From assembly GCA_024688885.1 (NCBI GenBank), contig JAILDV010000067.1, positions 62,001-126,000 on the forward strand: a DNA stretch of 64,000 nt, read 5' to 3'. The DNA comes from Bacteroidaceae bacterium (GTDB taxonomy: Bacteria > Bacteroidota > Bacteroidia > Bacteroidales > Bacteroidaceae). The stretch's first letter is position 1; every line of letters begins with the position of its first letter. The notes beneath the pieces are model-generated. The model saw only the letters and a list, made by a program, of their open reading frames with translations. It did no database searches and was not told the DNA's origin. This document shows positions 1-64,000 of this stretch, piece by piece. A program made the translations under genes and the position numbers.

Positions 1-1
1 T

Positions 2-1798
2 TATGTGTTGGGCAACCCTGGCACAGCTGACCAGATGGGAGAGTGGGTGAAGAAACATCCGCTGTCACAGTATGCTGAGGTCTTGTCGGTGTTCAGACGT
101 AACTTGCTGGTGAAGGAACTTCGTGTGGATGAGGCGTTGGAAGCATTCTTTGCAGATGAGGCGAAGGGGTATTCCATCGACACGCCACTTCCTTATCCCT
201 TGACAGGACTGAGTGATGAGGCATACGCCTACCAGAATGCGATTTACCGTCTGGCAGGTGAGAAACTATATGACGAGGGACAGTTTGAACGTGCTTTGGG
301 CTATCTGGAAGCAGGTGAGAAGACACGCACTTCGCAGTATAAGCAAGGCATGTGCTATTACAATTTGGGCAAATTCGAATCAGCATACAACACGTTGGCG
401 GAGTCGGCAAGTATTGATCAGGATGAGATGGCGCAGAATGCTTGGTTGCATGCAGGTATAGCTGCTTTGCAATTGAGTCAGAAAGACAAGGCGCAGCAGG
501 CCTTCCTGAATGCCTCGAAGATGTCATCCAATGCACAATTCCGTGAACAGGCACTTTATAACTATGCTTTGACGTTGCATGAGCAGAATGCCCCCACCAC
601 GGTGACTGTGATGGAACAGTTCCTGAATGACTTCCCGACTTCGCAGTATGCCACTCCTGTGTCGCAATGCCTGACGGAGGTCTATATGAAGAAGGGCAAT
701 TATTCGAAAGCACTCAATGCCATCAACAGGGTGCAGGCACCTGATGCCACCACGCAGGCTGACAAACAGAAGGTGCTGTATAACTTGGCATTCCGTGAAT
801 TGAGCCAGAACAAGGTGCAGGACGCCCTCACTTATGCCACTCAAGCCGTTGCATTAGGCAAGCAGGATGCGGAAGCATATGCAGAATCTTACTACGTGAA
901 GGGTGATTGCAATTATAGGTTGGGCAACTATGCACAGGCTGCCAGCGACTTGAACACTGCCATCAATTTAGGTCAGCAGACACCAAGCGGAAAACTGAAA
1001 AATAGTGGTTATGCCTTGTATAGTCTTGGTTATGCACACTTCAAACAACAGCAGTACAATGCCGCCATCACGGAGTTCAGGAAAATCACCGAACTGACCA
1101 CGGCAACTAATCAAGTGAAAGCGGATGCGTTCAACCGTATAGGTGACTGCTACCTGAACATGCGCAACTATGATGAGGCAGATGCCAATTATGTGCGCGC
1201 CAAGGCAACTGACCATACAATGGGTGACTATTCCATGTTGCAACAGGCATATATCGAGGGTTTGCGTGGCAACTATGACAAGAAGGTGGATATCATCAAC
1301 CAGATGAACGCAGAATATCCGTCCTCTTCACAGGCAGCCAAGGCCTTGTATGAACAGGGACGTGCCTATGTGCTTTCAGGCAAGGAGGATGAGGCTGCAG
1401 CCGTGTTCTCTTCCATCGCAGTCCGCTATCCGGGCAGTGAGTACACGAAGAAGGCAAGAGAGGAATTGGCAAACATGGCTGCCAACATCGCCATTCAGGA
1501 CTCTATTGCGGCAGCACAGGATTCCATTGCCACAGAAGCAGCCAAGGCACCTGTGGTTGCAGCACAGAAATTGTACAACGCTGGGCAGTATCAGCAGGCA
1601 GAGCAGCAGTTGAACAAGGCGATAGACGAGGGTATTGGCAAGCCTTATTGGCTGGCACGTGCTTTCATCTTGTTGAGCGACATCTACAAGGCAGAAGGTC
1701 GTGAAGTGGAAGCGAAGCAGACCATAGAGTCGCTGAAAGCGAACTACAAGGAAGAAGATGACATACAGACGATGATACGGGAGAGGATGAAAGAATGA
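2..1798 (+). CDS. TPR protein, 5' end cut by window edge
   Basis: The open frame runs in from the left edge, so the true start is outside the window; the first in-frame start-like codon is a GTG at 5, an unlikely start. About 597 residues are visible. Nearly all are helical TPR-type repeats, recognisable from recurring Ala/Gly/Tyr spacing such as YYNLGKFESAYNTLAE and YVKGDCNYRLGNYAQAASDL. It is probably a periplasmic or outer-membrane-associated scaffold, but no catalytic motif is seen. Its stop overlaps the start of the next gene (ATGA at 1795-1798), so the two are translationally coupled. In Bacteroidota this pairing of a long TPR protein with a barrel protein is common. The exact role is unknown. 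Confidence 0.85.
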   Translation, partial: YVLGNPGTADQMGEWVKKHPLSQYAEVLSVFRRNLLVKELRVDEALEAFFADEAKGYSIDTPLPYPLTGLSDEAYAYQNAIYRLAGEKLYDEGQFERALGYLEAGEKTRTSQYKQGMCYYNLGKFESAYNTLAESASIDQDEMAQNAWLHAGIAALQLSQKDKAQQAFLNASKMSSNAQFREQALYNYALTLHEQNAPTTVTVMEQFLNDFPTSQYATPVSQCLTEVYMKKGNYSKALNAINRVQAPDATTQADKQKVLYNLAFRELSQNKVQDALTYATQAVALGKQDAEAYAESYYVKGDCNYRLGNYAQAASDLNTAINLGQQTPSGKLKNSGYALYSLGYAHFKQQQYNAAITEFRKITELTTATNQVKADAFNRIGDCYLNMRNYDEADANYVRAKATDHTMGDYSMLQQAYIEGLRGNYDKKVDIINQMNAEYPSSSQAAKALYEQGRAYVLSGKEDEAAAVFSSIAVRYPGSEYTKKAREELANMAANIAIQDSIAAAQDSIATEAAKAPVVAAQKLYNAGQYQQAEQQLNKAIDEGIGKPYWLARAFILLSDIYKAEGREVEAKQTIESLKANYKEEDDIQTMIRERMKE

Positions 1799-3528
1799 AT
1801 AATGAAAGAATAAAAGCAATGAAAGATATGAAACTGAGAATTTTCACTTTTCAAGTACACTTGAAGAAAGCGTTTCTTACTTCTTGTTCACTTCTCATTT
1901 GCCTTGCAGCAATGGCGCAGTTGGACAACACCGTGGAAGTGACCAACGAGGCAAAGCCTGTGGTGACAGACGTGAAGAAGATGCCTGTCAAGACCAAGCC
2001 TGCCGAGACACAGGTGACGCACTACACGATGCAGTATGCCGTGAACGGGCAGCCTCTCAATAACTATGTGGCTGAGCCATTGGGCGATTATGAGAGTGAA
2101 GCTGTGTGGAAGGGCAACAAGAAAGGCTATGTGCATCTGAGTGGAGGTGTTCCGAACAATCTGGACGGCATGGCAGCTTATCAGCTCGACTTGACCAAGA
2201 ATGATGCCTTGAGGGTGGACTTCTCCCTGAAGGGTTTCAATGGAAAGACGAAAGAGAATAAATATTTTGGTTTGAAAGATTGGGAAAGTCGTGATTACCG
2301 CAACCGCATAGGCTTGAGATATAACCATCGCTTTGACAATGGGGTGGATCTCTTTGTGAAGGGTGATTACGAGAACCAGCTGTTTAACTATATGACTGCC
2401 AATGCAAGCGGAACGGACAAGCAGCACAATGTCTTGGGCAGTGTGGTGGTTGGTCTTACGCCTTATCAGTTTGAGAACTTCACTTTCGATGCAACGGCAG
2501 GGGTGAAGTTCTTCAGCCAAAACCATCGCACTAACTTGCAGAAAAAGTTGGGAGAAACTTTGCTTCAATTGGATGGAACGGCATCCTACCGTATCTCAGA
2601 CGAACATGGTGTTGGGCTTGGAGTTGGGGCTTTCTATTCAGCATACGGTAATGTGGAACTGGATGGCATCACCCGTTTGCGCTTCACGCCGCATTATAAG
2701 TATAGCAGTGAACAGATGGATTTGAAGTTAGGTGTGTTTGTCAGCACGAAGGGAAATGTGGCTCCAGATGCCTCGCTCACCTACCACATCAGTCCAAAGA
2801 GCGATTTCTATGCAAAGGCACGGGGATATGAGGAGAACAATGATTTCCGTCATCTCACAGACATTCATCCTTACTTTGTATTAGATGGCCACATCAGCAC
2901 CACAAATGATGGCATCATCAAGATGCAGGATGCTTTCCACTATATTGATGCGCAGGTGGGCTATCGTTTCAAGAGTGACTACGGACTCATTGGTGACCTC
3001 AATGTGGGTTTTGACCAGTCGAAGAACCATCTGGACATCATGTGGAGAGCCAACACAAGGTATGGCGCTGAAAATCCTTGGGCAGAATTCACGAAGAACA
3101 AGAGCTTCTACCTGAATGCCGATTTTGTGTATAACTATCAGGACATCGTGAAGGTGGATGCCCGCCATCGCTTGAATATCGAGAGCAACAAGAGACCCGG
3201 TGAGGACTGGTTGGAAGGGTCGTACATCAACCCTGCATTTGAGATGAACTGGAAGGCTGACTTCAAACTGATGAAGAATCTGTATGCGGGGGTGGATTGG
3301 CGATTGGCATGTTTCAGCAACCCGAACATCAAGGTGGAGACAGGGTCTGCCTATGAGCGTCCCAACACGGTGAATCTGGGTGCCAGCATCCGCTACACAT
3401 TGCCGATTGAAATGCCACTGACAGTGTTTGTGAAGGGTGACAACTTGCTCAATCAAAACTATGATCGCTACTTTGGCTACCGTAACATTGGAACGAGTTT
3501 CTTGGGCGGTTTTGCCTTCAGTTTTTAG
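1795..3528 (+). CDS. TonB-receptor-like outer-membrane beta-barrel protein without plug
   Basis: The product is 577 aa. The N-terminus carries a signal sequence ending near LLICLAAMAQ. After about 80 residues of Pro/Lys/Val-rich linker it consists of alternating amphipathic strands and ends in Phe (FLGGFAFSF), the usual outer-membrane-protein C-terminus. The end, with VFVKGDNLLNQNYDRYFGY, matches the last strands of TonB-dependent receptors. No plug domain or TonB box is evident, so it may be a porin-like barrel working with the upstream TPR protein. ATG at 1795 overlaps the TPR stop by 4 bp. ATGs at 1819 and 1828 are alternatives that would leave a more normal signal-peptide length. The start lies inside an AATGAAAG-type octamer stretch. 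Confidence 0.8.
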   Translation: MNNERIKAMKDMKLRIFTFQVHLKKAFLTSCSLLICLAAMAQLDNTVEVTNEAKPVVTDVKKMPVKTKPAETQVTHYTMQYAVNGQPLNNYVAEPLGDYESEAVWKGNKKGYVHLSGGVPNNLDGMAAYQLDLTKNDALRVDFSLKGFNGKTKENKYFGLKDWESRDYRNRIGLRYNHRFDNGVDLFVKGDYENQLFNYMTANASGTDKQHNVLGSVVVGLTPYQFENFTFDATAGVKFFSQNHRTNLQKKLGETLLQLDGTASYRISDEHGVGLGVGAFYSAYGNVELDGITRLRFTPHYKYSSEQMDLKLGVFVSTKGNVAPDASLTYHISPKSDFYAKARGYEENNDFRHLTDIHPYFVLDGHISTTNDGIIKMQDAFHYIDAQVGYRFKSDYGLIGDLNVGFDQSKNHLDIMWRANTRYGAENPWAEFTKNKSFYLNADFVYNYQDIVKVDARHRLNIESNKRPGEDWLEGSYINPAFEMNWKADFKLMKNLYAGVDWRLACFSNPNIKVETGSAYERPNTVNLGASIRYTLPIEMPLTVFVKGDNLLNQNYDRYFGYRNIGTSFLGGFAFSF

Positions 3529-3543
3529 ATTTCAGGCAAAAAA

Positions 3544-3575
3544 TTTGGTGGAATAAAGGAAAAGCCGTACCTTTG
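3544..3575 (+). promoter_or_regulatory. Bacteroidota promoter for greA
   Basis: TTTG at 3544-3547 and TACCTTTG at 3568-3575 are separated by 20 bp, matching the -33/-7 consensus of the phylum's primary sigma factor. The predicted start near 3582 leaves a leader of about 105 nt that contains the hairpin at 3596-3630. Confidence 0.8.
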
Positions 3576-3595
3576 CAGCGGAAAAAGATTGGAAG

Positions 3596-3630
3596 GGTTC
3601 CGACATGCAGCGTGTCGGGATTCTTTTTCT
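3596..3630 (+). terminator. Hairpin plus T-tract in the greA leader
   Basis: GGTTCCGACA (3596-3605) pairs with TGTCGGGATT (3613-3622), counting G-U pairs, around a 7-nt loop. CTTTTTCTTTTC follows directly. The hairpin lies downstream of the greA promoter and upstream of its ATG, so it could attenuate greA as well as stop read-through from the upstream gene. Confidence 0.55.
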
Positions 3631-3687
3631 TTTCATTCCTTAAATAAAGAGATTCTAATAACGACTTAACCAAAACAGAATATTACT

Positions 3688-4158
3688 ATGGCTTATATGT
3701 CACAAGAGGGCTACGATAAACTTCGTGCCCAAATCAAGCAGTTGGAAGAGGTGGAACGCCCTGAGGTGATCCGCCAGATTGCGGAGGCTCGCGAAAAGGG
3801 AGACCTTTCAGAGAATGCAGAGTATGATGCAGCCAAAGAGGCGCAGGGAAAACTGGAGACAAAGATTGCCGAGTTGAAGGCAGTGCTGGCTGACACGAAG
3901 ATTCTTGACCCTTCCAAACTGACGAAGAAGGATGAGGTGCAGATTCTTTCGAAAGTGGAGCTGAAGAATGTGGAGAACGGCATGAAACTGACTTACACCA
4001 TCGTAAGTGAAGGTGAGGCAAATCTGCGTGAGAACAAGATTTCCATCAAGACTCCTATTGCACAGGGTTTGCTGGGCAAGAAGGTGGGCGATGTTGCTGA
4101 AGTCACTGTGCCACGTGGTGTGATGAAGTTCGAAATCATGAGCATCAGCTTCGGATAA
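3688..4158 (+). CDS. greA: Transcription elongation factor GreA
   Basis: The product is 156 aa, the normal length of the family. An N-terminal antiparallel coiled coil (about residues 1-75) carries the acidic tip GDLSENAEYDAAKE (residues 38-51), with Asp39 and Glu42. This tip enters the RNA polymerase secondary channel and stimulates cleavage of backtracked RNA. The C-terminal FKBP-like domain ends at VTVPRGVMKFEIMSISFG. The gene has its own promoter and a hairpin in its leader. The next gene (HIT protein) follows after 48 bp on the same strand. Confidence 0.97.
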   Translation: MAYMSQEGYDKLRAQIKQLEEVERPEVIRQIAEAREKGDLSENAEYDAAKEAQGKLETKIAELKAVLADTKILDPSKLTKKDEVQILSKVELKNVENGMKLTYTIVSEGEANLRENKISIKTPIAQGLLGKKVGDVAEVTVPRGVMKFEIMSISFG

Positions 4159-4206
4159 TACAGCACTTCATTTCTTCAAATTCTCAACTATTCAAATCTT
4201 CAAAAA

Positions 4207-4602
4207 ATGGGTATTTTTGCTAAGATTGCGGCAGGGGAGATTCCTTCCTACAAGTGTGCTGAGAACGAGGAGTTCTATGCATTCCTTGACATCAATCCTT
4301 TGGTAAAAGGTCACACTTTGGTCATTCCACGTCGTGAAGTGGATTACATCTTCGACATGGAAGATGATGAACTGGCTCGTTTCGAGGTGTTTGCCAAGAA
4401 GGTGGCAGTTGCCATCAAGAAGGCATTCCCTTGCGTGAAAGTGGGTCTGGCAGTGCTGGGTCTTGAAGTTCCTCATGCACACATTCATCTCATTCCTATG
4501 CAAAGTGAGAAGGACATGAACTTTGCCAATCCCAAACTCAGTCTTTCTGCTGAAGAGATGCAGGAGATTGCCAGCAAGATTTATCAGGAGTTCTCTAAGT
4601 AA
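4207..4602 (+). CDS. HIT family nucleotide-binding hydrolase
   Basis: The product is 131 aa. The histidine triad HAHIHLIPM lies at residues 90-98 (His90, His92, His94), with the upstream PLVKGHTLVIPRR segment that forms the nucleotide-binding core. HIT proteins hydrolyse or transfer nucleoside monophosphates, for example adenosine phosphoramidates; the exact substrate cannot be read from sequence. The first His stands where the family has HxHxH. The gene lies 48 bp after greA and 15 bp before the thioesterase gene, probably in one transcript. Confidence 0.93.
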   Translation: MGIFAKIAAGEIPSYKCAENEEFYAFLDINPLVKGHTLVIPRREVDYIFDMEDDELARFEVFAKKVAVAIKKAFPCVKVGLAVLGLEVPHAHIHLIPMQSEKDMNFANPKLSLSAEEMQEIASKIYQEFSK

Positions 4603-4617
4603 GAAGGGCACTGTCAG

Positions 4618-5046
4618 ATGTTGACACAGCAAGAATGTGATTTTCTCCACTCACGCATGCAAGGCACCATCATCGAGGCCTTGGGCATTCGTTTTGTGCC
4701 CACTGATGATGATGTAGCTGTGGCAGAGATGCCTATTTCACCTTCTACACGTCAATACTTAGGCATTCTGCATGGAGGTGCTTCGCTGACACTTGCTGAG
4801 ACCATTGCAGGTGTGGGTTCACTCCATCTGACCAACTATGACGAATCCCTTGCCGTGTGTGGCACAGAAGTCAATGCCAGTCATGTGGCGATGTCTGCCA
4901 CCGAAGGGAAAGTGTATGGCAAGGCACGTCTTGTCCATGCTGGCAAGAGCACTCATGTTTGGAATGTTGACATTGTGGGAGAGGATGGCACTGTCATCTC
5001 TGCAGAACGGGTGACCAACCGCATCATTCAGCGAAAGCAGGTGTAG
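4618..5046 (+). CDS. Hotdog-fold PaaI-like thioesterase
   Basis: The product is 142 aa, a single hotdog domain. The active-site segment is GILHGGASLTLAET (residues 49-62), with HGG and the downstream Glu61 typical of PaaI/YdiI/MenI-type acyl-CoA thioesterases. It should be cytosolic and homotetrameric like its family. In Bacteroidota similar proteins often act as DHNA-CoA thioesterases in menaquinone synthesis, but no men gene is nearby, so the substrate is open. It is the last gene of the greA-HIT-thioesterase run and is followed by a strong terminator. Confidence 0.88.
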   Translation: MLTQQECDFLHSRMQGTIIEALGIRFVPTDDDVAVAEMPISPSTRQYLGILHGGASLTLAETIAGVGSLHLTNYDESLAVCGTEVNASHVAMSATEGKVYGKARLVHAGKSTHVWNVDIVGEDGTVISAERVTNRIIQRKQV

Positions 5047-5069
5047 AGAACACGTATAAAGAAAAAAGA

Positions 5070-5106
5070 AAAAGACCTGGGAGAGCATTTCTTCCAGGTC
5101 TTTTTT
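5070..5106 (+). terminator. Rho-independent terminator after the thioesterase gene
   Basis: AAAGACCTGG pairs with CCAGGTCTTT around GAGAGCATTTCTT and runs into TTTTTT. The flanking A-tract on the left lets it also work for the opposite strand. Confidence 0.85.
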
Positions 5107-5135
5107 CGTGCCAGTAGCACGAAGTTGGTTTTTTG
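5105..5135. terminator. Second hairpin directly behind the first terminator
   Basis: TTCGTGC (5105-5111) and GCACGAA (5117-5123) form a perfect 7-bp stem with a 5-nt loop, followed by GTTGGTTTTTT. It shares its first Ts with the preceding terminator. The rest of the gap to 5305 shows only a short TTGGAA/TTCCAA palindrome and no gene. Confidence 0.5.
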
Positions 5136-5305
5136 TTAGAGAATTGGAACCTTTTCCAATCTTTTGCCTCCAGAGCCATTGCTCTTTCAGCGGAAGGTGG
5201 TGGGCTTCACAGCTTCACCTTCAATAGGTTTGGTTTAGTTAAGCATTAATTGTTTATTATAAGTAAAAGCAAAAGTTCTTTTCAGGTACATCAGAGAGTT
5301 GACTC

Positions 5306-5809
5306 TTACTGAATCTCATCCTTCGTGGCGATGCTGATGATGGAGTCGTTTGTTGCCTTTGTCTCAGCTTGGCTCACATCCTTCACGCGGATGGTTTGGC
5401 GAACATCGCTTGATTTGATGTAGGGGTCAACAGCCACCACATTGCTGTTCTCTTCAGCTTCCTGCTCTCCAATGGCATGCTCTGCTGCACGTCCGATAGT
5501 GAGTGCCATTGCCACCACTGCTGCCGCTTTGAAGAAAGGTGCCATGTGGTGTGTGGTCAGCTTGACGATGTGTGCCTTGGTCACGCTGGGCTTAGTTGCC
5601 TCAATACGTGCCATCATGCGCTCATCGAAGTCCTCACTCAGCTTTTCTGCCTGTGCCCCTGTCTCGTAGTTGAAGAGGTCGGCATACTGTGCCAGATGTC
5701 CAGGTACATCCTCTTGTGAGAAGAACGAACGAAGAATCTGCTCCTCCTGCAAGGTAGTGGTGCAGGCGAAGTAGCTTTCCAACAGTTGTTCTATGTACTT
5801 GTAGTCCAT
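5306..5809 (-). CDS. Probable membrane anti-sigma partner of the adjacent ECF sigma factor
   Basis: The product is 167 aa. The N-terminal 90 residues are helical and start with YIEQLLESYFACTTTLQEEQ, which resembles the N-terminus of many Bacteroidota proteins encoded after ECF sigma genes. One hydrophobic segment follows (about residues 90-108, MAPFFKAAAVVAMALTIG). A short polar tail of about 55 residues would lie in the periplasm. The Cys/His zinc motif of classical anti-sigma factors is not visible. The gene lies 53 bp downstream of the sigma gene on the same strand. The role is inferred from position and topology. Confidence 0.6.
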   Translation of the reverse strand: MDYKYIEQLLESYFACTTTLQEEQILRSFFSQEDVPGHLAQYADLFNYETGAQAEKLSEDFDERMMARIEATKPSVTKAHIVKLTTHHMAPFFKAAAVVAMALTIGRAAEHAIGEQEAEENSNVVAVDPYIKSSDVRQTIRVKDVSQAETKATNDSIISIATKDEIQ

Positions 5810-5862
5810 TTGAGTGATTTTTTTGTACTCTCTAATAACACGACGGATGAGAAACAGAAAAG

Positions 5863-6369
5863 TTACAAGAAAAGTGATTTTTTTTGCAAAATTTTTTCTC
5901 TCAACTCATTTCGTGCCCTGAATAGTGTTACTTTTACATCTGATTCTGAAATGCTTAACACGCTCGCAATCTCTTTATAACTTTTTCCTTCAATATCTCT
6001 CAATTGAATGATGGTGCGTTGTTTTTCGGGCAGCGCATTGATGATGTCGGTGATGAATCCAGATGTTTCCAGATGCATCAAATGACTGTCCGTACCTCCC
6101 TGTCCTTCATCAGGACGGTCATGCTCCTCATCATCAAAAGACACATGCTGATTGTCCATCTTCTCCTTCCTGTCAAGAGCAAGGTTGCGCGCCATGGTGA
6201 GGGCAAAAGCCTCCAGATTCTCCACCTTTTCCAGTTCGTTGCGCTTTTCCCACAACTTGATAAGGGTGTCTTGCACGATATCCTCCGCCTCCTCCCTGTT
6301 CATGACGATGCGTAATGCTGTTCTGAAGATGATGTTCTTCAGTGGTAGGATGTCGTGTTTGAAGTCCAT
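5863..6369 (-). CDS. ECF-type RNA polymerase sigma factor
   Basis: The product is 168 aa, the size of a two-domain ECF sigma factor. Region 2 contains EEAEDIVQDTLIKLWEKR (about residues 26-43). Region 4 contains LPEKQRTIIQLRDIEGKSY followed by the helix-turn-helix EIASVLSISESDVKVTLFRA. It would direct RNA polymerase to a specific regulon, probably held by the downstream membrane protein. It follows argB by 33 bp, so it can be transcribed from the upstream Dabb-argB promoter. No separate TAnnTTTG box is visible in the 33-bp gap. Confidence 0.93.
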   Translation of the reverse strand: MDFKHDILPLKNIIFRTALRIVMNREEAEDIVQDTLIKLWEKRNELEKVENLEAFALTMARNLALDRKEKMDNQHVSFDDEEHDRPDEGQGGTDSHLMHLETSGFITDIINALPEKQRTIIQLRDIEGKSYKEIASVLSISESDVKVTLFRARNELREKILQKKSLFL

Positions 6370-6402
6370 ATTTTTTAGTGAGGATTTAGGATTTCCTCAT
6401 TC

Positions 6403-7200
6403 CTAACTGATAATCGTTCCCTTTGTGCCGTCAATGGCATCTGCCTTGGTGATGATGACTCTTTTCACACCAGCCTTGATAGCCGCCAATGCATTCTCAA
6501 TCTTGGGAATCATGCCGCCACTTACAGTTCCGTCAGCTTTCAACTGCTCAAAACTCTCTGTTGTGATGTGAGGAATGACCGAAGCCTCATCCTCGGGGTC
6601 AGTCAGCACACCGGCATGCTCAAAGCTGTACATCAGTGTCACCTCGTAGAAAGGAGCCAGTGCCTTGGCTGTCTCGCCTGCAATGGTGTCAGCATTCGTG
6701 TTCAGGAGGTTGCCTTGCTTGTCATGTGTCAGTGGAGCCATCACAGGCACCACGCCCTCACCAATCAGTGTGGCAAGCATCTTGCTGTCACATTGGTCCA
6801 CATCGCCCACAAAACCGAAGTCCACCATCTGCTCTGTGCCATCATCCATCTTCACTTTTTTCAGAGGACGCTTGTGCGACAGCATCACATTCATGTCAGC
6901 ACCTGTCAGACCCAGAGCATTGATGCCGCAAGCTTGCAGACGTGCTACAATGTTCTTGTTCACCAAGCCACCATACACCATCGTCACCACTTTCAGCATC
7001 TCTGCATCCGTCACTCTTCGACCACCAATCATTGTGCTCTCAATGCCCAGTTCTGCAGCAATTTTCGTAGCAGACCTGCCACCTCCATGCACCAGCACTT
7101 TGGCACCTTCGATGGCACTGAAATCCCGGAGCAACTGCTGGAGGCTCTCCTCGTCCTCCACAATCTTGCCCCCCACTTTCACCACTGTCAATTTTTCCAT
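6403..7200 (-). CDS. argB: Acetylglutamate kinase
   Basis: The product is 265 aa. It is an amino-acid-kinase fold that phosphorylates N-acetyl-L-glutamate in arginine biosynthesis. In Bacteroidota the natural substrate may be N-succinylglutamate. Visible motifs are VKVGGKIV (residues 7-14), the phosphate loop VHGGGRSATK (about 37-46), GGRRVTDAEML, GLTGADMN, and the C-terminal NTNADTIAGETAKAL and GGMIPKIENALAAIKAGV. No N-terminal arginine-sensing helix is present, so feedback inhibition of the long ArgB type is not expected. Other arg genes are not in the window. An argB next to an ECF sigma gene recurs in Bacteroidales. Confidence 0.95.
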   Translation of the reverse strand: MEKLTVVKVGGKIVEDEESLQQLLRDFSAIEGAKVLVHGGGRSATKIAAELGIESTMIGGRRVTDAEMLKVVTMVYGGLVNKNIVARLQACGINALGLTGADMNVMLSHKRPLKKVKMDDGTEQMVDFGFVGDVDQCDSKMLATLIGEGVVPVMAPLTHDKQGNLLNTNADTIAGETAKALAPFYEVTLMYSFEHAGVLTDPEDEASVIPHITTESFEQLKADGTVSGGMIPKIENALAAIKAGVKRVIITKADAIDGTKGTIIS

Positions 7201-7201
7201 G

Positions 7202-7263
7202 TTTAACCCTAACCTAAATGTTCAATTCCCAACTTTCAACTTTCAATTTTCAACTCTCAAAGT
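7202..7263. repeat. Heptamer-type repeat tract between Dabb gene and argB
   Basis: After AACCCTAACCTAAATG the tract reads as 7-mers such as AACTTTC, AACTTTC, AATTTTC and AACTCTC. It fills the 49-bp gap between the two genes and runs into the last codons of the Dabb gene. Confidence 0.7.
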
Positions 7264-7555
7264 CCAAGCAGCTTCTCTGCACTGTGTAAGGGCGCACCTT
7301 CCCGTTAGCCACAGCCACATGTTCGGGGTGCTGTGCATATCCCTTCAAGGCTTCTTCCGACTCCAGTGTGCTGTCAAGCATCACATCAGCATTCGATGAA
7401 GCCAGACGTCCATCAATATGTACCTTCACGTCAAGGAGTCCGGGCACCTTGCCCACCAGTCCCTCAAGACCTTCCTTGATGCCGCGCTTCACTTCTTGCT
7501 TCTTTTCCTCCGAAAGTTCTGGATTCAAAGTCCAGAGAATAATGTGTTTAACCAT
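7250..7555 (-). CDS. Dabb (stress-responsive A/B barrel) domain protein
   Basis: The product is 101 aa, one small dimeric alpha/beta-barrel domain. Typical Dabb features are the start MVKHIILWTL, the mid-protein PGLLDVKVHIDG and the end HPEHVAVANGKVRPYT. Family members are stress-induced proteins or small-molecule-binding enzymes; no function can be assigned here. It is the first gene behind the minus-strand promoter at 7591-7621 and is followed by argB after 49 bp. The last residues (SCLDFES) are read from a heptamer repeat tract, so the C-terminus may have been changed by repeat growth. Confidence 0.85.
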   Translation of the reverse strand: MVKHIILWTLNPELSEEKKQEVKRGIKEGLEGLVGKVPGLLDVKVHIDGRLASSNADVMLDSTLESEEALKGYAQHPEHVAVANGKVRPYTVQRSCLDFES

Positions 7556-7590
7556 TGCTTTCTAATTTTAATCCTGTTTTATTTCGCCCA

Positions 7591-7621
7591 CAAAGTTACG
7601 CATAAGTGAGCACAATACAAA
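7591..7621 (-). promoter_or_regulatory. Promoter for the Dabb-argB-sigma run
   Basis: On the minus strand TTTG (7618-7621) and TAACTTTG (7591-7598) are 19 bp apart. No other consensus box is seen before the anti-sigma-like gene. Confidence 0.8.
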
Positions 7622-7677
7622 GGAAAAAACTGTTTTTTACTTTTATTGTCGAACGAAAGAAACTTTTACGCATGTGA

Positions 7678-7709
7678 TTTGGTTGATTCGTAAATTGTGT
7701 GTAACTTTG
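7678..7709 (+). promoter_or_regulatory. Promoter for the ketopantoate reductase gene
   Basis: TTTG (7678-7681) and TAACTTTG (7702-7709) have a 20-bp spacer. Transcription would start about 7716, leaving a very short leader before the ATG at 7732. Confidence 0.8.
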
Positions 7710-7731
7710 TCGCCCATACTTATTGAAAAAA

Positions 7732-8643
7732 ATGAGATACGGAGTTATTGGAACAGGTGCCATTGGTGGCTATTATGGGGCGAAGCTGGCAAGGACGGGG
7801 AAGGAAGTGCATTTCCTTTTCCATCGGGATTATGATTATGTGAAGGAGCACGGATTGCTGGTGGAATCATGTGATGGGAGTTTCCATCTGAAGGATGTGA
7901 ATGCTTATCGGAGCACACAGGATATGCCTAAGTGTGATGTGGTGCTGGTGGGATTGAAGTCGGTGAACAATCACCTGCTCCCAGAATTGTTGCCACCTTT
8001 GTTGAAAGAGGATACGTTGGTGGTGCTGATTCAGAACGGCATTGGCATTGAAGAAGATGTACAAAAAATGTTTCCAGAGGTGCAGTTGGCTGCTGGATTG
8101 GCATTTATCTGTAGTGCGAAAACAGAACCCGGAAAGGTGAATCATCAGTGCTATGGTTATATTAACATCGGCAACTATTCGTGTCAGCAGCAGGAGAAGA
8201 TTGATGAGGTGGTGGACGACTTCCGCAAGGCAGGTGTGGATGCCAATGAGGTGGAGTATTTGGAAGCCCGATGGAAGAAGGCTGTGTGGAATATGCCGTT
8301 CAATGGGATGACAGTGGCGCTGAATACGCAGACGGACATTCTCTTGCAGAATCCCAGCACTCTGCAACTCATCAAAGACCAGATGATGGAAGTGATTGAG
8401 GCAGCTCAGGCATGTGGGGTGAAAAACATTGATGAGACTTTTGCTGAAAAGATGATCTACAACACTGTCCACATGACGCCCTACTCACCCAGCATGAAAC
8501 TGGACTTTGAGTTCAAGCGCCCGATGGAAACGTATTACCTTTATACACGTCCCATCGAGGAGGCAAAGAAGGCTGGATATCAGATGAGGAAGTTGGAGAT
8601 GCTGGAACAAGAATTGAGGTTCTTGGAAGAGACACGCAGATGA
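7732..8643 (+). CDS. panE: 2-dehydropantoate 2-reductase (ketopantoate reductase)
   Basis: The product is 303 aa. The N-terminal Rossmann segment has the dinucleotide loop GVIGTGAIGGYYG (residues 4-16) for NADPH. The C-terminal helical domain holds LEARWKKAVWNMPFNGM with the conserved Lys and Asn of the family. The enzyme reduces ketopantoate to pantoate on the way to pantothenate and CoA. I prefer ATG at 7732 over the in-frame TTG at 7723, because the promoter leaves almost no leader and the ATG places the Rossmann strand at the very N-terminus. It overlaps the HAD gene by 4 bp (ATGA). Confidence 0.92.
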   Translation: MRYGVIGTGAIGGYYGAKLARTGKEVHFLFHRDYDYVKEHGLLVESCDGSFHLKDVNAYRSTQDMPKCDVVLVGLKSVNNHLLPELLPPLLKEDTLVVLIQNGIGIEEDVQKMFPEVQLAAGLAFICSAKTEPGKVNHQCYGYINIGNYSCQQQEKIDEVVDDFRKAGVDANEVEYLEARWKKAVWNMPFNGMTVALNTQTDILLQNPSTLQLIKDQMMEVIEAAQACGVKNIDETFAEKMIYNTVHMTPYSPSMKLDFEFKRPMETYYLYTRPIEEAKKAGYQMRKLEMLEQELRFLEETRR

Positions 8644-9308
8644 AGACAACGCTCATATTTGACTTGGACGGTACCCTGATGAACACACTGGATGACTTGC
8701 ATGCCAGTGTCTCCTATGCCTTGCGTGAGGCAGGGTTGGAGTCCAATCCGAAGCAAGACACAAGGCGTTATTTGGGCAATGGCATCCGAAGATTAGTGGA
8801 ACGTAGTGTGGAGCAGAGCAAGCCCGATGCTGATGAAGCCCTAAAGGAGCGTGTGTTCGAAACCTTCCGTGCCTACTATGTGGAACATTCTATGGACAGG
8901 ACAGCACCCTATGAAGGTGTGCCAGAGATGCTAAAGGAATGTAAGCAGAGAGGCTTTTTCACAGCCATTGTGAGCAACAAGCTTGCTCCTGCTGTGAAAG
9001 ACTTGCACAAGGCTTTCTTTGCCGACTCCATTGATGTGGCGATAGGAGAGACCCCAGCAGTGAAGCGGAAACCAGCTCCCGACATGGTGGATGAGGCTAT
9101 TCGCCAACTCTCCCACTTGCATGGGCAGTCCATTGAGAAGTCTGCATGTGTCTATGTGGGCGACAGTGAGGTGGATTTGCTGACAGCCAAGAACTCATCC
9201 CTTCCATGCATCGCAGTGAGTTGGGGATTCCGTGACCGCGACTTCCTTGTGGAGCAGGGAGCCAAGGTAATTATCGACCACCCGGAAGAACTATTTGAGC
9301 ATTTGTAG
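8640..9308 (+). CDS. HAD-superfamily phosphatase, phosphoglycolate-phosphatase-like
   Basis: The product is 222 aa. The HAD motifs are in order: FDLDGTLMNT (nucleophile Asp8, acid Asp10), IVSNK (motif II Ser/Asn), KRKPAPDM (motif III Lys) and YVGDSEVDLLTAKNS (motif IV acids). The alpha-helical cap at residues 16-85 is of the Gph/PGP type. It should be a cytosolic Mg-dependent phosphatase. The true substrate may be phosphoglycolate or another small phosphate ester. It is translationally coupled to panE by a 4-bp overlap. Confidence 0.88.
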   Translation: MKTTLIFDLDGTLMNTLDDLHASVSYALREAGLESNPKQDTRRYLGNGIRRLVERSVEQSKPDADEALKERVFETFRAYYVEHSMDRTAPYEGVPEMLKECKQRGFFTAIVSNKLAPAVKDLHKAFFADSIDVAIGETPAVKRKPAPDMVDEAIRQLSHLHGQSIEKSACVYVGDSEVDLLTAKNSSLPCIAVSWGFRDRDFLVEQGAKVIIDHPEELFEHL

Positions 9309-9359
9309 GATTTACCTACCACTATATCTATTTATTATTCATCTAAAATCAACACAACA

Positions 9360-9902
9360 ATGAAAAGATTGACATCTATTCTCACCGTTGCATTCATGGC
9401 AATCAGCATGACGGTGTGTGCACAGACAGCCAAAGGTGGCAAGGTTCTCGTGGCTTATTTCTCAGCTTCGGGCAACACCAAGGTGGCTGCAGAGAAAATT
9501 CAGAAGGCAGCAGGTGCTGACATCTATGAGATTCAGCCCTCCAAGCCCTACACAAAGGAGGACCTTGATTTCCGCAATCGCCAGTCCCGTTCAGTAGTGG
9601 AGATGGGCAATCCAAGCTTCAGGGAAAAGTTGGGTGGCAAGCCTGTTGACATCAAGAAGTATGACGTCATCTATCTGGGCTTCCCCATTTGGGCAAACAA
9701 GGCACCCAGCATCATCTATTCTTTCCTCGAGTCACAGGACTTCAAGGGCAAGACCATCATCCCATTTGCCACATCAGGCAGCAGCCCTATCGACAACTCT
9801 GTCAACCAGCTCAAGTCTGCTTATCCCGACTTCACTTTCAAGGCAGGTAAGCGCATGAACAATGCGACAGACGAGGAAATCAAGGCTTTTGTAGGCAAAT
9901 GA
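9360..9902 (+). CDS. Exported flavodoxin
   Basis: The product is 180 aa. An N-terminal signal peptide (MKRLTSILTVAFMAISMTVC, then AQ) precedes a complete short-chain flavodoxin domain. The FMN phosphate loop is YFSASGNTK (residues 33-41), and later segments are YDVIYLGFPIWANKAPS and PFATSGSSPIDNS. Flavodoxins usually act in the cytosol, so a signal peptide implies a periplasmic or lipid-anchored redox carrier. The Cys at 20 is not in a good lipobox, and cleavage after CAQ is more likely. The intergenic gap after the HAD gene is 51 bp. A palindromic octamer element starts right after the stop. Confidence 0.88.
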   Translation: MKRLTSILTVAFMAISMTVCAQTAKGGKVLVAYFSASGNTKVAAEKIQKAAGADIYEIQPSKPYTKEDLDFRNRQSRSVVEMGNPSFREKLGGKPVDIKKYDVIYLGFPIWANKAPSIIYSFLESQDFKGKTIIPFATSGSSPIDNSVNQLKSAYPDFTFKAGKRMNNATDEEIKAFVGK

Positions 9903-9903
9903 T

Positions 9904-10000
9904 AAAAGAATGAAAGAATGAGACAATGAGAGAATGAAAGTCTTTCCAACGTGTCGTTTGGTCTTTTTCATTCTCTCATTTTTTTATTCTTTCATTCTTC
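9904..10000. repeat. Palindromic octamer element, copy 1
   Basis: The left arm is tandem 8-mers (AATGAAAG, AATGAGAC, AATGAGAG, AATGAAAG). The right arm is the reverse type (CATTCTCTCATTTTTTTATT, then CTTTCATT). The core carries CCAAC and CGTTTGGTCTTTTT. A near-identical copy lies inverted at 15431-15529. It may work as a bidirectional terminator. Confidence 0.85.
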
Positions 10001-10057
10001 ATTCCCTCTTCCCTTTGCGCCTTTTTCCATAGGATAAGAAAAAAAACGAGGCTATAA

Positions 10058-10090
10058 TTTGGAAATAAGCCTTCTTTTTACATATATTTG
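10058..10090 (+). promoter_or_regulatory. Promoter for the outer-membrane barrel gene
   Basis: TTTG (10058-10061) and TATATTTG (10083-10090) are 21 bp apart. Confidence 0.75.
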
Positions 10091-10175
10091 CAAATGAAAA
10101 AGTTCAAATCCTCTTTTGAACGTGAACCAGAGAGAGAAACTAAACAGAAATAACAATCTTAAAAACAAGCAACTT

Positions 10176-10910
10176 ATGAGAAGAATCTTCCAATTGCTGG
10201 GACTCGTTGCTGCCATGTTGCTGGCAACGAATGTGCATGCCCAAGACAAGAAGCTGTTCAACCATCTGGCAATAGGTGCCGAAGTGGGAACGACAGGTTG
10301 GGGTTTTGAAGCAGCCATGCCTCTGACTCACTATGTCACCTTCCGTACAGGTTTCACCACACTGCCCCGTTTCAATGTCAACTTCGACATTGACTACACG
10401 ACCAAGGGAGTGGAAAAGAATGTGGATGTGCGAGGAAGAGTTCACATGTCCGACTACAAGTTGTTGGCAGACATTTATCCCTTCAAGCACAGCTCCTTCC
10501 ATGTGACAGGTGGTTTCTATGCAGGTTTACCCGACCTTGGCACTGTTCACAACACAGGTCTGCTGGAGGTGGATGAAGGTGAAGGTCTTGAAATTGGTGA
10601 TGTGTTTGTTCGTCCAGATGAGACAGGCACCGTGCATCTGAAGCTCCAGACCAAGAGTTTCAAGCCCTATGTGGGATTGGGCTTTGGACGTCCAATCTCC
10701 TCCAAGCACAAGACGAGTGTGGCATTCGACCTTGGTGTCATGTTCTGGGGAAAACCCGCACTGAAGGTTTATTCACCCGATGAGGATGGCTGGATCAAGA
10801 TGCGCAAGGATGATATTGACAACAAGGACTTCCACGATGCTGTGAAGATTATTGAGCGAGTGAAAGTGTATCCTGTGCTCAATCTCCGAATCTACCACAA
10901 TATTTTCTAA
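10176..10910 (+). CDS. Small outer-membrane beta-barrel protein, function unknown
   Basis: The product is 244 aa from ATG 10176. The signal peptide is MRRIFQLLGLVAAMLLATNV with HAQ at the cleavage site. The mature part shows alternating strands such as AIGAEVGTTGWGFEAAMP and FKPYVGLGFGRPISS. It ends in Phe after NLRIYHNIF, as outer-membrane barrels do. The size suits an 8- to 10-strand barrel. An in-frame GTG at 10116 would add 20 polar residues ahead of the signal peptide and is rejected. A lipoprotein gene follows 73 bp downstream, after a heptamer tract. Confidence 0.8.
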   Translation: MRRIFQLLGLVAAMLLATNVHAQDKKLFNHLAIGAEVGTTGWGFEAAMPLTHYVTFRTGFTTLPRFNVNFDIDYTTKGVEKNVDVRGRVHMSDYKLLADIYPFKHSSFHVTGGFYAGLPDLGTVHNTGLLEVDEGEGLEIGDVFVRPDETGTVHLKLQTKSFKPYVGLGFGRPISSKHKTSVAFDLGVMFWGKPALKVYSPDEDGWIKMRKDDIDNKDFHDAVKIIERVKVYPVLNLRIYHNIF

Positions 10911-10931
10911 TCATGGGAGGTTCTTCCCAAT

Positions 10932-10976
10932 AACTCTCAACCCTAAACTCTCAACTCTAACCCCTAAACCCTAAAT
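10932..10976. repeat. Heptamer tract between barrel and lipoprotein genes
   Basis: 7-mers such as AACTCTC, AACCCTA, AACTCTC and AACTCTA, then ACCCCTAAACCCTAAATAAC. It fills most of the 73-bp gap. The CCCTAAA units look telomere-like by chance. Confidence 0.7.
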
Positions 10977-10983
10977 AACCTAT

Positions 10984-11934
10984 ATGAAAAAGAATTTTCT
11001 CTATCTGACCATGTTCGCTGTTGCCCTCGCATTCACAGCTTGTAGCACTGATGGTGATGATGTCTCTTTGGCAAATCAGTCAGCCACATCCTCTGCGGCA
11101 CCAGCATTGAGTGAAAACACTGACGTGTCTTCCACCTACCTCATCAGTGACAGTGATGCTCCTTTCAGTGAGATGTCCATCCTCGATGCCCACAAAGTCC
11201 TCCTGACCTTGAACACCCCAGCTCCTGCTGCTAAAAGACGTGCTTTGGGCAAGAATGCAAACTATATGGTGGGCACCTACACCTTCAACAGCACCACCAA
11301 CACCTACACCATCAAGAACGAGGCAGGTGAGGACTATTGCCAAGTGGAGATGGCCAGCTTAGCCGTAGGCAACAAGAAGACACTGAAAATCCATTTGCTG
11401 AATGGCGATGAAATTGAGAAGCTTGACAAAGAATTTGAAGCTGATGTGGTGACGAAAGTCAATGGTGGCGTCTTCACCCAAAATCTCTGTCGCGAATGGC
11501 AGGTGGTGAGCACACGCCTACGCCACAAAGATGGTGTGACTGCTGTGAAGCACTTCGACAACCCTGCCGAAGCAGCCAGCCTCAATGCTATCCTCGACTA
11601 TGCCAAGACTGTGGCGACCATCACCGAGACACTTGATGAAGGCACTGTCATCACCAGCATTCAGTTCACCTCAGACGGCAAGTTCTGCTTCTTCTTCCAG
11701 AATAACAAGCACTACATCGGAAAGTGGAGTGAGGACGACTTCAACAAGGGCTACATCAAATACAATTGGAACGATGAGACCATGGGCAACAAGTTCATGA
11801 ATGATGGACATGCCATCTTCGACGTGAGAACCTACCAGAAAACAAACTACTTTGTTCTCACCCTTGCTGCCCAGATTAATGAGGCGAACAAAACCTATAT
11901 GGTGGAAATCTCCTTCTATCTCAAGGAGAAGTGA
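10984..11934 (+). CDS. Hypothetical lipoprotein
   Basis: The product is 316 aa. The lipobox is FTAC with Cys20. The residues after it (STDGDD) are acidic, as in the Bacteroidota signal that sends lipoproteins to the cell surface. Residues 30-90 are Ser/Ala-rich and flexible. The rest is a soluble, strand-rich domain with KYNWNDETMG and a C-terminal VEISFYLKEK. I recognise no enzyme motif. It shares orientation with the upstream barrel gene and may form a surface complex with it. A perfect 17-bp hairpin follows the stop. Confidence 0.75.
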   Translation: MKKNFLYLTMFAVALAFTACSTDGDDVSLANQSATSSAAPALSENTDVSSTYLISDSDAPFSEMSILDAHKVLLTLNTPAPAAKRRALGKNANYMVGTYTFNSTTNTYTIKNEAGEDYCQVEMASLAVGNKKTLKIHLLNGDEIEKLDKEFEADVVTKVNGGVFTQNLCREWQVVSTRLRHKDGVTAVKHFDNPAEAASLNAILDYAKTVATITETLDEGTVITSIQFTSDGKFCFFFQNNKHYIGKWSEDDFNKGYIKYNWNDETMGNKFMNDGHAIFDVRTYQKTNYFVLTLAAQINEANKTYMVEISFYLKEK

Positions 11935-11961
11935 GAAGATAAAAGTTAAAAGTGAAGAGTG

Positions 11962-12022
11962 AAAAATTTGCTACCGCATCAGTTTGCCATCAGTTGACGT
12001 GCAAGTGCGGTAGCAAATTTTT
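11962..12022. terminator. Strong bidirectional terminator
   Basis: AAAAATTTGCTACCGCA (11962-11978) and TGCGGTAGCAAATTTTT (12006-12022) are perfect 17-bp arms around a 27-nt loop. They lie between the convergent lipoprotein and RidA genes. T-rich octamers follow on the right. Confidence 0.88.
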
Positions 12023-12045
12023 CATTTTTTCATTCTCTCATTTTT

Positions 12046-12423
12046 TCATTTTCCACAAGCCACTACCTCTATCTCCACCAGTGCATTTTTTGGTAAAGTC
12101 TTCACTGCCACTGCAGAACGGGCGGGATAAGGCTCTGAGAAGAATTCGGCATACACGCTGTTCATCTCGGCAAAATCACCCATGTCTGCCAAGAACACCG
12201 TGGTCTTCACCACGTCGGTCATAGACACTCCAGCCTCTTCCAGAATGGCTTTCACGTTTGAGAGTGACTGACGTGTCTGCTCCTTGATGCCCCCTTCAGG
12301 GAATGCACCCGTGGCAGGGTTAAGACCTAACTGACCAGATGTATAAACAAAATCTCCTGCCTGAATGGCTTGGCTATAGGGACCTATTGCCCCTGGTGCC
12401 TTTGTCGTGCTGATTGCTTTCAT
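12046..12423 (-). CDS. ridA: RidA family reactive-intermediate deaminase
   Basis: The product is 125 aa, the standard length, from ATG 12423; an in-frame start 12 codons upstream is less likely. RidA hydrolyses 2-aminoacrylate and related enamines made by PLP enzymes. Family residues are present: GPYSQAI (14-20), SGQLGLNP (29-36), the active-site Arg in PARSAVAV (about 102) and the C-terminal EIEVVA with Glu118. It is a cytosolic trimer in the family. The gene is transcribed alone toward the terminator at 11962-12022. Confidence 0.93.
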   Translation of the reverse strand: MKAISTTKAPGAIGPYSQAIQAGDFVYTSGQLGLNPATGAFPEGGIKEQTRQSLSNVKAILEEAGVSMTDVVKTTVFLADMGDFAEMNSVYAEFFSEPYPARSAVAVKTLPKNALVEIEVVACGK

Positions 12424-12447
12424 GTTAGTTTGAATTTGATAATGGTG

Positions 12448-12455
12448 CAAAGGTA
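12448..12455 (-). promoter_or_regulatory. -7 element upstream of ridA
   Basis: The minus strand reads TACCTTTG, 25 bp before the ridA ATG. No clear TTTG is seen at the -33 position. Confidence 0.55.
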
Positions 12456-12499
12456 GCAAATTTCCCGCTTTTCATTTTTATCTTTTCACTTAAATATCT

Positions 12500-12507
12500 T
12501 ATCTTTG
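12500..12507 (+). promoter_or_regulatory. -7 element upstream of the esterase-like gene
   Basis: TATCTTTG lies 28 bp before the ATG at 12536. The -33 region is T-rich but lacks TTTG. Confidence 0.5.
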
Positions 12508-12535
12508 CAGAGAAAACTAAAAACTACCAACCTAT

Positions 12536-13426
12536 ATGACACACAAATCATTGTCATTCCTTTTCTTTCTGTTCTTCAGTGTGAACATCGGGGCACAGCA
12601 GACCTATGACCTGCCCCTTGCCAAACCAGTCACCAACGACACTGAGAAAGTGATAGGTGAAGGTGCTCGTAAAGACATCACGGGTGTGGTGAAACCATCC
12701 ATTCAGGTATTCCTCCCTCCTGCCGACAAAGCCAACGGATGTGCTGTCATCCTTTGTCCTGGTGGTGGCATGAGAGCCCTCTCGTGGGGCACTGATGTGG
12801 AGCAGATGGCAACCTTCCTCAATGAACGGGGCATTGCAGCCATCGGATTGAAGTACCACCTCAACACAGGCTCCTTCCCACAAGGAATGCAGATGCCTCC
12901 GATGGTGGATGTCACCCATCTTGAACGCTTCCCACAAGCAGATGCCAATCCCCTGCACTTTCCCGCAGGAGATTCCATCCTGCAACTCGCTGCTGATGAT
13001 GCCAAGGCTGCTATCCGCATGGTGCGTCAACAGGCACAGGCATGGCATCTTGACACCCATAAGATTGGCTATCTGGGCTTCTCCGCAGGAGGTGGCGTGG
13101 CAATTGCTGCCACCATCCAAGCCACAGGACCTTCAGAGCGCCCCGACTTCCTCTGCACCAACTTTGGTCCCTCTCTCATGCCCGTCAAGGTGCCCAATCC
13201 TGCACCCCCTCTCCTCATCATGACACGTGCTGACCACCAGAATGTGGCAGCAGGTCTTGTCAATCTTTTCCTCGAATGGAAGAAGGCTAGAGGCAATGCC
13301 GAACTCCACCTCTATGGTGACGGCACAGGCCCCTACACCCTCATGCCCCAAACAGGCCGCACCACAACTGAAGCATGGAGCCAGCAGTTCCTCCTGTGGC
13401 TGCAAGCTAGAGGTTTTGTGAAATAA
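12536..13426 (+). CDS. Exported alpha/beta-hydrolase of the carbohydrate-esterase type
   Basis: The product is 296 aa with a signal peptide ending at VNIGAQ (about residue 21). The oxyanion segment is LCPGGGMRALSWGTD (73-87) and the nucleophile elbow GFSAGG (Ser183, residues 181-186). Asp233 in MTRADHQNV is the likely acid. This layout matches BD-FAE/acetyl-xylan-esterase-like proteins of Bacteroidales, which deacylate plant glycans in the periplasm. Where relatives have GGHGF, this protein has GDGTGPY (261-267). No later His replaces it, so the triad looks incomplete. It has a -7 box but no evident partner gene. Confidence 0.82.
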   Translation: MTHKSLSFLFFLFFSVNIGAQQTYDLPLAKPVTNDTEKVIGEGARKDITGVVKPSIQVFLPPADKANGCAVILCPGGGMRALSWGTDVEQMATFLNERGIAAIGLKYHLNTGSFPQGMQMPPMVDVTHLERFPQADANPLHFPAGDSILQLAADDAKAAIRMVRQQAQAWHLDTHKIGYLGFSAGGGVAIAATIQATGPSERPDFLCTNFGPSLMPVKVPNPAPPLLIMTRADHQNVAAGLVNLFLEWKKARGNAELHLYGDGTGPYTLMPQTGRTTTEAWSQQFLLWLQARGFVK

Positions 13427-13445
13427 AAAGACACCTCAAGTTGTA

Positions 13446-13484
13446 AGAATCCTCGCAATTTCTTAGGAAGTTGCGGGGATTTCT
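13446..13484 (+). terminator. Hairpin after the esterase-like gene
   Basis: AATCCTCGCAA pairs with TTGCGGGGATT with one G-U pair, followed by TCTTG. The T-tract is weak. Confidence 0.5.
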
Positions 13485-13601
13485 TGTGCTTGGGGACACT
13501 CTTCTCCTCTTATGCTTGGATGAAGAGTCCACCATGTTCTGTATGACGTCTTGTGACTAACACGAGTGACGTATGGTGTGAATCACTTAGCCTGATTACA
13601 T

Positions 13602-13883
13602 CTTTTCTTTTAGCTTATATATACATTTTCATTTGGCTTGAATACACCTTTTTGTATTCAAGTCAAATTGAGTTTTGTATTCAAGCTAAATCGCATCTTG
13701 TATTCAAGCCAAATTGAATTGTGTATTCAAGCCAAATTGAAATGAGTATTCACGCTAAAGTGATTCGTGTATTCACGCTAAAGTGATTTGAGTATTCACG
13801 CTAAAGTGATTGGTGATATCGGGCGACGGGTGATGGTGATATCGAAAGACGAGAGGGAGTGATGGCGATAGAGACATCTACAT
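13602..13883. repeat. 23-bp tandem array of dyad-symmetric units
   Basis: Seven units of exactly 23 bp start at 13654, 13677, 13700, 13723, 13746, 13769 and 13792. Three weaker units (starting GATATCG, GATATCG and GATGGCG) keep the same period to 13883. Unit 3 contains ATTCAA-gccaaa-TTGAAT; units 5-7 contain TTCAC-gctaaa-GTGA. Two reversed, looser units precede the array at 13602-13645. The period is not a multiple of 3, so the array is not coding. The rest of the 618-bp gap 13427-14044 holds the hairpin at 13446, the promoter at 13984 and no gene that I can support. Confidence 0.85.
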
Positions 13884-13983
13884 ATAGATGAAAGTGAATG
13901 TGTTATGTTGCAGTAGGCTTGTGCTGATTCTGCCTTAAATGACGATGTCAATTTGTTTGATGATGATTTTTTATCCATATTAT

Positions 13984-14014
13984 TTTGTAAAAAAGAAAGA
14001 AATACCTAATTTTG
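13984..14014 (+). promoter_or_regulatory. Promoter for the sensor-kinase-like gene
   Basis: TTTG (13984-13987) and TAATTTTG (14007-14014) have a 19-bp spacer. The box lies 30 bp before the ATG and 100 bp after the 23-bp array. Confidence 0.75.
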
Positions 14015-14044
14015 CCGCCGTAAAACCTTTTAATTGAGAGGAAT

Positions 14045-15430
14045 ATGAACAAGAAGTTAGTTATTTTATGTTTGAGTCTGTTGGTGGGCTGCATGTGGGT
14101 CAGCGCACAGGAAACGAAGAAGAGCAACCTGGAAATGCAGGCTGACAGGGAAAACGGTAAGGGCAACAAGGTGAATGCCCGTGCTTTTTATTTGCGTGCT
14201 TATGAGGACTATGTGAAGAAGGGAGAGGTGGAGAAAGGTGTGGATTGTGGCTTGAAGGCTACTGACCTGTATTATTTAGGGGACAACCTCTACAAGGAGG
14301 GATTGGACTTGCTGAACCGCATTGACAAGAGTATTGACTCGAAGGCTGGGCAAGGAAAAAAGGCTGCACTGCACTACCTGACTGCAAAGGAGCGCTTCCA
14401 GATTTACACGAAGCAGAAGAAGGGGGAGAGTGCGCTGGAACAGCTGAACAAGATGGAGAAATATGCCAATGAGGCGAATGATGCAGATTTGAGGAATGAC
14501 CATCTCTATAATAAATCCGTGTATTTTTATTCCACTGGACAGAACGACAAGGCAAATGCCATGTTGAAGGAGATGGTGGCGAAGATGAATGAGGCAAGTG
14601 AGCAGAAGGTGGCGAAGGAGATAGAGGGACTGAAGAAGCAGATTGCTGACAATGAGGCTGAGATTGAGGATAAGGACAGCTCGCTGACTGCCCGCCAAAT
14701 CACCATTGTGGGCTTGGCTATTCTGGCAGCCATACTGGCTGTTGCGTTGGTGCTGGGCGCTCTTGCACTGATGCGCTCCATCTATTTGACCCGCAAACAG
14801 AAGAAGACCATCCGAAGCTTGAGCGAGAACAATGCCCAGCAGGCAAAGTTCATCAGCAACATGTCTTCGCAATTGGAACCCACCTTGCAGAAACTGGACA
14901 AGGATGTTCCAGAGGTGCAGGCATTGCTGGACTTCTCTGACCATATCCAGTTGCTTTCTAAACTGGAAACGAGCACAGAAGCTGTGGAGAAGGAGGATGT
15001 GCAGGTGGGTGCGCTGTGTGAGGAACTGATAGAGCAGATTCGTGACAAGGTGAGGAGTGGTGTCAATCTGAATGTGGATGCACCAAAGATGACTGCGAAA
15101 ATCAACAAGGAGTATGTGTCACACATCTTGTCGCACCTGCTGAGGAATGCTGCGCTGTACACACCAGAAGGCGGGCACATCACATTGGAATATAAGAAGA
15201 GAGGTGCGCACAAGCATCAGTTCATCGTGCTGAACACGGGAGAGACCATTCCTGAGGAGCAGCATGAGGAGGTGTTCAAACCTTTCCGCGAGGTGCGTGA
15301 CCTCACCCTTGGCGATGGTCTTGGTTTGCCTATCTGCAAGCGCATGGCCATGAACATGAATGGTGACCTCGACATTGACCCTGCCTTTGTGAAAGGCGTA
15401 AGGTTTGTTTTGCACTTGCAAGACGATTGA
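14045..15430 (+). CDS. Sensor-histidine-kinase-like membrane protein lacking the phospho-acceptor His
   Basis: The product is 461 aa. A signal sequence (1-21) is followed by a periplasmic helical TPR-like region (about 30-200). One transmembrane helix follows at 219-244, then a cytosolic kinase-like part. The dimerisation helix reads KFISNMSSQLEPTL (268-281). Kinases have FxxNMSHE there, so the phosphorylated His is Ser275. The ATPase domain keeps the N box HLLRNAALYTPEG (364-376, Asn368) and the G box DGLGLPI. It may be a dead or non-canonical kinase acting through ATP binding or a partner. No response regulator is adjacent. It ends against the palindromic element at 15431. Confidence 0.82.
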   Translation: MNKKLVILCLSLLVGCMWVSAQETKKSNLEMQADRENGKGNKVNARAFYLRAYEDYVKKGEVEKGVDCGLKATDLYYLGDNLYKEGLDLLNRIDKSIDSKAGQGKKAALHYLTAKERFQIYTKQKKGESALEQLNKMEKYANEANDADLRNDHLYNKSVYFYSTGQNDKANAMLKEMVAKMNEASEQKVAKEIEGLKKQIADNEAEIEDKDSSLTARQITIVGLAILAAILAVALVLGALALMRSIYLTRKQKKTIRSLSENNAQQAKFISNMSSQLEPTLQKLDKDVPEVQALLDFSDHIQLLSKLETSTEAVEKEDVQVGALCEELIEQIRDKVRSGVNLNVDAPKMTAKINKEYVSHILSHLLRNAALYTPEGGHITLEYKKRGAHKHQFIVLNTGETIPEEQHEEVFKPFREVRDLTLGDGLGLPICKRMAMNMNGDLDIDPAFVKGVRFVLHLQDD

Positions 15431-15529
15431 GAAAAAATGAAAGAATGAAAAAATGAGAGAATGAAAAAGACCAAACGGGGTGTTGGAAAAAATATCATTC
15501 TCTCATTTTTTTATTCTTTCATTTTTTCA
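15431..15529. repeat. Palindromic octamer element, copy 2
   Basis: Read on the minus strand it matches copy 1 (9904-10000) nearly base for base, including the core CGTTTGGTCTTTTT and octamer arms. It fills the space between the convergent sensor-kinase-like and DPP IV genes. It supplies the last codons and stop of the latter. Confidence 0.85.
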
Positions 15530-17723
15530 AATGATTCTCAAAGTACCGTGTGATGACATTGTGCAGATGCACACGGTCAGTACCCGTCATGTTGTGACCA
15601 TCACCAGGGTAGGTGAAGAGGTCGGGATAGGTGTCGGCATCTATGCAGGCACGCATGAATGACAGGGTGTGCTGGGGCACACAGATAGGGTCGTTTCCTC
15701 CATAGATGACGAGGAGACGCCCTTTCAGGTTCTGCGCTTTGTTGAGCAGGGAGGTGCTCTCATAGCCTTCGGGGTTGGTCTGTGGGGTGTCCATGTAGCG
15801 TTCACCATACATGACTTCATAGAAGCGCCAGTCAATGACAGGACCTCCTGCCACACCCACTTTGAAGACATCGGGATAGGTGGTCATGAGGCTGGTGGTC
15901 ATGAAGCCTCCATAGCTCCAACCATGCACTCCCAAGCGGTTGGCATCGACATAGGGAAGACTCTTCAGATAATCGACACCACAAAGCTGGTCTTTCATCT
16001 CCTCCACACCCAACTGACGGAAAGTGGCTTGTTCAAAAGCAAGTCCGCGATGCTCACTGCCCCGATTGTCAAGACAGAACATCACATAACCTTGCTGTGC
16101 CATCCAGATGTCCCAACCCCTTGCTCCCCAATTGCGGGAGGCATCGATGTTGTGGGCATGAGGACCTCCATAGACATACACCACTGCGGGATATTTCTTG
16201 TTGGGGTCAAAGTCGGTGGGAAGGATAAGGCGATAGTAGAGGTCTGTCACCCCGTCAGCTGCCTTGATGGTGCCTGTCTTGATTTCAGGCACTTGGAAGT
16301 TCTCCCAAGGGTCATCAGCTGTGAAATAGTTGAGGGTGGAGAGTTTGGGGTTGACAGTGGAGACAATGTCAATCTTGCGGGCAATGTCGGGTGAGGAATA
16401 GTTGTCGAAGAAGAAATTGCCCGACTCTGAGAGGGTGGCATCATGCCAACCAGTGGCATTGCCGAGAAGGGTACGCTTGCCCTTCATGTCCACCTTGTAC
16501 ACATTCTGCTGGAGCGGATGCTGCTCGTTGGAGGTGTAGAGGATGGTCTTCTGCTCCTTGTTGAAGCCCAGCATTTCCATGACCTCAAAGGAACCCTGCG
16601 TGAGTTGCTTGACGAGTTGCCCCTTTATATTATATATGTATAAGTGGTTGTAACCATCCCTGCGTGTCTGATAGACAAATTTCGTGTCATCCCAAGGCAG
16701 GAACTGGATGGGATGAAGGGGCTCGAAGTATTTCTCATTGTCTTCGGTGAAGAGGGTGCGCAGCTTCTCACCTGTCAGGGCATCATATTCATCAAGGGAA
16801 CCATGATTTTGGTCACGGTTCAGTTCGATGAGGTAGAGTTTCTTGCCATCAGGAGCCCATGCGATGTTGGTGAAGTAGCGGTCAGTCGGGTCACCTGTGT
16901 TCAAGTAGATGGTCTTGTCTGTCTTGGGATTGAAGATGCCCACATACACCTTGTGAGAGGTCTCTCCTGCCATGGGGTAGGGAAGCCCCCTCCCATCCTC
17001 CTCCTTGGGGGAGGTGCTGCTGTCCGAATGGGCTGTCCCCCCTTGGGGGGAAAAGAAGGGGGGCTCTTGCGGAAACTTGGACACCATGCTCTGATCCATC
17101 TTATAGAAAGCAAGCAAGGTGCCGTCAGGATTCCAGAATGTTCCCTTGCTGATGCCAAACTCTTCACGATGGACACTCTCACCATAGACGAGGTCAATGC
17201 TGCCATCAGAAGAGATTTGGTGTGTCTTGCCATCTTCGGTGACAACGAAGAGGTTGTGCTCAACGGTGTAAGCCATCGCCTTGTATTGTTTGTTCCAATC
17301 CATGTTGGATGCCTGTGGAGTGAGGTTCACTTTCCAAATGACCTGATGGTTCACCCAGTCGATAAGTGTGCGTTCCCTTCCCCTGTCGATGAGGATGTAA
17401 GGTTTCTCGGCATCAGGAAAAGTGGCATTATAGAGATGGTCAATGGTCTTTCTGCCATTGTCAGCCAGCACGGAGTTGATGTTCTCCAATGTCAGAGAAC
17501 TAACTTCCGGACGGGCACTTTCTGTTCCCACCTGCTGACATTGGCTCATGTCCAGCTTGATGCATGCATCGCCCCACCATGTAAGGTATTCGGTTTCAGG
17601 CATGGATGCCTGATAGTAGGTGGAACCGCCAGGAATGAGGTCATTGATTGTGAAGAGTCTTTTCTGTGCCATAAGTGGAAGAGTGAGAAGGGTGACAAGC
17701 ACCCCAAGTGCTGCTTTTTTCAT
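15519..17723 (-). CDS. Dipeptidyl-peptidase IV, family S9B
   Basis: The product is 734 aa. The signal peptide ends at LPLMAQ (20). An N-terminal beta-propeller (about 40-475) is followed by the alpha/beta-hydrolase domain. The triad is Ser603 in GWSYGGF, Asp678 in GGNDPICVP and His710 in PGDGHNM. Family members remove X-Pro dipeptides from peptide N-termini in the periplasm, feeding amino-acid use. Two odd segments lie in the propeller. Residues about 222-247 are read from a GC-rich palindromic repeat. Residues 455-466 (STVNPKLSTLNY) are read from heptamer repeats. Both keep the frame. The gene overlaps folK by 4 bp. Confidence 0.95.
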   Translation of the reverse strand: MKKAALGVLVTLLTLPLMAQKRLFTINDLIPGGSTYYQASMPETEYLTWWGDACIKLDMSQCQQVGTESARPEVSSLTLENINSVLADNGRKTIDHLYNATFPDAEKPYILIDRGRERTLIDWVNHQVIWKVNLTPQASNMDWNKQYKAMAYTVEHNLFVVTEDGKTHQISSDGSIDLVYGESVHREEFGISKGTFWNPDGTLLAFYKMDQSMVSKFPQEPPFFSPQGGTAHSDSSTSPKEEDGRGLPYPMAGETSHKVYVGIFNPKTDKTIYLNTGDPTDRYFTNIAWAPDGKKLYLIELNRDQNHGSLDEYDALTGEKLRTLFTEDNEKYFEPLHPIQFLPWDDTKFVYQTRRDGYNHLYIYNIKGQLVKQLTQGSFEVMEMLGFNKEQKTILYTSNEQHPLQQNVYKVDMKGKRTLLGNATGWHDATLSESGNFFFDNYSSPDIARKIDIVSTVNPKLSTLNYFTADDPWENFQVPEIKTGTIKAADGVTDLYYRLILPTDFDPNKKYPAVVYVYGGPHAHNIDASRNWGARGWDIWMAQQGYVMFCLDNRGSEHRGLAFEQATFRQLGVEEMKDQLCGVDYLKSLPYVDANRLGVHGWSYGGFMTTSLMTTYPDVFKVGVAGGPVIDWRFYEVMYGERYMDTPQTNPEGYESTSLLNKAQNLKGRLLVIYGGNDPICVPQHTLSFMRACIDADTYPDLFTYPGDGHNMTGTDRVHLHNVITRYFENHLKK
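16326..16361. repeat. Heptamer-like tract inside the DPP IV gene
   Basis: The tract (on this strand GTTGAGG, TGGAGAG, TTTGGG, GTTGACA) encodes STVNPKLSTLNY on the minus strand. This is the same peptide style as the folK insert. Confidence 0.6.
16981..17073. repeat. GC-rich palindromic element inside the DPP IV gene
   Basis: The outer arms GAAGCCCCCT and AAGGGGGGCTC are inverted. Inside are CCTCCTTGGGGGAGG and CCCCCCTTGGGGGG. It encodes about 26 Ser/Gly/Pro-rich residues in frame, just before the conserved PMAGETSHKV segment of the propeller. Confidence 0.75.
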
Positions 17724-18196
17724 TGGTCAGTATCTTTGGTGAGAAGTATCTCTTTGAGGGGGATGAGCACAAAATCACGCTCATACATAAGAGGATGGGG
17801 TATGGTCAGTTTGGGGGTGTTGATGTGGAGGTCATCATAGAGAAGGATGTCAATGTCGATGATGCGGTCGTGGTAGTTGACAGGTGGCAGTTGAGAGTTG
17901 ACAGTTGAGAGTTGAGGGTTGGGGGTTGATTTTTGGGTGCGCCCCATGTCACGCTCAATCTGTTGGGTGACTTTCAGCAGGGCATGGGGGGAGAGTTCCG
18001 TCTCAACCCTTATGGCTGCATTGAGGAAGGTGTTCGGGCTCTCAAATCCCCACGGCTCAGTGGCAAGAAAAGCGGATTGTGCCCTGACTGGACCAATCCG
18101 CCTTCCTATTTCTGTGATGGCGGACACAAGGTTGTGTTCTTTGTCGCCAAGATTTGTACCGAGTGAAAGATAAACTATGTGCACCCTTTTGAGCAT
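17720..18196 (-). CDS. folK: HPPK: 2-amino-4-hydroxy-6-hydroxymethyldihydropteridine pyrophosphokinase
   Basis: The product is 158 aa. It transfers pyrophosphate from ATP to the pterin in folate synthesis. Family motifs are SLGTNLGDKEHNL (11-23), TEPWGFESPNTFLNAAIRVET (46 onward), LKVTQQIERDMGR (74-86), then DRIIDIDILLYDD with the Mg-binding Asp pair, and IPHPLMYERDFVLIPL. Between ERDMGR and DRIIDID, relatives have a short loop. Here residues 89-107 (KSTPNPQLSTVNSQLPPVN) are encoded by GTTGAGA-type heptamers. The insert leaves the catalytic residues intact. The gene overlaps the DPP IV gene by 4 bp. Confidence 0.93.
   Translation of the reverse strand: MLKRVHIVYLSLGTNLGDKEHNLVSAITEIGRRIGPVRAQSAFLATEPWGFESPNTFLNAAIRVETELSPHALLKVTQQIERDMGRTQKSTPNPQLSTVNSQLPPVNYHDRIIDIDILLYDDLHINTPKLTIPHPLMYERDFVLIPLKEILLTKDTDQ
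17876..17932. repeat. Heptamer tract inside folK
   Basis: Consecutive 7-mers GTTGAGA, GTTGACA, GTTGAGA, GTTGAGG, GTTGGGG and GTTGATT lie within the folK coding sequence and encode the loop insert at residues 89-107. Confidence 0.85.
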
Positions 18197-18222
18197 AAAT
18201 AATCGCCCAGCGCATGGGCTGG

Positions 18223-19305
18223 TTAGTCGATGATGAGCATGGCATCGCCATAGGTGCCAAACATGTAGTCACCTTTGAGGGCTTCCTTGTAGGCATCCAT
18301 CACCACATCGTAGCCTCCAAAGGCTGTGACGAGCATGAGCATGGTGGTGAGAGGCTGCTGGAAATTCACCACAAAGGCATCAGCAACAGTGAAGTCGTAA
18401 GGAGGGAAGATGAACTTGTTGGTCCAACCCTCAAACTCCTTGATGAAGCCACCGGGTCCCACTGCTGTTTCGAGGGCTCGGAGGGTGGTGGTGCCTACTG
18501 CACACACTTTGTGGCCATTCTCCTTTGCCTTGTTCACAATGTCGCAGGCTTCCTTGTTGACGAACATCTGTTCAGAATCTGTCTTGTGCTTGGTGAGGTC
18601 TTCCACATCAATGTTGCGGAAGTTGCCCAAACCTACATGGAGGGTGATGAAAGCCTGCTCGATGCCCATGATTTCCATGCGCTTCATGAGTTCGCGAGAG
18701 AAGTGAAGTCCTGAAACGGGAACAGTGACTGCTCCTTCATGGCGTGCATAGATGGTCTGGAAACGCTCATGGTCTTCCTCCTCTGCAGGACGGTGCATGC
18801 GGACGTCATCAGGAATGGGGGCTTCACCCAGATTGTAGAGTGTCTCCTTGAACACATCATGAGGACCATCGTAGAGGAAACGGAGGGTTCTTCCACGGGA
18901 GGTGGTGTTGTCTATCACCTCTGCCACCAGTGACTCGTCAGCTCCGAAGTAGAGCTTGTTGCCAATGCGAATCTTGCGGGCTGGGTCAACCAGTACATCC
19001 CAAAGACGGAGGTCTTCATTGAGTTCGCGAAGCAGGAACACCTCAATGCGTGCACCTGTCTTTTCCTTGTTGCCATAGAGACGTGCAGGGAACACCCTTG
19101 TGTCGTTGAACACAAAGGCATCGCCCTCCTCAAAATAGTCGGTGATCTCTTTGAAAAGACGGTGCTCTATCTCACCTGTCTTCTTGTGTACAACCATCAG
19201 TTTCGCTTCATCACGGTTGTAGTACTTTGTTTCGGGATTGTAAGTGCGAGGATAGAGTGCTATCTTCTCGTCGGGAAGTCTGAACTTGAATTGTGAAAGT
19301 TTCAT
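18223..19305 (-). CDS. queA: tRNA preQ1 ribosyltransferase-isomerase QueA
   Basis: The product is 360 aa. It uses S-adenosylmethionine to convert preQ1 in tRNA position 34 to epoxyqueuosine. Family landmarks are the start [34 protein letters not shown] (53-67), PPTF-type strands replaced by [20 protein letters not shown], the catalytic-core [18 protein letters not shown], and [12 protein letters not shown]. The length and order of segments are normal. The upstream neighbour truB is also a tRNA-modification gene and folK follows 26 bp downstream, so this is an informational/cofactor operon. Confidence 0.97.
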
Positions 19306-19339
19306 CTATTATCTCTGATTAACTAATAATTTTCTTTAC

Positions 19340-20128
19340 CTAATTGTTTTCTTCCCTTTCCAATGTCTGCTGTTCGAGCCATTGGGGGAACTCGTTGATG
19401 TCCATGCAGTCTTGCAGGGTGTATTTTCCTATTCTTGTACGCACCAAGCCTGTGAGGTAGCCTCCCGAGCCAAGTGCCAGCCCGATGTCACGGGCAAGTG
19501 CTCGGATGTAGGTGCCTTTGCTGCACACAACGCGGATGGTGAGCGAGAGGTGCTTGCCTGTAAGGTTGTCGCTCTGGTATTTGATGCGCTCTTTCTCATC
19601 AGTGGGCAGTTCCTCTCCTTCTTCTTCCACTTCGCCAAAGTGAAGGATTTCCAGTTCGTCAATGACCAGAATCTTCGGTTTCAACTCCACTTCCTCTCCC
19701 TTTCTGGCATATTTGAAGGCTCGTTTGCCATCTACTTTCACTGCCGAGAATGTGGGGGGTGTCTGCTCTATGCGTCCACGGAATGCCTTCAGTTTCTCTT
19801 CCACCAATGCCCGGGTGATGTGTGAGGTGGGGTAGGTGGCATCTTCGGGTGTTTCCATGTCAAAGGATGGTGTTGTGGCGCCCAACTTAATGGTGGCAAC
19901 ATATTCCTTTGTATGAGCCTGCAACTCGTCGATGAGTTTGGTGCTTTTGCCTGTGCAGATGATGAGCACTCCTGTAGCCAAGGGGTCGAGGGTGCCTGCA
20001 TGTCCCACTTTCAACTTCTTCACTCCCAACCGATGGGAGAGTTCGCCCCGCACCTTTGCCACCACATTGAAGGATGTCCAGCGGTAGGGCTTGTTGAAGA
20101 TGAGGATTTCACCAGCCTGTGGATTCAT
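19340..20128 (-). CDS. truB: tRNA pseudouridine-55 synthase
   Basis: The product is 262 aa. The catalytic Asp48 lies in VGHAGTLDPLATGVL (41-55). The start region FNKPYRWTSFNVVAKVR and the RNA-binding KVDGKRAFKYARKG and KGTYIRALARDIG segments are conserved. TruB isomerises U55 in the T loop of tRNAs and helps fold them. Between about residues 170 and 185 there is an acidic insert (EVEEEGEELPTDEKE) absent from short relatives. It lies 15 bp after uppP and 34 bp before queA on the same strand. Confidence 0.96.
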   Translation of the reverse strand: MNPQAGEILIFNKPYRWTSFNVVAKVRGELSHRLGVKKLKVGHAGTLDPLATGVLIICTGKSTKLIDELQAHTKEYVATIKLGATTPSFDMETPEDATYPTSHITRALVEEKLKAFRGRIEQTPPTFSAVKVDGKRAFKYARKGEEVELKPKILVIDELEILHFGEVEEEGEELPTDEKERIKYQSDNLTGKHLSLTIRVVCSKGTYIRALARDIGLALGSGGYLTGLVRTRIGKYTLQDCMDINEFPQWLEQQTLEREENN

Positions 20129-20143
20129 GTGCTGTGATGCGAA

Positions 20144-20989
20144 TTACAGGATGGTGAGTTCGTGCCCCATGAGGAGCAAGACCAGAATGATGCCGCCCAC
20201 CACGATTCTGTACCATCCAAAGGCTTGGAAGCCATACTTCTGCACGAAGCGGATGAAGAACTTGATGGCGAGCAGGGCTACGATGAATGCCACCACGTTG
20301 CCAATGATGAGGGTGTCGAGATTGTTCATAATCAGTTCGGAACCTCCCTCCTTGAACAACTTATACATCTTATATACTGTGGCACCAAACATGGTGGGCA
20401 CTGCCAAAAAGAAGGAGAACTCAGCGGCATTCTTGCGTGTCATCTTCTGTGCCATACCACCCACGATGGTTGCCATCGAGCGGGAAACACCCGGTATCAT
20501 GGAGATGCACTGGAAGAGACCAATCATCAGGGCTCGCTTCTCTGTTAGTACGGTGTCTTCACTGCCTTTGTTGAAAATCTTGTCGCAGAACAACATGAAC
20601 ACACCACCCACAACGAGCATGATGGCAACCACTTCCACGCGCTCCAGCATGGCATCGATGAAGTCGTTGCAAAGCAAACCCAGCACAACGGCAGGAATGA
20701 AGGCGATGAGCAGCTTCCAGTAGAAGTCAAACTTATGGATGAGTTGCTTGAAAGCAGGTGTGCCTTCGGGCAGCGGTGTCTTGTTGAGCTGGAAGAAGCG
20801 ACGCCAGTAGAGGCATACCACCGAAAGGATGGCACCAAACTGGATGATGAAGGTGAATGCCTTCACATACTCCGTGCTTTCCACACCCAACATGTTCTGG
20901 GCAATAATCATGTGACCAGTCGAGGACACTGGCAAGAACTCTGTGAGACCTTCTACAACGGCAATGATGATGGTTTGAATCCAATCCAT
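20144..20989 (-). CDS. uppP: Undecaprenyl-diphosphatase
   Basis: The product is 281 aa, a BacA/UppP multi-spanning membrane protein that recycles undecaprenyl pyrophosphate for peptidoglycan and O-polysaccharide synthesis. Motif 1 is EGLTEFLPVSSTGHM (residues 13-27), with Glu17 and His26. Motif 2 is MIPGVSRSMATIVGG. About eight hydrophobic segments are seen. It lies 6 bp after the DUF3098 gene and 15 bp before truB. Confidence 0.97.
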   Translation of the reverse strand: MDWIQTIIIAVVEGLTEFLPVSSTGHMIIAQNMLGVESTEYVKAFTFIIQFGAILSVVCLYWRRFFQLNKTPLPEGTPAFKQLIHKFDFYWKLLIAFIPAVVLGLLCNDFIDAMLERVEVVAIMLVVGGVFMLFCDKIFNKGSEDTVLTEKRALMIGLFQCISMIPGVSRSMATIVGGMAQKMTRKNAAEFSFFLAVPTMFGATVYKMYKLFKEGGSELIMNNLDTLIIGNVVAFIVALLAIKFFIRFVQKYGFQAFGWYRIVVGGIILVLLLMGHELTIL

Positions 20990-20995
20990 AGTCTG

Positions 20996-21238
20996 TTAGG
21001 CGTTTTGTTTAGAGGGTGAGTCGGTTTTTGCAGGCCACAGGATGGCAACAATCTCAAAGATGAAGCCAAAGAGGCAGACCATCGGTGCTACCTTTGTGCG
21101 CATGTCGCTGAAGATGTCAGGGTTGAAAGCCTCTTCCGTTGTGGCATCGCCCGACATCAGGATGAAGCCAACGACAATGATGGCGAATCCCACCAGAAGC
21201 AGGATGTAGTTGATTTTTGTGAATGCAAGATTTTTCAT
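20996..21238 (-). CDS. DUF3098 small membrane protein
   Basis: The product is 80 aa. Two hydrophobic segments (about 9-28 and 50-68) flank a polar loop (SGDATTEEAFNPDIFSDMR), as in DUF3098 proteins of Bacteroidota. These are almost always encoded between ftsX and uppP. The function is unknown; the constant position suggests a role in cell division or envelope synthesis. It overlaps ftsX by 4 bp. Confidence 0.88.
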   Translation of the reverse strand: MKNLAFTKINYILLLVGFAIIVVGFILMSGDATTEEAFNPDIFSDMRTKVAPMVCLFGFIFEIVAILWPAKTDSPSKQNA

Positions 21239-22128
21239 ATATAATATAATTCGTTGCTGCTCATTTTCAAATATTTGTTCAACGAGAACAATGTGCAGAG
21301 ATAGGTGATGATGATGCCGAACAGGAACACAGCTGCTGACACGATGACTATTGCCTTCAGGTCAATGACCGAACTGATTTGCGGCTCAAAATTGTACAGC
21401 CAGTAGAGTCCTCCGATGAGCAAGCCATCAGCCAGGATGGCAGACACGATGCCCAAGGTGAAGCTTTGTGCGAGGAATGGACGACGGATGAAGTTCCAGC
21501 TTGCTCCCACCAATTTCATCGTGTTGATGATGAATCGCTTGGAGAAGATGGTGAGCCGCACCGTGTTGTTGATAAGTGCAAAGGAAATGTAGGTGAACAA
21601 AGCCGCGATGATGAGCAGGATGATGCTCACCTTGCGGATGTTGTCATTCACCGACTTGATGAGGTCTTTTGAGTAGATGACATCCACCACGTCAGGGTTC
21701 CCTTTCAGCTTCTTCACTGCCGCGTTGATGCTGTCGGGGTTGGCATGCTCAGCATTGATTTTGATTTCGAACGATGCTGTGTAGGGGTTCATCCCAATGA
21801 ACTCAGTGGGGTCAATGCCCTGTGCCTGAATCTCCTCCACCAATGCCTGCTCTTTCGAAATGAACTCCACACTCTTGGCATAGCGTGCCTGTTTGAGCGA
21901 GTTCTCCATGCTCTTGACTTGCAGGCTGTCCATTTCGTCGCTGATGAGCACACTGATGTTGATGTTCTCCCTTACGTAGGTGGAGAGGTTTTGCGCTGTG
22001 ATGACGAACAGCACGATGGTGCCCAGCAACACCAACACCAATGTGGTGCTGATGGCTGCCGTGATGAACTGCGTGCTGAGGAATGATTTTCTGTTCTTAC
22101 CCATGTCTATCTCATTGTTTCTGGCCAT
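21235..22128 (-). CDS. ftsX: Cell-division permease-like protein FtsX
   Basis: The product is 297 aa. It has one N-terminal transmembrane helix (about 18-42), a periplasmic domain (about 43-175) and three further helices in the C-terminal half, ending LNKYLKMSSNELYYI. With the ATPase FtsE it controls peptidoglycan hydrolases at the septum; ftsE is not in this window. ATG at 22128 overlaps miaB by 17 bp. ATG at 22104 (MGKNRKS) is a possible later start that would avoid the overlap. Confidence 0.93.
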   Translation of the reverse strand: MARNNEIDMGKNRKSFLSTQFITAAISTTLVLVLLGTIVLFVITAQNLSTYVRENINISVLISDEMDSLQVKSMENSLKQARYAKSVEFISKEQALVEEIQAQGIDPTEFIGMNPYTASFEIKINAEHANPDSINAAVKKLKGNPDVVDVIYSKDLIKSVNDNIRKVSIILLIIAALFTYISFALINNTVRLTIFSKRFIINTMKLVGASWNFIRRPFLAQSFTLGIVSAILADGLLIGGLYWLYNFEPQISSVIDLKAIVIVSAAVFLFGIIITYLCTLFSLNKYLKMSSNELYYI

Positions 22129-23443
22129 CGCTCGGCTCTTGTACTTGTTCTGTTCCTTTCAGGGTGGCAGAACTGGAATCCACCACCTTCACCGTCACAA
22201 AATCGCCTATGTGATGACTGCCACGGTCAAACACTACCACCTTGTTCTGTGGAGTGCGCCCGAAAAGCTGTTCTTTGCTGCGTTTCGACACTCCTTCCAC
22301 CAGCACCTCGAACACCTTGCCCACATCCTTCCTGTAGCTCTCTGCAGAAAACTCGTTCTGCAAGGCAATCATCTCGTTCAAGCGGCGAATCTTGGTCTCT
22401 TCTGGCACATCATCAGGCAGGTGCTTGGATGCATAAGTGCCAGGGCGTTCAGAATACTTGAACATGAAAGCCGAGTCATATCCCACCTCCCTCATCAGCG
22501 AGAGAGACAGCTGGTGGTCTTCCTCTGTTTCTGAATGATACCCCACGAAGATGTCAGTGGTCAGTCCACAATCGGGAAGGATGCGACGGATGGCTGCCAC
22601 ACGGTCAAGATACCATTCGCGGGTGTACTTCCTGTTCATCAGTTTCAGGATGCGGTTGCTTCCGCTCTGCACAGGCAGATGGATGTGGCGGCAGAGGTTC
22701 TTGTGAGAAGCGATAACCTCCAAAGTCTCGTCACTCATGTCCTTCGGGTGCGAAGTGGTGAATCGGATGCGCATTTTGGGAAAAGCCTCTGCCACTCTGG
22801 CAAGCAGTTGAGGGAAAGTGACACCCTCCGTCAAGTAACTGTTCACGTTCTGTCCCAGCAAGGTCACCTCCTTGAAACCCTTCTCTTGCAGGTCTTTCAC
22901 CTCGTTCAGGATGCTGCCCACCTCACGGCTTCTCTCCCTTCCACGAGTGTAAGGAACAATGCAATAATGGCAAAAATTGTTGCAACCGCGCATGATGCTG
23001 ACAAAACCACTCACATGTCCGCCACACACACGCTCGGGAATGACATCGCGGTAGGTCTCTGTGGTGCTCAGTTCCACATTGATAGCCTTTTCACCCACTT
23101 CGGCTGCTGCAAACAACTCGGGCAGTGAGAGGTAAGAGTCGGGACCAGCCACAAGATCCACATGGTGATGCGCAATGAGGTCTTCCCTTACGCGTTCAGC
23201 CATGCACCCCACCACACCCACAATCAGCGCACGTTTCTTCTTCTGTGCATGGAGCGTCTCAAGTCGGTTGTAAATCTTATTCTCTGCATTTTCACGCACC
23301 GAACAGGTGTTCAGCAACACAGCATCTGCCTCATCAATGGAATGGCAAGTTTCATACCCAGCCATTTTCATCACAGAGGCAATAACTTCACTGTCCGCCA
23401 CGTTCATTTGGCAGCCATAAGTCTCAATGAAAAGATTCTTCAT
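22112..23443 (-). CDS. miaB: tRNA methylthiotransferase MiaB
   Basis: The product is 443 aa. It is a radical-SAM enzyme that adds a methylthio group to i6A37 of tRNA. The UPF0004 N-domain starts MKNLFIETYGCQMN with Cys11 of the auxiliary cluster. The radical-SAM motif is CNNFCHYCIVPYTRGRERS, with the CxxxCxxC cysteines. The C-terminal TRAM domain ends in GDFVTVKVVDSSSATLKG. I choose ATG 23443 over an upstream start at 23470, because the protein then begins at the conserved strand and the promoter box at 23468-23475 stays outside. It leads an eight-gene minus-strand run. Confidence 0.97.
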   Translation of the reverse strand: MKNLFIETYGCQMNVADSEVIASVMKMAGYETCHSIDEADAVLLNTCSVRENAENKIYNRLETLHAQKKKRALIVGVVGCMAERVREDLIAHHHVDLVAGPDSYLSLPELFAAAEVGEKAINVELSTTETYRDVIPERVCGGHVSGFVSIMRGCNNFCHYCIVPYTRGRERSREVGSILNEVKDLQEKGFKEVTLLGQNVNSYLTEGVTFPQLLARVAEAFPKMRIRFTTSHPKDMSDETLEVIASHKNLCRHIHLPVQSGSNRILKLMNRKYTREWYLDRVAAIRRILPDCGLTTDIFVGYHSETEEDHQLSLSLMREVGYDSAFMFKYSERPGTYASKHLPDDVPEETKIRRLNEMIALQNEFSAESYRKDVGKVFEVLVEGVSKRSKEQLFGRTPQNKVVVFDRGSHHIGDFVTVKVVDSSSATLKGTEQVQEPSDGQKQ

Positions 23444-23467
23444 TAATGATATTTGCAAAAATCGCTG

Positions 23468-23475
23468 CAAAGATA
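23468..23475 (-). promoter_or_regulatory. -7 element upstream of miaB
   Basis: TATCTTTG on the minus strand, 24 bp before the miaB ATG. A TTTG at 23490-23493 is only 14 bp away, too close for a normal -33. Confidence 0.55.
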
Positions 23476-23508
23476 CAACATTTAATTGGCAAAGTCAATT
23501 ATTTCGCC

Positions 23509-23516
23509 TATCTTTG
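23509..23516 (+). promoter_or_regulatory. -7 element for the membrane-protein gene at 23549
   Basis: TATCTTTG is followed by GCACTCG. It lies only 33 bp from the divergent miaB -7 box. Confidence 0.5.
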
Positions 23517-23548
23517 CACTCGAATTACAACTTTTTAATAAAAAAGAC

Positions 23549-24571
23549 GTGCGACTGAACTTCCAGAAAAGCATCACAAACAGCCAAGCTACATTGCCTG
23601 TCGTTTCTGCATTGATGCTGCTGTTTTGGCTCCTGCTCCCCCCTGTTGGGCAGCCCGTGGACTTCACCACACCTGATTATGGGATTTGGAAGTTTGTGCC
23701 CATGTTCCTTCTGCGTGGGTATGTGTCATTGGTCATGGGTGCGCTATGTGCAGCCCTTGCTGTGTATGAAATGGCAGAGTTGAACAATGCCAATGTACTG
23801 CTGCGTGTGAGTACCCGCATGTTAAGCTCTGTGCTCGCCATCCTGCTCGGCATGGCAGTTGTGTGCCACCCTTTTCAGCCCGGAATGGTGCTGATGCTCC
23901 TTACGCTGCTTTCCTTTTTCCCTTTGTTTGCAATGTATCAGACACCCTCCCCATACCTTGCCTTTCTCACTTATCTGGCATTGTCTGTTGCATCACTTTT
24001 CTTCCCCAAGTTCTTGTGGATTGTGCCGTTCTATTGGCTCATCCAGAGCTATTTCCGTGCCTTGACTCTGCGCTGTCTCGTCGCATCCATCTTGGCGACG
24101 ATACTGCCTTACTGGATCTATGCAGCCATCGCTGTTCTGATGCTTCATTGGGAGGACTTCATGATTCATCTTCAAGAGATGATCTCCTTCCAAATGTACG
24201 ATTATACCCAAATACCTTTGCGTCATCTCTTCACCTTTAGCTTGGTTTTCCTGCTTTTTGTGATAGGAAGCATTGATTTCTATCTGCAGCAGTATAGAGA
24301 CCGCACACGCACACGCACTATCTACCGTGCGCTGATTATCTATGGCGTTGTCTTGCTTATGGGAATGGTTGCCCAACCTCAGTATTTCATCACTTTGCTC
24401 CCTCTCTTCCTGCTTTCCACAGCCATTCTCTTTGGTCATTTCTTTGCCCTCACACATACCCGCTTCTCCCATATCTGCTGCATTGTGGTGATGCTTCTGG
24501 TTCTCATGGACTTCATTGCCCAATATCTCCCCTCCCAATTTCTTCCTTTATCTATCTCATCTTATTTCTAA
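23549..24571 (+). CDS. Hypothetical polytopic membrane protein
   Basis: The product is about 340 aa from a GTG at 23549. An earlier in-frame TTG at 23486 would start upstream of the -7 box and is unlikely. Eight or so hydrophobic helices are visible, starting at PVVSALMLLFWLLLPPVG and including VLAILLGMAVV and LIIYGVVLLMGMVAQP. Between them are short basic loops such as YRDRTRTRTIYR. I recognise no family motif. Its gene is followed 15 bp later by a YqaA-type gene on the same strand. Confidence 0.65.
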   Translation: MRLNFQKSITNSQATLPVVSALMLLFWLLLPPVGQPVDFTTPDYGIWKFVPMFLLRGYVSLVMGALCAALAVYEMAELNNANVLLRVSTRMLSSVLAILLGMAVVCHPFQPGMVLMLLTLLSFFPLFAMYQTPSPYLAFLTYLALSVASLFFPKFLWIVPFYWLIQSYFRALTLRCLVASILATILPYWIYAAIAVLMLHWEDFMIHLQEMISFQMYDYTQIPLRHLFTFSLVFLLFVIGSIDFYLQQYRDRTRTRTIYRALIIYGVVLLMGMVAQPQYFITLLPLFLLSTAILFGHFFALTHTRFSHICCIVVMLLVLMDFIAQYLPSQFLPLSISSYF

Positions 24572-24585
24572 ATTCTTTATCATCC

Positions 24586-25044
24586 TTGGACTCTCTCAAT
24601 CAGTTTTTCATCGAATACGGCTATTTGGGCATGGCAATGGCATCATTCCTTGCCGGCACTTTTGTCCCCTTTAGTTCTGAAGTGGTGATGGGCACTTTGC
24701 TTGCCACAACAGGTATGGATCCCGTGCTCACTATCCTTGCGGGCACTATAGGCAATGTGTTGGGTTCCATGTTCAACTACTTCCTTGGGCGTTTTGGCAG
24801 CATTGAGCAGATTTCCAAATGGATGCGTATTAAGGAGCGCAGGCTGCGCAAAACCCGCGACTATGTGGAGAAACGTGGCTCTTGGATAGCTGCCTTTTCT
24901 TTCCTCCCCATCTTTGGCACTGCCATTTCCATCTCTCTTGGCATCCTCCGTGCCAACGTGTGGGGTGTTGCCCTTTGGTCTTTTATCGGCAAACTTCTCC
25001 GCTACATCATTTTCATGCTTCCCATTGTGGCATTCAAGTCATAA
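24586..25044 (+). CDS. YqaA/DedA-like (VTT domain) membrane protein
   Basis: The product is 152 aa from a TTG start at 24586 (MDSLNQFFIEYGYLG). The VTT/SNARE-associated domain shows GTFVPFSSEVVMGTLLA, the GNVLGSMFNYFLGRFG segment and the amphipathic WIAAFSFLPIFGTAISISLG re-entrant loop. DedA relatives act in polyprenyl-phosphate or lipid translocation and membrane homeostasis. The short YqaA type is poorly studied. It is probably co-transcribed with the preceding membrane-protein gene. Confidence 0.85.
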   Translation: MDSLNQFFIEYGYLGMAMASFLAGTFVPFSSEVVMGTLLATTGMDPVLTILAGTIGNVLGSMFNYFLGRFGSIEQISKWMRIKERRLRKTRDYVEKRGSWIAAFSFLPIFGTAISISLGILRANVWGVALWSFIGKLLRYIIFMLPIVAFKS

Positions 25045-25180
25045 GGAACAGTTTCAGCTTTGCCATCTTCAGAACCAGCTTGGTTTCACAACCTTCATGT
25101 AAGGTCTCCTGTTTTCCCTGCTATATGTATGGCGCATTCATTTCTTTATGAGTGCCGTATTCATTATGTCATGACTTCCA

Positions 25181-25274
25181 CACTCAAAATATTTTCAAAG
25201 TTTCAAAAATTATTTTGCAACTTGCAAAAAATATTTTCAAACTTGCAAAAATATTTTTGAAACTTTGAAAGTGT
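25181..25274. repeat. AT-rich inverted repeat with TTGCAA units
   Basis: TTCAAAGTTTCAAAAAT (25194-25210) is inverted against ATTTTTGAAACTTTGAA (25253-25269). Between them AACTTGCAAAAA-TATTTT occurs twice in direct order. The 384-bp gap 25045-25428 otherwise holds only the HU terminator; I see no gene in it. Confidence 0.7.
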
Positions 25275-25371
25275 TTCGTTTGTTCCAGTCGCATATCATT
25301 GTTTTACCCACTCGTCTCTCAATGATTCTTCCAGTCATCATCCTTTCATTCTCTCAGTGGAAGGGTGGGAA

Positions 25372-25408
25372 CACAAAAAAAAGGGATGCATAATCGCATC
25401 CCTTTTAC
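25372..25408 (-). terminator. Terminator of the HU gene
   Basis: On the minus strand GGGATGCGAT pairs with ATGCATCCC in a short hairpin (25383-25402), followed by a run of eight Ts. Confidence 0.85.
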
Positions 25409-25428
25409 CTTTATTAGGTTAGAATAGA

Positions 25429-25701
25429 TTAGTTGATAGCGCCATCGAGGTCTGAGCCAGCCTTGAACTTAGCTACCTTCTTAGCTGGAATAGAGAGAGG
25501 CTTCTTAGTAAGTGGGTTGATACCCTGACGAGCTGGACGCTTAGCTACAGAGAATGTGCCGAAACCAACGAGTGAAACCTTGTCGCCGCCCTTAAGAGCA
25601 TCAACGATTGCCTCAACACATGCGTCGAGAGCCTTCTTTGAATCAGCCTTGCTCAGACCTGACTTTGAAGAGATCGAGCTTACGAGTTCTGTCTTGTTCA
25701 T
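25429..25701 (-). CDS. HU/IHF family DNA-binding protein
   Basis: The product is 90 aa, full length for HU. It starts MNKTELVSSISSKSGLSKAD, has the signature GFGTFSVAKRPARQGINP (residues 47-64) for the DNA-clamping arm, and ends FKAGSDLDGAIN. It bends DNA and compacts the nucleoid. It has its own promoter at 25816-25846, a leader of about 105 nt and a strong terminator. The codon choice, with many ACC/AAG/GCT and few rare codons, suits high expression. Confidence 0.96.
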   Translation of the reverse strand: MNKTELVSSISSKSGLSKADSKKALDACVEAIVDALKGGDKVSLVGFGTFSVAKRPARQGINPLTKKPLSIPAKKVAKFKAGSDLDGAIN

Positions 25702-25815
25702 AAATGTGAATAATTTAGGTTTTAAAAAATACTGTTTATTGGGTAAATAAAAATACTTATGTCAAATCCATGTTTATCAGCCCCAATTAGAGCGTTTCTA
25801 ACTGAAACTGCGTTG

Positions 25816-25846
25816 CAAATATATGAGATAAATTTTCTCGAACAAA
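25816..25846 (-). promoter_or_regulatory. Promoter of the HU gene
   Basis: On the minus strand TTTG (25843-25846) and TATATTTG (25816-25823) have a 19-bp spacer. Confidence 0.78.
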
Positions 25847-25901
25847 CATTTTTCGCGAAAAAATGTTGAAAAAAGCAAAAAAAAATTGTATTTTCTTGAT
25901 T

Positions 25902-25936
25902 TTTGCCCTTTAATAGGAAGAAAAACTCTAATTTTG
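25902..25936 (+). promoter_or_regulatory. Promoter of the rhomboid gene
   Basis: TTTG (25902-25905) and TAATTTTG (25929-25936) have a 23-bp spacer, slightly long for the consensus. Confidence 0.55.
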
Positions 25937-25987
25937 CACTCGAAATTCACAAAGTGAGACAGTTATAAGATTTAATGAGTGTAGCGT

Positions 25988-26896
25988 ATGAGAATGACTC
26001 CAGCCGTTAAGGTAATTTTGATTATAAATATTGTTTTGTATGTATTGGCTTATTGGTTCACTCCAATGGTTCCACTAGACGGACATACGGACTGGTTTCT
26101 CAATTTTAATGCTTTGCATCCGATTGGCGGCAGTGGTTTCGCCATCTATCAATATTTAACCTACATGTTCATGCATGGAGGTTGGTGGCATCTGTTCTTC
26201 AACATGTGGTCACTGATGATTTTTGGCAATGCTGTGGAGCAGCAGGTGGGCACGCAGCGTTTTGTGTGGTATTACCTGTTGTGTGGTATCGGTGCGGCTT
26301 TGGTGAACCAATTCATGACATGGGTGGGTCTCATCAATCCCGCTCAGTTGGTGGGTGCTTCGGGTGCCATCTATGGTGTGATGGCTGCTGCGGCATTCTT
26401 TTTCCCCAATGCGAAGTTGTTCATCATCCCTATTCCATTCCCCATCAAGTTGAAATATCTTGTGGGATTTTATACAGTAGTGGAAATGTATCTGGGCATC
26501 ACATCCATTGATGGTGTGGCACATTTTGCCCATCTTGGAGGCATCTTGGCAGGTGCTATCATCCTTTTCATCTGGAAGATGCAGGAGAGACAACAGGGAA
26601 AGAGTGGAGGTTACCGGAACTTCTCTTCCACACAAGGTTCCCATTACGACAAGGATGAGGGTTGGTGGTCGAAGATGAAGCGTGACATGGGAGGTAAGCG
26701 CACTCCGAAAATGCGTGTGACAAATGTGCGTGAGACGAATTATGCGGATCATCAGTATAACGAGCAGAAACGTCAGGATAATGAGGAGATAGACCGCATC
26801 TTGGATAAAATCCGAAAGAATGGTTATCAGAATCTGTCGGAGAATGAGAAGATGACGCTCTTTAATGCGAGCAAAAAAATGAGAGGTGAAGAATGA
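25988..26896 (+). CDS. Rhomboid family intramembrane serine protease
   Basis: The product is 302 aa. Six transmembrane helices fill residues 8-200. The nucleophile Ser125 lies in GASGAIYG and the general base His182 in VAHFAHLGG. HGGWWHLFFNMWSL (63-76) is the conserved L1-TM2 region. About 100 polar residues (about 203-302) form a cytosolic tail with many Lys/Arg/Glu, including a predicted helical KRQDNEEIDRILDKIRKNGY. Rhomboids cut single-pass membrane proteins; the substrate is unknown. It overlaps the next gene by 4 bp (26893-26896). Confidence 0.93.
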   Translation: MRMTPAVKVILIINIVLYVLAYWFTPMVPLDGHTDWFLNFNALHPIGGSGFAIYQYLTYMFMHGGWWHLFFNMWSLMIFGNAVEQQVGTQRFVWYYLLCGIGAALVNQFMTWVGLINPAQLVGASGAIYGVMAAAAFFFPNAKLFIIPIPFPIKLKYLVGFYTVVEMYLGITSIDGVAHFAHLGGILAGAIILFIWKMQERQQGKSGGYRNFSSTQGSHYDKDEGWWSKMKRDMGGKRTPKMRVTNVRETNYADHQYNEQKRQDNEEIDRILDKIRKNGYQNLSENEKMTLFNASKKMRGEE

Positions 26897-27966
26897 AGCT
26901 GCTAAAGACAATTCCGTTGGTACTATTCATTGCCGTTAACCTTTTGGTGATTGCGGCAATGATTTTTTGTGCCTACACGTCTTGTTTGCCTCCACAAAAT
27001 CATCCTCAATGCTCATATTTTGGTCTCATGTTCCCCGTATTCTTGGTGCTGAACATTCTTTTCTTGCTCTTCTGGCTGATTGTGAAGTGGAAATGGGCTT
27101 TGCTCCCATTGGTGGGCATAGGTTTGTGTGCTGGTAGCGCAAGGGCGTACTTTCCTGTGAATGTGCAGATGGAACCTCCAGAAGGCAGCATCAAGGTGCT
27201 GTCGTACAATGTGATGGCTTTCGGAAAGGACAAGTCATTGCCATGGAATGAGAATCCCATCATGCGGTATCTGCTGGAAAGTGGGGCAGACGTGATTTGT
27301 CTGCAGGAAGGGATGAAGGCAATGGTGGACAGTGCAATGGATAGTATCTCTACGATTTATCCATATCATTACTGTGAGTTAGAGACGGATAATTACATCG
27401 CTTGCTTTTCAAAGTTCCCGATCAAGTCGGTGACGAAGATAGACTATCCCACCACGACAAACTACTCGTATGCGTATGAACTGCAGGTGGGGGAGGACTC
27501 TCTGCTCCTTATCAACAACCATCTGGAGTCGTACAGGCTGAGCCTTAAAGAAAAGGATGATTATAAGTCTATCATTAAAAACTACAATCATCCCAAAAGC
27601 AACGACTCGGAAACAAAGTACTCTAATCTGACGGAAAAGATTAGCGCTCATGACTCCATCAGAGGCATGCAGACGGATTCTGTGGCAGCCTTTGTGGAAC
27701 GGAATAGGGGAAGGCATATGGTGGTGTGCGGCGATTTCAATGCCACTCCAATCTCGTATGTTCACTATCGGTTGACACAAGAATTGGATGATGCTTATAC
27801 ACGTAGCGGTAATGGTCCCGGCATCAGTTACCACCAAAACGGCATGTATTTCCGCATTGACCATATTTTGGTGAGTCCCAACATCAAGGCGTATGGTGCC
27901 AAAGTGGACAAATCCATCAAGGATAGTGACCATTATCCCATCTATTGTTTTGTCAAATTAGAGTAA
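26893..27966 (+). CDS. Membrane-anchored endonuclease/exonuclease/phosphatase-fold protein
   Basis: The product is 357 aa. Three N-terminal hydrophobic helices (about 5-27, 42-65 and 68-84) precede an EEP domain that starts at KVLSYNVMAFG (101-111). Catalytic motifs are VICLQEG (metal Glu), VVCGDFNATP (Asp/Asn) and the final SDHYPI (Asp/His). Such EEP proteins hydrolyse phosphodiesters; with this anchor a phospholipid or extracytoplasmic nucleotide substrate is more likely than chromosomal DNA. It is translationally coupled to the rhomboid gene. Confidence 0.87.
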   Translation: MKLLKTIPLVLFIAVNLLVIAAMIFCAYTSCLPPQNHPQCSYFGLMFPVFLVLNILFLLFWLIVKWKWALLPLVGIGLCAGSARAYFPVNVQMEPPEGSIKVLSYNVMAFGKDKSLPWNENPIMRYLLESGADVICLQEGMKAMVDSAMDSISTIYPYHYCELETDNYIACFSKFPIKSVTKIDYPTTTNYSYAYELQVGEDSLLLINNHLESYRLSLKEKDDYKSIIKNYNHPKSNDSETKYSNLTEKISAHDSIRGMQTDSVAAFVERNRGRHMVVCGDFNATPISYVHYRLTQELDDAYTRSGNGPGISYHQNGMYFRIDHILVSPNIKAYGAKVDKSIKDSDHYPIYCFVKLE

Positions 27967-28036
27967 AAGAAGGATTTAAAGGCCTTCCATATGAATATTT
28001 TTACTCCGTTTTTCTTTCTATATGTAAAAAAAAGTA

Positions 28037-28044
28037 TAACTTTG
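28037..28044 (+). promoter_or_regulatory. -7 element of secDF
   Basis: TAACTTTG lies 129 bp before the ATG. The -33 region is T-rich but has no TTTG. The leader contains a small GCCTC/GAGGC hairpin (28088-28102) followed by CTTTTG. Confidence 0.55.
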
Positions 28045-28172
28045 CACCTTGAATCATCGTGCGTTATATATTATATATGTGTGACGCGCCTCTTTTTGAG
28101 GCCTTTTGTGGGCTGAGAAAATGACAAAAAAGAATAGAACATAACAATCAAAATATTAAATCATTCAACAAA

Positions 28173-31100
28173 ATGCAAAACAAAGGATTTGTAAAGTTTT
28201 TAGCAGTGGCGTTGACACTCATCTGCTTGTTCTACCTTTCTTTTGGCTTTGTCACCAAGTATGTGGAGGACAAGGCTGCCAAGATGGGTGAGCAGGAGGC
28301 TGAGCTTTACTTGGATTCGTTGAATTCGACTCCATTCTATCTGGGCAACTACACCCTGAAGGATTGTCGTGAAACTGGTATCGGCCTTGGTCTTGACCTG
28401 AAGGGCGGTATGAACGTCATCCTCGAGGTGAGTGTGCCAGATGTAGTAAAGGCGTTGGCAGACCACAAAACTGATGAAGCCTTCCTGAAGTCTGTGAATG
28501 AAGCAGCGAAGGAAGCGCAGGAAAGTCAGAGCGATTTTATCACACTTTTTGTCAAGGCTTATAAAAAGAACGCTCCAGGTAAGCCACTCGCGACCATCTT
28601 TGCCACTCAGCAACTGAAGGGCAAAGTGAACACCAACAGCAGTGATGCTGACGTGGAGAAGGTTCTTCGTGAAAGTGTTGACGAGGCAGTTGACAACTCA
28701 TTCCTCGTGCTCCGCACCCGTATTGACCGATTCGGTGTCGTTCAGCCTAACATCCAGAAGATTGAAGGACAGAGTGGTCGTATCATGGTGGAACTTCCTG
28801 GTATTAAGGAGCCAGAACGTGTACGTAAACTCCTTCAGGGTAGTGCAAACCTTGAGTTCTGGGAGACTTACGATGCACCTCAGGTGGCACCTTACCTGTC
28901 ACAGTTGAATGCGGCTCTCCGCAATGGTGGTACTGTAGCAGCTGACTCAGTTCAGGCTGACACTACGGCTGTGGCTGAGGCAGAACCTGTAGCAGAAAAG
29001 GCTGATTCCAGCAAGAACACCACCAGTGTGCTGGCTCAGGTGAACAAGGGTGAAGAGGCTGCCGTTGCCAACAAGGCTACTGAAGAGGCAAAGAAGGAAA
29101 ATCCTCTCTTCGCCATGTTGCAGCCATCAGGTGCACAGACCAACTGTATGGTGGGTTTTGCCCAGGCTCTTGACACTGCCGAGATTAACGCTCTCCTCAG
29201 CTCTGACGTCGCTAAGCAGATTTTCCCAGCTGACCTCTCTCTCAAGTGGGGTGTGAAGTCAATGGACAAGGCTGGCAAGATTTTCCAACTCTACGCTATC
29301 CGCACAACAGGTCCTAACGGACGCGCTCCACTGGAAGGTGAAGTGGTGACGGATGCAAAGGATGAGTTTGACCAGTATGGCAACCCAATCGTAACCATGA
29401 AGATGAACACGGAAGGTGCCCGCAAGTGGGCTGCTATCACGGAAGCTAACGTAAACCACGCTGTGGCTGTCGTGCTCGATAACCTCGTATATAGCGCTCC
29501 TAACGTGATCAACAAGATTGACGGTGGCAACACTCAGATTTCTGGTAACTTCACTACAACTGAAACCAAAGACTTGGCAAATGTGCTCCAGTCAGGTAAG
29601 ATGCCTGCTCCTGCCAGCATCATTCAGGAGGACATCGTAGGTCCTACGCTCGGTGCTCAGTCCATCCAAGCTGGTTTCATCTCTTGTATCGTCGCTTTCA
29701 TCGTGCTGATGTTCTACATGGTGCTGATGTATGGTGTGCGTGAAGGTATGGTTGCCAACTGCGCCCTCATGCTCAACTTCTTCTTCTCATTCGGTATTCT
29801 CACATCACTGGGTGCAGCCTTGACCATGTCTGGTATTGCCGGTATGGTGCTGACACTCGGTATGGCTGTGGATGCTAACGTGCTTATCTATGAACGTACG
29901 AAGGAAGAGATGCGAAGCGGCAAGAATATCAGTGCTGCTGTGTCTGCAGGTTACAGCAATGCCTTCTCTGCTATCTTCGACTCAAACGTGACGACTATCC
30001 TCACGGGTGTCATTCTTTATAATTTCGGTACTGGTCCTATCAAGGGTTTCGCAACCACTCTGATTATCGGTATCGTCTGCTCCTTCTTCACTGCTGTGTG
30101 GTTGACTCGTATTGCTTACGAGCACTTCCTCAACCGTGGTAAGTGGCAAGACCTGAAGTTCACGACGAAGTTCTCTCAGAACATGATGAAGGACACTGCT
30201 TTCAACTTCATGGGTAACTACAAGAAGTCTTTCATCGCATTCGGCATCTTCCTTGTGATTGTACTTGTAAGTTTCGGTCTCCGTGGCTTGAGCCAGTCTA
30301 TTGACTTTACAGGTGGTCGCAACTATAAGGTGGAATTTGTGAAGCAGGTGGAGCCTGAAGCAGTGAAGGCAGCCATCGTGAAGCAGTTTGAGGCGAACAA
30401 CCCAGATGGTGAGGCCATCAATGTGACGGTGATTGCTATCGGTACAGAGGGTAACAACGTTCGTGTATCGACTAACTTCAATATTGAGGATAATAGTTCT
30501 GCAGCGGATGCACAGATTGAGTCATTGCTCTATCAGGCATTTGTGGATGGAGGCATGGTTGACAAGTCTGTGTCTGAAGAGGCATTCCTCGACCGTGACA
30601 ACCGTGCAGGTGGCTCCATCGTTTCTTCTCAGAAAGTGGGTCCTGCTATTGCATCTGACATTTTGCGCGGTGCTGTTCTTTCAGTGCTCTTCGCAATTGT
30701 TGTCATCTTCCTGTACATTCTCATCCGTTTCCGCAACGTGGCATACTCAGTGGGCTCTATCGTGGCTTTGACACTCGATACAGTGCTCGTGATTGGTATG
30801 TTCTCACTCTGCTATGGTTGGATTGGCTTCTCGCTTGAAGTTGACCAAACGTTCATTGGTGCTATCTTGACGGTGATTGGTTACTCCATCAACGATAAGG
30901 TGGTCATCTTCGACCGTATCCGTGAAGTCTTCAAGAACTATCCGAAACGTGATCGTCAGCGCATCTTCAATGATGCATTGAACAGCACTCTCGCACGTAC
31001 CATCAATACTTCGGTTTCTACGTTCATCGTGTTGTTGGTAATCTTCGTGCTTGGTGGTGATAGCATCCGTGCTTTCGCATTCGCCATGATGCTGGGTGTC

Positions 31101-31205
31101 ATTATCGGTACAAGTTCTTCACTCTTCATCGCAGCTCCTACGGCATACCTTGTGATGGGTGCCCGCATCAAGGATGCTGAAGAAGATACAGAATCAGCAC
31201 AATAA
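28173..31205 (+). CDS. secDF: Fused protein translocase subunit SecDF
   Basis: The product is 1010 aa, with SecD and SecF joined in one chain as in other Bacteroidota. The SecD half has the first transmembrane helix (about 9-28), GLGLDLKGGMNVILEV (the D1 motif), a periplasmic P1 domain and helices including AGMVLTLGMAVDANVLIYERTKEEM. The SecF half begins about residue 680 and contains SQSIDFTGGRNYKVEF and VIGYSINDKVVIFDRIRE. SecDF uses the proton gradient to pull proteins out of the Sec channel. A low-complexity Ala/Glu/Lys stretch (about 255-310) in P1 is an unusual insert. A terminator follows the stop. Confidence 0.97.
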   Translation: MQNKGFVKFLAVALTLICLFYLSFGFVTKYVEDKAAKMGEQEAELYLDSLNSTPFYLGNYTLKDCRETGIGLGLDLKGGMNVILEVSVPDVVKALADHKTDEAFLKSVNEAAKEAQESQSDFITLFVKAYKKNAPGKPLATIFATQQLKGKVNTNSSDADVEKVLRESVDEAVDNSFLVLRTRIDRFGVVQPNIQKIEGQSGRIMVELPGIKEPERVRKLLQGSANLEFWETYDAPQVAPYLSQLNAALRNGGTVAADSVQADTTAVAEAEPVAEKADSSKNTTSVLAQVNKGEEAAVANKATEEAKKENPLFAMLQPSGAQTNCMVGFAQALDTAEINALLSSDVAKQIFPADLSLKWGVKSMDKAGKIFQLYAIRTTGPNGRAPLEGEVVTDAKDEFDQYGNPIVTMKMNTEGARKWAAITEANVNHAVAVVLDNLVYSAPNVINKIDGGNTQISGNFTTTETKDLANVLQSGKMPAPASIIQEDIVGPTLGAQSIQAGFISCIVAFIVLMFYMVLMYGVREGMVANCALMLNFFFSFGILTSLGAALTMSGIAGMVLTLGMAVDANVLIYERTKEEMRSGKNISAAVSAGYSNAFSAIFDSNVTTILTGVILYNFGTGPIKGFATTLIIGIVCSFFTAVWLTRIAYEHFLNRGKWQDLKFTTKFSQNMMKDTAFNFMGNYKKSFIAFGIFLVIVLVSFGLRGLSQSIDFTGGRNYKVEFVKQVEPEAVKAAIVKQFEANNPDGEAINVTVIAIGTEGNNVRVSTNFNIEDNSSAADAQIESLLYQAFVDGGMVDKSVSEEAFLDRDNRAGGSIVSSQKVGPAIASDILRGAVLSVLFAIVVIFLYILIRFRNVAYSVGSIVALTLDTVLVIGMFSLCYGWIGFSLEVDQTFIGAILTVIGYSINDKVVIFDRIREVFKNYPKRDRQRIFNDALNSTLARTINTSVSTFIVLLVIFVLGGDSIRAFAFAMMLGVIIGTSSSLFIAAPTAYLVMGARIKDAEEDTESAQ

Positions 31206-31212
31206 ACACAAT

Positions 31213-31246
31213 AAAGGGCAGCAACATGTACGTTGTTGCCCTTTTA
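31213..31246 (+). terminator. Terminator after secDF
   Basis: AAAGGGCAGCAAC pairs with GTTGTTGCCCTTT around ATGTAC, followed by TTAACTT. Confidence 0.85.
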
Positions 31247-31267
31247 ACTTAATAACAACACAAAACA

Positions 31268-32167
31268 ATGAAAAAGATTCGTGCAGCCATTGTTGGATAT
31301 GGCAACATCGGTAAGTATGCACTTGAGGCCATCGAGGCTTCACAAGATGTGGAGTGCGTAGGTGTAGTTCGTCGTAATGGTGAGGCTGACAAGCCCGCTG
31401 AACTCGCTAATTATCCTGTCGTGAAGAACATCACAGAGTTGAAGGATGTGCAGGTGGCAATTCTTGCTACTCCTACTCGTAAGGTGGAAGAATATGCAAA
31501 GCAATGCCTTGCCCTCGGCATCAACACTGTGGATTCATTTGATATACATACACAAATCGTTGATCTTCGTCGTTCACTTGACGCAGTGGCTAAGGCGAAC
31601 AATGCAGTGTCTATCATCTCAGCAGGTTGGGATCCGGGTTCTGATTCCATTGTTCGTTCTTTGATGGAGAGCCTTGCACCAAAGGGTGTAAGCTACACCA
31701 ATTTCGGACCAGGACGTTCAATGGGTCACTCTGTGGCTGTACGTGCCATTGAGGGTGTGAAGGATGCATTGTCCATGACTATTCCAGTGGGTACGGGTAT
31801 TCATCGCCGTATGGTATATGTGGAATTGGAGGAAGGTGCAGACTTCAAGACTGTTGAGGCTGCCATTAAGGCTGACCCTTACTTCGTGAATGACGAGACT
31901 CATGTGCAGCAGGTTCCATGCGTGGATGCTCTCAATGATGTGGGGCATGGTGTGAACCTTGTGCGTAAGGGCGTTTCTGGCAAGACTCACAACCAGATGT
32001 TTGAGTTTGACATGAAGATTAACAACCCTGCATTGACTGCTCAGGTGTTGGTTAACGTTGCTCGTGCATCGTTGAAGCAGCAACCAGGTGCTTACACGAT
32101 GATTGAGATTCCTGTCATTGACATGCTTTGCGGAGACAAGGAAGAGCTGATTCGTCATCTGGTGTAA
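31268..32167 (+). CDS. ddh: meso-Diaminopimelate D-dehydrogenase
   Basis: The product is 299 aa. The Rossmann start is KIRAAIVGYGNIGKYALEAI (residues 3-22). The substrate domain contains ISAGWDPGSDSIVRSLME, FGPGRSMGHSVAVRAI and VPVGTG-like IPVGTGIHRRMVYVE. The enzyme makes meso-DAP from tetrahydrodipicolinate in one NADPH-dependent step, bypassing the acylated or aminotransferase branches. dapB, which makes its precursor, is encoded at 61644. It stands alone between two terminators; no clear TAnnTTTG is seen in the short gap before it. Confidence 0.96.
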   Translation: MKKIRAAIVGYGNIGKYALEAIEASQDVECVGVVRRNGEADKPAELANYPVVKNITELKDVQVAILATPTRKVEEYAKQCLALGINTVDSFDIHTQIVDLRRSLDAVAKANNAVSIISAGWDPGSDSIVRSLMESLAPKGVSYTNFGPGRSMGHSVAVRAIEGVKDALSMTIPVGTGIHRRMVYVELEEGADFKTVEAAIKADPYFVNDETHVQQVPCVDALNDVGHGVNLVRKGVSGKTHNQMFEFDMKINNPALTAQVLVNVARASLKQQPGAYTMIEIPVIDMLCGDKEELIRHLV

Positions 32168-32187
32168 GAGCTCATTCGTGTGAACAG

Positions 32188-32226
32188 AAAAAGCGTTGCG
32201 GAAGATGAACTGTAACGCTTTTTTCA
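32188..32226 (+). terminator. Terminator after ddh
   Basis: AAAAGCGTT and AACGCTTTT arms flank a 14-nt loop, followed by more Ts and then octamer-like TCATTCTGTCATTCTTTCAT. Confidence 0.8.
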
Positions 32227-32266
32227 TTTTCATTCTGTCATTCTTTCATTTCTTCTTTTTTTTTCC

Positions 32267-32274
32267 TACCTTTG
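32267..32274 (+). promoter_or_regulatory. -7 element upstream of the lipoprotein gene
   Basis: TACCTTTG lies 28 bp before the ATG at 32302. No TTTG is seen at -33. Confidence 0.5.
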
Positions 32275-32301
32275 CCCGATAAAACTATAAATGAAATGAA
32301 C

Positions 32302-32892
32302 ATGAAGAAAATAAATTTGATGCTGCTGGCTCTCGCTGCTTTGCTGCTTCTTTCTTGTGAAGAGAAGAAGAACCCTTCACAAACGCCTGAAGTGACGGTT
32401 GTGCCAGTGCATGATTTACCAAGTATCTGCGAAGCGCATGGCACAATTGGCGAGGGCTCGTCCATGAATGTCATTGAGTTTATCAATGACGATGGTGACA
32501 CCTTGTACATCAACAAAAGTGGACACGATGTGATGGGTGGTCTCGTTGTGGGCGATGAACTGGAGGTGATTTACAATGTCACGAAAGATGACGTGTTTGC
32601 TTCTGTGGCTGTTAATCTCACTTCTTTGCAGCATATTTGGTCTCAGCGAAACTTGGAGGGTAGGGAACAGAGCCTTGAGTTGGATTCAGAGGGGCGTGCT
32701 ACCACTTATAACATGTCAGTGGATTATGATTCTTGGGAGGTGAAAGACGGCTTACTGCTTCTCCATTCACCTAAGAAACTTGGTGATGAGGGTCCTGCCG
32801 TTGTCGACACGTTTGAAATCATGCAATTGACCACTGATAGCCTTGTGCTTATGAATGGGGACTTTGTCACAGAATTTGCCCGATACAATTAA
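32302..32892 (+). CDS. Hypothetical lipoprotein
   Basis: The product is 196 aa from ATG 32302; ATG 32296 adds two residues. The lipobox is LLSC with Cys19 and is followed by EEKKN, an acidic patch that can act as a surface-export signal in Bacteroidota. The mature part is a beta-rich domain of about 175 residues, with DGDTLYINKSGHDVMGGLVVG and GPAVVDTFEIMQLTTDSLVLMN. It resembles small Bacteroidales lipoproteins of unknown function. The next gene begins 120 bp downstream, after the heptamer array. Confidence 0.72.
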   Translation: MKKINLMLLALAALLLLSCEEKKNPSQTPEVTVVPVHDLPSICEAHGTIGEGSSMNVIEFINDDGDTLYINKSGHDVMGGLVVGDELEVIYNVTKDDVFASVAVNLTSLQHIWSQRNLEGREQSLELDSEGRATTYNMSVDYDSWEVKDGLLLLHSPKKLGDEGPAVVDTFEIMQLTTDSLVLMNGDFVTEFARYN

Positions 32893-33002
32893 AGTTGACA
32901 ATTGACAGTTGATAGATTCATCGTCCATCGTACATCTTACATCGTCCATCGTACATCTTACATCGTCCATCGTACATCCTACATCGTCCATCGTACATCT
33001 TT
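32891..33002. repeat. Heptamer array, including 21-bp units of three heptamers
   Basis: First GTTGACA, ATTGACA and GTTGATA. Then, from 32919, four 21-bp units, each read as CGTCCAT, CGTACAT and CTTACAT (one CCTACAT variant). The unit length is 3 x 7, so the array stays open in frame with the DUF2264 gene. It separates the lipoprotein gene from that gene. Confidence 0.85.
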
Positions 33003-33012
33003 AAAATACTTT

Positions 33013-34362
33013 ATGCATATGAGAACCTATACAACCCTCTTTTTGCTCGGCTTGGCGTTGAGCGTGTTTGCTGCTCGGAAGGGTAAGCAGATGACAGACC
33101 GTGAGGTGTGGGTGGACATCATGTACCAGATGGCAGCACCCGTGATGAAGAATATGGCAGAAGGAAAGCTGCAGCAAGTGATGGACACTACGGGCGGCAA
33201 TAAGAATCTGGAACTGTCGCCTACATGGGATAACCGTGATAAGAAAGTCGCTTATATGGAGGCGTTTGGACGTTTGTTGGCAGGGGTGGCTCCTTGGCTG
33301 AATTTGCCTGATGATGATTCTCCTGAAAGCGCTAAGCGAAAGCAATTGCGTGAGTGGACACGAAAGGCAATCATCAATGCTGTAAATCCAGATTCTCCTG
33401 ACCGCCTTGGATGGGAGAACGGAGGACAGACATTGGTGGATGGTGCTTTTCTCGTGGAAGGGCTCTATCGAGGTTATGACTCATTGTGGGTGCCGCTTTC
33501 TAAAGAGACCAAAGACCTTTATATTAAGGAACTGCAGGGTTTGCGCCGCTACGACCCTCCCTATACGAATTGGCTGCTTTTTATTGCCATGGAAGAGAGT
33601 TTCCTGATGTATGTGGGAGCACCTTACGACCCCTATCGCATCAAGATGAGTTTGGCAAAGGTGGAAGAGTGGTATATTGGCGATGGTGTTTATAGCGATG
33701 GACCCTCATTTGCATTCGACTACTATAATTCGTTTGTTATCCAGCCGATGTATGTGGAGTGTCTGGAGATGATTGCAGCCAAGCGTCCCAACGACAGTTA
33801 TTTGATTTTCAGCAAGACCAATGACAAGACGCGGGGGGCCAAGAATCGTCTGCAGGAGGCAGTAAAGCGCATGCAGAAATGGTCGGTCATTCTTGAACGC
33901 CTCATCTCACCAGAAGGCACATTTCCTGTGGTGGGGAGAAGCATCCCTTATCGCATGGCGACGATGCAGCCATTGGCACAATTGGCATGGAGAAAAAAGC
34001 TGCCGCAGGAACTGCACAACGGACAGGTGCGTGCAGCCCTTACTGCAGTGGCTAACAGGATGTTCTATGGACAGCTGGATAATCCTGATAAGAGTGCCAA
34101 ATCAATGAGTAGAAACTACAATGAGGGAGGATTCTTGACCATAGGATTTGTGGGGGCTCATCCCAACGTGGCAGATTGGTACACCAACAATGGTTCTCTG
34201 TATGTGACCAGCCTTGCTTTCTTGCCCTTGGGACTTCCTGAATCTGATCCCTTCTGGACAGATCCTGCAGAGAAGTGGACGAGCAAAAAAGCTTGGGAGG
34301 GGGATGACTTCCCGAAAGACCATAAATGGGACATTAACAGCCAAAAGCTTTATTGGGAGTAA
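33013..34362 (+). CDS. DUF2264 family exported protein
   Basis: The product is 449 aa from ATG 33013 (MHMRTYT; ATG 33019 is equally possible). A signal peptide ends near LSVFAA. The body is the alpha-helical DUF2264 fold: TPTWDNR-like LSPTWDNRDKKVAYMEAFGRLLAGVAPWLNL, RLGWENGGQTLVDGAFLVEG, GDGVYSDGPSFAFDYYNSFV and NYNEGGFLTIGFVGAHP. Family members look like alpha/alpha-toroid glycan lyases or hydrolases and occur in polysaccharide-use loci, but the reaction is not established. The frame stays open upstream through the heptamer array to 32902; that extension reads as repeated VHRTSYI and is not a plausible protein start. Confidence 0.88.
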   Translation: MHMRTYTTLFLLGLALSVFAARKGKQMTDREVWVDIMYQMAAPVMKNMAEGKLQQVMDTTGGNKNLELSPTWDNRDKKVAYMEAFGRLLAGVAPWLNLPDDDSPESAKRKQLREWTRKAIINAVNPDSPDRLGWENGGQTLVDGAFLVEGLYRGYDSLWVPLSKETKDLYIKELQGLRRYDPPYTNWLLFIAMEESFLMYVGAPYDPYRIKMSLAKVEEWYIGDGVYSDGPSFAFDYYNSFVIQPMYVECLEMIAAKRPNDSYLIFSKTNDKTRGAKNRLQEAVKRMQKWSVILERLISPEGTFPVVGRSIPYRMATMQPLAQLAWRKKLPQELHNGQVRAALTAVANRMFYGQLDNPDKSAKSMSRNYNEGGFLTIGFVGAHPNVADWYTNNGSLYVTSLAFLPLGLPESDPFWTDPAEKWTSKKAWEGDDFPKDHKWDINSQKLYWE

Positions 34363-34407
34363 GCTATATCTGGAGTAAGATGAGTCGTGTGTGAAATCGT
34401 GAAATAA

Positions 34408-34446
34408 AAGAAGAGGATGCAACCGTGAAAGGAAGCATCCTCTTTT
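34408..34446. terminator. Bidirectional terminator between DUF2264 and DUF3127 genes
   Basis: AAGAGGATGC pairs with GCATCCTCTT around a 14-nt loop, with an A-rich left side and a T-rich right side. The genes are convergent. Confidence 0.85.
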
Positions 34447-34500
34447 TGTTATTGAATGAAGGCTATTGGAACAATGGGGTGTCCTTGCGCCTTTGTCTGC

Positions 34501-34920
34501 TTAGAATGGGAGATCGTCACCCTCGTTAGGTGTTGCCTCGAAAGTGTTCTGTGCAGGAGCTTGTTCTGCAGGTGGAAAAGGTGCGGCAGGCTGTGCAGCG
34601 GCAACGGGTTGTGCGGCAGGTTGAGCAACAATGGGAGCAGCAGGTGTTGCAGCCACCACGTTCCATGCACGGATGTCATTGTACCATCTGCCATTGTACT
34701 CGCGGGCATTGATGTCGAAAGACACGGTTACCTCTTGTCCTTCCTGAATGTTGAAGCGATTGAGGTTTTCCTCTCCAAACACGTTAAAGACCATTCTCTT
34801 GGGGAATTGTCCCACAGTTTCCTCTATCACGAAGTCTTGCATCTTCCAGGGATTACCTGTCCTGCTTGACACGCCAGTGCGTTGTTCCAGCGCCTTGATA
34901 ATTCTTCCAGTAAATTCCAT
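34501..34920 (-). CDS. DUF3127 OB-fold-like protein with an SSB-type tail
   Basis: The product is 139 aa. Residues 1-90 are a DUF3127 domain (EFTGRIIKALEQRTGVSSRTGNPWK, then FNVFGEENLNRF and EVTVSFDINAREYNGRWYND). This resembles an OB fold and the way SSB contacts DNA. Residues 95-130 are Ala/Pro/Gln-rich. The last residues are EGDDLPF. This acidic tail ending in Pro-Phe copies the C-terminal peptide by which SSB recruits repair and replication proteins. It is divergent from dnaN with interleaved promoters. A role in DNA metabolism is inference. Confidence 0.85.
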   Translation of the reverse strand: MEFTGRIIKALEQRTGVSSRTGNPWKMQDFVIEETVGQFPKRMVFNVFGEENLNRFNIQEGQEVTVSFDINAREYNGRWYNDIRAWNVVAATPAAPIVAQPAAQPVAAAQPAAPFPPAEQAPAQNTFEATPNEGDDLPF

Positions 34921-34962
34921 ATTTTTCTATCTATTTATGTTACATAATTATAAAATCAGCCA

Positions 34963-34993
34963 CAAAAGTACGCTTTTTTTTTGTATTGTCAAA
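34963..34993 (-). promoter_or_regulatory. Promoter of the DUF3127 gene
   Basis: On the minus strand TTTG (34990-34993) and TACTTTTG (34963-34970) have a 19-bp spacer. It overlaps the dnaN promoter. Confidence 0.75.
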
Positions 34994-35010
34994 ACTTCTC
35001 CATAACTTTG
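34980..35010 (+). promoter_or_regulatory. Promoter of dnaN
   Basis: TTTG (34980-34983) and TAACTTTG (35003-35010) have a 19-bp spacer. The start would be near 35017, leaving a leader of about 17 nt. Confidence 0.78.
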
Positions 35011-35033
35011 TGTTCAAATAAATATTTTTGACC

Positions 35034-36158
35034 ATGAGATTTAATGTTTCAAGTACCAGTCTCAGCAATCGCTTGCAGACGATAAGTAGGGTTCAGAGTT
35101 CAAAGAACGCTCTGCCAATACTCGATTGTATTCTTTTTGAGCTCGTTGATGGTGTGTTGAAGATGACGGCATCGGATAGCGAGACTACGATGGTGACAAC
35201 ACTGGAGGTGACGGATGCTGATGGTGAAGGAAAGTTCGCCATTGGTGCGAAGCAGCTCATCAGTTCGGTGAAGGAAATCTCGGAACAGCCCATCACGTTC
35301 CAGGTGGATCAAAACTCGTTTGCTATTGAGATCACTTATCAAAACGGTAAGTATAATTTGATAGGGCAGAATGGTTATGAGTTTCCTGTGTCCAGCAGCG
35401 TGAACGACTCTTCCCGCAACCTCTCCATTGATGCTCAGGTGATGTTTAATGGCATCAATCGTAGCCTCTTTGCTGCAGCAGACGATGAACTTCGTCCACA
35501 AATGAATGGTGTCTATTTTGACATGACTCAGGAAAGCATTACGTTTGTGGCAAGCGATGGCCATAAATTGGTGCGTAACCGTGTGTTCTCCGCTCATGTT
35601 GACGAACCATCAGCATTCATTTTGCCAAAGAAGCCAGCGCTCTTGCTGAAGGCTGTTCTTCCTAAGGCTGAAGGTGATGCTGTGGTGCGTTTTGATGACC
35701 GTAATGCAGAGATTCAATTGACTGATTATACAATCAGCTGTCGTTTGATTGAAGGTCGTTATCCCAACTACAATTCTGTCATCCCGACGGATAACCCATT
35801 CCGTGTGACAGCAGACCGTATGGCTTTCATCAGTGCTTTGCGCCGTGTGAGTGTATTTGCAAGCCAAAGCAGCGCACTCATCAAGGTGCATGTGGATCAA
35901 GGTACATTGACCGTTTCTGCACAAGATTTGGATTTCTCCACATCGGCAGAAGAACACATCATGTGCGATTACGATGGTACTCCAATGAGCATCGGCTTCA
36001 ATGGTCCATTCTTGATTGATGTGCTTAACAGCATCAACAGCAATGACATCATACTCGAGCTTGCTGATCCAAGCCGTGCAGGTGTCATCATGCCAGCAGA
36101 GCAAGAGGAGAGTGAAGACCTCATCATGCTGCTGATGCCAATGATGCTGAAAGACTAA
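35034..36158 (+). CDS. dnaN: DNA polymerase III sliding clamp (beta subunit)
   Basis: The product is 374 aa from ATG 35034; the TTG at 35028 is rejected because the family starts with MRF/MKF. Three clamp domains follow one another: LQTISRVQSSKNALPILDCILFEL, then FVASDGHKLVRNRV in domain 2 and the C-terminal LADPSRAGVIMPAEQEESED. The ring holds polymerase III on DNA. No dnaA, recF or gyrB is adjacent, so this is not the usual oriC-type neighbourhood. In Bacteroidetes dnaN is often near coaBC, as here. A hairpin terminator separates it from coaBC. Confidence 0.97.
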   Translation: MRFNVSSTSLSNRLQTISRVQSSKNALPILDCILFELVDGVLKMTASDSETTMVTTLEVTDADGEGKFAIGAKQLISSVKEISEQPITFQVDQNSFAIEITYQNGKYNLIGQNGYEFPVSSSVNDSSRNLSIDAQVMFNGINRSLFAAADDELRPQMNGVYFDMTQESITFVASDGHKLVRNRVFSAHVDEPSAFILPKKPALLLKAVLPKAEGDAVVRFDDRNAEIQLTDYTISCRLIEGRYPNYNSVIPTDNPFRVTADRMAFISALRRVSVFASQSSALIKVHVDQGTLTVSAQDLDFSTSAEEHIMCDYDGTPMSIGFNGPFLIDVLNSINSNDIILELADPSRAGVIMPAEQEESEDLIMLLMPMMLKD

Positions 36159-36174
36159 AAGGAATACTCACAAA

Positions 36175-36216
36175 GAAAGCTGCCCTTCCTGTATGGTGGA
36201 GGGGTGGCTCTTTTTA
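36175..36216 (+). terminator. Terminator between dnaN and coaBC
   Basis: AAGCTGCCCTTCC pairs with GGAGGGGTGGCTC, with G-U pairs, and is followed by TTTTTATC. It lies just upstream of the coaBC ATG, so some read-through is likely. Confidence 0.65.
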
Positions 36217-36227
36217 TCAATAGGTAT

Positions 36228-37442
36228 ATGCTACAAGGAAAGAAAATAGTGCTTGGCATCACGGGCAGTATTGCTGCCTACAAGTCATGTCTCATTATCC
36301 GCCAACTTATCAAGAAAGGGGCAGAGGTGCAGGTGGTCATCACGCCAGCAGGCAAGGAGTTCATCACACCCATCACTCTTTCTGCTCTGACGAGCAAGCC
36401 TGTCATCAGCGAGTTTTTTGCTCAGCGCGATGGCACGTGGCACTCTCATGTCGATTTGGGTTTGTGGGCTGATGCGATGCTGATAGCTCCTGCTACGGCA
36501 TCCACCATTGGCAAGATGGCAAATGGGGTGGCAGACAATATGCTCATCACCACTTATCTGTCGATGAAAGCGCCTGTTTTCATTGCTCCTGCCATGGATT
36601 TGGACATGTATGCACATCCTTCCACACAGCAGAACCTGAAAACCTTGCATTCATATGGCAACCATATCATAGAGCCAGGCACAGGTTTCTTGGCATCGAA
36701 ATTGGAAGGCAAGGGACGAATGGAAGAGCCTGAAAACATTGTGGCTCGTTTAGAGCAGTTCTTTGCTCAGCAAGAGAGCGCTTTCCTATCAAGCAGTATG
36801 AATGGCAAGAAGGTACTCATTACAGCTGGTCCCACCTACGAAAAGATAGATCCTGTCCGTTTCATCGGTAACTATTCATCGGGCAAGATGGGCTTTGCCT
36901 TGGCAAACGAATGTGCCGCTCGTGGTGCTCAAGTTGAATTGGTTTGTGGTCCTGTCTCATCTTCCATGCAAGTGACACATCCGAACATCCATCGCACCAA
37001 TGTGGAGAGTGCCCGCGAGATGTATGAGGCATGCAAAGCATTGTATCCATCGATGAATTCAGCCATTTTATGTGCTGCTGTTGCCGATTATGCTCCTGAG
37101 CATACAGCAGAACAGAAGATTAAGAGAACGGCGGATGATATGGTCATTCGCTTAAAGCCCAATCCTGACATCGCCGCTTCATTAGGTCAAATGAAGCAAC
37201 AAGGGCAGACACTTGTCGGTTTTGCGCTTGAAACCAATGATGAGGAATCGAATGCGCAAGCCAAGCTGAAGAAGAAAAACTTCGATTTCATCGTGCTAAA
37301 TAGTCTCAAGGATGAAGGCGCAGGATTCCGTACCGACACGAATAAAGTCACCATCATCACTGCTGAGACAAAAAAAGACTACCCCCTCAAGAGTAAGGAG
37401 GAAGTAGCCAAGGATATTGTTGACGAGTTGGAACGTCTTTAA
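36228..37442 (+). CDS. coaBC: Bifunctional phosphopantothenoylcysteine decarboxylase/synthetase
   Basis: The product is 404 aa from ATG 36228; an upstream GTG at 36204 lies inside the terminator. The CoaC half (about 1-180) starts KKIVLGITGSIAAYKSC and has WHSHVDLGLWAD (active-site His) and PATASTIGKMANGVADN for FMN. The CoaB half contains KVLITAGPTYEKIDPVRFI, GNYSSGKMG and NPDIAASLG. Together they convert 4'-phosphopantothenate and cysteine to 4'-phosphopantetheine for CoA. In relatives it is followed by DUF4835 and recN. Here those genes come 4.5 kb later, after a minus-strand cassette. Its stop overlaps the convergent cassette gene by 4 bp. Confidence 0.96.
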   Translation: MLQGKKIVLGITGSIAAYKSCLIIRQLIKKGAEVQVVITPAGKEFITPITLSALTSKPVISEFFAQRDGTWHSHVDLGLWADAMLIAPATASTIGKMANGVADNMLITTYLSMKAPVFIAPAMDLDMYAHPSTQQNLKTLHSYGNHIIEPGTGFLASKLEGKGRMEEPENIVARLEQFFAQQESAFLSSSMNGKKVLITAGPTYEKIDPVRFIGNYSSGKMGFALANECAARGAQVELVCGPVSSSMQVTHPNIHRTNVESAREMYEACKALYPSMNSAILCAAVADYAPEHTAEQKIKRTADDMVIRLKPNPDIAASLGQMKQQGQTLVGFALETNDEESNAQAKLKKKNFDFIVLNSLKDEGAGFRTDTNKVTIITAETKKDYPLKSKEEVAKDIVDELERL

Positions 37443-38026
37443 TTTCCCTCTTTCAGAATCATGTCGATAGCTGCTGCAACAGATGCAATGGCTATGCGTG
37501 TGTTTTCATCAGTCACACTTGGCTCGATGTTGACAGCATATTTATCTGCTGTGGTGAAGAGTTCCTTTGCCATTCCATTCCATTTCTTGTCCACTGTGCC
37601 AATCTGCTGACCTGCAGCATCGGTGATTTCGAAATTCCATGCCTTCCAGTCACCCTTGATGGTGGCGATTTCCTGTCCCATATTGTTGAGGATGGTGAAT
37701 TTAGGTTTCAGCAAAGAAAACTTCTGTTTGAAATAACCGATGGGTGCACCTGCCTCGTTGAAGATTTGCACCTTCGACATGAACAAGGTCAAACCGCGCT
37801 TCAGTTGTGCGATGCATTTGCCGTCAGCGTTCAAGATGTTGAGTTCAAAAGGCACCATGCCCTTGCTCAGCACAAAGTCAAGTAAGATGTAAGTAAAGGG
37901 TTTGTGCTCTTGGATGGCACCAATTTCCTGTCCTTCTCCATTGTACACCTTATAGGCATTGGAGAGTTTGAAAGCAGCGACTTTCTCATCAATGACGAAC
38001 GTGTTGTTAGAAAAGAATTTGTCCAT
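37439..38026 (-). CDS. LURP-one/phospholipid-scramblase-like (tubby fold) protein
   Basis: The product is 195 aa with no signal peptide. The sequence is a series of short strands with Gly turns, such as YKVYNGEGQEIGAIQE, KPKFTILNNMGQEIATIKGDW and the diagnostic GTVDKKWNGMAKELFTTADKYAV. This pattern is typical of LURP-one-related/scramblase-like 12-strand barrels. Proteins of this fold bind lipids or act at membranes; the role of bacterial versions is unclear. It is the last gene of the caspase-thioredoxin-caspase run, 23 bp after caspase A, and converges with coaBC with a 4-bp overlap. Confidence 0.8.
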   Translation of the reverse strand: MDKFFSNNTFVIDEKVAAFKLSNAYKVYNGEGQEIGAIQEHKPFTYILLDFVLSKGMVPFELNILNADGKCIAQLKRGLTLFMSKVQIFNEAGAPIGYFKQKFSLLKPKFTILNNMGQEIATIKGDWKAWNFEITDAAGQQIGTVDKKWNGMAKELFTTADKYAVNIEPSVTDENTRIAIASVAAAIDMILKEGN

Positions 38027-38049
38027 GTTGTTCTTGAATTTAAAGGTTA

Positions 38050-39024
38050 TTATTTCTTGGAAATGCTCATATAGCGCATGCCATGTTGGGTGTTCTCACA
38101 TGAAGTGGTCTTTCTTCGTGCCGATTCGATGGCATTGTCAACGAGTCGTTGCCAATTTGGAGCTTCTGTTTGGGTGGCACTTGCCTCTTTGCGCAGTTGC
38201 GCAATGAACGATTGGGTGAAGGCACTCCCAGTTCCGTCAAAAGACCAGGCATATTCACCTGGTTTGGCAGCAGTGGCAAGGATGACTCCCTTTGTACCCA
38301 GAAAGAGCTCTTGCATCCTTTTCTTGCTCACCCGTGTATTGGTGCGGCTGTAGAGCGTGTTCTCTTTCTGTCGTGGTCCATATTCGCCAAATTTGGAGTT
38401 GCAGCAGTCGGTGATGACCACGCTCAAACGTGCTCCCTTCGCTTTGATGGCGTTGTAGATGTCAGTGGTGGCCACATAATTCCCATACACATCATCCTCG
38501 GGTCCTATCATGCAGATGTTGGGGTACATGTCCTTTTGGTCATCCCATCGAAATCCATGCCCGTTGAAACAGAAGAAGACGATGTCGTTTTGGGCGGGTT
38601 TCAAATTGGAGATGGCATTGGCAAGATTGCGCTTGTTGTAGGCTCTGTTGGCGGTGATGTTGGTGATGCTCACCTCGATGCCCAGACACTGTGTAATGGC
38701 TTTCAGTTCCTTATTAAGTGCCAAGTTGTCATACGCATCATCTTCACCGATGTTTTCATCATAAGTGTCTGCCACAAGGATTGCCCACATCTTGCAAGAT
38801 GCATTGTTGATAGTGTTGGTGGGTCGTGTGTTGACCTTCCCGTTGCTGCCTCCTTGCACAATGGCTTTGCCCATTGTCTCCTCATCCTCCTCAGCCACGT
38901 AGAAAGACTGGTATTCTGCTTCCTGTTCTGCATCGGAGAAGGAAGCCAGTGTGTCAGCGCTTTCTTGAGCATGTGCAACAGAGGCTATACAAAACAATAA
39001 TATGAATACGAATGGAGACCTCAT
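38050..39024 (-). CDS. Exported caspase-family (C14) cysteine protease A
   Basis: The product is 324 aa. The signal peptide MRSPFVFILLFCIASVAHAQ is cut near residue 20. An acidic, disordered stretch follows (residues 28-70). The caspase fold begins KMWAILVADTYDENIG (78-93). His156 lies in CFNGHGFRWDD and the likely nucleophile Cys208 in VVITDCCNSKFG; Cys207 is its direct neighbour. The C-terminus is NTQHGMRYMSISKK, matching caspase B. Such C14 proteases cut after Arg/Lys or Asp; specificity cannot be read here. The gene starts 3 bp after the thioredoxin gene, so they are coupled. Confidence 0.9.
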   Translation of the reverse strand: MRSPFVFILLFCIASVAHAQESADTLASFSDAEQEAEYQSFYVAEEDEETMGKAIVQGGSNGKVNTRPTNTINNASCKMWAILVADTYDENIGEDDAYDNLALNKELKAITQCLGIEVSITNITANRAYNKRNLANAISNLKPAQNDIVFFCFNGHGFRWDDQKDMYPNICMIGPEDDVYGNYVATTDIYNAIKAKGARLSVVITDCCNSKFGEYGPRQKENTLYSRTNTRVSKKRMQELFLGTKGVILATAAKPGEYAWSFDGTGSAFTQSFIAQLRKEASATQTEAPNWQRLVDNAIESARRKTTSCENTQHGMRYMSISKK

Positions 39025-39027
39025 AGT

Positions 39028-39609
39028 TTATAACATTTGCTGAATCATCTTGTCAAATTCCTCCTGCGATTGGGCACCGCTGTTCATCTGGATGTCTTCG
39101 CCGTTGCAGAAGAAGATGGTGGGAAGTCCGTCAATTCCATAGAGTTGCATCAACTCCTCGTTCTCGTCAGCGTTGACCTTATAGAACTGCACCAATCCCT
39201 TATACTTCTTTGCCAGAGCCTTCATGTAGGGGTCGATTTGCTTGCAGTAGCCACACCAGTCAGCCCAGAAATCAACCACACAAGGACCTTGGCCAATATA
39301 GGTGTCATAGTTTTTCTTTGATGCCACCAACTGATAGAACTGCTTCGCATTGATGGGACGGCAAGTGCCATCTCCCCAGTTGGCTGGCACTACAATGGTG
39401 CTCTCCTCTCCTGGTGCCACGTTGTCGTTGCTTGCATTGTTGTCCATCTCCTCTTCGTCCTCGTAATACTCATCCGAGCTTTCCTCCTCATACTCTTCCG
39501 TTTGCGATTCTTCATCGAAGTCCAGGCAACCACCCACACAAGTGACTATACCTACAAGGACAAAAAGGGCTAAGATGATGCCCAACGCAATTTTGATGAT
39601 AAGTTTCAT
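39028..39609 (-). CDS. Membrane-anchored thioredoxin with acidic linker
   Basis: The product is 193 aa. Residues 4-25 are a strong hydrophobic segment (LIIKIALGIILALFVLVGIV). Cys28 in VGGC could be a lipobox cysteine followed by acidic residues. Residues 31-60 are almost all Glu/Asp/Ser/Tyr. The thioredoxin domain spans about 85-193, with WADWCGYCKQ (active Cys119 and Cys122) and cis-Pro163 in DGLPTIFF. It should act as a reductant or isomerase outside the cytosol. The gene lies between two caspase genes, 13 bp after caspase B and 3 bp before caspase A. The linker carries VAPGEES, echoed in caspase B. Confidence 0.9.
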   Translation of the reverse strand: MKLIIKIALGIILALFVLVGIVTCVGGCLDFDEESQTEEYEEESSDEYYEDEEEMDNNASNDNVAPGEESTIVVPANWGDGTCRPINAKQFYQLVASKKNYDTYIGQGPCVVDFWADWCGYCKQIDPYMKALAKKYKGLVQFYKVNADENEELMQLYGIDGLPTIFFCNGEDIQMNSGAQSQEEFDKMIQQML

Positions 39610-39622
39610 ATGCTAATCGTTT

Positions 39623-41014
39623 TTATTGTTTGATTCTAATCATTTTCATTCCATGCTGCGCCTTTGTGTTTGCATTATTCTGAGATTTGGCAGTTGCAGC
39701 AGTCAGTGCATCTGTCACCAAGGTCTCCCAATCGGGCAGTTGGGTTGAGAGTGCACTGATTTGAGCGCGCAGGCTTTCCAACAGGCTCAACGTGAAAAAG
39801 CCGCCATTCACGCCACACCAAGACATCTCTCCCGGACTTGCAGCAGTGGCAATTAAGCTACCGTTGGCATCTACAAATAGCCGTTCCAGTTTCTTGACAT
39901 CAAAGTTGTTGTTTGAACGTGAGAACAGCGTGCTGGTATTGATGATTGGCGTGGTTTCTCCTATCTGGTTGTTGCAGCAATCGCTGAACACAAGGCTCAG
40001 TCGCGCCCCTTTCCCCACCAGTTCCTTGTACACGTCGCTGACAGCCACATAATTCTTTGTGGGGTCGTCATAGCTGGTTGGGCAGAGATCCATGTTGGGG
40101 TAATAGTCCTGTTGGTCGTCAAAACGGAATCCATGTCCTGTATAGACGAAGATGACCACATCATCGCTATTAGGTTGGAAATTACGTATCAGTTGTGCAA
40201 GATTGTCCTTGCTGTAGTTCTTTCCTCTGATGCCCTTGAAATCATACTTCATGCCCAGCACCCTCGCAATGCCTCCAAATTCGCTGTTGAGATTCACCAA
40301 ATCCTTTGCGCAAGCAGAACCAATGTCGCTCACGTTGGTGTTGGCAACAACAATCAAGTGCAAGGTTGGTGCAGCATCAGCACTTCCGGTTCCTAATGTG
40401 TTCCCTCCCTCTCCAGGAGCAATGTTCTCCCCTTCGTTGACAGGTATGTCGGGATCATTCTCAATGTCAGTAAATATTGGGTCGTCCACTGTCACCTCAA
40501 TGTCTTGGTGCGGCACGTTTTGATTCTTCACCAGTTGGATGCCGTTGAGCATCATCCTATATTCGGGTTCATCCTCCCCGTAGAATTGGGAGATGTATGT
40601 TTCATCCATACTCTCAAGACTGATTTCGTTGAAATATTCAGTCTCAATATAGCTGTTGGTCTTTTTGATGTTGTAGGTGACAAAGGGTTTCTCGCTGATG
40701 TCACTCGCATCGTCTTTTTCCCAAAACCACAGGAAGACAGGGAATTTCTTCTCCACAGGATAATAAGCCATGATGCCCACATCCTCCTCGTCGCTCTTCT
40801 CCTCAATCATGTTCAGGTACGGTGATTCGAAAACCGTGCCAGCCTCAAGTGATTCTGGTGTGATGAGACGCATCTTACAGTTGTCGTCACTGTAATAAAT
40901 CATCAATCCGAGATACTCCACTCCGTTGTCCGTGTAGTTCACCTCGTAGAACGTTTGTGCCTGCAGCGAGAGTGTGAGGCACAGCAACAGGAAAAAGGTC
41001 TGTAATCTTCGCAT
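39623..41014 (-). CDS. Exported caspase-family (C14) cysteine protease B
   Basis: The product is 463 aa from ATG 41014. A TTG 17 codons upstream lies in a terminator stem and is rejected. The signal peptide is MRRLQTFFLLLCLTLSLQAQ. Residues 21-170 form a separate strand-rich domain (FYEVNYTDNGVEYLGLMIYY), which may be a recognition or inhibitory part. A linker (171-215) with ENIAPGEGGN leads to the caspase fold. His294 lies in YTGHGFRFDD and Cys347 in FSDCCNNQIG, next to Cys346. The end TKAQHGMKMIRIKQ resembles caspase A, so the two are paralogues. It leads a tight run with the thioredoxin, caspase A and LURP-one-like genes. Confidence 0.9.
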   Translation of the reverse strand: MRRLQTFFLLLCLTLSLQAQTFYEVNYTDNGVEYLGLMIYYSDDNCKMRLITPESLEAGTVFESPYLNMIEEKSDEEDVGIMAYYPVEKKFPVFLWFWEKDDASDISEKPFVTYNIKKTNSYIETEYFNEISLESMDETYISQFYGEDEPEYRMMLNGIQLVKNQNVPHQDIEVTVDDPIFTDIENDPDIPVNEGENIAPGEGGNTLGTGSADAAPTLHLIVVANTNVSDIGSACAKDLVNLNSEFGGIARVLGMKYDFKGIRGKNYSKDNLAQLIRNFQPNSDDVVIFVYTGHGFRFDDQQDYYPNMDLCPTSYDDPTKNYVAVSDVYKELVGKGARLSLVFSDCCNNQIGETTPIINTSTLFSRSNNNFDVKKLERLFVDANGSLIATAASPGEMSWCGVNGGFFTLSLLESLRAQISALSTQLPDWETLVTDALTAATAKSQNNANTKAQHGMKMIRIKQ

Positions 41015-41030
41015 AGCGTGAAAAAGTCTG

Positions 41031-41076
41031 AAAAAAATGAAGAAAGTTTGCTTGCTCTTCAGCAAACAAACTTTCC
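41031..41076 (-). terminator. Terminator between small lipoprotein and caspase B genes
   Basis: On the minus strand GAAAGTTTGTTTGCT pairs over 15 bp with AGCAAGCAAACTTTC (one G-U), loop GAAG, followed by TTCATTTTTTT. The caspase B ATG lies about 20 nt after the T-tract and no promoter box is visible between them. Confidence 0.85.
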
Positions 41077-41129
41077 CTTGTAAGCTTGATAGCTTTGTTC
41101 GTTATGTCTGAGATGACAATTCGCAGGAA

Positions 41130-41342
41130 TTATTCCTCAACGAAAGCTTCTACAGAGTCAACTGCTGCATCGAGTGTGTCGAGAGCTGCGTTAGCTTCGT
41201 CAAGCTCTGCATTTGCTGAATCAGCAACTGCTGCGAGAGAGTCTGCTGCCTTCTGGATTTCGTCGAGCTGGCCAGCACAACCGTTGCAAGAAGCGAATGA
41301 AATGGCAACGAGTGCCATAGCTGCGAAAAGAATCTTTTTCAT
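41130..41342 (-). CDS. Lpp-like small helical lipoprotein
   Basis: The product is 70 aa. The lipobox is FASC with Cys19. After NGCAG the mature protein is one continuous Ala/Asp/Leu-rich helix with heptad spacing (LDEIQKAADSLAAVADSANA, then ELDEANAALDTLDAAVDSVEA). This recalls the coiled-coil Braun lipoprotein of Enterobacteria, but it lacks the terminal Lys for peptidoglycan attachment. It ends in FVEE. It could coat or brace the envelope. It is probably co-transcribed with the TM2 gene 67 bp upstream and stopped by the terminator at 41031-41076. Confidence 0.78.
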   Translation of the reverse strand: MKKILFAAMALVAISFASCNGCAGQLDEIQKAADSLAAVADSANAELDEANAALDTLDAAVDSVEAFVEE

Positions 41343-41409
41343 AATGCTTTTTTTGTTAAATGTTACTTTTGCTTTTACTTATAAAAAACACCGTTTTGTT
41401 GGTGAGAAA

Positions 41410-41628
41410 TTACATGAAGAACTTCTTAGCTTCAACACGTGCCTGGAACTGCTCGTCAGTGTCCATCAGATAGATGATACCCTCAATCAGACCAAGGATG
41501 CTTGGAATACCAGTCCAGCAAAGCAGGATGTAAACTACGCCTGGCATTACGTTGCCCATGTAGAACTTGTGGATACCGATGCCACCAACCAGGATTCCGA
41601 GAATACCTGCTACCATTTTATTTTTCAT
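41410..41628 (-). CDS. TM2 domain membrane protein
   Basis: The product is 72 aa. Two transmembrane helices (KMVAGILGILVGGIGIHKFY and MPGVVYILLCWTGIPSILGL) are joined by the short YMGN turn, as in TM2 proteins. A charged tail DTDEQFQARVEAKKFFM follows. TM2 proteins are common and poorly understood; some link envelope sensing to other domains. It is the first gene on this strand after the promoter box at 41737-41744. Confidence 0.88.
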   Translation of the reverse strand: MKNKMVAGILGILVGGIGIHKFYMGNVMPGVVYILLCWTGIPSILGLIEGIIYLMDTDEQFQARVEAKKFFM

Positions 41629-41736
41629 AACTCAATTGTTTTTCTCGCGGTTGAGAAATCGTTTTAAGTTTTTATTTTAGTGCACAGATGAACCGCCATC
41701 TGGCACCTTTTTATTAATTCTGATTAGTTTCCGTTG

Positions 41737-41744
41737 CAAAAGTA
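41737..41744 (-). promoter_or_regulatory. -7 element upstream of the TM2 gene
   Basis: TACTTTTG on the minus strand, 108 bp before the TM2 ATG. No TTTG is seen at -33. Confidence 0.5.
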
Positions 41745-41899
41745 CAAACTTTTTTATTTAAATAAAAAGAAAAATGAAGAAAATCTTCCACAAAATGATG
41801 AAAAATAGTGGAAAGGAAACATGAAACAACTATTTGTGAAACATGGAAAGCCTATCTGAATTCCTCACTTTGCTAAAAAATCAAAAAGCGAGGCAATTA

Positions 41900-41931
41900 T
41901 TTGGGTAAGTCGTGAGAAAGTAGTACTTTTG
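41900..41931 (+). promoter_or_regulatory. Promoter of the DUF4835-recN run
   Basis: TTTG (41900-41903) and TACTTTTG (41924-41931) have a 20-bp spacer. It gives DUF4835-recN a promoter separate from coaBC. Confidence 0.75.
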
Positions 41932-41957
41932 CCGAAAAATAGGGAAAAAGTATTTGT

Positions 41958-42878
41958 ATGTGCCGTCTTTTGAACAGATTAACCATCCTTTTGGCTGCGA
42001 TTCTGTGGTGCTCCTCAGCCACTCGTGTTGAAGGGCAGGAACTGAATTGCACCGTCAAGGTCATCCATTCCCAGATACAAGGCACCAGCACCAGCGTGTT
42101 CGAATCGTTGGAGAGTGCCGTCAGTGAGTTCATGAACAACCGCTCATGGACAGAGTTGCAGTTCCAGAAGTCGGAGCGTATTGACTGCAACTTGAGCATT
42201 ACGGTCAAGAAATACAATGCCTCAAACGACGCATTCACTTGTGAGCTACTTTTTCAGGTCACACGCCCTGTCTTCAATTCGGGCTACAACACCGTGGTCT
42301 TCTCCATGCGCGACACCGAGTTCACCTTCACCTATCAGGAACAGGATGCGCTCGAATTCAACGTCAATAACATGGACAACAACCTGACGGCGATGCTGGC
42401 ATACTACGCCTATCTGTTCATCGGGTTAGATTTAGACACATTCTCCCCCATGGGCGGAACGGAAGTGCTGCATGTGGTGGAAAACATTGTGAACAGTGCA
42501 CAAGCCATGTCTGAACCAGGTTGGAAAGCCTTTGACAAGACCAACAATCGCCACGCCATCATCGACGACTACATGGATTCCTCTATGGAGCCATTCCGTC
42601 AGATGCAGTATAAGTTTTACCGTCAAGGGCTCGATGAAATGGCACAAAATCCCGATCGTGGCCGCACCGCCATCACTGAGGCGCTTGAGTTGTTGAAAGA
42701 GGCGAAAAGCAACAAGCCCCTCTCGCAGCTTCCTCAGATATTTACCGACTTCAAGCGCGATGAACTCGTCAATATCTATTCCGGACACGGCACTGAGAAG
42801 GAGAGACAGGCGGTGTATGAAATCCTCGCTGACATCAATGCCAGCCAAAACACCTATTGGAACAAGATTAAGAAGTGA
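41958..42878 (+). CDS. DUF4835 (PorD-like) exported protein
   Basis: The product is 306 aa. The signal peptide ends about residue 27 (ATRVEGQ). DUF4835 landmarks are QELNCTVKVIHSQIQGTSTS (about 27-46), FMNNRSWTELQF, RPVFNSGYNTVVFSMRD, MLAYYAYLFIGLDLDTFSPMGG and the final QNTYWNKIKK. PorD, its relative in Porphyromonas, is needed for type IX secretion, and DUF4835 proteins usually follow coaBC. Here it is cut off from coaBC by the minus-strand cassette but still precedes recN by 53 bp. A type IX role in this organism is inference; no other por gene is in the window. Confidence 0.88.
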   Translation: MCRLLNRLTILLAAILWCSSATRVEGQELNCTVKVIHSQIQGTSTSVFESLESAVSEFMNNRSWTELQFQKSERIDCNLSITVKKYNASNDAFTCELLFQVTRPVFNSGYNTVVFSMRDTEFTFTYQEQDALEFNVNNMDNNLTAMLAYYAYLFIGLDLDTFSPMGGTEVLHVVENIVNSAQAMSEPGWKAFDKTNNRHAIIDDYMDSSMEPFRQMQYKFYRQGLDEMAQNPDRGRTAITEALELLKEAKSNKPLSQLPQIFTDFKRDELVNIYSGHGTEKERQAVYEILADINASQNTYWNKIKK

Positions 42879-42891
42879 CAGCATGAAGGAA

Positions 42892-42921
42892 TGACAAGCG
42901 AAAAAGTGACAAGTGAAAAAG
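42892..42921. repeat. Two 15-bp direct repeats before recN
   Basis: TGACAAGCGAAAAAG is followed at once by TGACAAGTGAAAAAG, then TGAAG. They fill most of the 53-bp gap before recN. Confidence 0.75.
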
Positions 42922-42931
42922 TGAAGCATCA

Positions 42932-44602
42932 ATGATACGTCATCTGCATATAGAAAACTACGCGCTGATTGAACATCTCGACATGGATTTCCACACGGGT
43001 TTCTCCGTTATCACGGGTGAGACGGGTGCCGGAAAGTCCATCATTCTTGGCGCCATCGGTTTGTTGTTGGGACAACGGGCAGACTCCCGTTCCATCAAGG
43101 GCGATGCCAAACGATGTGTGGTCGAAGCGGTTTTCGATATATCCCATGCCCCTTTGGATGAGTTCTTTCAGGAGAATGACCTCGATTCTGATGGAAAGGA
43201 GTGCATCATTCGCCGTGAACTCACATCGGCAGGCAAGTCGCGTGCCTTTATCAACGACACCCCCGCCTCGCTTGCGCAACTGAAGGAATTGGGCGAACAG
43301 TTGCTCGACATCCATTCCCAGCACAAGAATCTTCTCTTAGGCAAAGAGGACTTCCAAATGAGTGTGCTCGACATTCTTGCAGGGCATCAGGAACAACTTG
43401 CCACCTACAAAGACGAATACAAAGAATTCCGTCGCCTCGAAAAGCAGTTGGAGGAAGCCCTGGAAGAGGCGAAGAGTGGCAAGGAAGACGAGGATTATCT
43501 GCGTTTCCAAGTGAATCAACTCGCAGATGCCAACTTGCAGGAAGACGAGCAGGAAGCACTGGAGGAAGAGGCTGAGACACTAGAACATGCCGAAGACATC
43601 AAGTCCTCCCTCTACTCATCAGCCGCTCTCCTGCAATCTGCAACAGACGGCACCGACGTGCTCGGTTTGCTCAAGCAGACCCTTTCGTCCATCCAATCTG
43701 TTTCATCTGTTTATCCCGCTTCGGAAGAACTTGCAGAACGTCTCGATTCCTGCTATATAGAACTGAAAGATGTGGCGAATGAGTTGGAGAATCGAGCTGA
43801 AGATGTCGAGTACAATCCCCAACGTCTTGAGCAGGTGAACGAGCGTCTGAACACCATCTACACCTTGCAGAAAAAGCATGGAGTGGAGAGCATTGCCGAG
43901 TTGCTGGAGATACAACGGAAGATGGAAGAAAAGTTGTCGCGCATCACCCATTCGGATGAGTATATCGAGGAGCTTGGCAAATGTGTGGATGCTCAAAAAA
44001 CTAAATTGCTGACATTGGCTGAAAACCTTTCACAATCGCGCATTCAAGCTGCGAAGGGGGTGGAAAAAGAAATGGAAAAACGACTGCTTCCATTAGGCAT
44101 GCCAAACGTGCAGTTCAAGTGTTCTGTCATTGCCAATCCAGAAGAGCTTACACCCTCAGGATATGACCAAGTGCAGTTCCTTTTCAATGCTAACAAGAGT
44201 GGGAGTCCCAAGCCTGTCAGCCAAATCGCATCGGGTGGCGAAATTGCCCGTGTGATGTTATCGCTCAAGGCACTCATTGCCGGTGCGATCAAGTTGCCCA
44301 CTATCATCTTCGACGAGATTGATACGGGTGTGAGCGGTTCTATTGCAGAGAAGATGGCACGAATCATGAAGGAGATGGGTGAAAAGGATCGTCAGGTTAT
44401 CTCCATCACCCACCTGCCACAAATTGCCGCTCTTGGCACCCACCATTATAAAGTCTATAAGGAAGAGTCGGCAAATGACACGCTGAGCCATATCATCCCA
44501 TTGAACGACGAGCAGCGCATCGAGGAGATTGCCTGCATGCTCAGTGGAGAACACCTTACGCAAGCTGCGCTCGACAATGCCAAAACCCTGTTAGGAAAAT
44601 GA
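42932..44602 (+). CDS. recN: DNA repair ATPase RecN
   Basis: The product is 556 aa. It is an SMC-like protein: Walker A GETGAGKSIILG (29-40), a long coiled-coil middle (about 165-370), then the signature SQIASGGEIARVMLSLKAL and Walker B TIIFDEIDTGVSG. RecN assists double-strand-break repair by recombination. It starts MIRHLHIENYALIEHLD, the usual family start. It overlaps the next gene by 4 bp (44599-44602). Confidence 0.97.
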   Translation: MIRHLHIENYALIEHLDMDFHTGFSVITGETGAGKSIILGAIGLLLGQRADSRSIKGDAKRCVVEAVFDISHAPLDEFFQENDLDSDGKECIIRRELTSAGKSRAFINDTPASLAQLKELGEQLLDIHSQHKNLLLGKEDFQMSVLDILAGHQEQLATYKDEYKEFRRLEKQLEEALEEAKSGKEDEDYLRFQVNQLADANLQEDEQEALEEEAETLEHAEDIKSSLYSSAALLQSATDGTDVLGLLKQTLSSIQSVSSVYPASEELAERLDSCYIELKDVANELENRAEDVEYNPQRLEQVNERLNTIYTLQKKHGVESIAELLEIQRKMEEKLSRITHSDEYIEELGKCVDAQKTKLLTLAENLSQSRIQAAKGVEKEMEKRLLPLGMPNVQFKCSVIANPEELTPSGYDQVQFLFNANKSGSPKPVSQIASGGEIARVMLSLKALIAGAIKLPTIIFDEIDTGVSGSIAEKMARIMKEMGEKDRQVISITHLPQIAALGTHHYKVYKEESANDTLSHIIPLNDEQRIEEIACMLSGEHLTQAALDNAKTLLGK

Positions 44603-46311
44603 AAAGAAACACGTTATACACCCTTCTCTTGTGCCTGGTGGCACTCACTGGCTATGCCCAACCCAAATTTGCCTCTAAAGTGAGCAAGGGCATCATCTCG
44701 CTTAACACCTATGACCGTCAGGGTAATCTCTTGCGTCAGGGCACCGCTTTCTATGTTGGAGCCAATGGCGAGGCAATAGCCGACTATCGCCTTTTCAAAA
44801 ATGCCTATCAGGCATCTGTCATTGATGCCGACGGCAAGCAATTGAAGGTGGATTACATCTTAGGAGCCGATGACACCTATTCGATTGTGCGGTTTCATGT
44901 CAATACCAAGGGGAATGTGGCGATTCCTGCCGTTACTGCCATTCAGCCGATGAAATCGACGTTTTTTGTGTTGGGACGAGCTGAAGGCGGCAAGATGGAA
45001 AGTGAAGAGGCTGTGGTGGCTGATACGGCGATGATTAACGGAAAATATGTCTATTATGGTTTGGACAAGCCTCTGAACGATGCCTTGATAGGAGCGCCCG
45101 TGTTCAATCAGAGTGGCAATTTGGTGGGTGTGCTTCATCCACAGATGGGTGGGAAAAACTATGTGCTCGATATCCGTTTCCGCAACGAATTGCAGATGGC
45201 TGCCTTTCCCACCAATTCCGCTGCAGTGGCATTGGGCAACATCTTTATATCCAAGGCATTGCCACCCACTCAAGAGGAGGCGCTTGTGTATCTCTACACC
45301 AAGTCGCGTTCCACCTCTAACGAGGAATATCTCGATTTGGTCAACCGCTTCATTGAAACTTATCCTAAGAATGCAGAAGGCTATCTGCGTCGTGCTACCC
45401 CTCTGATAGACATGACACGTTTTGACGAGGCTGATCGCGACATGCAGCAATACCTCTCACTGGTGGACGATAAGGCAGTCGGCAATTACAATGTCGCATC
45501 GCTCATTTTCGATAAACTCCGTTTGCAACCTGAACCAGCCTATGAGAAGTGGAACGAGGACGTGGCTCTTCAGTATGTGGACAAAGCCCTGTCGCTCAAT
45601 GCTTCCAAGTCCGATGCAGAAGAGCAGAAACTGGAGAAGACGAGATACCGCATCCTGAAAGGGCAGCTGCTCCTGAACAAGCCCGATTATGACGGTGCGT
45701 TGGCGCTTTATGAGGAACTGAACAACGAGAGCGGTGGCGCTCCCCCTTATCTCTATGCCATCAGTCTTGCAAGAGAGGGAAGGGGCGATTCCATCGGGGC
45801 AGTGTTGGAACCCATTGACAGCGCTATCGCCAAATTTGGCAATCCTCTGCCTGCCGAGGCTGCCAATTTTGTCATTCGCCGTGGACAACTCAATGCCAAT
45901 GCAGGCAACTATCGTGAGGCAGTGCAGGACTACAACCAATATGCCTATCTGATGCACAATCAGGTCAGCCCTGTCTTCTACTATGAGCGCTCGCAGATAG
46001 AGGTGAATGCGCGTATGTACCAGCCTGCTCTTGACGACATCAACAAAGCCATTGAGTTGGCACCCCGTGAATCTCTCTACTATATGGCAAAGGCAGCCCT
46101 TGCTGTGCGTGTGAGCATGTTCGACGAGTGCATAGAGGCTTGTCAGACAGCTCTTCGCCTCAACTCAACCATCATCGATGCCTACCGCATCCTTGGTTAT
46201 GCACAGTTCCAGAAAGGTGACAAGACATCTGCTCGAACAAACCTTGATAAAGCTGCTGAAATGGGCGATGAAACCGCTAAAAAACTCATTTCTACCCTCT
46301 TCACCCCTTGA
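44599..46311 (+). CDS. Exported trypsin-fold pseudoprotease with TPR repeats
   Basis: The product is 570 aa. The signal peptide ends at GYAQ (about 21). Residues 25-215 look like a trypsin/DegP-type barrel: GTAFYVGANGEAIADYRLF stands where DegP has its His strand, and LIGAPVFNQSGNLVGVL stands where the Ser loop lies. The catalytic His appears as Arg and the Ser as Ala, so it is probably inactive. Residues 235-570 are TPR units (YLRRATPLIDMTRFDEADRD, and later AYRILGYAQFQKGDKTSA). A binding or chaperone role in the periplasm is likely. It is coupled to recN by a 4-bp overlap. Confidence 0.8.
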   Translation: MKRNTLYTLLLCLVALTGYAQPKFASKVSKGIISLNTYDRQGNLLRQGTAFYVGANGEAIADYRLFKNAYQASVIDADGKQLKVDYILGADDTYSIVRFHVNTKGNVAIPAVTAIQPMKSTFFVLGRAEGGKMESEEAVVADTAMINGKYVYYGLDKPLNDALIGAPVFNQSGNLVGVLHPQMGGKNYVLDIRFRNELQMAAFPTNSAAVALGNIFISKALPPTQEEALVYLYTKSRSTSNEEYLDLVNRFIETYPKNAEGYLRRATPLIDMTRFDEADRDMQQYLSLVDDKAVGNYNVASLIFDKLRLQPEPAYEKWNEDVALQYVDKALSLNASKSDAEEQKLEKTRYRILKGQLLLNKPDYDGALALYEELNNESGGAPPYLYAISLAREGRGDSIGAVLEPIDSAIAKFGNPLPAEAANFVIRRGQLNANAGNYREAVQDYNQYAYLMHNQVSPVFYYERSQIEVNARMYQPALDDINKAIELAPRESLYYMAKAALAVRVSMFDECIEACQTALRLNSTIIDAYRILGYAQFQKGDKTSARTNLDKAAEMGDETAKKLISTLFTP

Positions 46312-46428
46312 GTTTTTGGTAGCTATCTACAAAGGTTCACACCTCATACTTCGGTTTCAGGTTTAGATATCGCAAATGTACAACTTTCTCCTCTTTCCAC
46401 AAAATAAACCCATGAAAAATATGGGGAG

Positions 46429-46608
46429 GGTAAAAAAAGTAAATGGTAATTTTAGTAATTTGCAGGTTGGTTTGGGGGATTACTAATAGGGGGAGTACTG
46501 TAAATATATATAATTATATATATTTATTATTTATTATATATATATATTTATTACGCGCATACTCCCGTACACGAGATTTACCAAATTTACCATTTACTAA
46601 AATTACCT
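46429..46608. repeat. Composite AT-rich inverted repeat
   Basis: Outer arms built from GTAAATGGTAATTTTAGTAA and its reverse flank an inner pair GGGAGTA (46491-46497) and TACTCCC (46560-46566). Between them lies a perfect 26-bp AT palindrome at 46501-46526. The 570-bp gap 46312-46881 also contains the palindrome at 46729, a -7 box at 46794 and no gene that I can support. Confidence 0.75.
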
Positions 46609-46728
46609 TTTCATAGCCGCTATGCTGAGACCTCCATAAAGAATTGCTTGACTCCTCCGCAAAGACACGTGCATGTTGCCTGTAAAGACTTCAATGCATA
46701 TGAAAAACACCAGTCATTTTGAGCGGAA

Positions 46729-46775
46729 TTGGCACGCCCGTGCCAAAAATATTGTTCTTTGGCACAAAACTTGAT
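46729..46775. promoter_or_regulatory. Palindromic operator-like site plus half site
   Basis: TTGGCACG-CC-CGTGCCAA (46729-46746) is perfect. TTTGGCAC recurs at 46758-46765, 30 bp on, followed by AAAACTTGAT. Both lie 20-65 bp upstream of the -7 box at 46794. Confidence 0.5.
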
Positions 46776-46793
46776 ACCACTCCTTTTATGTCG

Positions 46794-46801
46794 TAACTTT
46801 G
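46794..46801 (+). promoter_or_regulatory. -7 element of the TPR-HTH regulator gene
   Basis: TAACTTTG, 80 bp before the ATG at 46882. No TTTG lies at the normal -33 distance. Confidence 0.55.
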
Positions 46802-46881
46802 CATCAGATTCAGTTGAAACAAAGAAAAATCCCCAAAAATTTGTTTATTAATTAGATTATCAATACATTTGCGAATTCAAA

Positions 46882-48477
46882 ATGATTATGACTCGGAAAA
46901 TCATCTACATACTGACATTTGCTTGGCTTGTTGCCATGCTTGGCGGTTGCACGAGTGGTGTGACTGAACAGCTGGAGCGAGCCGAGGCTTACTTGCCTGC
47001 AGAACCCGACAGCGCAGAGATGTGCCTGAACAGCATCGAACAGGAGAAACTCGATGATTCTCAGCGTGCATGGTACGGATTGTTGAGCACGATTGTATCT
47101 AATCATCAGAGCGAGGGCATCACTACCGATTCCATCATCCGTCCATGCTATGAATACTACCGCGATGAGTCGCATGAAGGGCAGACTTCCAACACGGAAC
47201 TTCTTCGTCACTATGCTCAGGCTTGCTACTACATGAGTGTGTTTTACACCAACAACGACAGCACCGATCAGTGCCATGAGTTGCTCCAGCAGTCCATTCG
47301 CTGTAGCGAAAAAAGTGAAGATTGGCACACTTGTTATCTGGCACACACCTTGCTCAGCCTCACCACCAGTTGGGAAAATCCGCAGGATGCCACCCAACAG
47401 GCGCAGAAAGCCCTCGACATCTACCACAAAATCAACGACGACATCAGTAACGAGGTGCTCATCATGGGACATGTGGCTGCCTGTTTCCTCGATGTGGAAG
47501 AACCCGATAGCGCCCTGGCATACTATCTGCAGGCATACGAACTGGCTGAGAAGAACCAACTGAAAGAGGCACAGAACAGCATCTGCATGGGACTGTCTGA
47601 CACTTACTGCTACATTGGCGCCTTCTGGCACGCCCTACACTATGCCAAGATTGGAGTGGAGACTGCCGACAGCACCACCCTTGTGCCTTCCTTGATTTCG
47701 CTGGCTCAATGCTACTATGCCAGCGACTCCCTCGACAAGGCGAAAGCGGTGCTCGACACCATTCCATGTGACTCCGACGACTACATCAACCGCTACCTCA
47801 CCCTGCGCACCCTCTCTGAGATTGCTGTGCAGAAACGCGATGTCGATTCTCTCTATGCCTACGTCGATTCTGCCTATGAGTTTCTGGAAGACCGTTTCTC
47901 ACGCGAACAACAGGTGAAGGATGCCGTGGTCATTCAGGAGAAGAAGCAGGAGGAGGTGCGTCATGAAACTGAACTTCACGGATGGATCATTGCCTTCACG
48001 CTCGTATTCCTTCTGCTGGTTGCTGGCATCGTCTTCTACTTCTACTATGTGCGCAAGCGTATGGCTCTTCAACCCGCAACGCCTGAGGCAAAGAAACAAC
48101 ATATTCGCCAACCCCTCACCCCCGAAGTGTTGCAGAAACGCCTGTTGCAACGTCTGGAATCTGTCCACAAACAACCCTCCACTCCCAAGCTGGAGAAGCG
48201 TGAGGAAAGGGCATGGGGAGAACTGGAAAAACTCATCAACGAAACCGACAACGACTTTGTGAAGAAACTGCGCCAGCAATATCCCGACTTCAAGGACAAG
48301 GACATCCAATTGTGCATGCTGGTGCGTCTGAAACTGACCAATGCTGCCATTGCCAATGTCTTCAACATCGGAGAGTCCGCAGTGAAAAAACGTAAATCTA
48401 CACTCAAAAAACAAGGTTTTCACATCTCCGAAACGGATATTATCTTTGAGCAGATAATAGAAGGGATTTATTTGTGA
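46882..48477 (+). CDS. Membrane TPR sensor with cytosolic LuxR-like HTH
   Basis: The product is 531 aa; the start may be ATG 46882 or ATG 46888. The lipobox LGGC gives Cys23. Residues 30-350 are TPR-like helices (DSALAYYLQAYELAEKN, SLDKAKAVLDTIP). A transmembrane helix lies about 374-400 (WIIAFTLVFLLLVAGIVFYF). The cytosolic part ends with a LuxR-like helix-turn-helix, LTNAAIANVFNIGESAVKKR. It could sense a signal outside and bind DNA directly without a kinase step, as other Bacteroidota TPR-TM-HTH proteins are thought to do. Its targets may be itself (palindrome at 46729) or the downstream DUF4419 gene (repeats at 48538). Confidence 0.82.
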   Translation: MIMTRKIIYILTFAWLVAMLGGCTSGVTEQLERAEAYLPAEPDSAEMCLNSIEQEKLDDSQRAWYGLLSTIVSNHQSEGITTDSIIRPCYEYYRDESHEGQTSNTELLRHYAQACYYMSVFYTNNDSTDQCHELLQQSIRCSEKSEDWHTCYLAHTLLSLTTSWENPQDATQQAQKALDIYHKINDDISNEVLIMGHVAACFLDVEEPDSALAYYLQAYELAEKNQLKEAQNSICMGLSDTYCYIGAFWHALHYAKIGVETADSTTLVPSLISLAQCYYASDSLDKAKAVLDTIPCDSDDYINRYLTLRTLSEIAVQKRDVDSLYAYVDSAYEFLEDRFSREQQVKDAVVIQEKKQEEVRHETELHGWIIAFTLVFLLLVAGIVFYFYYVRKRMALQPATPEAKKQHIRQPLTPEVLQKRLLQRLESVHKQPSTPKLEKREERAWGELEKLINETDNDFVKKLRQQYPDFKDKDIQLCMLVRLKLTNAAIANVFNIGESAVKKRKSTLKKQGFHISETDIIFEQIIEGIYL

Positions 48478-48537
48478 TACTTTTATTCATTTTCAAATAG
48501 ATACCATTTCTTCTTTCCACCCTATTTTCTACCTCCT

Positions 48538-48597
48538 TGTAAAATATTTGTAAATTATTCTGGAGACGCACTTGAAAATGTAAAATTTTTGTAAATT
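48538..48597. repeat. Two 19-bp direct repeats upstream of the DUF4419 gene
   Basis: TGTAAAATATTTGTAAATT (48538-48556) and TGTAAAATTTTTGTAAATT (48579-48597) are 41 bp apart, close to four helical turns. They lie between the HTH gene and the -7 box at 48629. Confidence 0.7.
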
Positions 48598-48628
48598 CAT
48601 TTTCTTGGTGTTTTGAGAACGAAAGGCG

Positions 48629-48636
48629 TAACTTTG
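48629..48636 (+). promoter_or_regulatory. -7 element of the DUF4419 gene
   Basis: TAACTTTG lies 39 bp before the ATG. No TTTG lies at the usual -33; the 19-bp repeats lie upstream. Confidence 0.6.
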
Positions 48637-48674
48637 TAGCAGAAAAATGTTTCACCAACTAAACACTACGCATT

Positions 48675-50513
48675 ATGAAAGCTAATCGTATCACCTTTCT
48701 GGCAATCTTTTGCCTCGCTTTCTCCTCCATCAGTTATGGGTTGAGTCAGCCAACCGTGCCTGGTCAATCTCAGGTGCGTGCCTACACACTTCCATTGCCT
48801 CTTGACAAATCCACCCCAATGGAGCGTTTCGACATTGACAACATTGTGGATGAAGCTTGGAACCAGTCGATGCAAGCAAAGGCTCCATCGGCCAAGAAGT
48901 CCAAGAAGCAGAAGAAAAATGACAAGATTCTCAAGCAGTCGAAAAAGAGCATCACGTTCGTCGTGGACGAAGATTTGCCTGCCCCCAAGCAGACCTTCAC
49001 GATGTTGCCATCCAATGAAATTTCCAGTCAGATTATTAGTAAGAAGGGGATTCCATACGTCGATCACAATGTGAGGAAGACCAGTTTCGATGGGGAAAAA
49101 CTGTGCTATCTGGGCGAGGACAACTTCTATAAATGTATCGTACAGGCGTTTGCCGACCACCGTTCCCTGGTGCTGTCGCCCGACATGATGTGGCTCCTCA
49201 TTGGTCAGGGCTTCTCACGCTATGTGAATGCCCATTCCGAAGAGTTGCGCGACAAGCTGGTGTCTCATCAGGGCAAGATGACTTTGAAGGTGGAGAAAGA
49301 CAATGACGTTCTTAACCCCGCCAAAGGGGATTGGGCGCAGTTGCTGAACGACTTCTCTTCCATGATAGCTGACAACACAAAGGGAGACGTGGCGGATATG
49401 ATGACAGCCGACTTCTCCACCACAGGCATGGATGAACGTATCGCCTCGCAGATCACGCTGATGGAGACCGTCAAGACGTATTTCGACTTCTGGAACGTCG
49501 CCATTGCCTGTGGTATTCCCACCATCACGCTCGAAGGCACACCCGAAGACTGGCAGAAGGTGCGTGAGAAGGCTCGTGGCTTATCGAAGTATGGTCTTGA
49601 GAGATGGGCGAACGAATTGGACCCCATCCTTGCCGAATTCGTCAAGGCATCGGAAGGAAAACCCAATCAGGCGTTCTGGGAGAATATGGTGATGAAAGAC
49701 CGCGTGGAGAAGTTCAAGTCCAAGAAAGTATGCGGTTTGTATGATATCAATGAAACCACCCATCTGGATGGCTGGTTCCTGAAGTTCTTCCCCAATGAAA
49801 ATGGATATACACAAGACGACATACTCTATACGGAAAGTATGCCAACGGAGATGGCACGCGGCAACTTCAAACAGGAATACATTGATCCCGTCACAGGCGC
49901 ATCGATAGCGGTAATTCCTGTACAGCTTTGGGCTGGATTTGTGGGCGTGCAGGTGGATGAAAAGACGGGTGCCCTCACCCCCAAGATTGGCTGGTTTGCC
50001 CGCATCGGCGACGATGAGCAAGAGAAACTATCACTCCTGTATCAGCTGGAAAGACACGGGGGGCTCTCCTATTCTTATCTTCATGAAACAGACACCCTGC
50101 CAGGCATCCTCGCCAAGATGTCGAGCATCAGCAAATTGACGCTCCGTTTCAACAGCTTCCCAGTCATTATCCCTGCATGGGTGGACAATATGAAGATAGG
50201 CAAATTGGAGATTAATGGCAGACTCTCCGAGGCGGAAGAAGCCCAACTGCGCCAGCGATTCCCCGAAGCCGAAATCAACAACGCCAAGAAGCGGGAAGAT
50301 GCCATGAAAAAGGAGGAAGCCACAAAAGCATTTGTATTTGACAAGAAGCCTGACAAAGCAGAGATAGATCGTGTGATTCAAGCTGAGAAAGAAGGCAACA
50401 ACCTACCTGTGCCCACCTCGGAGAAATCCGGTTCCGTCAAAGTAATAGACATGCCCGAATTTGAAGGCATTGCTGCTTATGATCCATACGACATCCGGCA
50501 GGTGCTGGAATGA
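48675..50513 (+). CDS. DUF4419 family exported protein
   Basis: The product is 612 aa. A signal peptide ends near ISYGLSQ (about 24). Residues 75-100 are Lys-rich (KKSKKQKKNDKILKQSKK). The DUF4419 core follows, with FYKCIVQAFADHRSLVLSPD, MMWLLIGQGFSRYVN, CGIPTITLEGTPEDWQ and TTHLDGWFLKFFPN. The family occurs in bacteria and fungi and has no known reaction. A charged C-terminal region (about 510-580) looks helical. It is the gene most likely to be controlled by the membrane regulator encoded just upstream. Confidence 0.87.
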   Translation: MKANRITFLAIFCLAFSSISYGLSQPTVPGQSQVRAYTLPLPLDKSTPMERFDIDNIVDEAWNQSMQAKAPSAKKSKKQKKNDKILKQSKKSITFVVDEDLPAPKQTFTMLPSNEISSQIISKKGIPYVDHNVRKTSFDGEKLCYLGEDNFYKCIVQAFADHRSLVLSPDMMWLLIGQGFSRYVNAHSEELRDKLVSHQGKMTLKVEKDNDVLNPAKGDWAQLLNDFSSMIADNTKGDVADMMTADFSTTGMDERIASQITLMETVKTYFDFWNVAIACGIPTITLEGTPEDWQKVREKARGLSKYGLERWANELDPILAEFVKASEGKPNQAFWENMVMKDRVEKFKSKKVCGLYDINETTHLDGWFLKFFPNENGYTQDDILYTESMPTEMARGNFKQEYIDPVTGASIAVIPVQLWAGFVGVQVDEKTGALTPKIGWFARIGDDEQEKLSLLYQLERHGGLSYSYLHETDTLPGILAKMSSISKLTLRFNSFPVIIPAWVDNMKIGKLEINGRLSEAEEAQLRQRFPEAEINNAKKREDAMKKEEATKAFVFDKKPDKAEIDRVIQAEKEGNNLPVPTSEKSGSVKVIDMPEFEGIAAYDPYDIRQVLE

Positions 50514-50527
50514 AAAGGGAACGTTAA

Positions 50528-51316
50528 TTAAAACTCAACTTCCACCTCTACAGGACAGTGGTCGCTGCCCATGATGTCGGTGTGTATCTTAGCACTGATG
50601 AGTTGGGATTGGAGGCGATTGGAACAGAGCCAATAATCAATGCGCCATCCTGTGTTCTTCTCACGGGCATGGAAACGGTAGCTCCACCATGAGTAGATAT
50701 TGGGAGTGTCGGGAAAGAAATGACGGAACGTGTCGGTGAAACCTGCCTGAAGGAGGTCGGTGAACTTGGCACGTTCTTCATCAGTGAAACCTGCGTTGAA
50801 ATGGTTGGTTTTGGGATTCTTGATGTCAATTTCCTCATGTGCCACATTCATGTCACCACAAACAAGCACGGGTTTCTGTGCGTCAAGTTTTTGCAGATAG
50901 AGACGGAAAGCGTCATCCCACGTCATGCGCTGGTTAAGGCGCTTGAGCCCGTCTTGGGAGTTGGGGGTATATACGGTGATGACGAAGAATTTTTCATATT
51001 CGAGGGTGATGACACGCCCTTCTGTGTTCATGTCGAGCCACCCGTTGTCAGACATGGAAGAGACGATTTCATCGGGCAATCCGAGGGTGACGGCGAGGGG
51101 TGTGTGCTTGGTGTAGATGGCTGTGCCGGAATAGCCTTTCTTTTCGGCATAGTTCCAATAGGACTGATAACCCGGAAAGGCGAGGTCAAGCTGTCCCTCC
51201 TGCATCTTGGTCTCTTGCAGGCAAAAGAAATCCGCGTCGAGCGTGGTGAAGACTTCGGAAAAGCCTTTACCACACACGGCGCGGAGTCCGTTTACATTCC
51301 AAGAAATAAACTTCAT
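50528..51316 (-). CDS. xth: Exodeoxyribonuclease III (AP endonuclease)
   Basis: The product is 262 aa. Catalytic motifs are SWNVNGLRA (5-13), FFCLQETKM (metal Glu), VYTPNS, VCGDMNVAHEEID (Asp/Asn), WRIDYWLCS and the final GSDHCPVEV (Asp/His). The protein cuts DNA at abasic sites and trims 3' ends in base-excision repair. The Trp/Met pocket and TNHFNAGFTDEERA loop match the ExoA/APE1 branch. It ends 14 bp after the convergent DUF4419 gene and lies 6 bp downstream of the CoA-transferase gene. Confidence 0.97.
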   Translation of the reverse strand: MKFISWNVNGLRAVCGKGFSEVFTTLDADFFCLQETKMQEGQLDLAFPGYQSYWNYAEKKGYSGTAIYTKHTPLAVTLGLPDEIVSSMSDNGWLDMNTEGRVITLEYEKFFVITVYTPNSQDGLKRLNQRMTWDDAFRLYLQKLDAQKPVLVCGDMNVAHEEIDIKNPKTNHFNAGFTDEERAKFTDLLQAGFTDTFRHFFPDTPNIYSWWSYRFHAREKNTGWRIDYWLCSNRLQSQLISAKIHTDIMGSDHCPVEVEVEF

Positions 51317-51322
51317 GGTGTG

Positions 51323-52819
51323 TTATGCAAATTTGCTGAAATCCACCTTGTGCATGTCGCCCTCCTTGATGAAGGTGTCGTGGAATGCATGGGTGGCAGC
51401 GAGGTTATGCCATGACTGGCCTTTCTGGGAAATCTTAAGGTAATCCCAGAGGAGCTGCTTATAGTCGGGATGTGCACAGTTCTCGATGATGGCATGTGCG
51501 CGCTCGATAGGGCTCTTGCCACGAAGGTCTGCAACACCCTGCTCTGTAACGATGACATTGACATCGTGTTCGGTGTGGTCAACGTGACTGCAGAATGGCA
51601 CGATGGCTGAGATGGCACCACCTTTGGCTACAGAGGCACATGTGAAGATGCTGAGGAAGGCGTTGCGCTCGAAGTCGCCTGAACCACCAATACCATTCAT
51701 CATCTTAGTGCCGCAAATCTGAGTGGAGTTGGCATGTCCATAGAGGTCAACCTCAATGGCTGTGTTGATGGCAATCAGACCTAAACGGCGAATCACCTCT
51801 GCGTTGTTGGAGATTTCTGACTGACGGAGCACGAGCTTGTCCTTGAAGAAGTCAATATTGTCGTAGATGCTCAGGAGCTTGTCGTTGGTGACAGTGAGTG
51901 AGCAAGTGGAAGCGCACTTCACTTTCTCTTGGAACATCAGGTCAACGATGGCATTCTGAAGCACCTCTGTGTACACTTCCATTTGTGGCATCTCCGGGTT
52001 GCTTCCCAATGCGAAGAGGATAGCGTTGGCTGTTGTGCCCACACCGCTCTGGAAGGGAAGGAAGCTGGGAGGAATGATACCGCGCTTCTTCTCGCCCATG
52101 AGGAAGTTTGCCACGTTCTCACCAATCTTGTCGGTGATAGGATCAGCATCCTTGAAGGAACGTGCTTCGTCGGGGATGTTACATTCAACCACACCCACCA
52201 CCTTCTTGGGGTCAAGCTGGAGATATGGTGTCCCGATGCGGTCGGTCACTTTCTCAATTGGAATAGGCTTGCGGCAAGGAGGGTCAAGGGGTTCGTACAC
52301 GTCGTGCAGACCTTTAGACTTGGGTGAGTGGAAGGCATTCAACTCAAGAATGATGCCCTTCTGTGCCAAACGTGCCACAGTGGGGGAAATACCACCTGCT
52401 GCTGTGAGGTACACTTTGCCGTCTTCTTCAATGGCGCACACTTCAAGGATTGCCCAATCCACTTGACCAAGGAATCCGTAGCGAAGGTCTTGAGCCATCA
52501 TGCCGAGGTGGATGTCGTTGTAGGCAATCTCACCTGCATTGACATGCTTGCGGAAGGTGGAGTTGGTGGTGTAAGGTGCACGGTAACGGATGGCTTGTTC
52601 ATCGGACAACACACCGTCACAAGACTGACCTGTGGAGGCACCTGTGAAGATGCCAATTTGATAGGGGCGACCTGCCTCGTGCTCAGCATGAGCAATCTTG
52701 GCAATCTCAGCCGTCACAGCTTTTGGTGTGCCTGCTGGAGTGAAACCAGACAGGCCAATATTGTCTCCGTTCTTGATGAGTGCTGCAGCCTCTGCAGCGG
52801 TGATTCTTGTAAATGCCAT
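51323..52819 (-). CDS. Succinyl-CoA:acetate/propionate CoA-transferase (AarC/Cat1 type)
   Basis: The product is 498 aa. The N-terminal GLSGFTPAGTPKAV (22-35) and GIFTGASTGQSCDG (56-69) segments bind CoA. The likely catalytic Glu285 lies in MEVYTEVLQNA, and VIVTEQGVADLRGKSP is the family signature near the C-terminus. In Prevotella and relatives such enzymes pass CoA from propionyl-CoA or acetyl-CoA to succinate, linking fermentation to acid release. The exact acceptor is not fixed by sequence. It has its own promoter at 52857-52887 and is followed by xth 6 bp later. Confidence 0.93.
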   Translation of the reverse strand: MAFTRITAAEAAALIKNGDNIGLSGFTPAGTPKAVTAEIAKIAHAEHEAGRPYQIGIFTGASTGQSCDGVLSDEQAIRYRAPYTTNSTFRKHVNAGEIAYNDIHLGMMAQDLRYGFLGQVDWAILEVCAIEEDGKVYLTAAGGISPTVARLAQKGIILELNAFHSPKSKGLHDVYEPLDPPCRKPIPIEKVTDRIGTPYLQLDPKKVVGVVECNIPDEARSFKDADPITDKIGENVANFLMGEKKRGIIPPSFLPFQSGVGTTANAILFALGSNPEMPQMEVYTEVLQNAIVDLMFQEKVKCASTCSLTVTNDKLLSIYDNIDFFKDKLVLRQSEISNNAEVIRRLGLIAINTAIEVDLYGHANSTQICGTKMMNGIGGSGDFERNAFLSIFTCASVAKGGAISAIVPFCSHVDHTEHDVNVIVTEQGVADLRGKSPIERAHAIIENCAHPDYKQLLWDYLKISQKGQSWHNLAATHAFHDTFIKEGDMHKVDFSKFA

Positions 52820-52856
52820 AAAGCTTTAAGTATTACACAATTATTCAAAATTTGTG

Positions 52857-52887
52857 CAAAGGTAGGTGTTTTGTTTGGATTGACAAA
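52857..52887 (-). promoter_or_regulatory. Promoter of the CoA-transferase gene
   Basis: On the minus strand TTTG (52884-52887) and TACCTTTG (52857-52864) have a 19-bp spacer. Confidence 0.8.
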
Positions 52888-53014
52888 AAAAGAAGCACAA
52901 AAACTGATGTTTTGTGCCACTTTTAGAGAGGAACGTCTCCTTTATTATTTATAAATGTGTAATGGAGATGATAAATGTATGGGGAAAATCCATTTCACGA
53001 GTGTGGTGAATCAT

Positions 53015-54043
53015 CTATTTCACAGGGTCAAAATCGTCAATGAGCTCTTTCTTGTTGGATGGCTCATAAATGACCTTGTTGGCACCGCTGGTGATTTGGA
53101 CATATTCGGGGTGCTCTTTGGCAAAGTTGTCAATGTAACGAATGCGCTTCTGGTCGTAGAGTTCACTGACAGCAATGAGAATGCCTGTCTCTTCTACATC
53201 GCCAAAACCATAGTTAATGGCAGTGCCAAACATCTTCATGGTGGGAGAAAGACTCATATAGGCATTGACTAGCGGGGGAATGTTGTAGCCAAGTGCACGT
53301 ACCTCGTGGTTCAGTATCTTGTAGTCTTCCTTGAAGGTGTCCTCGCAGAACAGTTCCTCAAATTCCTTGGGGTCATGCTCCAATTCGAGTGGCTTGGTGG
53401 GAATGACCAGATCATCCTTGTCACCGAAATGTTTGCGCAGGAAGTAGAGAATCATGTCACGTCCCTTACGGTTGTAACTGGGATACATGGTCATCTTGCC
53501 GAAGAAGTACTTGCAACCAGGCATGATAACAGCCAAAGCGCCAAGCCCGTCCCACAGGTTGTCAAGCGCAAAGATGGACTTGCCATCCGAACGGGTGGAT
53601 TGGTATTCGAGTGTGACGAATGAACGTCCCAACTCAATGGTGTAGGGCAGATAGTCCTTGATGAACTCGTCGGAGAAATGGAACATGTGGCTGGTGGCAA
53701 GAATGGGTTGACCTTTCTCGTCAAACTTGATGTCGGGACCCAGAATGTAGCGATAGCCGCCAATGATTTCTTCAGATTCGGGATTCCACACGATGAGCTG
53801 CTTGTAGGGATTCTCCATCGTGTCGAAATCGTCGAGGTCACAATCCAACCCCGTACCACCACCTGCTGCACGGAAGGCTATCTCACGGAGACGACCAATT
53901 TCACGCACCACATTGGGGGCATTCTGCCATGTGACAACATAGACCTCGTTGTTGCTCTTGCTGGTCATGCGCAAACGCCTCTCATCGGTGAGTTCCGCTT
54001 TGAGCACCTCTTTGGGAATAGGTGCAATAATTTCTGCTTCCAT
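53015..54043 (-). CDS. glsB: Glycine-lipid N-acyltransferase GlsB-like (GNAT fold)
   Basis: The product is 342 aa. Residues about 45-210 show the hemolysin/OlsB-type acetyltransferase fold: GRLREIAFRAAGGGTGLDCDLD, EIIGGYRYILGPD, YTIELGRSFVTLEYQ and DNLWDGLGALAVIMPGCKYFFGKMTMYP. In Bacteroides thetaiotaomicron GlsB N-acylates glycine with a 3-hydroxy fatty acid, and GlsA then adds the second chain. The two genes are adjacent there as here (gap 44 bp). A C-terminal extension of about 130 residues carries VRALGYNIPPLVNAYMSLSP. Confidence 0.9.
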   Translation of the reverse strand: MEAEIIAPIPKEVLKAELTDERRLRMTSKSNNEVYVVTWQNAPNVVREIGRLREIAFRAAGGGTGLDCDLDDFDTMENPYKQLIVWNPESEEIIGGYRYILGPDIKFDEKGQPILATSHMFHFSDEFIKDYLPYTIELGRSFVTLEYQSTRSDGKSIFALDNLWDGLGALAVIMPGCKYFFGKMTMYPSYNRKGRDMILYFLRKHFGDKDDLVIPTKPLELEHDPKEFEELFCEDTFKEDYKILNHEVRALGYNIPPLVNAYMSLSPTMKMFGTAINYGFGDVEETGILIAVSELYDQKRIRYIDNFAKEHPEYVQITSGANKVIYEPSNKKELIDDFDPVK

Positions 54044-54087
54044 ATTTTGTATTTCCTTGTTCTTTGTCCTTACCGGCTTGCTTTCCG

Positions 54088-54972
54088 TTATGTGGAAGCA
54101 TTGCCGGTGTCAAGTTGATAGACTTTCTCTTTCACCCATTGCGCCCACTCTGAAGGGGCCTTCGACTTGTCGAATGTCTGCCATGGGATAGGCTTCCCGA
54201 ATGTGACCGTGAAGGTCTTTCCCTGATTCTTGTACATCTCGTCTGCCAAGTAGAGCATGGCAATGTTGAACTTGATGTGCAAACGCTTGCACCAACGGGC
54301 TATGTTGTAGAAGCGGTTGGAGTTGTGTCCTGAAAAATGGACAGGTATCACATCCCGCTGATATTGCACCGATTTGGTGATAAAGGTTTTTTTCCACTCA
54401 ATGTCCTTGATGATGCCATCTTCACCCTTGCGGGAACAAAGACCGGCGGGAAACATCACCACATTCTTGGGGGATTGGAATGCTGCCTCCACCATCTTGG
54501 GAAAGTTACGACTATTGTGTCCTGTCTTGTTGATAGGTACGCAAAGTGGCGCCAATCCCTTGAAACTCATTAGGATGTCATTGACAAGATAGACCATCTG
54601 GCTGTCGTACTTGTGGCAAATGATGGAGCCCAATGCGATGCCGTCCTGCCCTCCTAAAGGGTGGTTGCTCACGATGGTGAAATAACGTCCACCGTCGTTG
54701 CCTGGCAAAGCATCTAACCCCTCTTGAATGACCCCGTCAATGTTTGTCCTGACGTTCAATGTGCAGTTCAGATAGTTGAGGCATCCGTCCAGCCATTCCA
54801 CGCCCACTTGGCCTTTCCCCTCTCCACAAAGGTGAATATTCATCCAGTCCTGATGGATAATCCTCTTCAGCCACGATACCAAAAATTTAGGAACAAACTT
54901 GGACTTCTTGCCGAGCTTGTCCTTCAACACTTGGTCAACATCAACCCTAAATTCTTCTCCTTCAATAGCCAT
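54088..54972 (-). CDS. glsA: Glycine-lipid O-acyltransferase GlsA-like (PlsC fold)
   Basis: The product is 294 aa from ATG 54972. A longer open frame to 55119 runs through the divergent promoter region and is rejected. The PlsC motif HxxxxD is modified to SNHPLGGQDGIALG (block I), followed by CVPINKTGHNSRN and FPAGLCSRK (block III). Together with GlsB it completes glycine lipids of the outer membrane. The -7 box TAATTTTG at 54990-54997 gives a very short leader. Confidence 0.9.
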   Translation of the reverse strand: MAIEGEEFRVDVDQVLKDKLGKKSKFVPKFLVSWLKRIIHQDWMNIHLCGEGKGQVGVEWLDGCLNYLNCTLNVRTNIDGVIQEGLDALPGNDGGRYFTIVSNHPLGGQDGIALGSIICHKYDSQMVYLVNDILMSFKGLAPLCVPINKTGHNSRNFPKMVEAAFQSPKNVVMFPAGLCSRKGEDGIIKDIEWKKTFITKSVQYQRDVIPVHFSGHNSNRFYNIARWCKRLHIKFNIAMLYLADEMYKNQGKTFTVTFGKPIPWQTFDKSKAPSEWAQWVKEKVYQLDTGNAST

Positions 54973-54989
54973 AACATTGAAATGTCGTG

Positions 54990-54997
54990 CAAAATTA
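54990..54997 (-). promoter_or_regulatory. -7 element of glsA-glsB
   Basis: TAATTTTG on the minus strand, 17 bp before the ATG. No TTTG lies at -33. Confidence 0.5.
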
Positions 54998-55062
54998 TTA
55001 AATCTTTTTCGTTTTTTTGTAAAAAAGGTAAAGTTTTTGTAAAATGAGCGGGAAAAAAGTAG

Positions 55063-55070
55063 TAACTTTG
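55063..55070 (+). promoter_or_regulatory. -7 element of the polysaccharide-export run
   Basis: TAACTTTG, with TTTG at 55036-55039 (23-bp spacer, slightly long). The leader is about 90 nt. Confidence 0.6.
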
Positions 55071-55165
55071 CATCGAATATGGGCATATGTACCCTATTGG
55101 AGTTGAAAAGGTGTGGCATTCACCTCTTTGAGTCAATTGCAAATAAAGAATAGATAGAAAGAAAT

Positions 55166-57613
55166 ATGAAAAGAGCTTTATTGGCAGCAATATTGTGTTT
55201 CGCAACAATATTGGGTGCTTTTGCGCAGATGTCAGACTCTCAAGTGCTGTCATTTATTTCGAGAGAAGTTCAAGCAGGATCAAGCCAATCACAGATTGTC
55301 ACAAAGTTGATGCAACGTGGCGTACAAATCGAACAGATTCGCAGAATCCGTAATCAGTATGATTCGCAAATCAAGAATCGAGGTTTATCTGCAGCGGCAG
55401 ATGGCGCCGTTTCGATGGCAACAGAGCGTATGCAGGGTAATAGTGATGGAACTGTTTCCCAGGAGGTGACAACGGCACGTCGAGGCACAACGGGGGAAAT
55501 TCATGTTGATGCAGCAGAAGATTATGCTGATGCTGAACGAGATGTACAGTCCACTCAACAAGTACAAGGTCAAACTGCGGGGAAACGAGTGTTTGGACAT
55601 GACCAGTTCCGCCGCATTTCTGTGAATCCCAATGTCCCCACTCCTCAGAACTATGTGGTGGGTGCTGGCGACCAATTGGTGATTGACATTTATGGTGAGT
55701 CGCAGAAAACATTGGTTCATACAGTTTCTCCGGAAGGTACCATTACGGTGCCAGGTGTTGGACCTATCTATGTGAGCGGTCTCACGGTGGCAGGGGCTCA
55801 GAGTAAGATAAAGGCTACGGTGGGTAAACACTATCAAGGTTCAAGTGTTCGCTTGACATTGGGACAAACTCGCTCCATCATGGTAAATATCATGGGTGAG
55901 GTAAACAATCCCGGCACATATAACATGTCATCGTTTGCTACAGTTTTCCATGCCATCTCTATGGCTGGAGGTATTAAGCCTTTGGGTACGTTGCGTAACA
56001 TCAAGGTGTATAGAGGTGGAAGATTGGTGACGGTTGTCGATTTCTATGAATATCTTTTGAATGGAAGATTGGCAGGTAACATCAATCTGGAAGATGATGA
56101 TGTTATTCATGTGGAACCTTATGATTGTTTGGTCGGTATCACGGGTAATGTGAAGCGCCCCATGTTCTATGAAATGCGCAAAACGGAAACAGTGGGCACT
56201 TTGCTGAAGTATGCAGGTGGATATACGGGTGATGCCTATAAGAAGTCTGTTCGTTTGGTTCGCCAGACAGGTGAACGATACACCGTGCATAATATCGATG
56301 AATTTGAGATGAATGCATTTACCATTGATGATGGAGATGCCGTATCGGTAGATGCCATCCTCAATCGTTATGATAATATGGTGGAAATCAAGGGTGCTGT
56401 GTTCCGTCCTGGACAGTTTAACATCGGTGGTGATGTTTGCTCGGTACGTACATTGATACAAGCGGCTGATGGTTTGACGGAAGATGCATTCTTGGATCAT
56501 GCCATCATTCACCGTTTGAAAGAAGACCGCACACTGGAGGTGATTCCTATTGATGTGAAAGGTATTATGGAGGGTACGGTGGCAGATGTTCCATTGAAGA
56601 ACGAGGATGTCCTGTTTATTCCCACCCAAGAGGAACTACGTAAGGAACGTTCATTCACCATCACGGGTGAAGTGATGACTCCTGGTACTTACGAATATGC
56701 TGATAATACCACCATAGAGGACCTGATTGTTCAAGCAGGTGGTCTTCGTGATGGCGCTTCTTTGGCACGTGTGGATGTAAGTCGCAGAATAGATGATCCT
56801 TATTCGACGGAGAAGACTCGTGAGATTTCTGAGACCTATCAATTTGACATCAAGGATGGTCTTGTTATTAAGAAAGGTGGAGAAGCCTTCTATTTGAAAC
56901 CTTATGATGTGGTGCATGTGCGTAGAAGTCCTGGTTATGTGATGCCGAAGAACATTACAGTGACGGGTGAAGTGAATTATGAAGGTGCCTTTACTTTGGA
57001 GAAAAAGAACCTTCGTTTGACAGATGCCGTCAAGATGGCTGGTGGTGTCACACAGGATGCTTATATCAAAGGTGCACGATTGATACGTCAGATGAATGAT
57101 GAGGAGCGCGTACGTAAACAAGCTGTATTAGCTTCTTTGCGTAATAACTTGGATGCGAAGGATTCCATCGCTTGGAATAAGATGGAGATGGATAACTCTT
57201 ATCCTATCGGTATTGATTTGGAGAAGGCATTGAAGGAGCCGGGTGGAAGATACGATATTGTATTGCGTGAGAATGACCGTATAGACATTCCTGAATACAA
57301 TGGTACGGTGAGAATCTCTGGTGATGTTCAGTTCCCCAATACGGTGACTTATGTGGAAGGCAAGGGTGCCAAATGGTATATTGACAATGCGGGAGGATAT
57401 AGTGAGTCTGCCAAAAAGAAAAAGGCTTTCGTTATTTACCAGAATGGTATGATGGATCATTTGGCAAAAAACACGACCATAGAACCTGGTAGTGAGATTG
57501 TGGTGCCAAGCAAGAAGAAGAAGCATGTTGATGTGACAGCTATTGCTACAATTGGAAGTGTATTGAGTCCTCTTGCAACAATGGTGGCTTTGATTGCATA
57601 TCTGACTAAATAA
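55166..57613 (+). CDS. Wza-type polysaccharide export protein with six SLBB repeats
   Basis: The product is 815 aa with a signal peptide ending at GAFAQ (21). After a helical start (22-60) and a variable stretch comes the export domain, with NYVVGAGDQLVIDIYGES and SPEGTITVPGVGPIYVSGL. Six SLBB units follow, each starting with a GxVxxPG-like strand: GEVNNPGTY, GNVKRPMFY, GAVFRPGQF, GEVMTPGTY, GEVNYEGAF and GDVQFPNTV. The C-terminus has a hydrophobic segment SVLSPLATMVALIAYLTK. The family forms the outer-membrane channel for capsule or exopolysaccharide. Chain-length and phosphatase genes follow, but no glycosyltransferase genes are seen. Confidence 0.93.
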   Translation: MKRALLAAILCFATILGAFAQMSDSQVLSFISREVQAGSSQSQIVTKLMQRGVQIEQIRRIRNQYDSQIKNRGLSAAADGAVSMATERMQGNSDGTVSQEVTTARRGTTGEIHVDAAEDYADAERDVQSTQQVQGQTAGKRVFGHDQFRRISVNPNVPTPQNYVVGAGDQLVIDIYGESQKTLVHTVSPEGTITVPGVGPIYVSGLTVAGAQSKIKATVGKHYQGSSVRLTLGQTRSIMVNIMGEVNNPGTYNMSSFATVFHAISMAGGIKPLGTLRNIKVYRGGRLVTVVDFYEYLLNGRLAGNINLEDDDVIHVEPYDCLVGITGNVKRPMFYEMRKTETVGTLLKYAGGYTGDAYKKSVRLVRQTGERYTVHNIDEFEMNAFTIDDGDAVSVDAILNRYDNMVEIKGAVFRPGQFNIGGDVCSVRTLIQAADGLTEDAFLDHAIIHRLKEDRTLEVIPIDVKGIMEGTVADVPLKNEDVLFIPTQEELRKERSFTITGEVMTPGTYEYADNTTIEDLIVQAGGLRDGASLARVDVSRRIDDPYSTEKTREISETYQFDIKDGLVIKKGGEAFYLKPYDVVHVRRSPGYVMPKNITVTGEVNYEGAFTLEKKNLRLTDAVKMAGGVTQDAYIKGARLIRQMNDEERVRKQAVLASLRNNLDAKDSIAWNKMEMDNSYPIGIDLEKALKEPGGRYDIVLRENDRIDIPEYNGTVRISGDVQFPNTVTYVEGKGAKWYIDNAGGYSESAKKKKAFVIYQNGMMDHLAKNTTIEPGSEIVVPSKKKKHVDVTAIATIGSVLSPLATMVALIAYLTK

Positions 57614-57624
57614 AATAAAGTATT

Positions 57625-58725
57625 ATGGATAATCAGAAGCAATATATACAACCTGAAGAGCAGGAAGATGAGAGTCATATTGACTTTAAGGCATTGTTTG
57701 ATGCGCTTAAAAGGCACAAGAGTCTTTATTGGAAAGTACTTCCCATCACTTTTGTAGTAGCATGCATCATTACACTTTCTCTTCCAAATTATTACACGTG
57801 TGAGGTGCAGCTGGCTCCAGAGTTGACAACTAGTCGCAGCACCAACTCTCTTAGTATGTTGGCCTCTCAGTTTGGCTTGAAGATGGGTTCTGGCGCAATG
57901 GGTTCCGAAGCTCTCTATCCCACGCTGTATCCCGATTTGGTGAACTCTACAGACTTCAAATTGAGTCTCTTCAATATTCCTGTTCATAAGAAGGACAGCA
58001 CGAGGATTACCAGTTACTACGACTATCTGATGAATGATCAAAAGACGCCATGGTGGACATCTGCTATTAACGCAGCGATGAAAGGATTGGCAAGTCTGTT
58101 GACAACTGCTGAAGAGGATATGGATGAGAAGAAGATAGATCCTTTCCAGCTGACGAAACAACAGGCAGATGTTGTGAAGTCGTTGGAGAAGAAAGTGGTG
58201 TGCGATGTTGATAACAAGACATTGGTGATATCTATCTCTGTGACAGACCAAGACCCCCTCATTTGTGCAACTGTGGCAGATTCTGTACAGGCTCGTTTGC
58301 AAGAGTTCATCACAGATTATCGAACCAAGAAAGCACGTGTGGATGTGGAGTATAATCAGAAACTGTCAGCTGAGGCAAAAGCTCAGTACGATAAAGCTCG
58401 AGAGCAATATGCAGAATATGCAGACGCCCATCAGGATATCATGTATCAAAGCGATCGTACGAAGCTGATGAATCTTGAGAATGACATGCAGCTGAAGTAT
58501 AATGCCTACAATACGCTGGCACAACAGTTGTTGGCGGCTGAAGCAAAAGTGCAGGAGGAAACACCTTCATTCACGACTCTGCAAAGGGCTACCGTTCCTG
58601 TGAAAAAGGCGGGACCGAGCCGTGGCAAGTTGGTGCTGATTGTTCTCTTCCTCGCATTCTTGTGCACTTCTGTATGGATTCTTTACAAGGAAGACCAACT
58701 GAAGCCACTTCTGGGTCTTTCTTGA
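57625..58725 (+). CDS. Wzz-type chain-length determinant protein
   Basis: The product is 366 aa. It has two transmembrane helices (about 32-54, WKVLPITFVVACIITLSLPN; and about 332-350, LVLIVLFLAFLCTSVWILY) around a large periplasmic domain with a long helical middle (about 225-310), the polysaccharide co-polymerase layout. A proline-rich TVPVKKAGPSRGK precedes the second helix, as in the family. There is no C-terminal tyrosine-kinase domain, so this is a stand-alone regulator of polymer length. It follows the export gene by 11 bp. Confidence 0.9.
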   Translation: MDNQKQYIQPEEQEDESHIDFKALFDALKRHKSLYWKVLPITFVVACIITLSLPNYYTCEVQLAPELTTSRSTNSLSMLASQFGLKMGSGAMGSEALYPTLYPDLVNSTDFKLSLFNIPVHKKDSTRITSYYDYLMNDQKTPWWTSAINAAMKGLASLLTTAEEDMDEKKIDPFQLTKQQADVVKSLEKKVVCDVDNKTLVISISVTDQDPLICATVADSVQARLQEFITDYRTKKARVDVEYNQKLSAEAKAQYDKAREQYAEYADAHQDIMYQSDRTKLMNLENDMQLKYNAYNTLAQQLLAAEAKVQEETPSFTTLQRATVPVKKAGPSRGKLVLIVLFLAFLCTSVWILYKEDQLKPLLGLS

Positions 58726-58759
58726 AGATAGCGAATAATGATATAACAGGAGAATTTTT

Positions 58760-59482
58760 ATGTTTTCTCTCTTCAATACAAAAAAGAAACTGGTTAACAC
58801 GGGAATTTTCAAGGGTGCAACAGATTGGCACAGCCACATCCTTCCCGGTGTTGATGATGGAATCCAAACGATGGAGGACTCCCTCGCAGTTCTTGCCTAT
58901 TATGAAAAGATAGGCATTCGTGAGGTGTGGCTCACTCCTCATATTATGGAGGATATTCCTAATATGGTGGAAGATTTACGTGAGCGTTTTCAAGAGTTGC
59001 AGGGCGCCTATCAGGGAACTGTAAAGCTGAATTTGGCTGCAGAGAACATGATGGACAATCTGTTCAACGAGCGTTTGGATGCCAATGATCTCCTGCCAAT
59101 AGGACCGAAGGGCGACCATCTTTTGGTTGAGACCTCCTATTATCAGCCGCCAATTGATTTGCATGGAACATTGAAACGCGTCAAGGAGAAGGGTTATCAA
59201 CCCATTCTTGCCCATCCTGAGCGTTATCGCTACATGAGTGATTCAGATTATGATTATCTGTATGCCAAGGGCGTGAAGTTGCAGATGAACATTGTGTCAT
59301 TGGCAGGTGGTTATGGAAGGTCTGCACAGGAAAAAGCGCAGGCAATGCTGATGAAAGGTTATTATAGCTTCTTTGGCTCTGACCTTCACAATCTGTCAAA
59401 CTTTCAGCAAGCCATCAATACCAAGGCATTGAAGAAAGAGACAGCCGCTCTTCTTCCACGCATACAGAACATGATTTTCTAA
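58760..59482 (+). CDS. CpsB/CapC-type PHP protein-tyrosine phosphatase
   Basis: The product is 240 aa. The PHP metal site is visible in TDWHSHILPGVDDG (21-34, His24, His26, Asp32), in EVWLTPHIMEDIP, in LLVETSYYQPP, in PILAHPERYRYM and in FFGSDLHN. In capsule systems this enzyme dephosphorylates the tyrosine kinase that controls polymer export. No such kinase is encoded in the window, so the partner must be elsewhere. The gene lies 34 bp after the Wzz-type gene. Confidence 0.92.
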   Translation: MFSLFNTKKKLVNTGIFKGATDWHSHILPGVDDGIQTMEDSLAVLAYYEKIGIREVWLTPHIMEDIPNMVEDLRERFQELQGAYQGTVKLNLAAENMMDNLFNERLDANDLLPIGPKGDHLLVETSYYQPPIDLHGTLKRVKEKGYQPILAHPERYRYMSDSDYDYLYAKGVKLQMNIVSLAGGYGRSAQEKAQAMLMKGYYSFFGSDLHNLSNFQQAINTKALKKETAALLPRIQNMIF

Positions 59483-59534
59483 GAGATTGGTTTCTTCCAT
59501 CTCTTTATTTCGGAATACCATCATCCTCCTCGAG

Positions 59535-60101
59535 TCAATCTCGCAGGAGGATGATGCTTTCATTACCCATGTTGAAGATGAGGTCAATAATGGAAAGGTT
59601 GGGAATAAAGCCGTGCTTTTGCTGAAACACCTGATAATACGGTTTTGAAAGGAAGGCAGGCGTGGAAGTAATGCCTGTATAGGCTTCCGTTCTTTGTGGA
59701 ATGAAAGGAATGTCAAGCAGTTCGCAGCATTTGGCTGTGATGGCTTCGTTGAAATCCATGAGAAATGTCCATGGACGTTCATAGAACGGGCGGAAATCAT
59801 CCTGCAAATACTCGAAGAAAGGGGAGTTGAAGTAGGATGTTTCCAGCGCATACCAATGTTGGTGCTGCCAATCAAGATGTGTGCTGATACGCACATCCTT
59901 CATCAAACATTTTCCTTCCACAAAAGTGCTCTTGTCAATGGGGATGGAAAGATTCAAAAGACCGTTCGGTGAGTCAATGGTGCAACGATTGCGAATGGTC
60001 TGCTTTTGGTAGTGCTCATATTGTTCAATGAAAATTGGTTCGTCAGTCATAAGGCTGACGAACCAACTGATGGGGGGAAGATATGCACTTGGAAGTACCA
60101 A
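59535..60101 (-). CDS. WbqC-like family protein
   Basis: The product is 188 aa from a TTG at 60101 that lies at the edge of a heptamer tract. The family core is present: LPSAYLPPISWF (3-14), FIEQYEHYQKQTIRNRCTID, LNLSIPI, ISTHLDWQHQHWYALETSYFNSPFFEYL and YYQVFQQKHGFIPNLSIIDLIFN. WbqC proteins occur in O-antigen or cell-wall loci and next to signal-peptidase genes in Bacteroidota; the reaction is unknown. It follows lepB by 49 bp of heptamers. Confidence 0.88.
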   Translation of the reverse strand: MVLPSAYLPPISWFVSLMTDEPIFIEQYEHYQKQTIRNRCTIDSPNGLLNLSIPIDKSTFVEGKCLMKDVRISTHLDWQHQHWYALETSYFNSPFFEYLQDDFRPFYERPWTFLMDFNEAITAKCCELLDIPFIPQRTEAYTGITSTPAFLSKPYYQVFQQKHGFIPNLSIIDLIFNMGNESIILLRD

Positions 60102-60150
60102 TTCTCAATTATCAATTTTCAACTCTTAACTCTTAACTCTCAACTCTAAA
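60099..60150. repeat. Heptamer tract between lepB and WbqC genes
   Basis: 7-mers CAATTCT, CAATTAT, CAATTTT, CAACTCT, TAACTCT, TAACTCT and CAACTCT fill the gap from the lepB stop to the WbqC start. Confidence 0.8.
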
Positions 60151-61638
60151 CTATTTAATGTTGTCCACCCATGTGAACAATCTGCTCCAGCGCACTCCAT
60201 GCGATTTGCCGTAGCGGTCAGTGATGAGGGAGAGCCAGATAAACAGCGGTTTGCCCACCACATGATCTTCTGGAACAAAGCCCCAATAACGGCTATCTGC
60301 TGAGTTGTGGCGGTTGTCACCCATCATCCAATAGTAGTCCATTTTGAAGGTGTAGGAGTCCGTGGCTTTGCCGTTGATGTAAATCTTGCCATCCTTCACC
60401 TCCAGCTGGTTATTCTCATACACACGGATGGGGCGCTCGTAGATGGGGAGATTGTCGAGCGTCAACTTCACACTCTCTCCCTTTGCGGGAATCCAGATTG
60501 GACCATAATTGTCTCGTGTCCAACCATATTGTCGGTTGAGCGGATAAAGGTTACCCCAATAACCGTCCTTGATTTCTACGACGCTGTCACAGAATTCCTT
60601 GTTGGCTCTCAGTGCCTCCACAGCCATGTGGGTGAGTGGAATGCCCTGATTGTGGTCAAGAATCTTGTCGCGGTCTTCATCGCTGATGTTCAGTTGCTCG
60701 CACATGTCGTCGGTGAGCACTTGTCCGTCACGTGTATATACTTTATAGTTGAACTGCGCAAATGTGGGCGTTTCCTGCTTCTTTCCGTCCACGAAGATGA
60801 TTTTGTCCTTGATTTCCAAAGTCTGACCAGGCAGACCTACGCAACGCTTCACATAGTTCTCCCTGCGGTCGGCAGGACGAGTGGTCACGCTACCATAGAC
60901 GTTGGTTTTTGTTGCCACAATCTGTTTGCCGATGCCGTATAGCTGATCCCACATCTTTTGCTGTTCGTCTGCAGGAAGCGTTTCCATCAGTGGCACCTCA
61001 TATCCCTGCTCATCGGCAGCCAGACATCCCTCCTGAAAGCAGAGGCTGTAATAGTCACCGTTGTATGCAACAGCCACGGTATCACCGGCAGGGTAGTTGA
61101 ACACTACAATGTCGCCATATTCCACCTTGCCGAAGCCCTTCACACGACGATACTCCCATTGTGGCCATTCGATGTAGGACTTGCAGTTCAGCATCGGGAT
61201 GGTGTGTTGTGTCAGCGGCATAGTGAGTGGCGTCTGTGGAATGCGTGGACCATAACTCATCTTGCTCACCAACAGGAAGTCACCAGTCATCAGCGTCTTC
61301 TCCAGCGAAGAAGATGGAATCTGGTAGTTCTGGAAGAAGAAGTTGTTGACGAAATAGACAGCCACCAGTGCGAACACGATGGCATCCACCCAACTCATGA
61401 TGGTGCGTGCGATGTCACTTTCCAATTCTTTCCACCATGTCCACTTGATTTTCTTGCTGATGTAGGCATCGTAGATGAACGGAACCACAATCAGTCCCCA
61501 CCATGACTTCACCCAATAGAGGAAAGCCAAGTAGCAGACAGTTGCCACACCGAATTTCACCCATTTCCATCCTGCCCATGCAGGTTTATTGTTCTCACCA
61601 GAACGTGTCTTCTTGAAATCTTTATAGTTGAAAGCCAT
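60151..61638 (-). CDS. lepB: Signal peptidase I, large Bacteroidota type
   Basis: The product is 495 aa against about 324 in E. coli. Two N-terminal hydrophobic segments lie at about 27-58. The transmembrane helix at about 83-103 precedes the catalytic Ser111 in QIPSSSLEKTLMTGD. The general-base Lys264 lies in NYVKRCVGLPGQTLEI, and box E reads MGDNRHNSADSRYWGFVPEDHVVG. The insert between the Ser and Lys boxes (about 131-255) is longer than usual. The enzyme removes signal peptides at the outer face of the inner membrane. It lies 5 bp after dapB. Confidence 0.96.
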   Translation of the reverse strand: MAFNYKDFKKTRSGENNKPAWAGWKWVKFGVATVCYLAFLYWVKSWWGLIVVPFIYDAYISKKIKWTWWKELESDIARTIMSWVDAIVFALVAVYFVNNFFFQNYQIPSSSLEKTLMTGDFLLVSKMSYGPRIPQTPLTMPLTQHTIPMLNCKSYIEWPQWEYRRVKGFGKVEYGDIVVFNYPAGDTVAVAYNGDYYSLCFQEGCLAADEQGYEVPLMETLPADEQQKMWDQLYGIGKQIVATKTNVYGSVTTRPADRRENYVKRCVGLPGQTLEIKDKIIFVDGKKQETPTFAQFNYKVYTRDGQVLTDDMCEQLNISDEDRDKILDHNQGIPLTHMAVEALRANKEFCDSVVEIKDGYWGNLYPLNRQYGWTRDNYGPIWIPAKGESVKLTLDNLPIYERPIRVYENNQLEVKDGKIYINGKATDSYTFKMDYYWMMGDNRHNSADSRYWGFVPEDHVVGKPLFIWLSLITDRYGKSHGVRWSRLFTWVDNIK

Positions 61639-61643
61639 TTTAC

Positions 61644-62399
61644 TTAAAACTTAAATAGGTCGTCTGTGCTCAGCAGTCCTTCGTGCTGGGCGGTGAATTC
61701 TGCTGCGATGACAGCGCCGAGGGCAAACCCCTGGCGGGAATGCGCATCGTGCGTAATCGTGATTTGGTCAGCCTCGCTGTTCCATGTGATGGAGTGGATA
61801 CCCGGCACCTCTCCGCGACGGATAGAACTGATGGGCAGCAAATCGGCAGCCACTTCGTCACTTCCCTCCACCGTTCCGTCTGGCTGTTGCAGGTAGCCCA
61901 TCGTCCAGTCTTTCTTGCGGTCAAGGCGTTCCACAATCTGCTCAGCCAAAGTGATGCCCGTGCCTGACGGGTGATCGAGTTTGTGGATGTGGTGCGTCTC
62001 TTCTTCCTTCACGTCATATTGCGGGAACTGGTTCATGATGCTTGCCAGATATTTGTTGACGGCACTGAAGATAGCCACGCCAATCGAGTAGTTACTTGCC
62101 CAGAAAAGAGTCTTTCCACCCTCCGTGCATGCCTTCTTCACATCATCAACGTGTTCTTTCAGCCATCCGGTGCTGCCGCTCACCACTTTCACGCCAGCCT
62201 TCCATGCCTTCAGGTAGTTACCATAGGCAGTCTGTGGTGTGGTGAACTCGATGGCAACATCTGCGCTGGCAAATGCCTCGCTTTCAAATTCCTCCTGATT
62301 GTCAATGTCGATGATGCTCACGATTTCGTGACCACGGCTCAAGGCAATCTGTTCTATCATCTTGCCCATCTTGCCGTATCCTATCAATGCTATTTTCAT
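61644..62399 (-). CDS. dapB: 4-Hydroxy-tetrahydrodipicolinate reductase
   Basis: The product is 251 aa. The NAD(P) loop is ALIGYGKMGKMIEQ (4-17). The substrate and catalytic segment ETHHIHKLDHPSGTGITLAE carries the His/Lys pair and the SGT motif. It makes tetrahydrodipicolinate for lysine and peptidoglycan DAP. It is slightly shorter than enterobacterial DapB (about 270), as usual in the phylum. With ddh at 31268 it defines a two-step route to meso-DAP. It leads a run with lepB and the WbqC gene. Confidence 0.96.
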   Translation of the reverse strand: MKIALIGYGKMGKMIEQIALSRGHEIVSIIDIDNQEEFESEAFASADVAIEFTTPQTAYGNYLKAWKAGVKVVSGSTGWLKEHVDDVKKACTEGGKTLFWASNYSIGVAIFSAVNKYLASIMNQFPQYDVKEEETHHIHKLDHPSGTGITLAEQIVERLDRKKDWTMGYLQQPDGTVEGSDEVAADLLPISSIRRGEVPGIHSITWNSEADQITITHDAHSRQGFALGAVIAAEFTAQHEGLLSTDDLFKF

Positions 62400-62442
62400 C
62401 TTTCTTTCCTTTGTTTTGGGTATGATTTCATTAAAAACAATG

Positions 62443-62450
62443 CAAAGATA
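62443..62450 (-). promoter_or_regulatory. -7 element of dapB
   Basis: TATCTTTG on the minus strand, 43 bp before the ATG. No clear -33. Confidence 0.5.
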
Positions 62451-62472
62451 GTGAAAAGTTAGGAGTTTTTAT

Positions 62473-62480
62473 TACCTTTG
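62473..62480 (+). promoter_or_regulatory. -7 element of the DUF2851 gene
   Basis: TACCTTTG lies 22 bp before the ATG and 22 bp from the divergent dapB box. No clear -33. Confidence 0.5.
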
Positions 62481-62502
62481 AACAAATTTTAATGCAAAAC
62501 CT

Positions 62503-63813
62503 ATGGAACAACTGCTTCATTATACATGGAAACATAAGATTTTCCCACTGTGCGAGTTACGAACGACTGACGGGCGTCTTTTGGAGGTGCTCAATCCAGG
62601 CATCCACAACACTGATGCTGGTCCTGACTTCACGGGGGCGAAAATAAAGTTGGACGGCATCGAGTGGGTGGGTAATGTGGAGTTGCACCTGAAGACCAGC
62701 GACTGGTTTCGCCATCATCACGACACAGATGCTGCCTACGACAACATCATTCTCCATGTGGCGAGTGAGATAGATTGCTCTCTTCACTATCCCAATGGCC
62801 GGGAGATTCCGCAGTTGCAGTTGGAAGTGCCCTCATATGTGAGAGAGAATTATGCCGAATTGAGTCATAACGACTGCCGTCCTCCCTGCCGCAATGTGAT
62901 AGGTGACCTCTCTACTTTCCTCGTACACAATTGGATGACATCCCTTACTTTAGAACGCTTCGAAGAACGCACTCGCCAAATCATGCAGCGTCGCGAAGCC
63001 CTCGACAAGAATTGGGAAGACACCCTCTTCGTCACGCTTGCCCGCAACTTCGGTTTTGGCATCAATGGCGACGCTTTCGAGCAGTGGGCTCAATCAATCC
63101 CGATGAGTGCTGTCGGCAAGCATCGTGACAATCTTTTCCAAATCGAGGCGATTTTCTTTGGACAGGCAGGGCTTCTTGAAGCAGATTACGAAGATGAGTA
63201 TTATCAAAGCCTTCAAAAGGAATATCGTTATCTGCGCCAGAAATTCACTCTTACTCCCATTGAGACCAGTGCGTGGAAGTTTTTACGACTTCGACCTCAG
63301 AATTTCCCCCACATTCGCATTGCCCAGCTCGCTATGCTTTACTATGAACAGCGGCTCAATCTCTCCCGATTGCTCAATGCACAGAATCTCAATGAAGTCA
63401 GCGCCCTTCTTCTCACCCATGTGAGCGACTATTGGCGTACACACTACACCTTCGCCTCTCAACCCACCAAACCTGTTGAGAAAACCCTATCGCCTTCCTC
63501 CATCCAGCTCGTTGTCATCAACAGTGTCGCTCCCATGCTCTTTGCTTATGGCAAGTACAAGTCTGACCAACACCTCTTCGACCGAGCTTTCACCCTATGG
63601 GAACAGCTAAAACCGGAGAACAACGCCATCATTCGCGATTGGGCGTCAGCAGGCATCACTTGTGAAAATGCTGCCGACTCCCAAGCCCTCATTCAGCTGC
63701 ATCGCAACTACTGCCAACGTCGCGACTGTCTGCGTTGCAAGTTTGGCTACGAATATATCCGTCGCACTCCCGGCTTTCTTCGCGAAGACGAAATCCCCAC
63801 CGACACCCTCTGA
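62503..63813 (+). CDS. DUF2851 family protein
   Basis: The product is 436 aa. The conserved N-terminus MEQLLHYTWKHKIFP, NTDAGPDFTGAKIKLDGIEWVGNVELHLKTSDW, the central TLARNFGFGINGDAFEQWA and the Cys-rich end CQRRDCLRCKFGYEYIRR identify the family. It is found almost only in Bacteroidota. The start region (VLNPG, NTDAGPDF, GNVELH) recalls a nuclease-like core, but no activity has been shown to my knowledge. No signal peptide is present. It is the last gene in the window. Confidence 0.9.
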   Translation: MEQLLHYTWKHKIFPLCELRTTDGRLLEVLNPGIHNTDAGPDFTGAKIKLDGIEWVGNVELHLKTSDWFRHHHDTDAAYDNIILHVASEIDCSLHYPNGREIPQLQLEVPSYVRENYAELSHNDCRPPCRNVIGDLSTFLVHNWMTSLTLERFEERTRQIMQRREALDKNWEDTLFVTLARNFGFGINGDAFEQWAQSIPMSAVGKHRDNLFQIEAIFFGQAGLLEADYEDEYYQSLQKEYRYLRQKFTLTPIETSAWKFLRLRPQNFPHIRIAQLAMLYYEQRLNLSRLLNAQNLNEVSALLLTHVSDYWRTHYTFASQPTKPVEKTLSPSSIQLVVINSVAPMLFAYGKYKSDQHLFDRAFTLWEQLKPENNAIIRDWASAGITCENAADSQALIQLHRNYCQRRDCLRCKFGYEYIRRTPGFLREDEIPTDTL

Positions 63814-63864
63814 ATCAGCCTTCTTCCAGAGCCTCGCTGACGGAACTTCCACATCCCCTTTAGG

Positions 63865-64000
63865 GGTCAGACTCTCACCTGTACCATAGGTGAGAGTCTG
63901 ACCTATGACATAGGTGAGACTCTCACCCCTTTTGAGGTAACGACAGCGGGGTGTGGACACTACACGAGAAAAGGCTGACCTACCTATGTAAGTCAGCCTT
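63865..64000. repeat. Nested inverted repeats at the right edge
   Basis: GGTCAGACTCTCACCT (63865-63880) and AGGTGAGAGTCTGACC (63888-63903) are perfect 16-bp arms. GGTGAGA-C-TCTCACC (63913-63927) is a further palindrome reusing the same words. AAGGCTGAC (63971-63979) and GTCAGCCTT (63992-64000) form another hairpin at the window end. Confidence 0.8.

Follow-up and report, generated by a model that had tools for sequence, protein, structure and literature searches.

A conserved caspase-thioredoxin-caspase gene trio beside coaBC in a Bacteroidaceae genome: a possible redox-dependent caspase pair of the cell envelope

The locus described here raises the question of whether a redox-controlled caspase cascade operates outside the cytoplasm of gut bacteria and feeds into C10 peptidases. 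To our knowledge, hardly any function has been established for exported prokaryotic caspases. In the present case the question can be tested, given a fixed pairing with a membrane thioredoxin, cysteines peculiar to one caspase type and a linker motif in common. The locus belongs to a bacterium that has close rumen relatives and lies within a stretch of 64,000 nucleotides (the window). A first-pass annotation had placed six minus-strand genes between coaBC and DUF4835-recN, and all six open reading frames are indeed listed there, with the flanking genes on the plus strand:

36204-37442, plus strand: coaBC, left flank (open reading frame list)
37439-38026, minus strand: scramblase/LURP-one-related protein, last gene of the run, no signal peptide by eye
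38050-39024, minus strand: caspA, predicted exported C14 caspase of 324 aa, with a signal peptide ending in AHA before Q and a pro-segment with conserved Lys/Arg
38559-38557 and 38406-38401, minus strand: caspA catalytic residues H156 and C207-C208
39028-39609, minus strand: trx, with an N-terminal hydrophobic anchor (by eye), an acidic linker and a thioredoxin domain with WCGYC
39406-39423, minus strand: codons of the trx linker motif N-V-A-P-G-E
39623-41014, minus strand: caspB, predicted exported C14 caspase of 463 aa (reading frame to 41065, probable start ATG at 41014), with a signal peptide ending in LQA before Q, an N-terminal beta-rich domain, a disordered acidic linker and a catalytic domain
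40135-40133 and 39979-39974, minus strand: caspB catalytic H codon and the cysteine codons of DCC
40409-40426, minus strand: codons of the caspB linker motif N-I-A-P-G-E
41040-41077, minus strand: hairpin of 17 pairs with a T-run after it, 25 bp before the caspB ATG
41130-41342, minus strand: small lipoprotein, lipobox-like ASC by eye
41410-41628, minus strand: TM2-domain protein (Pfam TM2)
41958-42878, plus strand: porD (DUF4835), right flank (Pfam, NCBIfam)
42932-44602, plus strand: recN, right flank

The gaps from caspB onward, given earlier as 3-23 bp, measure 13 bp (caspB-trx), 3 bp (trx-caspA) and 23 bp (caspA-scramblase). Pfam backs five of the six gene labels, with Peptidase_C14 at 1.4e-15 (caspB) and 3.9e-14 (caspA), Thioredoxin at 1.1e-25 (trx), Scramblase at 9.9e-22 and LOR at 3.9e-6 (scramblase) and TM2 at 8.9e-15; the lipoprotein matched weakly, below the cut-offs of Pfam and NCBIfam. 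The right-flank protein matches DUF4835 at 1.6e-108 in Pfam, and its NCBIfam name is PorD of the type IX secretion system. This gene is a neighbour only and not a sign of type IX secretion cargo. Neither caspase has a Pfam or NCBIfam match to a type IX secretion C-terminal domain at E 0.1.

Several observations characterize the two caspases. The signal-peptidase site is expected at A19 and Q20, and both residues are unchanged in all 18 aligned caspA/caspB sequences, which fits the Bacteroidetes Q-rule (PMC5837995). The catalytic histidine and both cysteines are likewise invariant (18/18), as is the His-Cys dyad in another alignment (15/15) and in 52 of 52 sequences of a set preselected by the pattern GHG/GNG...D[CSA][CS]. 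A distant relative outside this set (L172 of G712) has the GHG and lacks the D-x-C. For the caspase tree, L101, L103, L104, L106 and L107 were left out by choice, while L102, L172 and others dropped out because of the catalytic pattern. Peptidase_C14 scored 53.3 and 58.1 bits for the two proteins versus a curated cut-off of 21.4. Foldseek returned MALT1 as the top match for both models, with caspases also on top, at E about 1e-8; these models of moderate confidence (mean pLDDT 62 and 68; TM-scores on the query 0.3-0.45) predict a caspase fold for caspA and caspB. The N-terminal beta-rich domain of caspB had no Pfam match, and Foldseek identified no fold for it, the 50 matches listed being caspases or MALT1. 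The EACC1-associated caspase model (NF047832) scored 39.2 and 24.9 bits, below its curated cut-off of 140. Orthocaspases are described as cleaving after positively charged residues (PMC6426788), and from the family a similar Lys/Arg preference may be expected here, for which the Lys/Arg of the caspA pro-segment is suggestive only.

Among relatives, the caspB-trx-caspA trio is a conserved unit. The order caspB-trx-caspA-scramblase was found beside coaBC in nine of 45 genomes of the genus, the source genome included, with a truncated tenth carrier besides, and this recurrence puts the gene order beyond chance. The trio alone stands at other places in G002 and G003; its order is thus constant at three kinds of place, which bears out the first-pass proposal of a conserved unit of two exported caspases and a membrane-anchored thioredoxin. 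CaspB accompanies caspA in each of the 13 genomes that carry the latter, and in 11 of them trx lies between the two. The trio is not obligatory, as three exceptions were found. Firstly, G025 has both caspases without the trio-type thioredoxin. Secondly, G001 has caspA and caspB on separate contigs, and its caspA domain is attached to a thioredoxin-type anchor (the alignment scores 106, the highest of 2,000 shuffles 52). Thirdly, G009 has TM2-trx-scramblase at the locus and no caspase was found. The A-type caspase was seen in this genus only. Literature searches found no caspase-thioredoxin-caspase operon, in line with the earlier remark that it was not recognised as a described system.

Regarding the history of the site, coaBC directly adjoins porD in 16 of 45 genomes (with no more than 143 bp between match ends; the denominator takes in genomes with one gene unfound or on another contig), as had been expected for relatives. 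This direct adjacency supports the idea that genes entered here; however, entry is one part of the history only, as G009 shows, and G030 and G041 imply, that loss or exchange belongs to it as well. In a tree of coaBC, porD and recN (44, 38 and 37 sequences), the carriers form one group with G030 and G041 nested within it (key supports 0.42-0.92), and the trx-only locus of G009 falls outside. The tree would fit either a single gain of the trio with losses, or exchange. An origin from a mobile element found no support: the repeat listing of 36000-43000 contains no flanking duplication, the eight proteins scanned with Pfam include no integrase or transposase, no relatives were found in viral contigs and phage records, and the five plasmid records that match are all below 30% identity. 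For four of the six genes plus coaBC and porD, dN/dS was 0.035-0.13 against two or three relatives (G023, G036, G022); one trx pair gave no estimate, and the values are rough because dS exceeds 1 in the other pairs.

The idea of all six genes as one co-inherited module did not hold up. Scramblase and TM2 occupy the coaBC site without caspases in six genomes, and together with the lipoprotein in two more (eight in total), and the lipoprotein is absent in five of ten carriers. Since the scramblase is also missing beside the trio in G002 and G003, it was rejected as a core member. In addition, the terminator-like hairpin parts TM2 and the lipoprotein from caspB. This hairpin is kept in 10 of 10 coaBC-site carriers (14-15 of 15 inner pairs), with substitutions that almost always alter one side of a pair (G-T for A-T or G-C), and all eight trio-free relatives folded have strong hairpins of other sequence in the gap before the scramblase. 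It was thus discarded as a special element, and its plain reading is a probable terminator, or attenuator, after the lipoprotein and TM2 genes.

To describe the trio at the residue level, cysteines, basic residues and linkers were compared. Five extra cysteines are conserved in caspA (12, 11, 13, 12 and 13 of 13 sequences), at positions with no cysteine in caspB (0/13) or in the third paralogue (0/7). Because caspB (13/13) and the third paralogue (7/7) have two conserved cysteines of their own, missing from caspA, having extra cysteines is not in itself peculiar to a thioredoxin partner. Neither do the caspA-specific cysteines track trx: G025 and G001, both without it, lose one each, and G002 has trx yet loses two, one being that lost in G001. 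The caspA pro-segment contains three to four Lys/Arg in nine of nine coaBC-site carriers. The caspB linkers have none in eight of nine (counted over the last 39-47 residues), and the nine trx linkers have none or one. WCGYC is present in all 11 trx relatives listed.

Altogether, we consider it possible, at a probability of roughly 40%, that the trio encodes a redox-dependent caspase pair of the envelope with its own reductase. This reading draws on what can be recognized in the sequence, namely the predicted export signals, the anchor, the dyad, the modelled fold, the conserved order, the extra cysteines, the basic sites and the shared motif. Both caspases would be exported by Sec, and the thioredoxin would be anchored in the inner membrane, its domain probably lying outside the cytoplasm. 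There it may maintain the active-site cysteines in reduced form, and most of all the extra ones of caspA, with the result that the two proteases would work only while thiols are available. Cleavage of the caspA pro-segment at its conserved Lys/Arg would probably activate the enzyme, and the caspB and trx linkers should survive such cleavage because they are acidic and nearly free of Lys/Arg. The shared N-[IV]-x-P-G-E could be a joint site of docking or processing through which caspB and the thioredoxin reach the same partner. As the hosts are presumably anaerobic, it is not obvious why a reductant would be needed.

The first substrate candidates would be the C10 peptidases encoded beside related caspases. 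Such genes adjoin the third caspase paralogue in all eight loci examined, of 11 genomes with this paralogue; in the source genome, the neighbour has Pfam C10 and Inhibitor_I69 domains. They also lie beside, or two to three genes from, the B-type caspases of G130, G292 and G207, and the C10 tail in G130 carries N-x-x-P-G-E twice. These neighbours would also suit secreted digestive or housekeeping proteases, in which C10 (streptopain-type) peptidases, along with further exported proteins, would be processed or activated by the caspases during protein breakdown or envelope turnover, the thioredoxin being a general reductase in the operon by chance. We consider this unlikely, as it leaves the conserved placement of trx unexplained, and searches found no C10 relative in the window, in 22 loci of the trio type or in six where B-type caspases of other families lie (L171-L176).

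The linker motif bears on whether the genes act jointly at all. N-[IV]-x-P-G-E is present in both caspB and trx, otherwise unrelated proteins, in nine of nine complete coaBC-site trios, and is missing from trx of G002 and G003. In eight of the nine genomes (near-duplicate G029 left out), none of 5,000 permutations that preserve column composition reached the observed sharing, for a motif picked after looking. Its DNA pattern has 37 further occurrences in the 45 genomes, among them the tail of a lipoprotein in the caspase-free G010 and G012. A wider role appears unlikely, in which the motif would be a peptide signal reserved for a network of envelope caspases, carried in disordered tails and linkers of a caspase, a membrane thioredoxin, a C10 peptidase and a cysteine-rich partner, which one reader (a caspase or its N-terminal domain) would recruit or process under redox control. 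A merely convenient operon without joint function, with the motif as flexible linker sequence favoured by composition, could account for the separable genes of G025, G001 and G009, for a lipoprotein and scramblase that come and go, and for the pattern in unrelated proteins; but the identical trio order at all three kinds of place, the permutation result and the constant company of caspB with caspA make it distinctly unlikely. As a separate observation, D-[FI]-Y-G-N-like stretches recur in the trx linkers of G002, G003 and G009 and in C10 peptidase tails; D-[FI]-Y-G-N as a genome-wide tag was rejected, with three matches in the source genome versus two for a reversed control.

Finally, programmed death or competitor killing, by envelope caspases released under oxidative or other stress to kill the cell or its neighbours, is improbable. 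In its favour, exported prokaryotic caspases have been proposed to act in such a way at the cell surface or on cells nearby (PMC3501461), and the thioredoxin offers a redox trigger. Against it, there is no convincing defence match (PADLOC anti-phage caspase systems, with four cassette proteins out of six scanned and a best E of 0.003 that covers part of one model), no relative in the phage and viral collections searched, and dN/dS across species is low.

The redox-dependent caspase pair preferred here can be set against known systems. With orthocaspases and bacterial metacaspases it shares the Peptidase_C14 domain, the GHG...DCC dyad and, by model, the caspase fold. Among prokaryotic caspase homologues, forms with an N-terminal helix, maybe a signal peptide, have been reported (PMC3501461); the present locus differs in its A and B pair with a membrane thioredoxin between, and in the N-terminal beta-rich domain of the B type. 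The same source describes 20 multi-metacaspase operons spread over four groups, one of which is Bacteroidetes, hence the same phylum; its main text does not mention thioredoxin, and the trio order, anchor and linker motif were not met there. MALT1 paracaspase and metazoan caspases are the top Foldseek matches of both models, whereas sequence identity is 9-17% among the matches listed. Over one short stretch there is a weak alignment with caspase-3 p12 (E 0.09). The caspase-3 strand SWR, whose Arg we take to be tied to Asp specificity, reads WS or WC in caspA and caspB, and Asp specificity is therefore unlikely. C10 peptidases with Inhibitor_I69, of the streptopain/interpain kind, are encoded beside relatives of the trio caspases, and one of them shares the tail motif; they are neighbours in other loci and not members of the trio.

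In the case of the six minus-strand genes between coaBC and porD-recN, both on the plus strand, the conserved module was the trio caspB-trx-caspA, i.e. two exported C14 caspases and a membrane-anchored thioredoxin, and not the whole set of six, which the first-pass annotation had read as one co-inherited exported protease module. The ORF listing of the window reproduced its placement of these genes (TM2, lipoprotein, caspB, trx, caspA and a LURP-one-related scramblase), and both their existence and their order are real. Pfam agreed with five of its six gene labels; for the small lipoprotein, matches were weak and below the cut-offs. By NCBIfam, the DUF4835 gene at the flank encodes PorD, a type IX secretion system component. 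CaspA and caspB are paralogues with 40% identity across 253 aligned positions, and a third paralogue is found elsewhere in the same genome (G000:C13:3403-4686). Separately, at positions 32919-33001 of the window, a 486-residue ORF begins with a tandem repeat of a 21-bp unit (7-bp subunit) in roughly four copies.

A sample of 45 genomes of the genus was used, in which the coaBC-porD interval was mapped, whole or in parts, at 30 loci. Habitats named for the genus genomes (nine records) include yak omasum, buffalo and sheep rumen and horse faeces. A caspase profile match was present in 17/45 genomes. Nine of them (G000, G029, G032, G023, G036, G020, G018, G022 and G040) carry TM2, caspB, trx, caspA and scramblase beside coaBC in identical order, and a tenth carrier, G038, is cut by a contig end within caspB. 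Among these ten, the lipoprotein is present in five, the gap being too short to hold it in the remaining five, and porD comes next in eight; a different gene of ~1,100 residues takes its place in G022 and G040. Other arrangements next to coaBC were scramblase and TM2 alone (G043, G007, G012, G010, G006 and G015), scramblase, lipoprotein and TM2 without the trio (G030 and G041) and, in 16/45 genomes, porD directly (143 bp or less between the match ends). The G041 porD (L068 3827-4731) was matched in two pieces, residues 1-79 (53% identity) and 86-306 (83% identity), perhaps a frame break. In G002 and G003 the trio is also found, at other, unrelated sites, with neither scramblase nor TM2 among the listed neighbouring genes.

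Upstream of caspB, 25 bp from its start, is a 17-pair hairpin with a T-run after it. All ten coaBC-site carriers keep this hairpin, pairing at 14-15 of the 15 inner positions, with changes nearly all one-sided. In the eight trio-free relatives that were folded, the gap ahead of the scramblase has strong hairpins too, of different sequence. This hairpin evidence is most simply read as TM2 and the lipoprotein forming one unit and caspB-trx-caspA-scramblase another. A scan for sigma-70-type promoters gave no promoter-like sites before caspB (5 sites found versus 6.9 expected from shuffles).

Regarding the history of the trio, a tree of coaBC, porD and recN spanning the 45 genomes (not all three genes in every genome) placed the coaBC-site carriers in one group, which also holds the trio-less G030 and G041. 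This fits a single gain with later loss of the trio, on a tree whose key supports are low (0.42-0.92). On the other side, G009 falls outside this group; here TM2, trx and scramblase, the last read by eye from a frame translation, lie next to porD (L207 1234-1818 and 2238-2468), coaBC sits on another contig, and no caspase was detected at this locus or by the caspase profile. No sign of a mobile element was seen as flanking duplication in the repeat listing or as a match in viral contigs or phage records; plasmid records gave five matches, each below 30% identity.

In a catalytic-domain tree of 52 sequences, caspases like caspA (A type) formed one group with support 1.0, whose 13 members are all in the genus. 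Beyond it, 24/399 genomes of the family (genus members counted in) matched the profile at 1e-10 and 13/393 of the order at 1e-30, with at most four candidates scored per genome. No tree-placed locus from these two surveys was of A type outside the genus, and unplaced loci score 5.5e-36 or weaker, except for a relative in G712 (2.8e-82), whose N-terminal part is as in caspases like caspB (B type). The G712 B-like caspase (L172 7019-8431) has the GHG and no D-x-C stretch, and possibly lacks a catalytic cysteine. CaspB accompanies caspA in 13/13 genomes, and thioredoxin relatives at E 1e-22 were found in 12/45, namely in 11 of the 13 with caspA, and in G009. The caspA domain of G001 is joined to an anchor resembling that of the thioredoxin (score 106 versus a best of 52 among 2,000 shuffles). 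In G025, which is without this thioredoxin, caspA is followed by a 197-residue cysteine-rich lipoprotein-like protein (L080 9422-10015), which ends in N-V-A-P-G-E and has no Pfam match. Five non-catalytic cysteines are conserved in caspA (present in 12, 11, 13, 12 and 13 of 13 members) and occur in 0/13 caspB and 0/7 third-paralogue sequences, which have two conserved cysteines of their own, absent from caspA. One of the five is lost in G025, one in G001 and two in G002, and these losses did not correspond to the presence of trx.

In both caspases the signal peptide ends in Ala-Gln (18/18 aligned sequences), as the Bacteroidetes Q-rule predicts according to excerpts of PMC5837995 and PMC10653852. 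The trx protein has an N-terminal hydrophobic stretch, then an acidic linker, then WCGYC. Structure models of the two caspases (mean pLDDT 62 and 68) matched MALT1 best and metazoan caspases next; the caspB linker, residues 165-213, was modelled at pLDDT values under 50. Against solved structures, a profile search matched only a weak stretch of the caspase-3 p12 (E 0.09), where Ser or Cys stands in place of the S1 arginine of caspase-3.

In the nine complete coaBC-site carriers, the caspA pro-segment always has 3-4 Lys/Arg at conserved places, the last 39-47 residues of the caspB linker have none in 8/9 (one in G018), and trx linkers combine 17-22 acidic residues with 0-1 Lys/Arg. The caspB and trx linkers have N-[IV]-[AM]-P-G-E in common; the motif is absent from trx of G002 and G003. 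As a DNA pattern, N-[IVM]-x-P-G-E gave 58 matches in the 45 genomes versus 18 for the reversed pattern. Module proteins account for 21 (18 from nine complete trios, caspB of G038 and G001, and the G025 197-residue protein), and the only two matches of the own genome are in caspB and trx. The other 37 are outside; 26 of these were translated, giving unrelated proteins or non-coding-looking stretches, and, against specificity of the motif, one outside match is a lipoprotein tail in the caspase-free G010 and G012. The sharing observed across the linkers of 8 genomes was 5.25, and 0/5,000 permutations of the linker columns reached it (null mean 2.36, highest null value 4.00), a test that is not fully independent because the motif was chosen after looking.

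For the third paralogue, assigned by score in 11 genomes, 8/8 of the loci searched show an adjacent C10 peptidase gene. In the own genome (L084 1587-5427) this paralogue lies between a C10 peptidase with an Inhibitor_I69 domain and a protein with a sub-threshold Lcl_C match. C10 genes also follow a B-type caspase in G130, where the C10 tail has the motif twice, and lie two to three genes upstream of one in G292 and G207. A search for C10 relatives gave none in the window, in 22 trio-type loci or in six B-type caspase loci from other families. Other exported caspases of the order (L182, L178, L099, L179, L180) are found in different recurring gene sets, L182 having forkhead-, phosphatase- and kinase-like genes nearby (names by eye).

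With these parts observed in the sequences, we propose that the trio would act as a pair of envelope caspases that depends on redox conditions. Among the titles and abstract openings listed from the open-licence literature, several listings giving the best of many papers, no bacterial caspase-thioredoxin operon was seen, and a search of it for caspase, scramblase and thioredoxin in a bacterial operon or neighbourhood gave none. The consulted part of PMC3501461 describes 20 operons that contain at least two metacaspases, some of these operons in Bacteroidetes; the word thioredoxin is absent from its main text.
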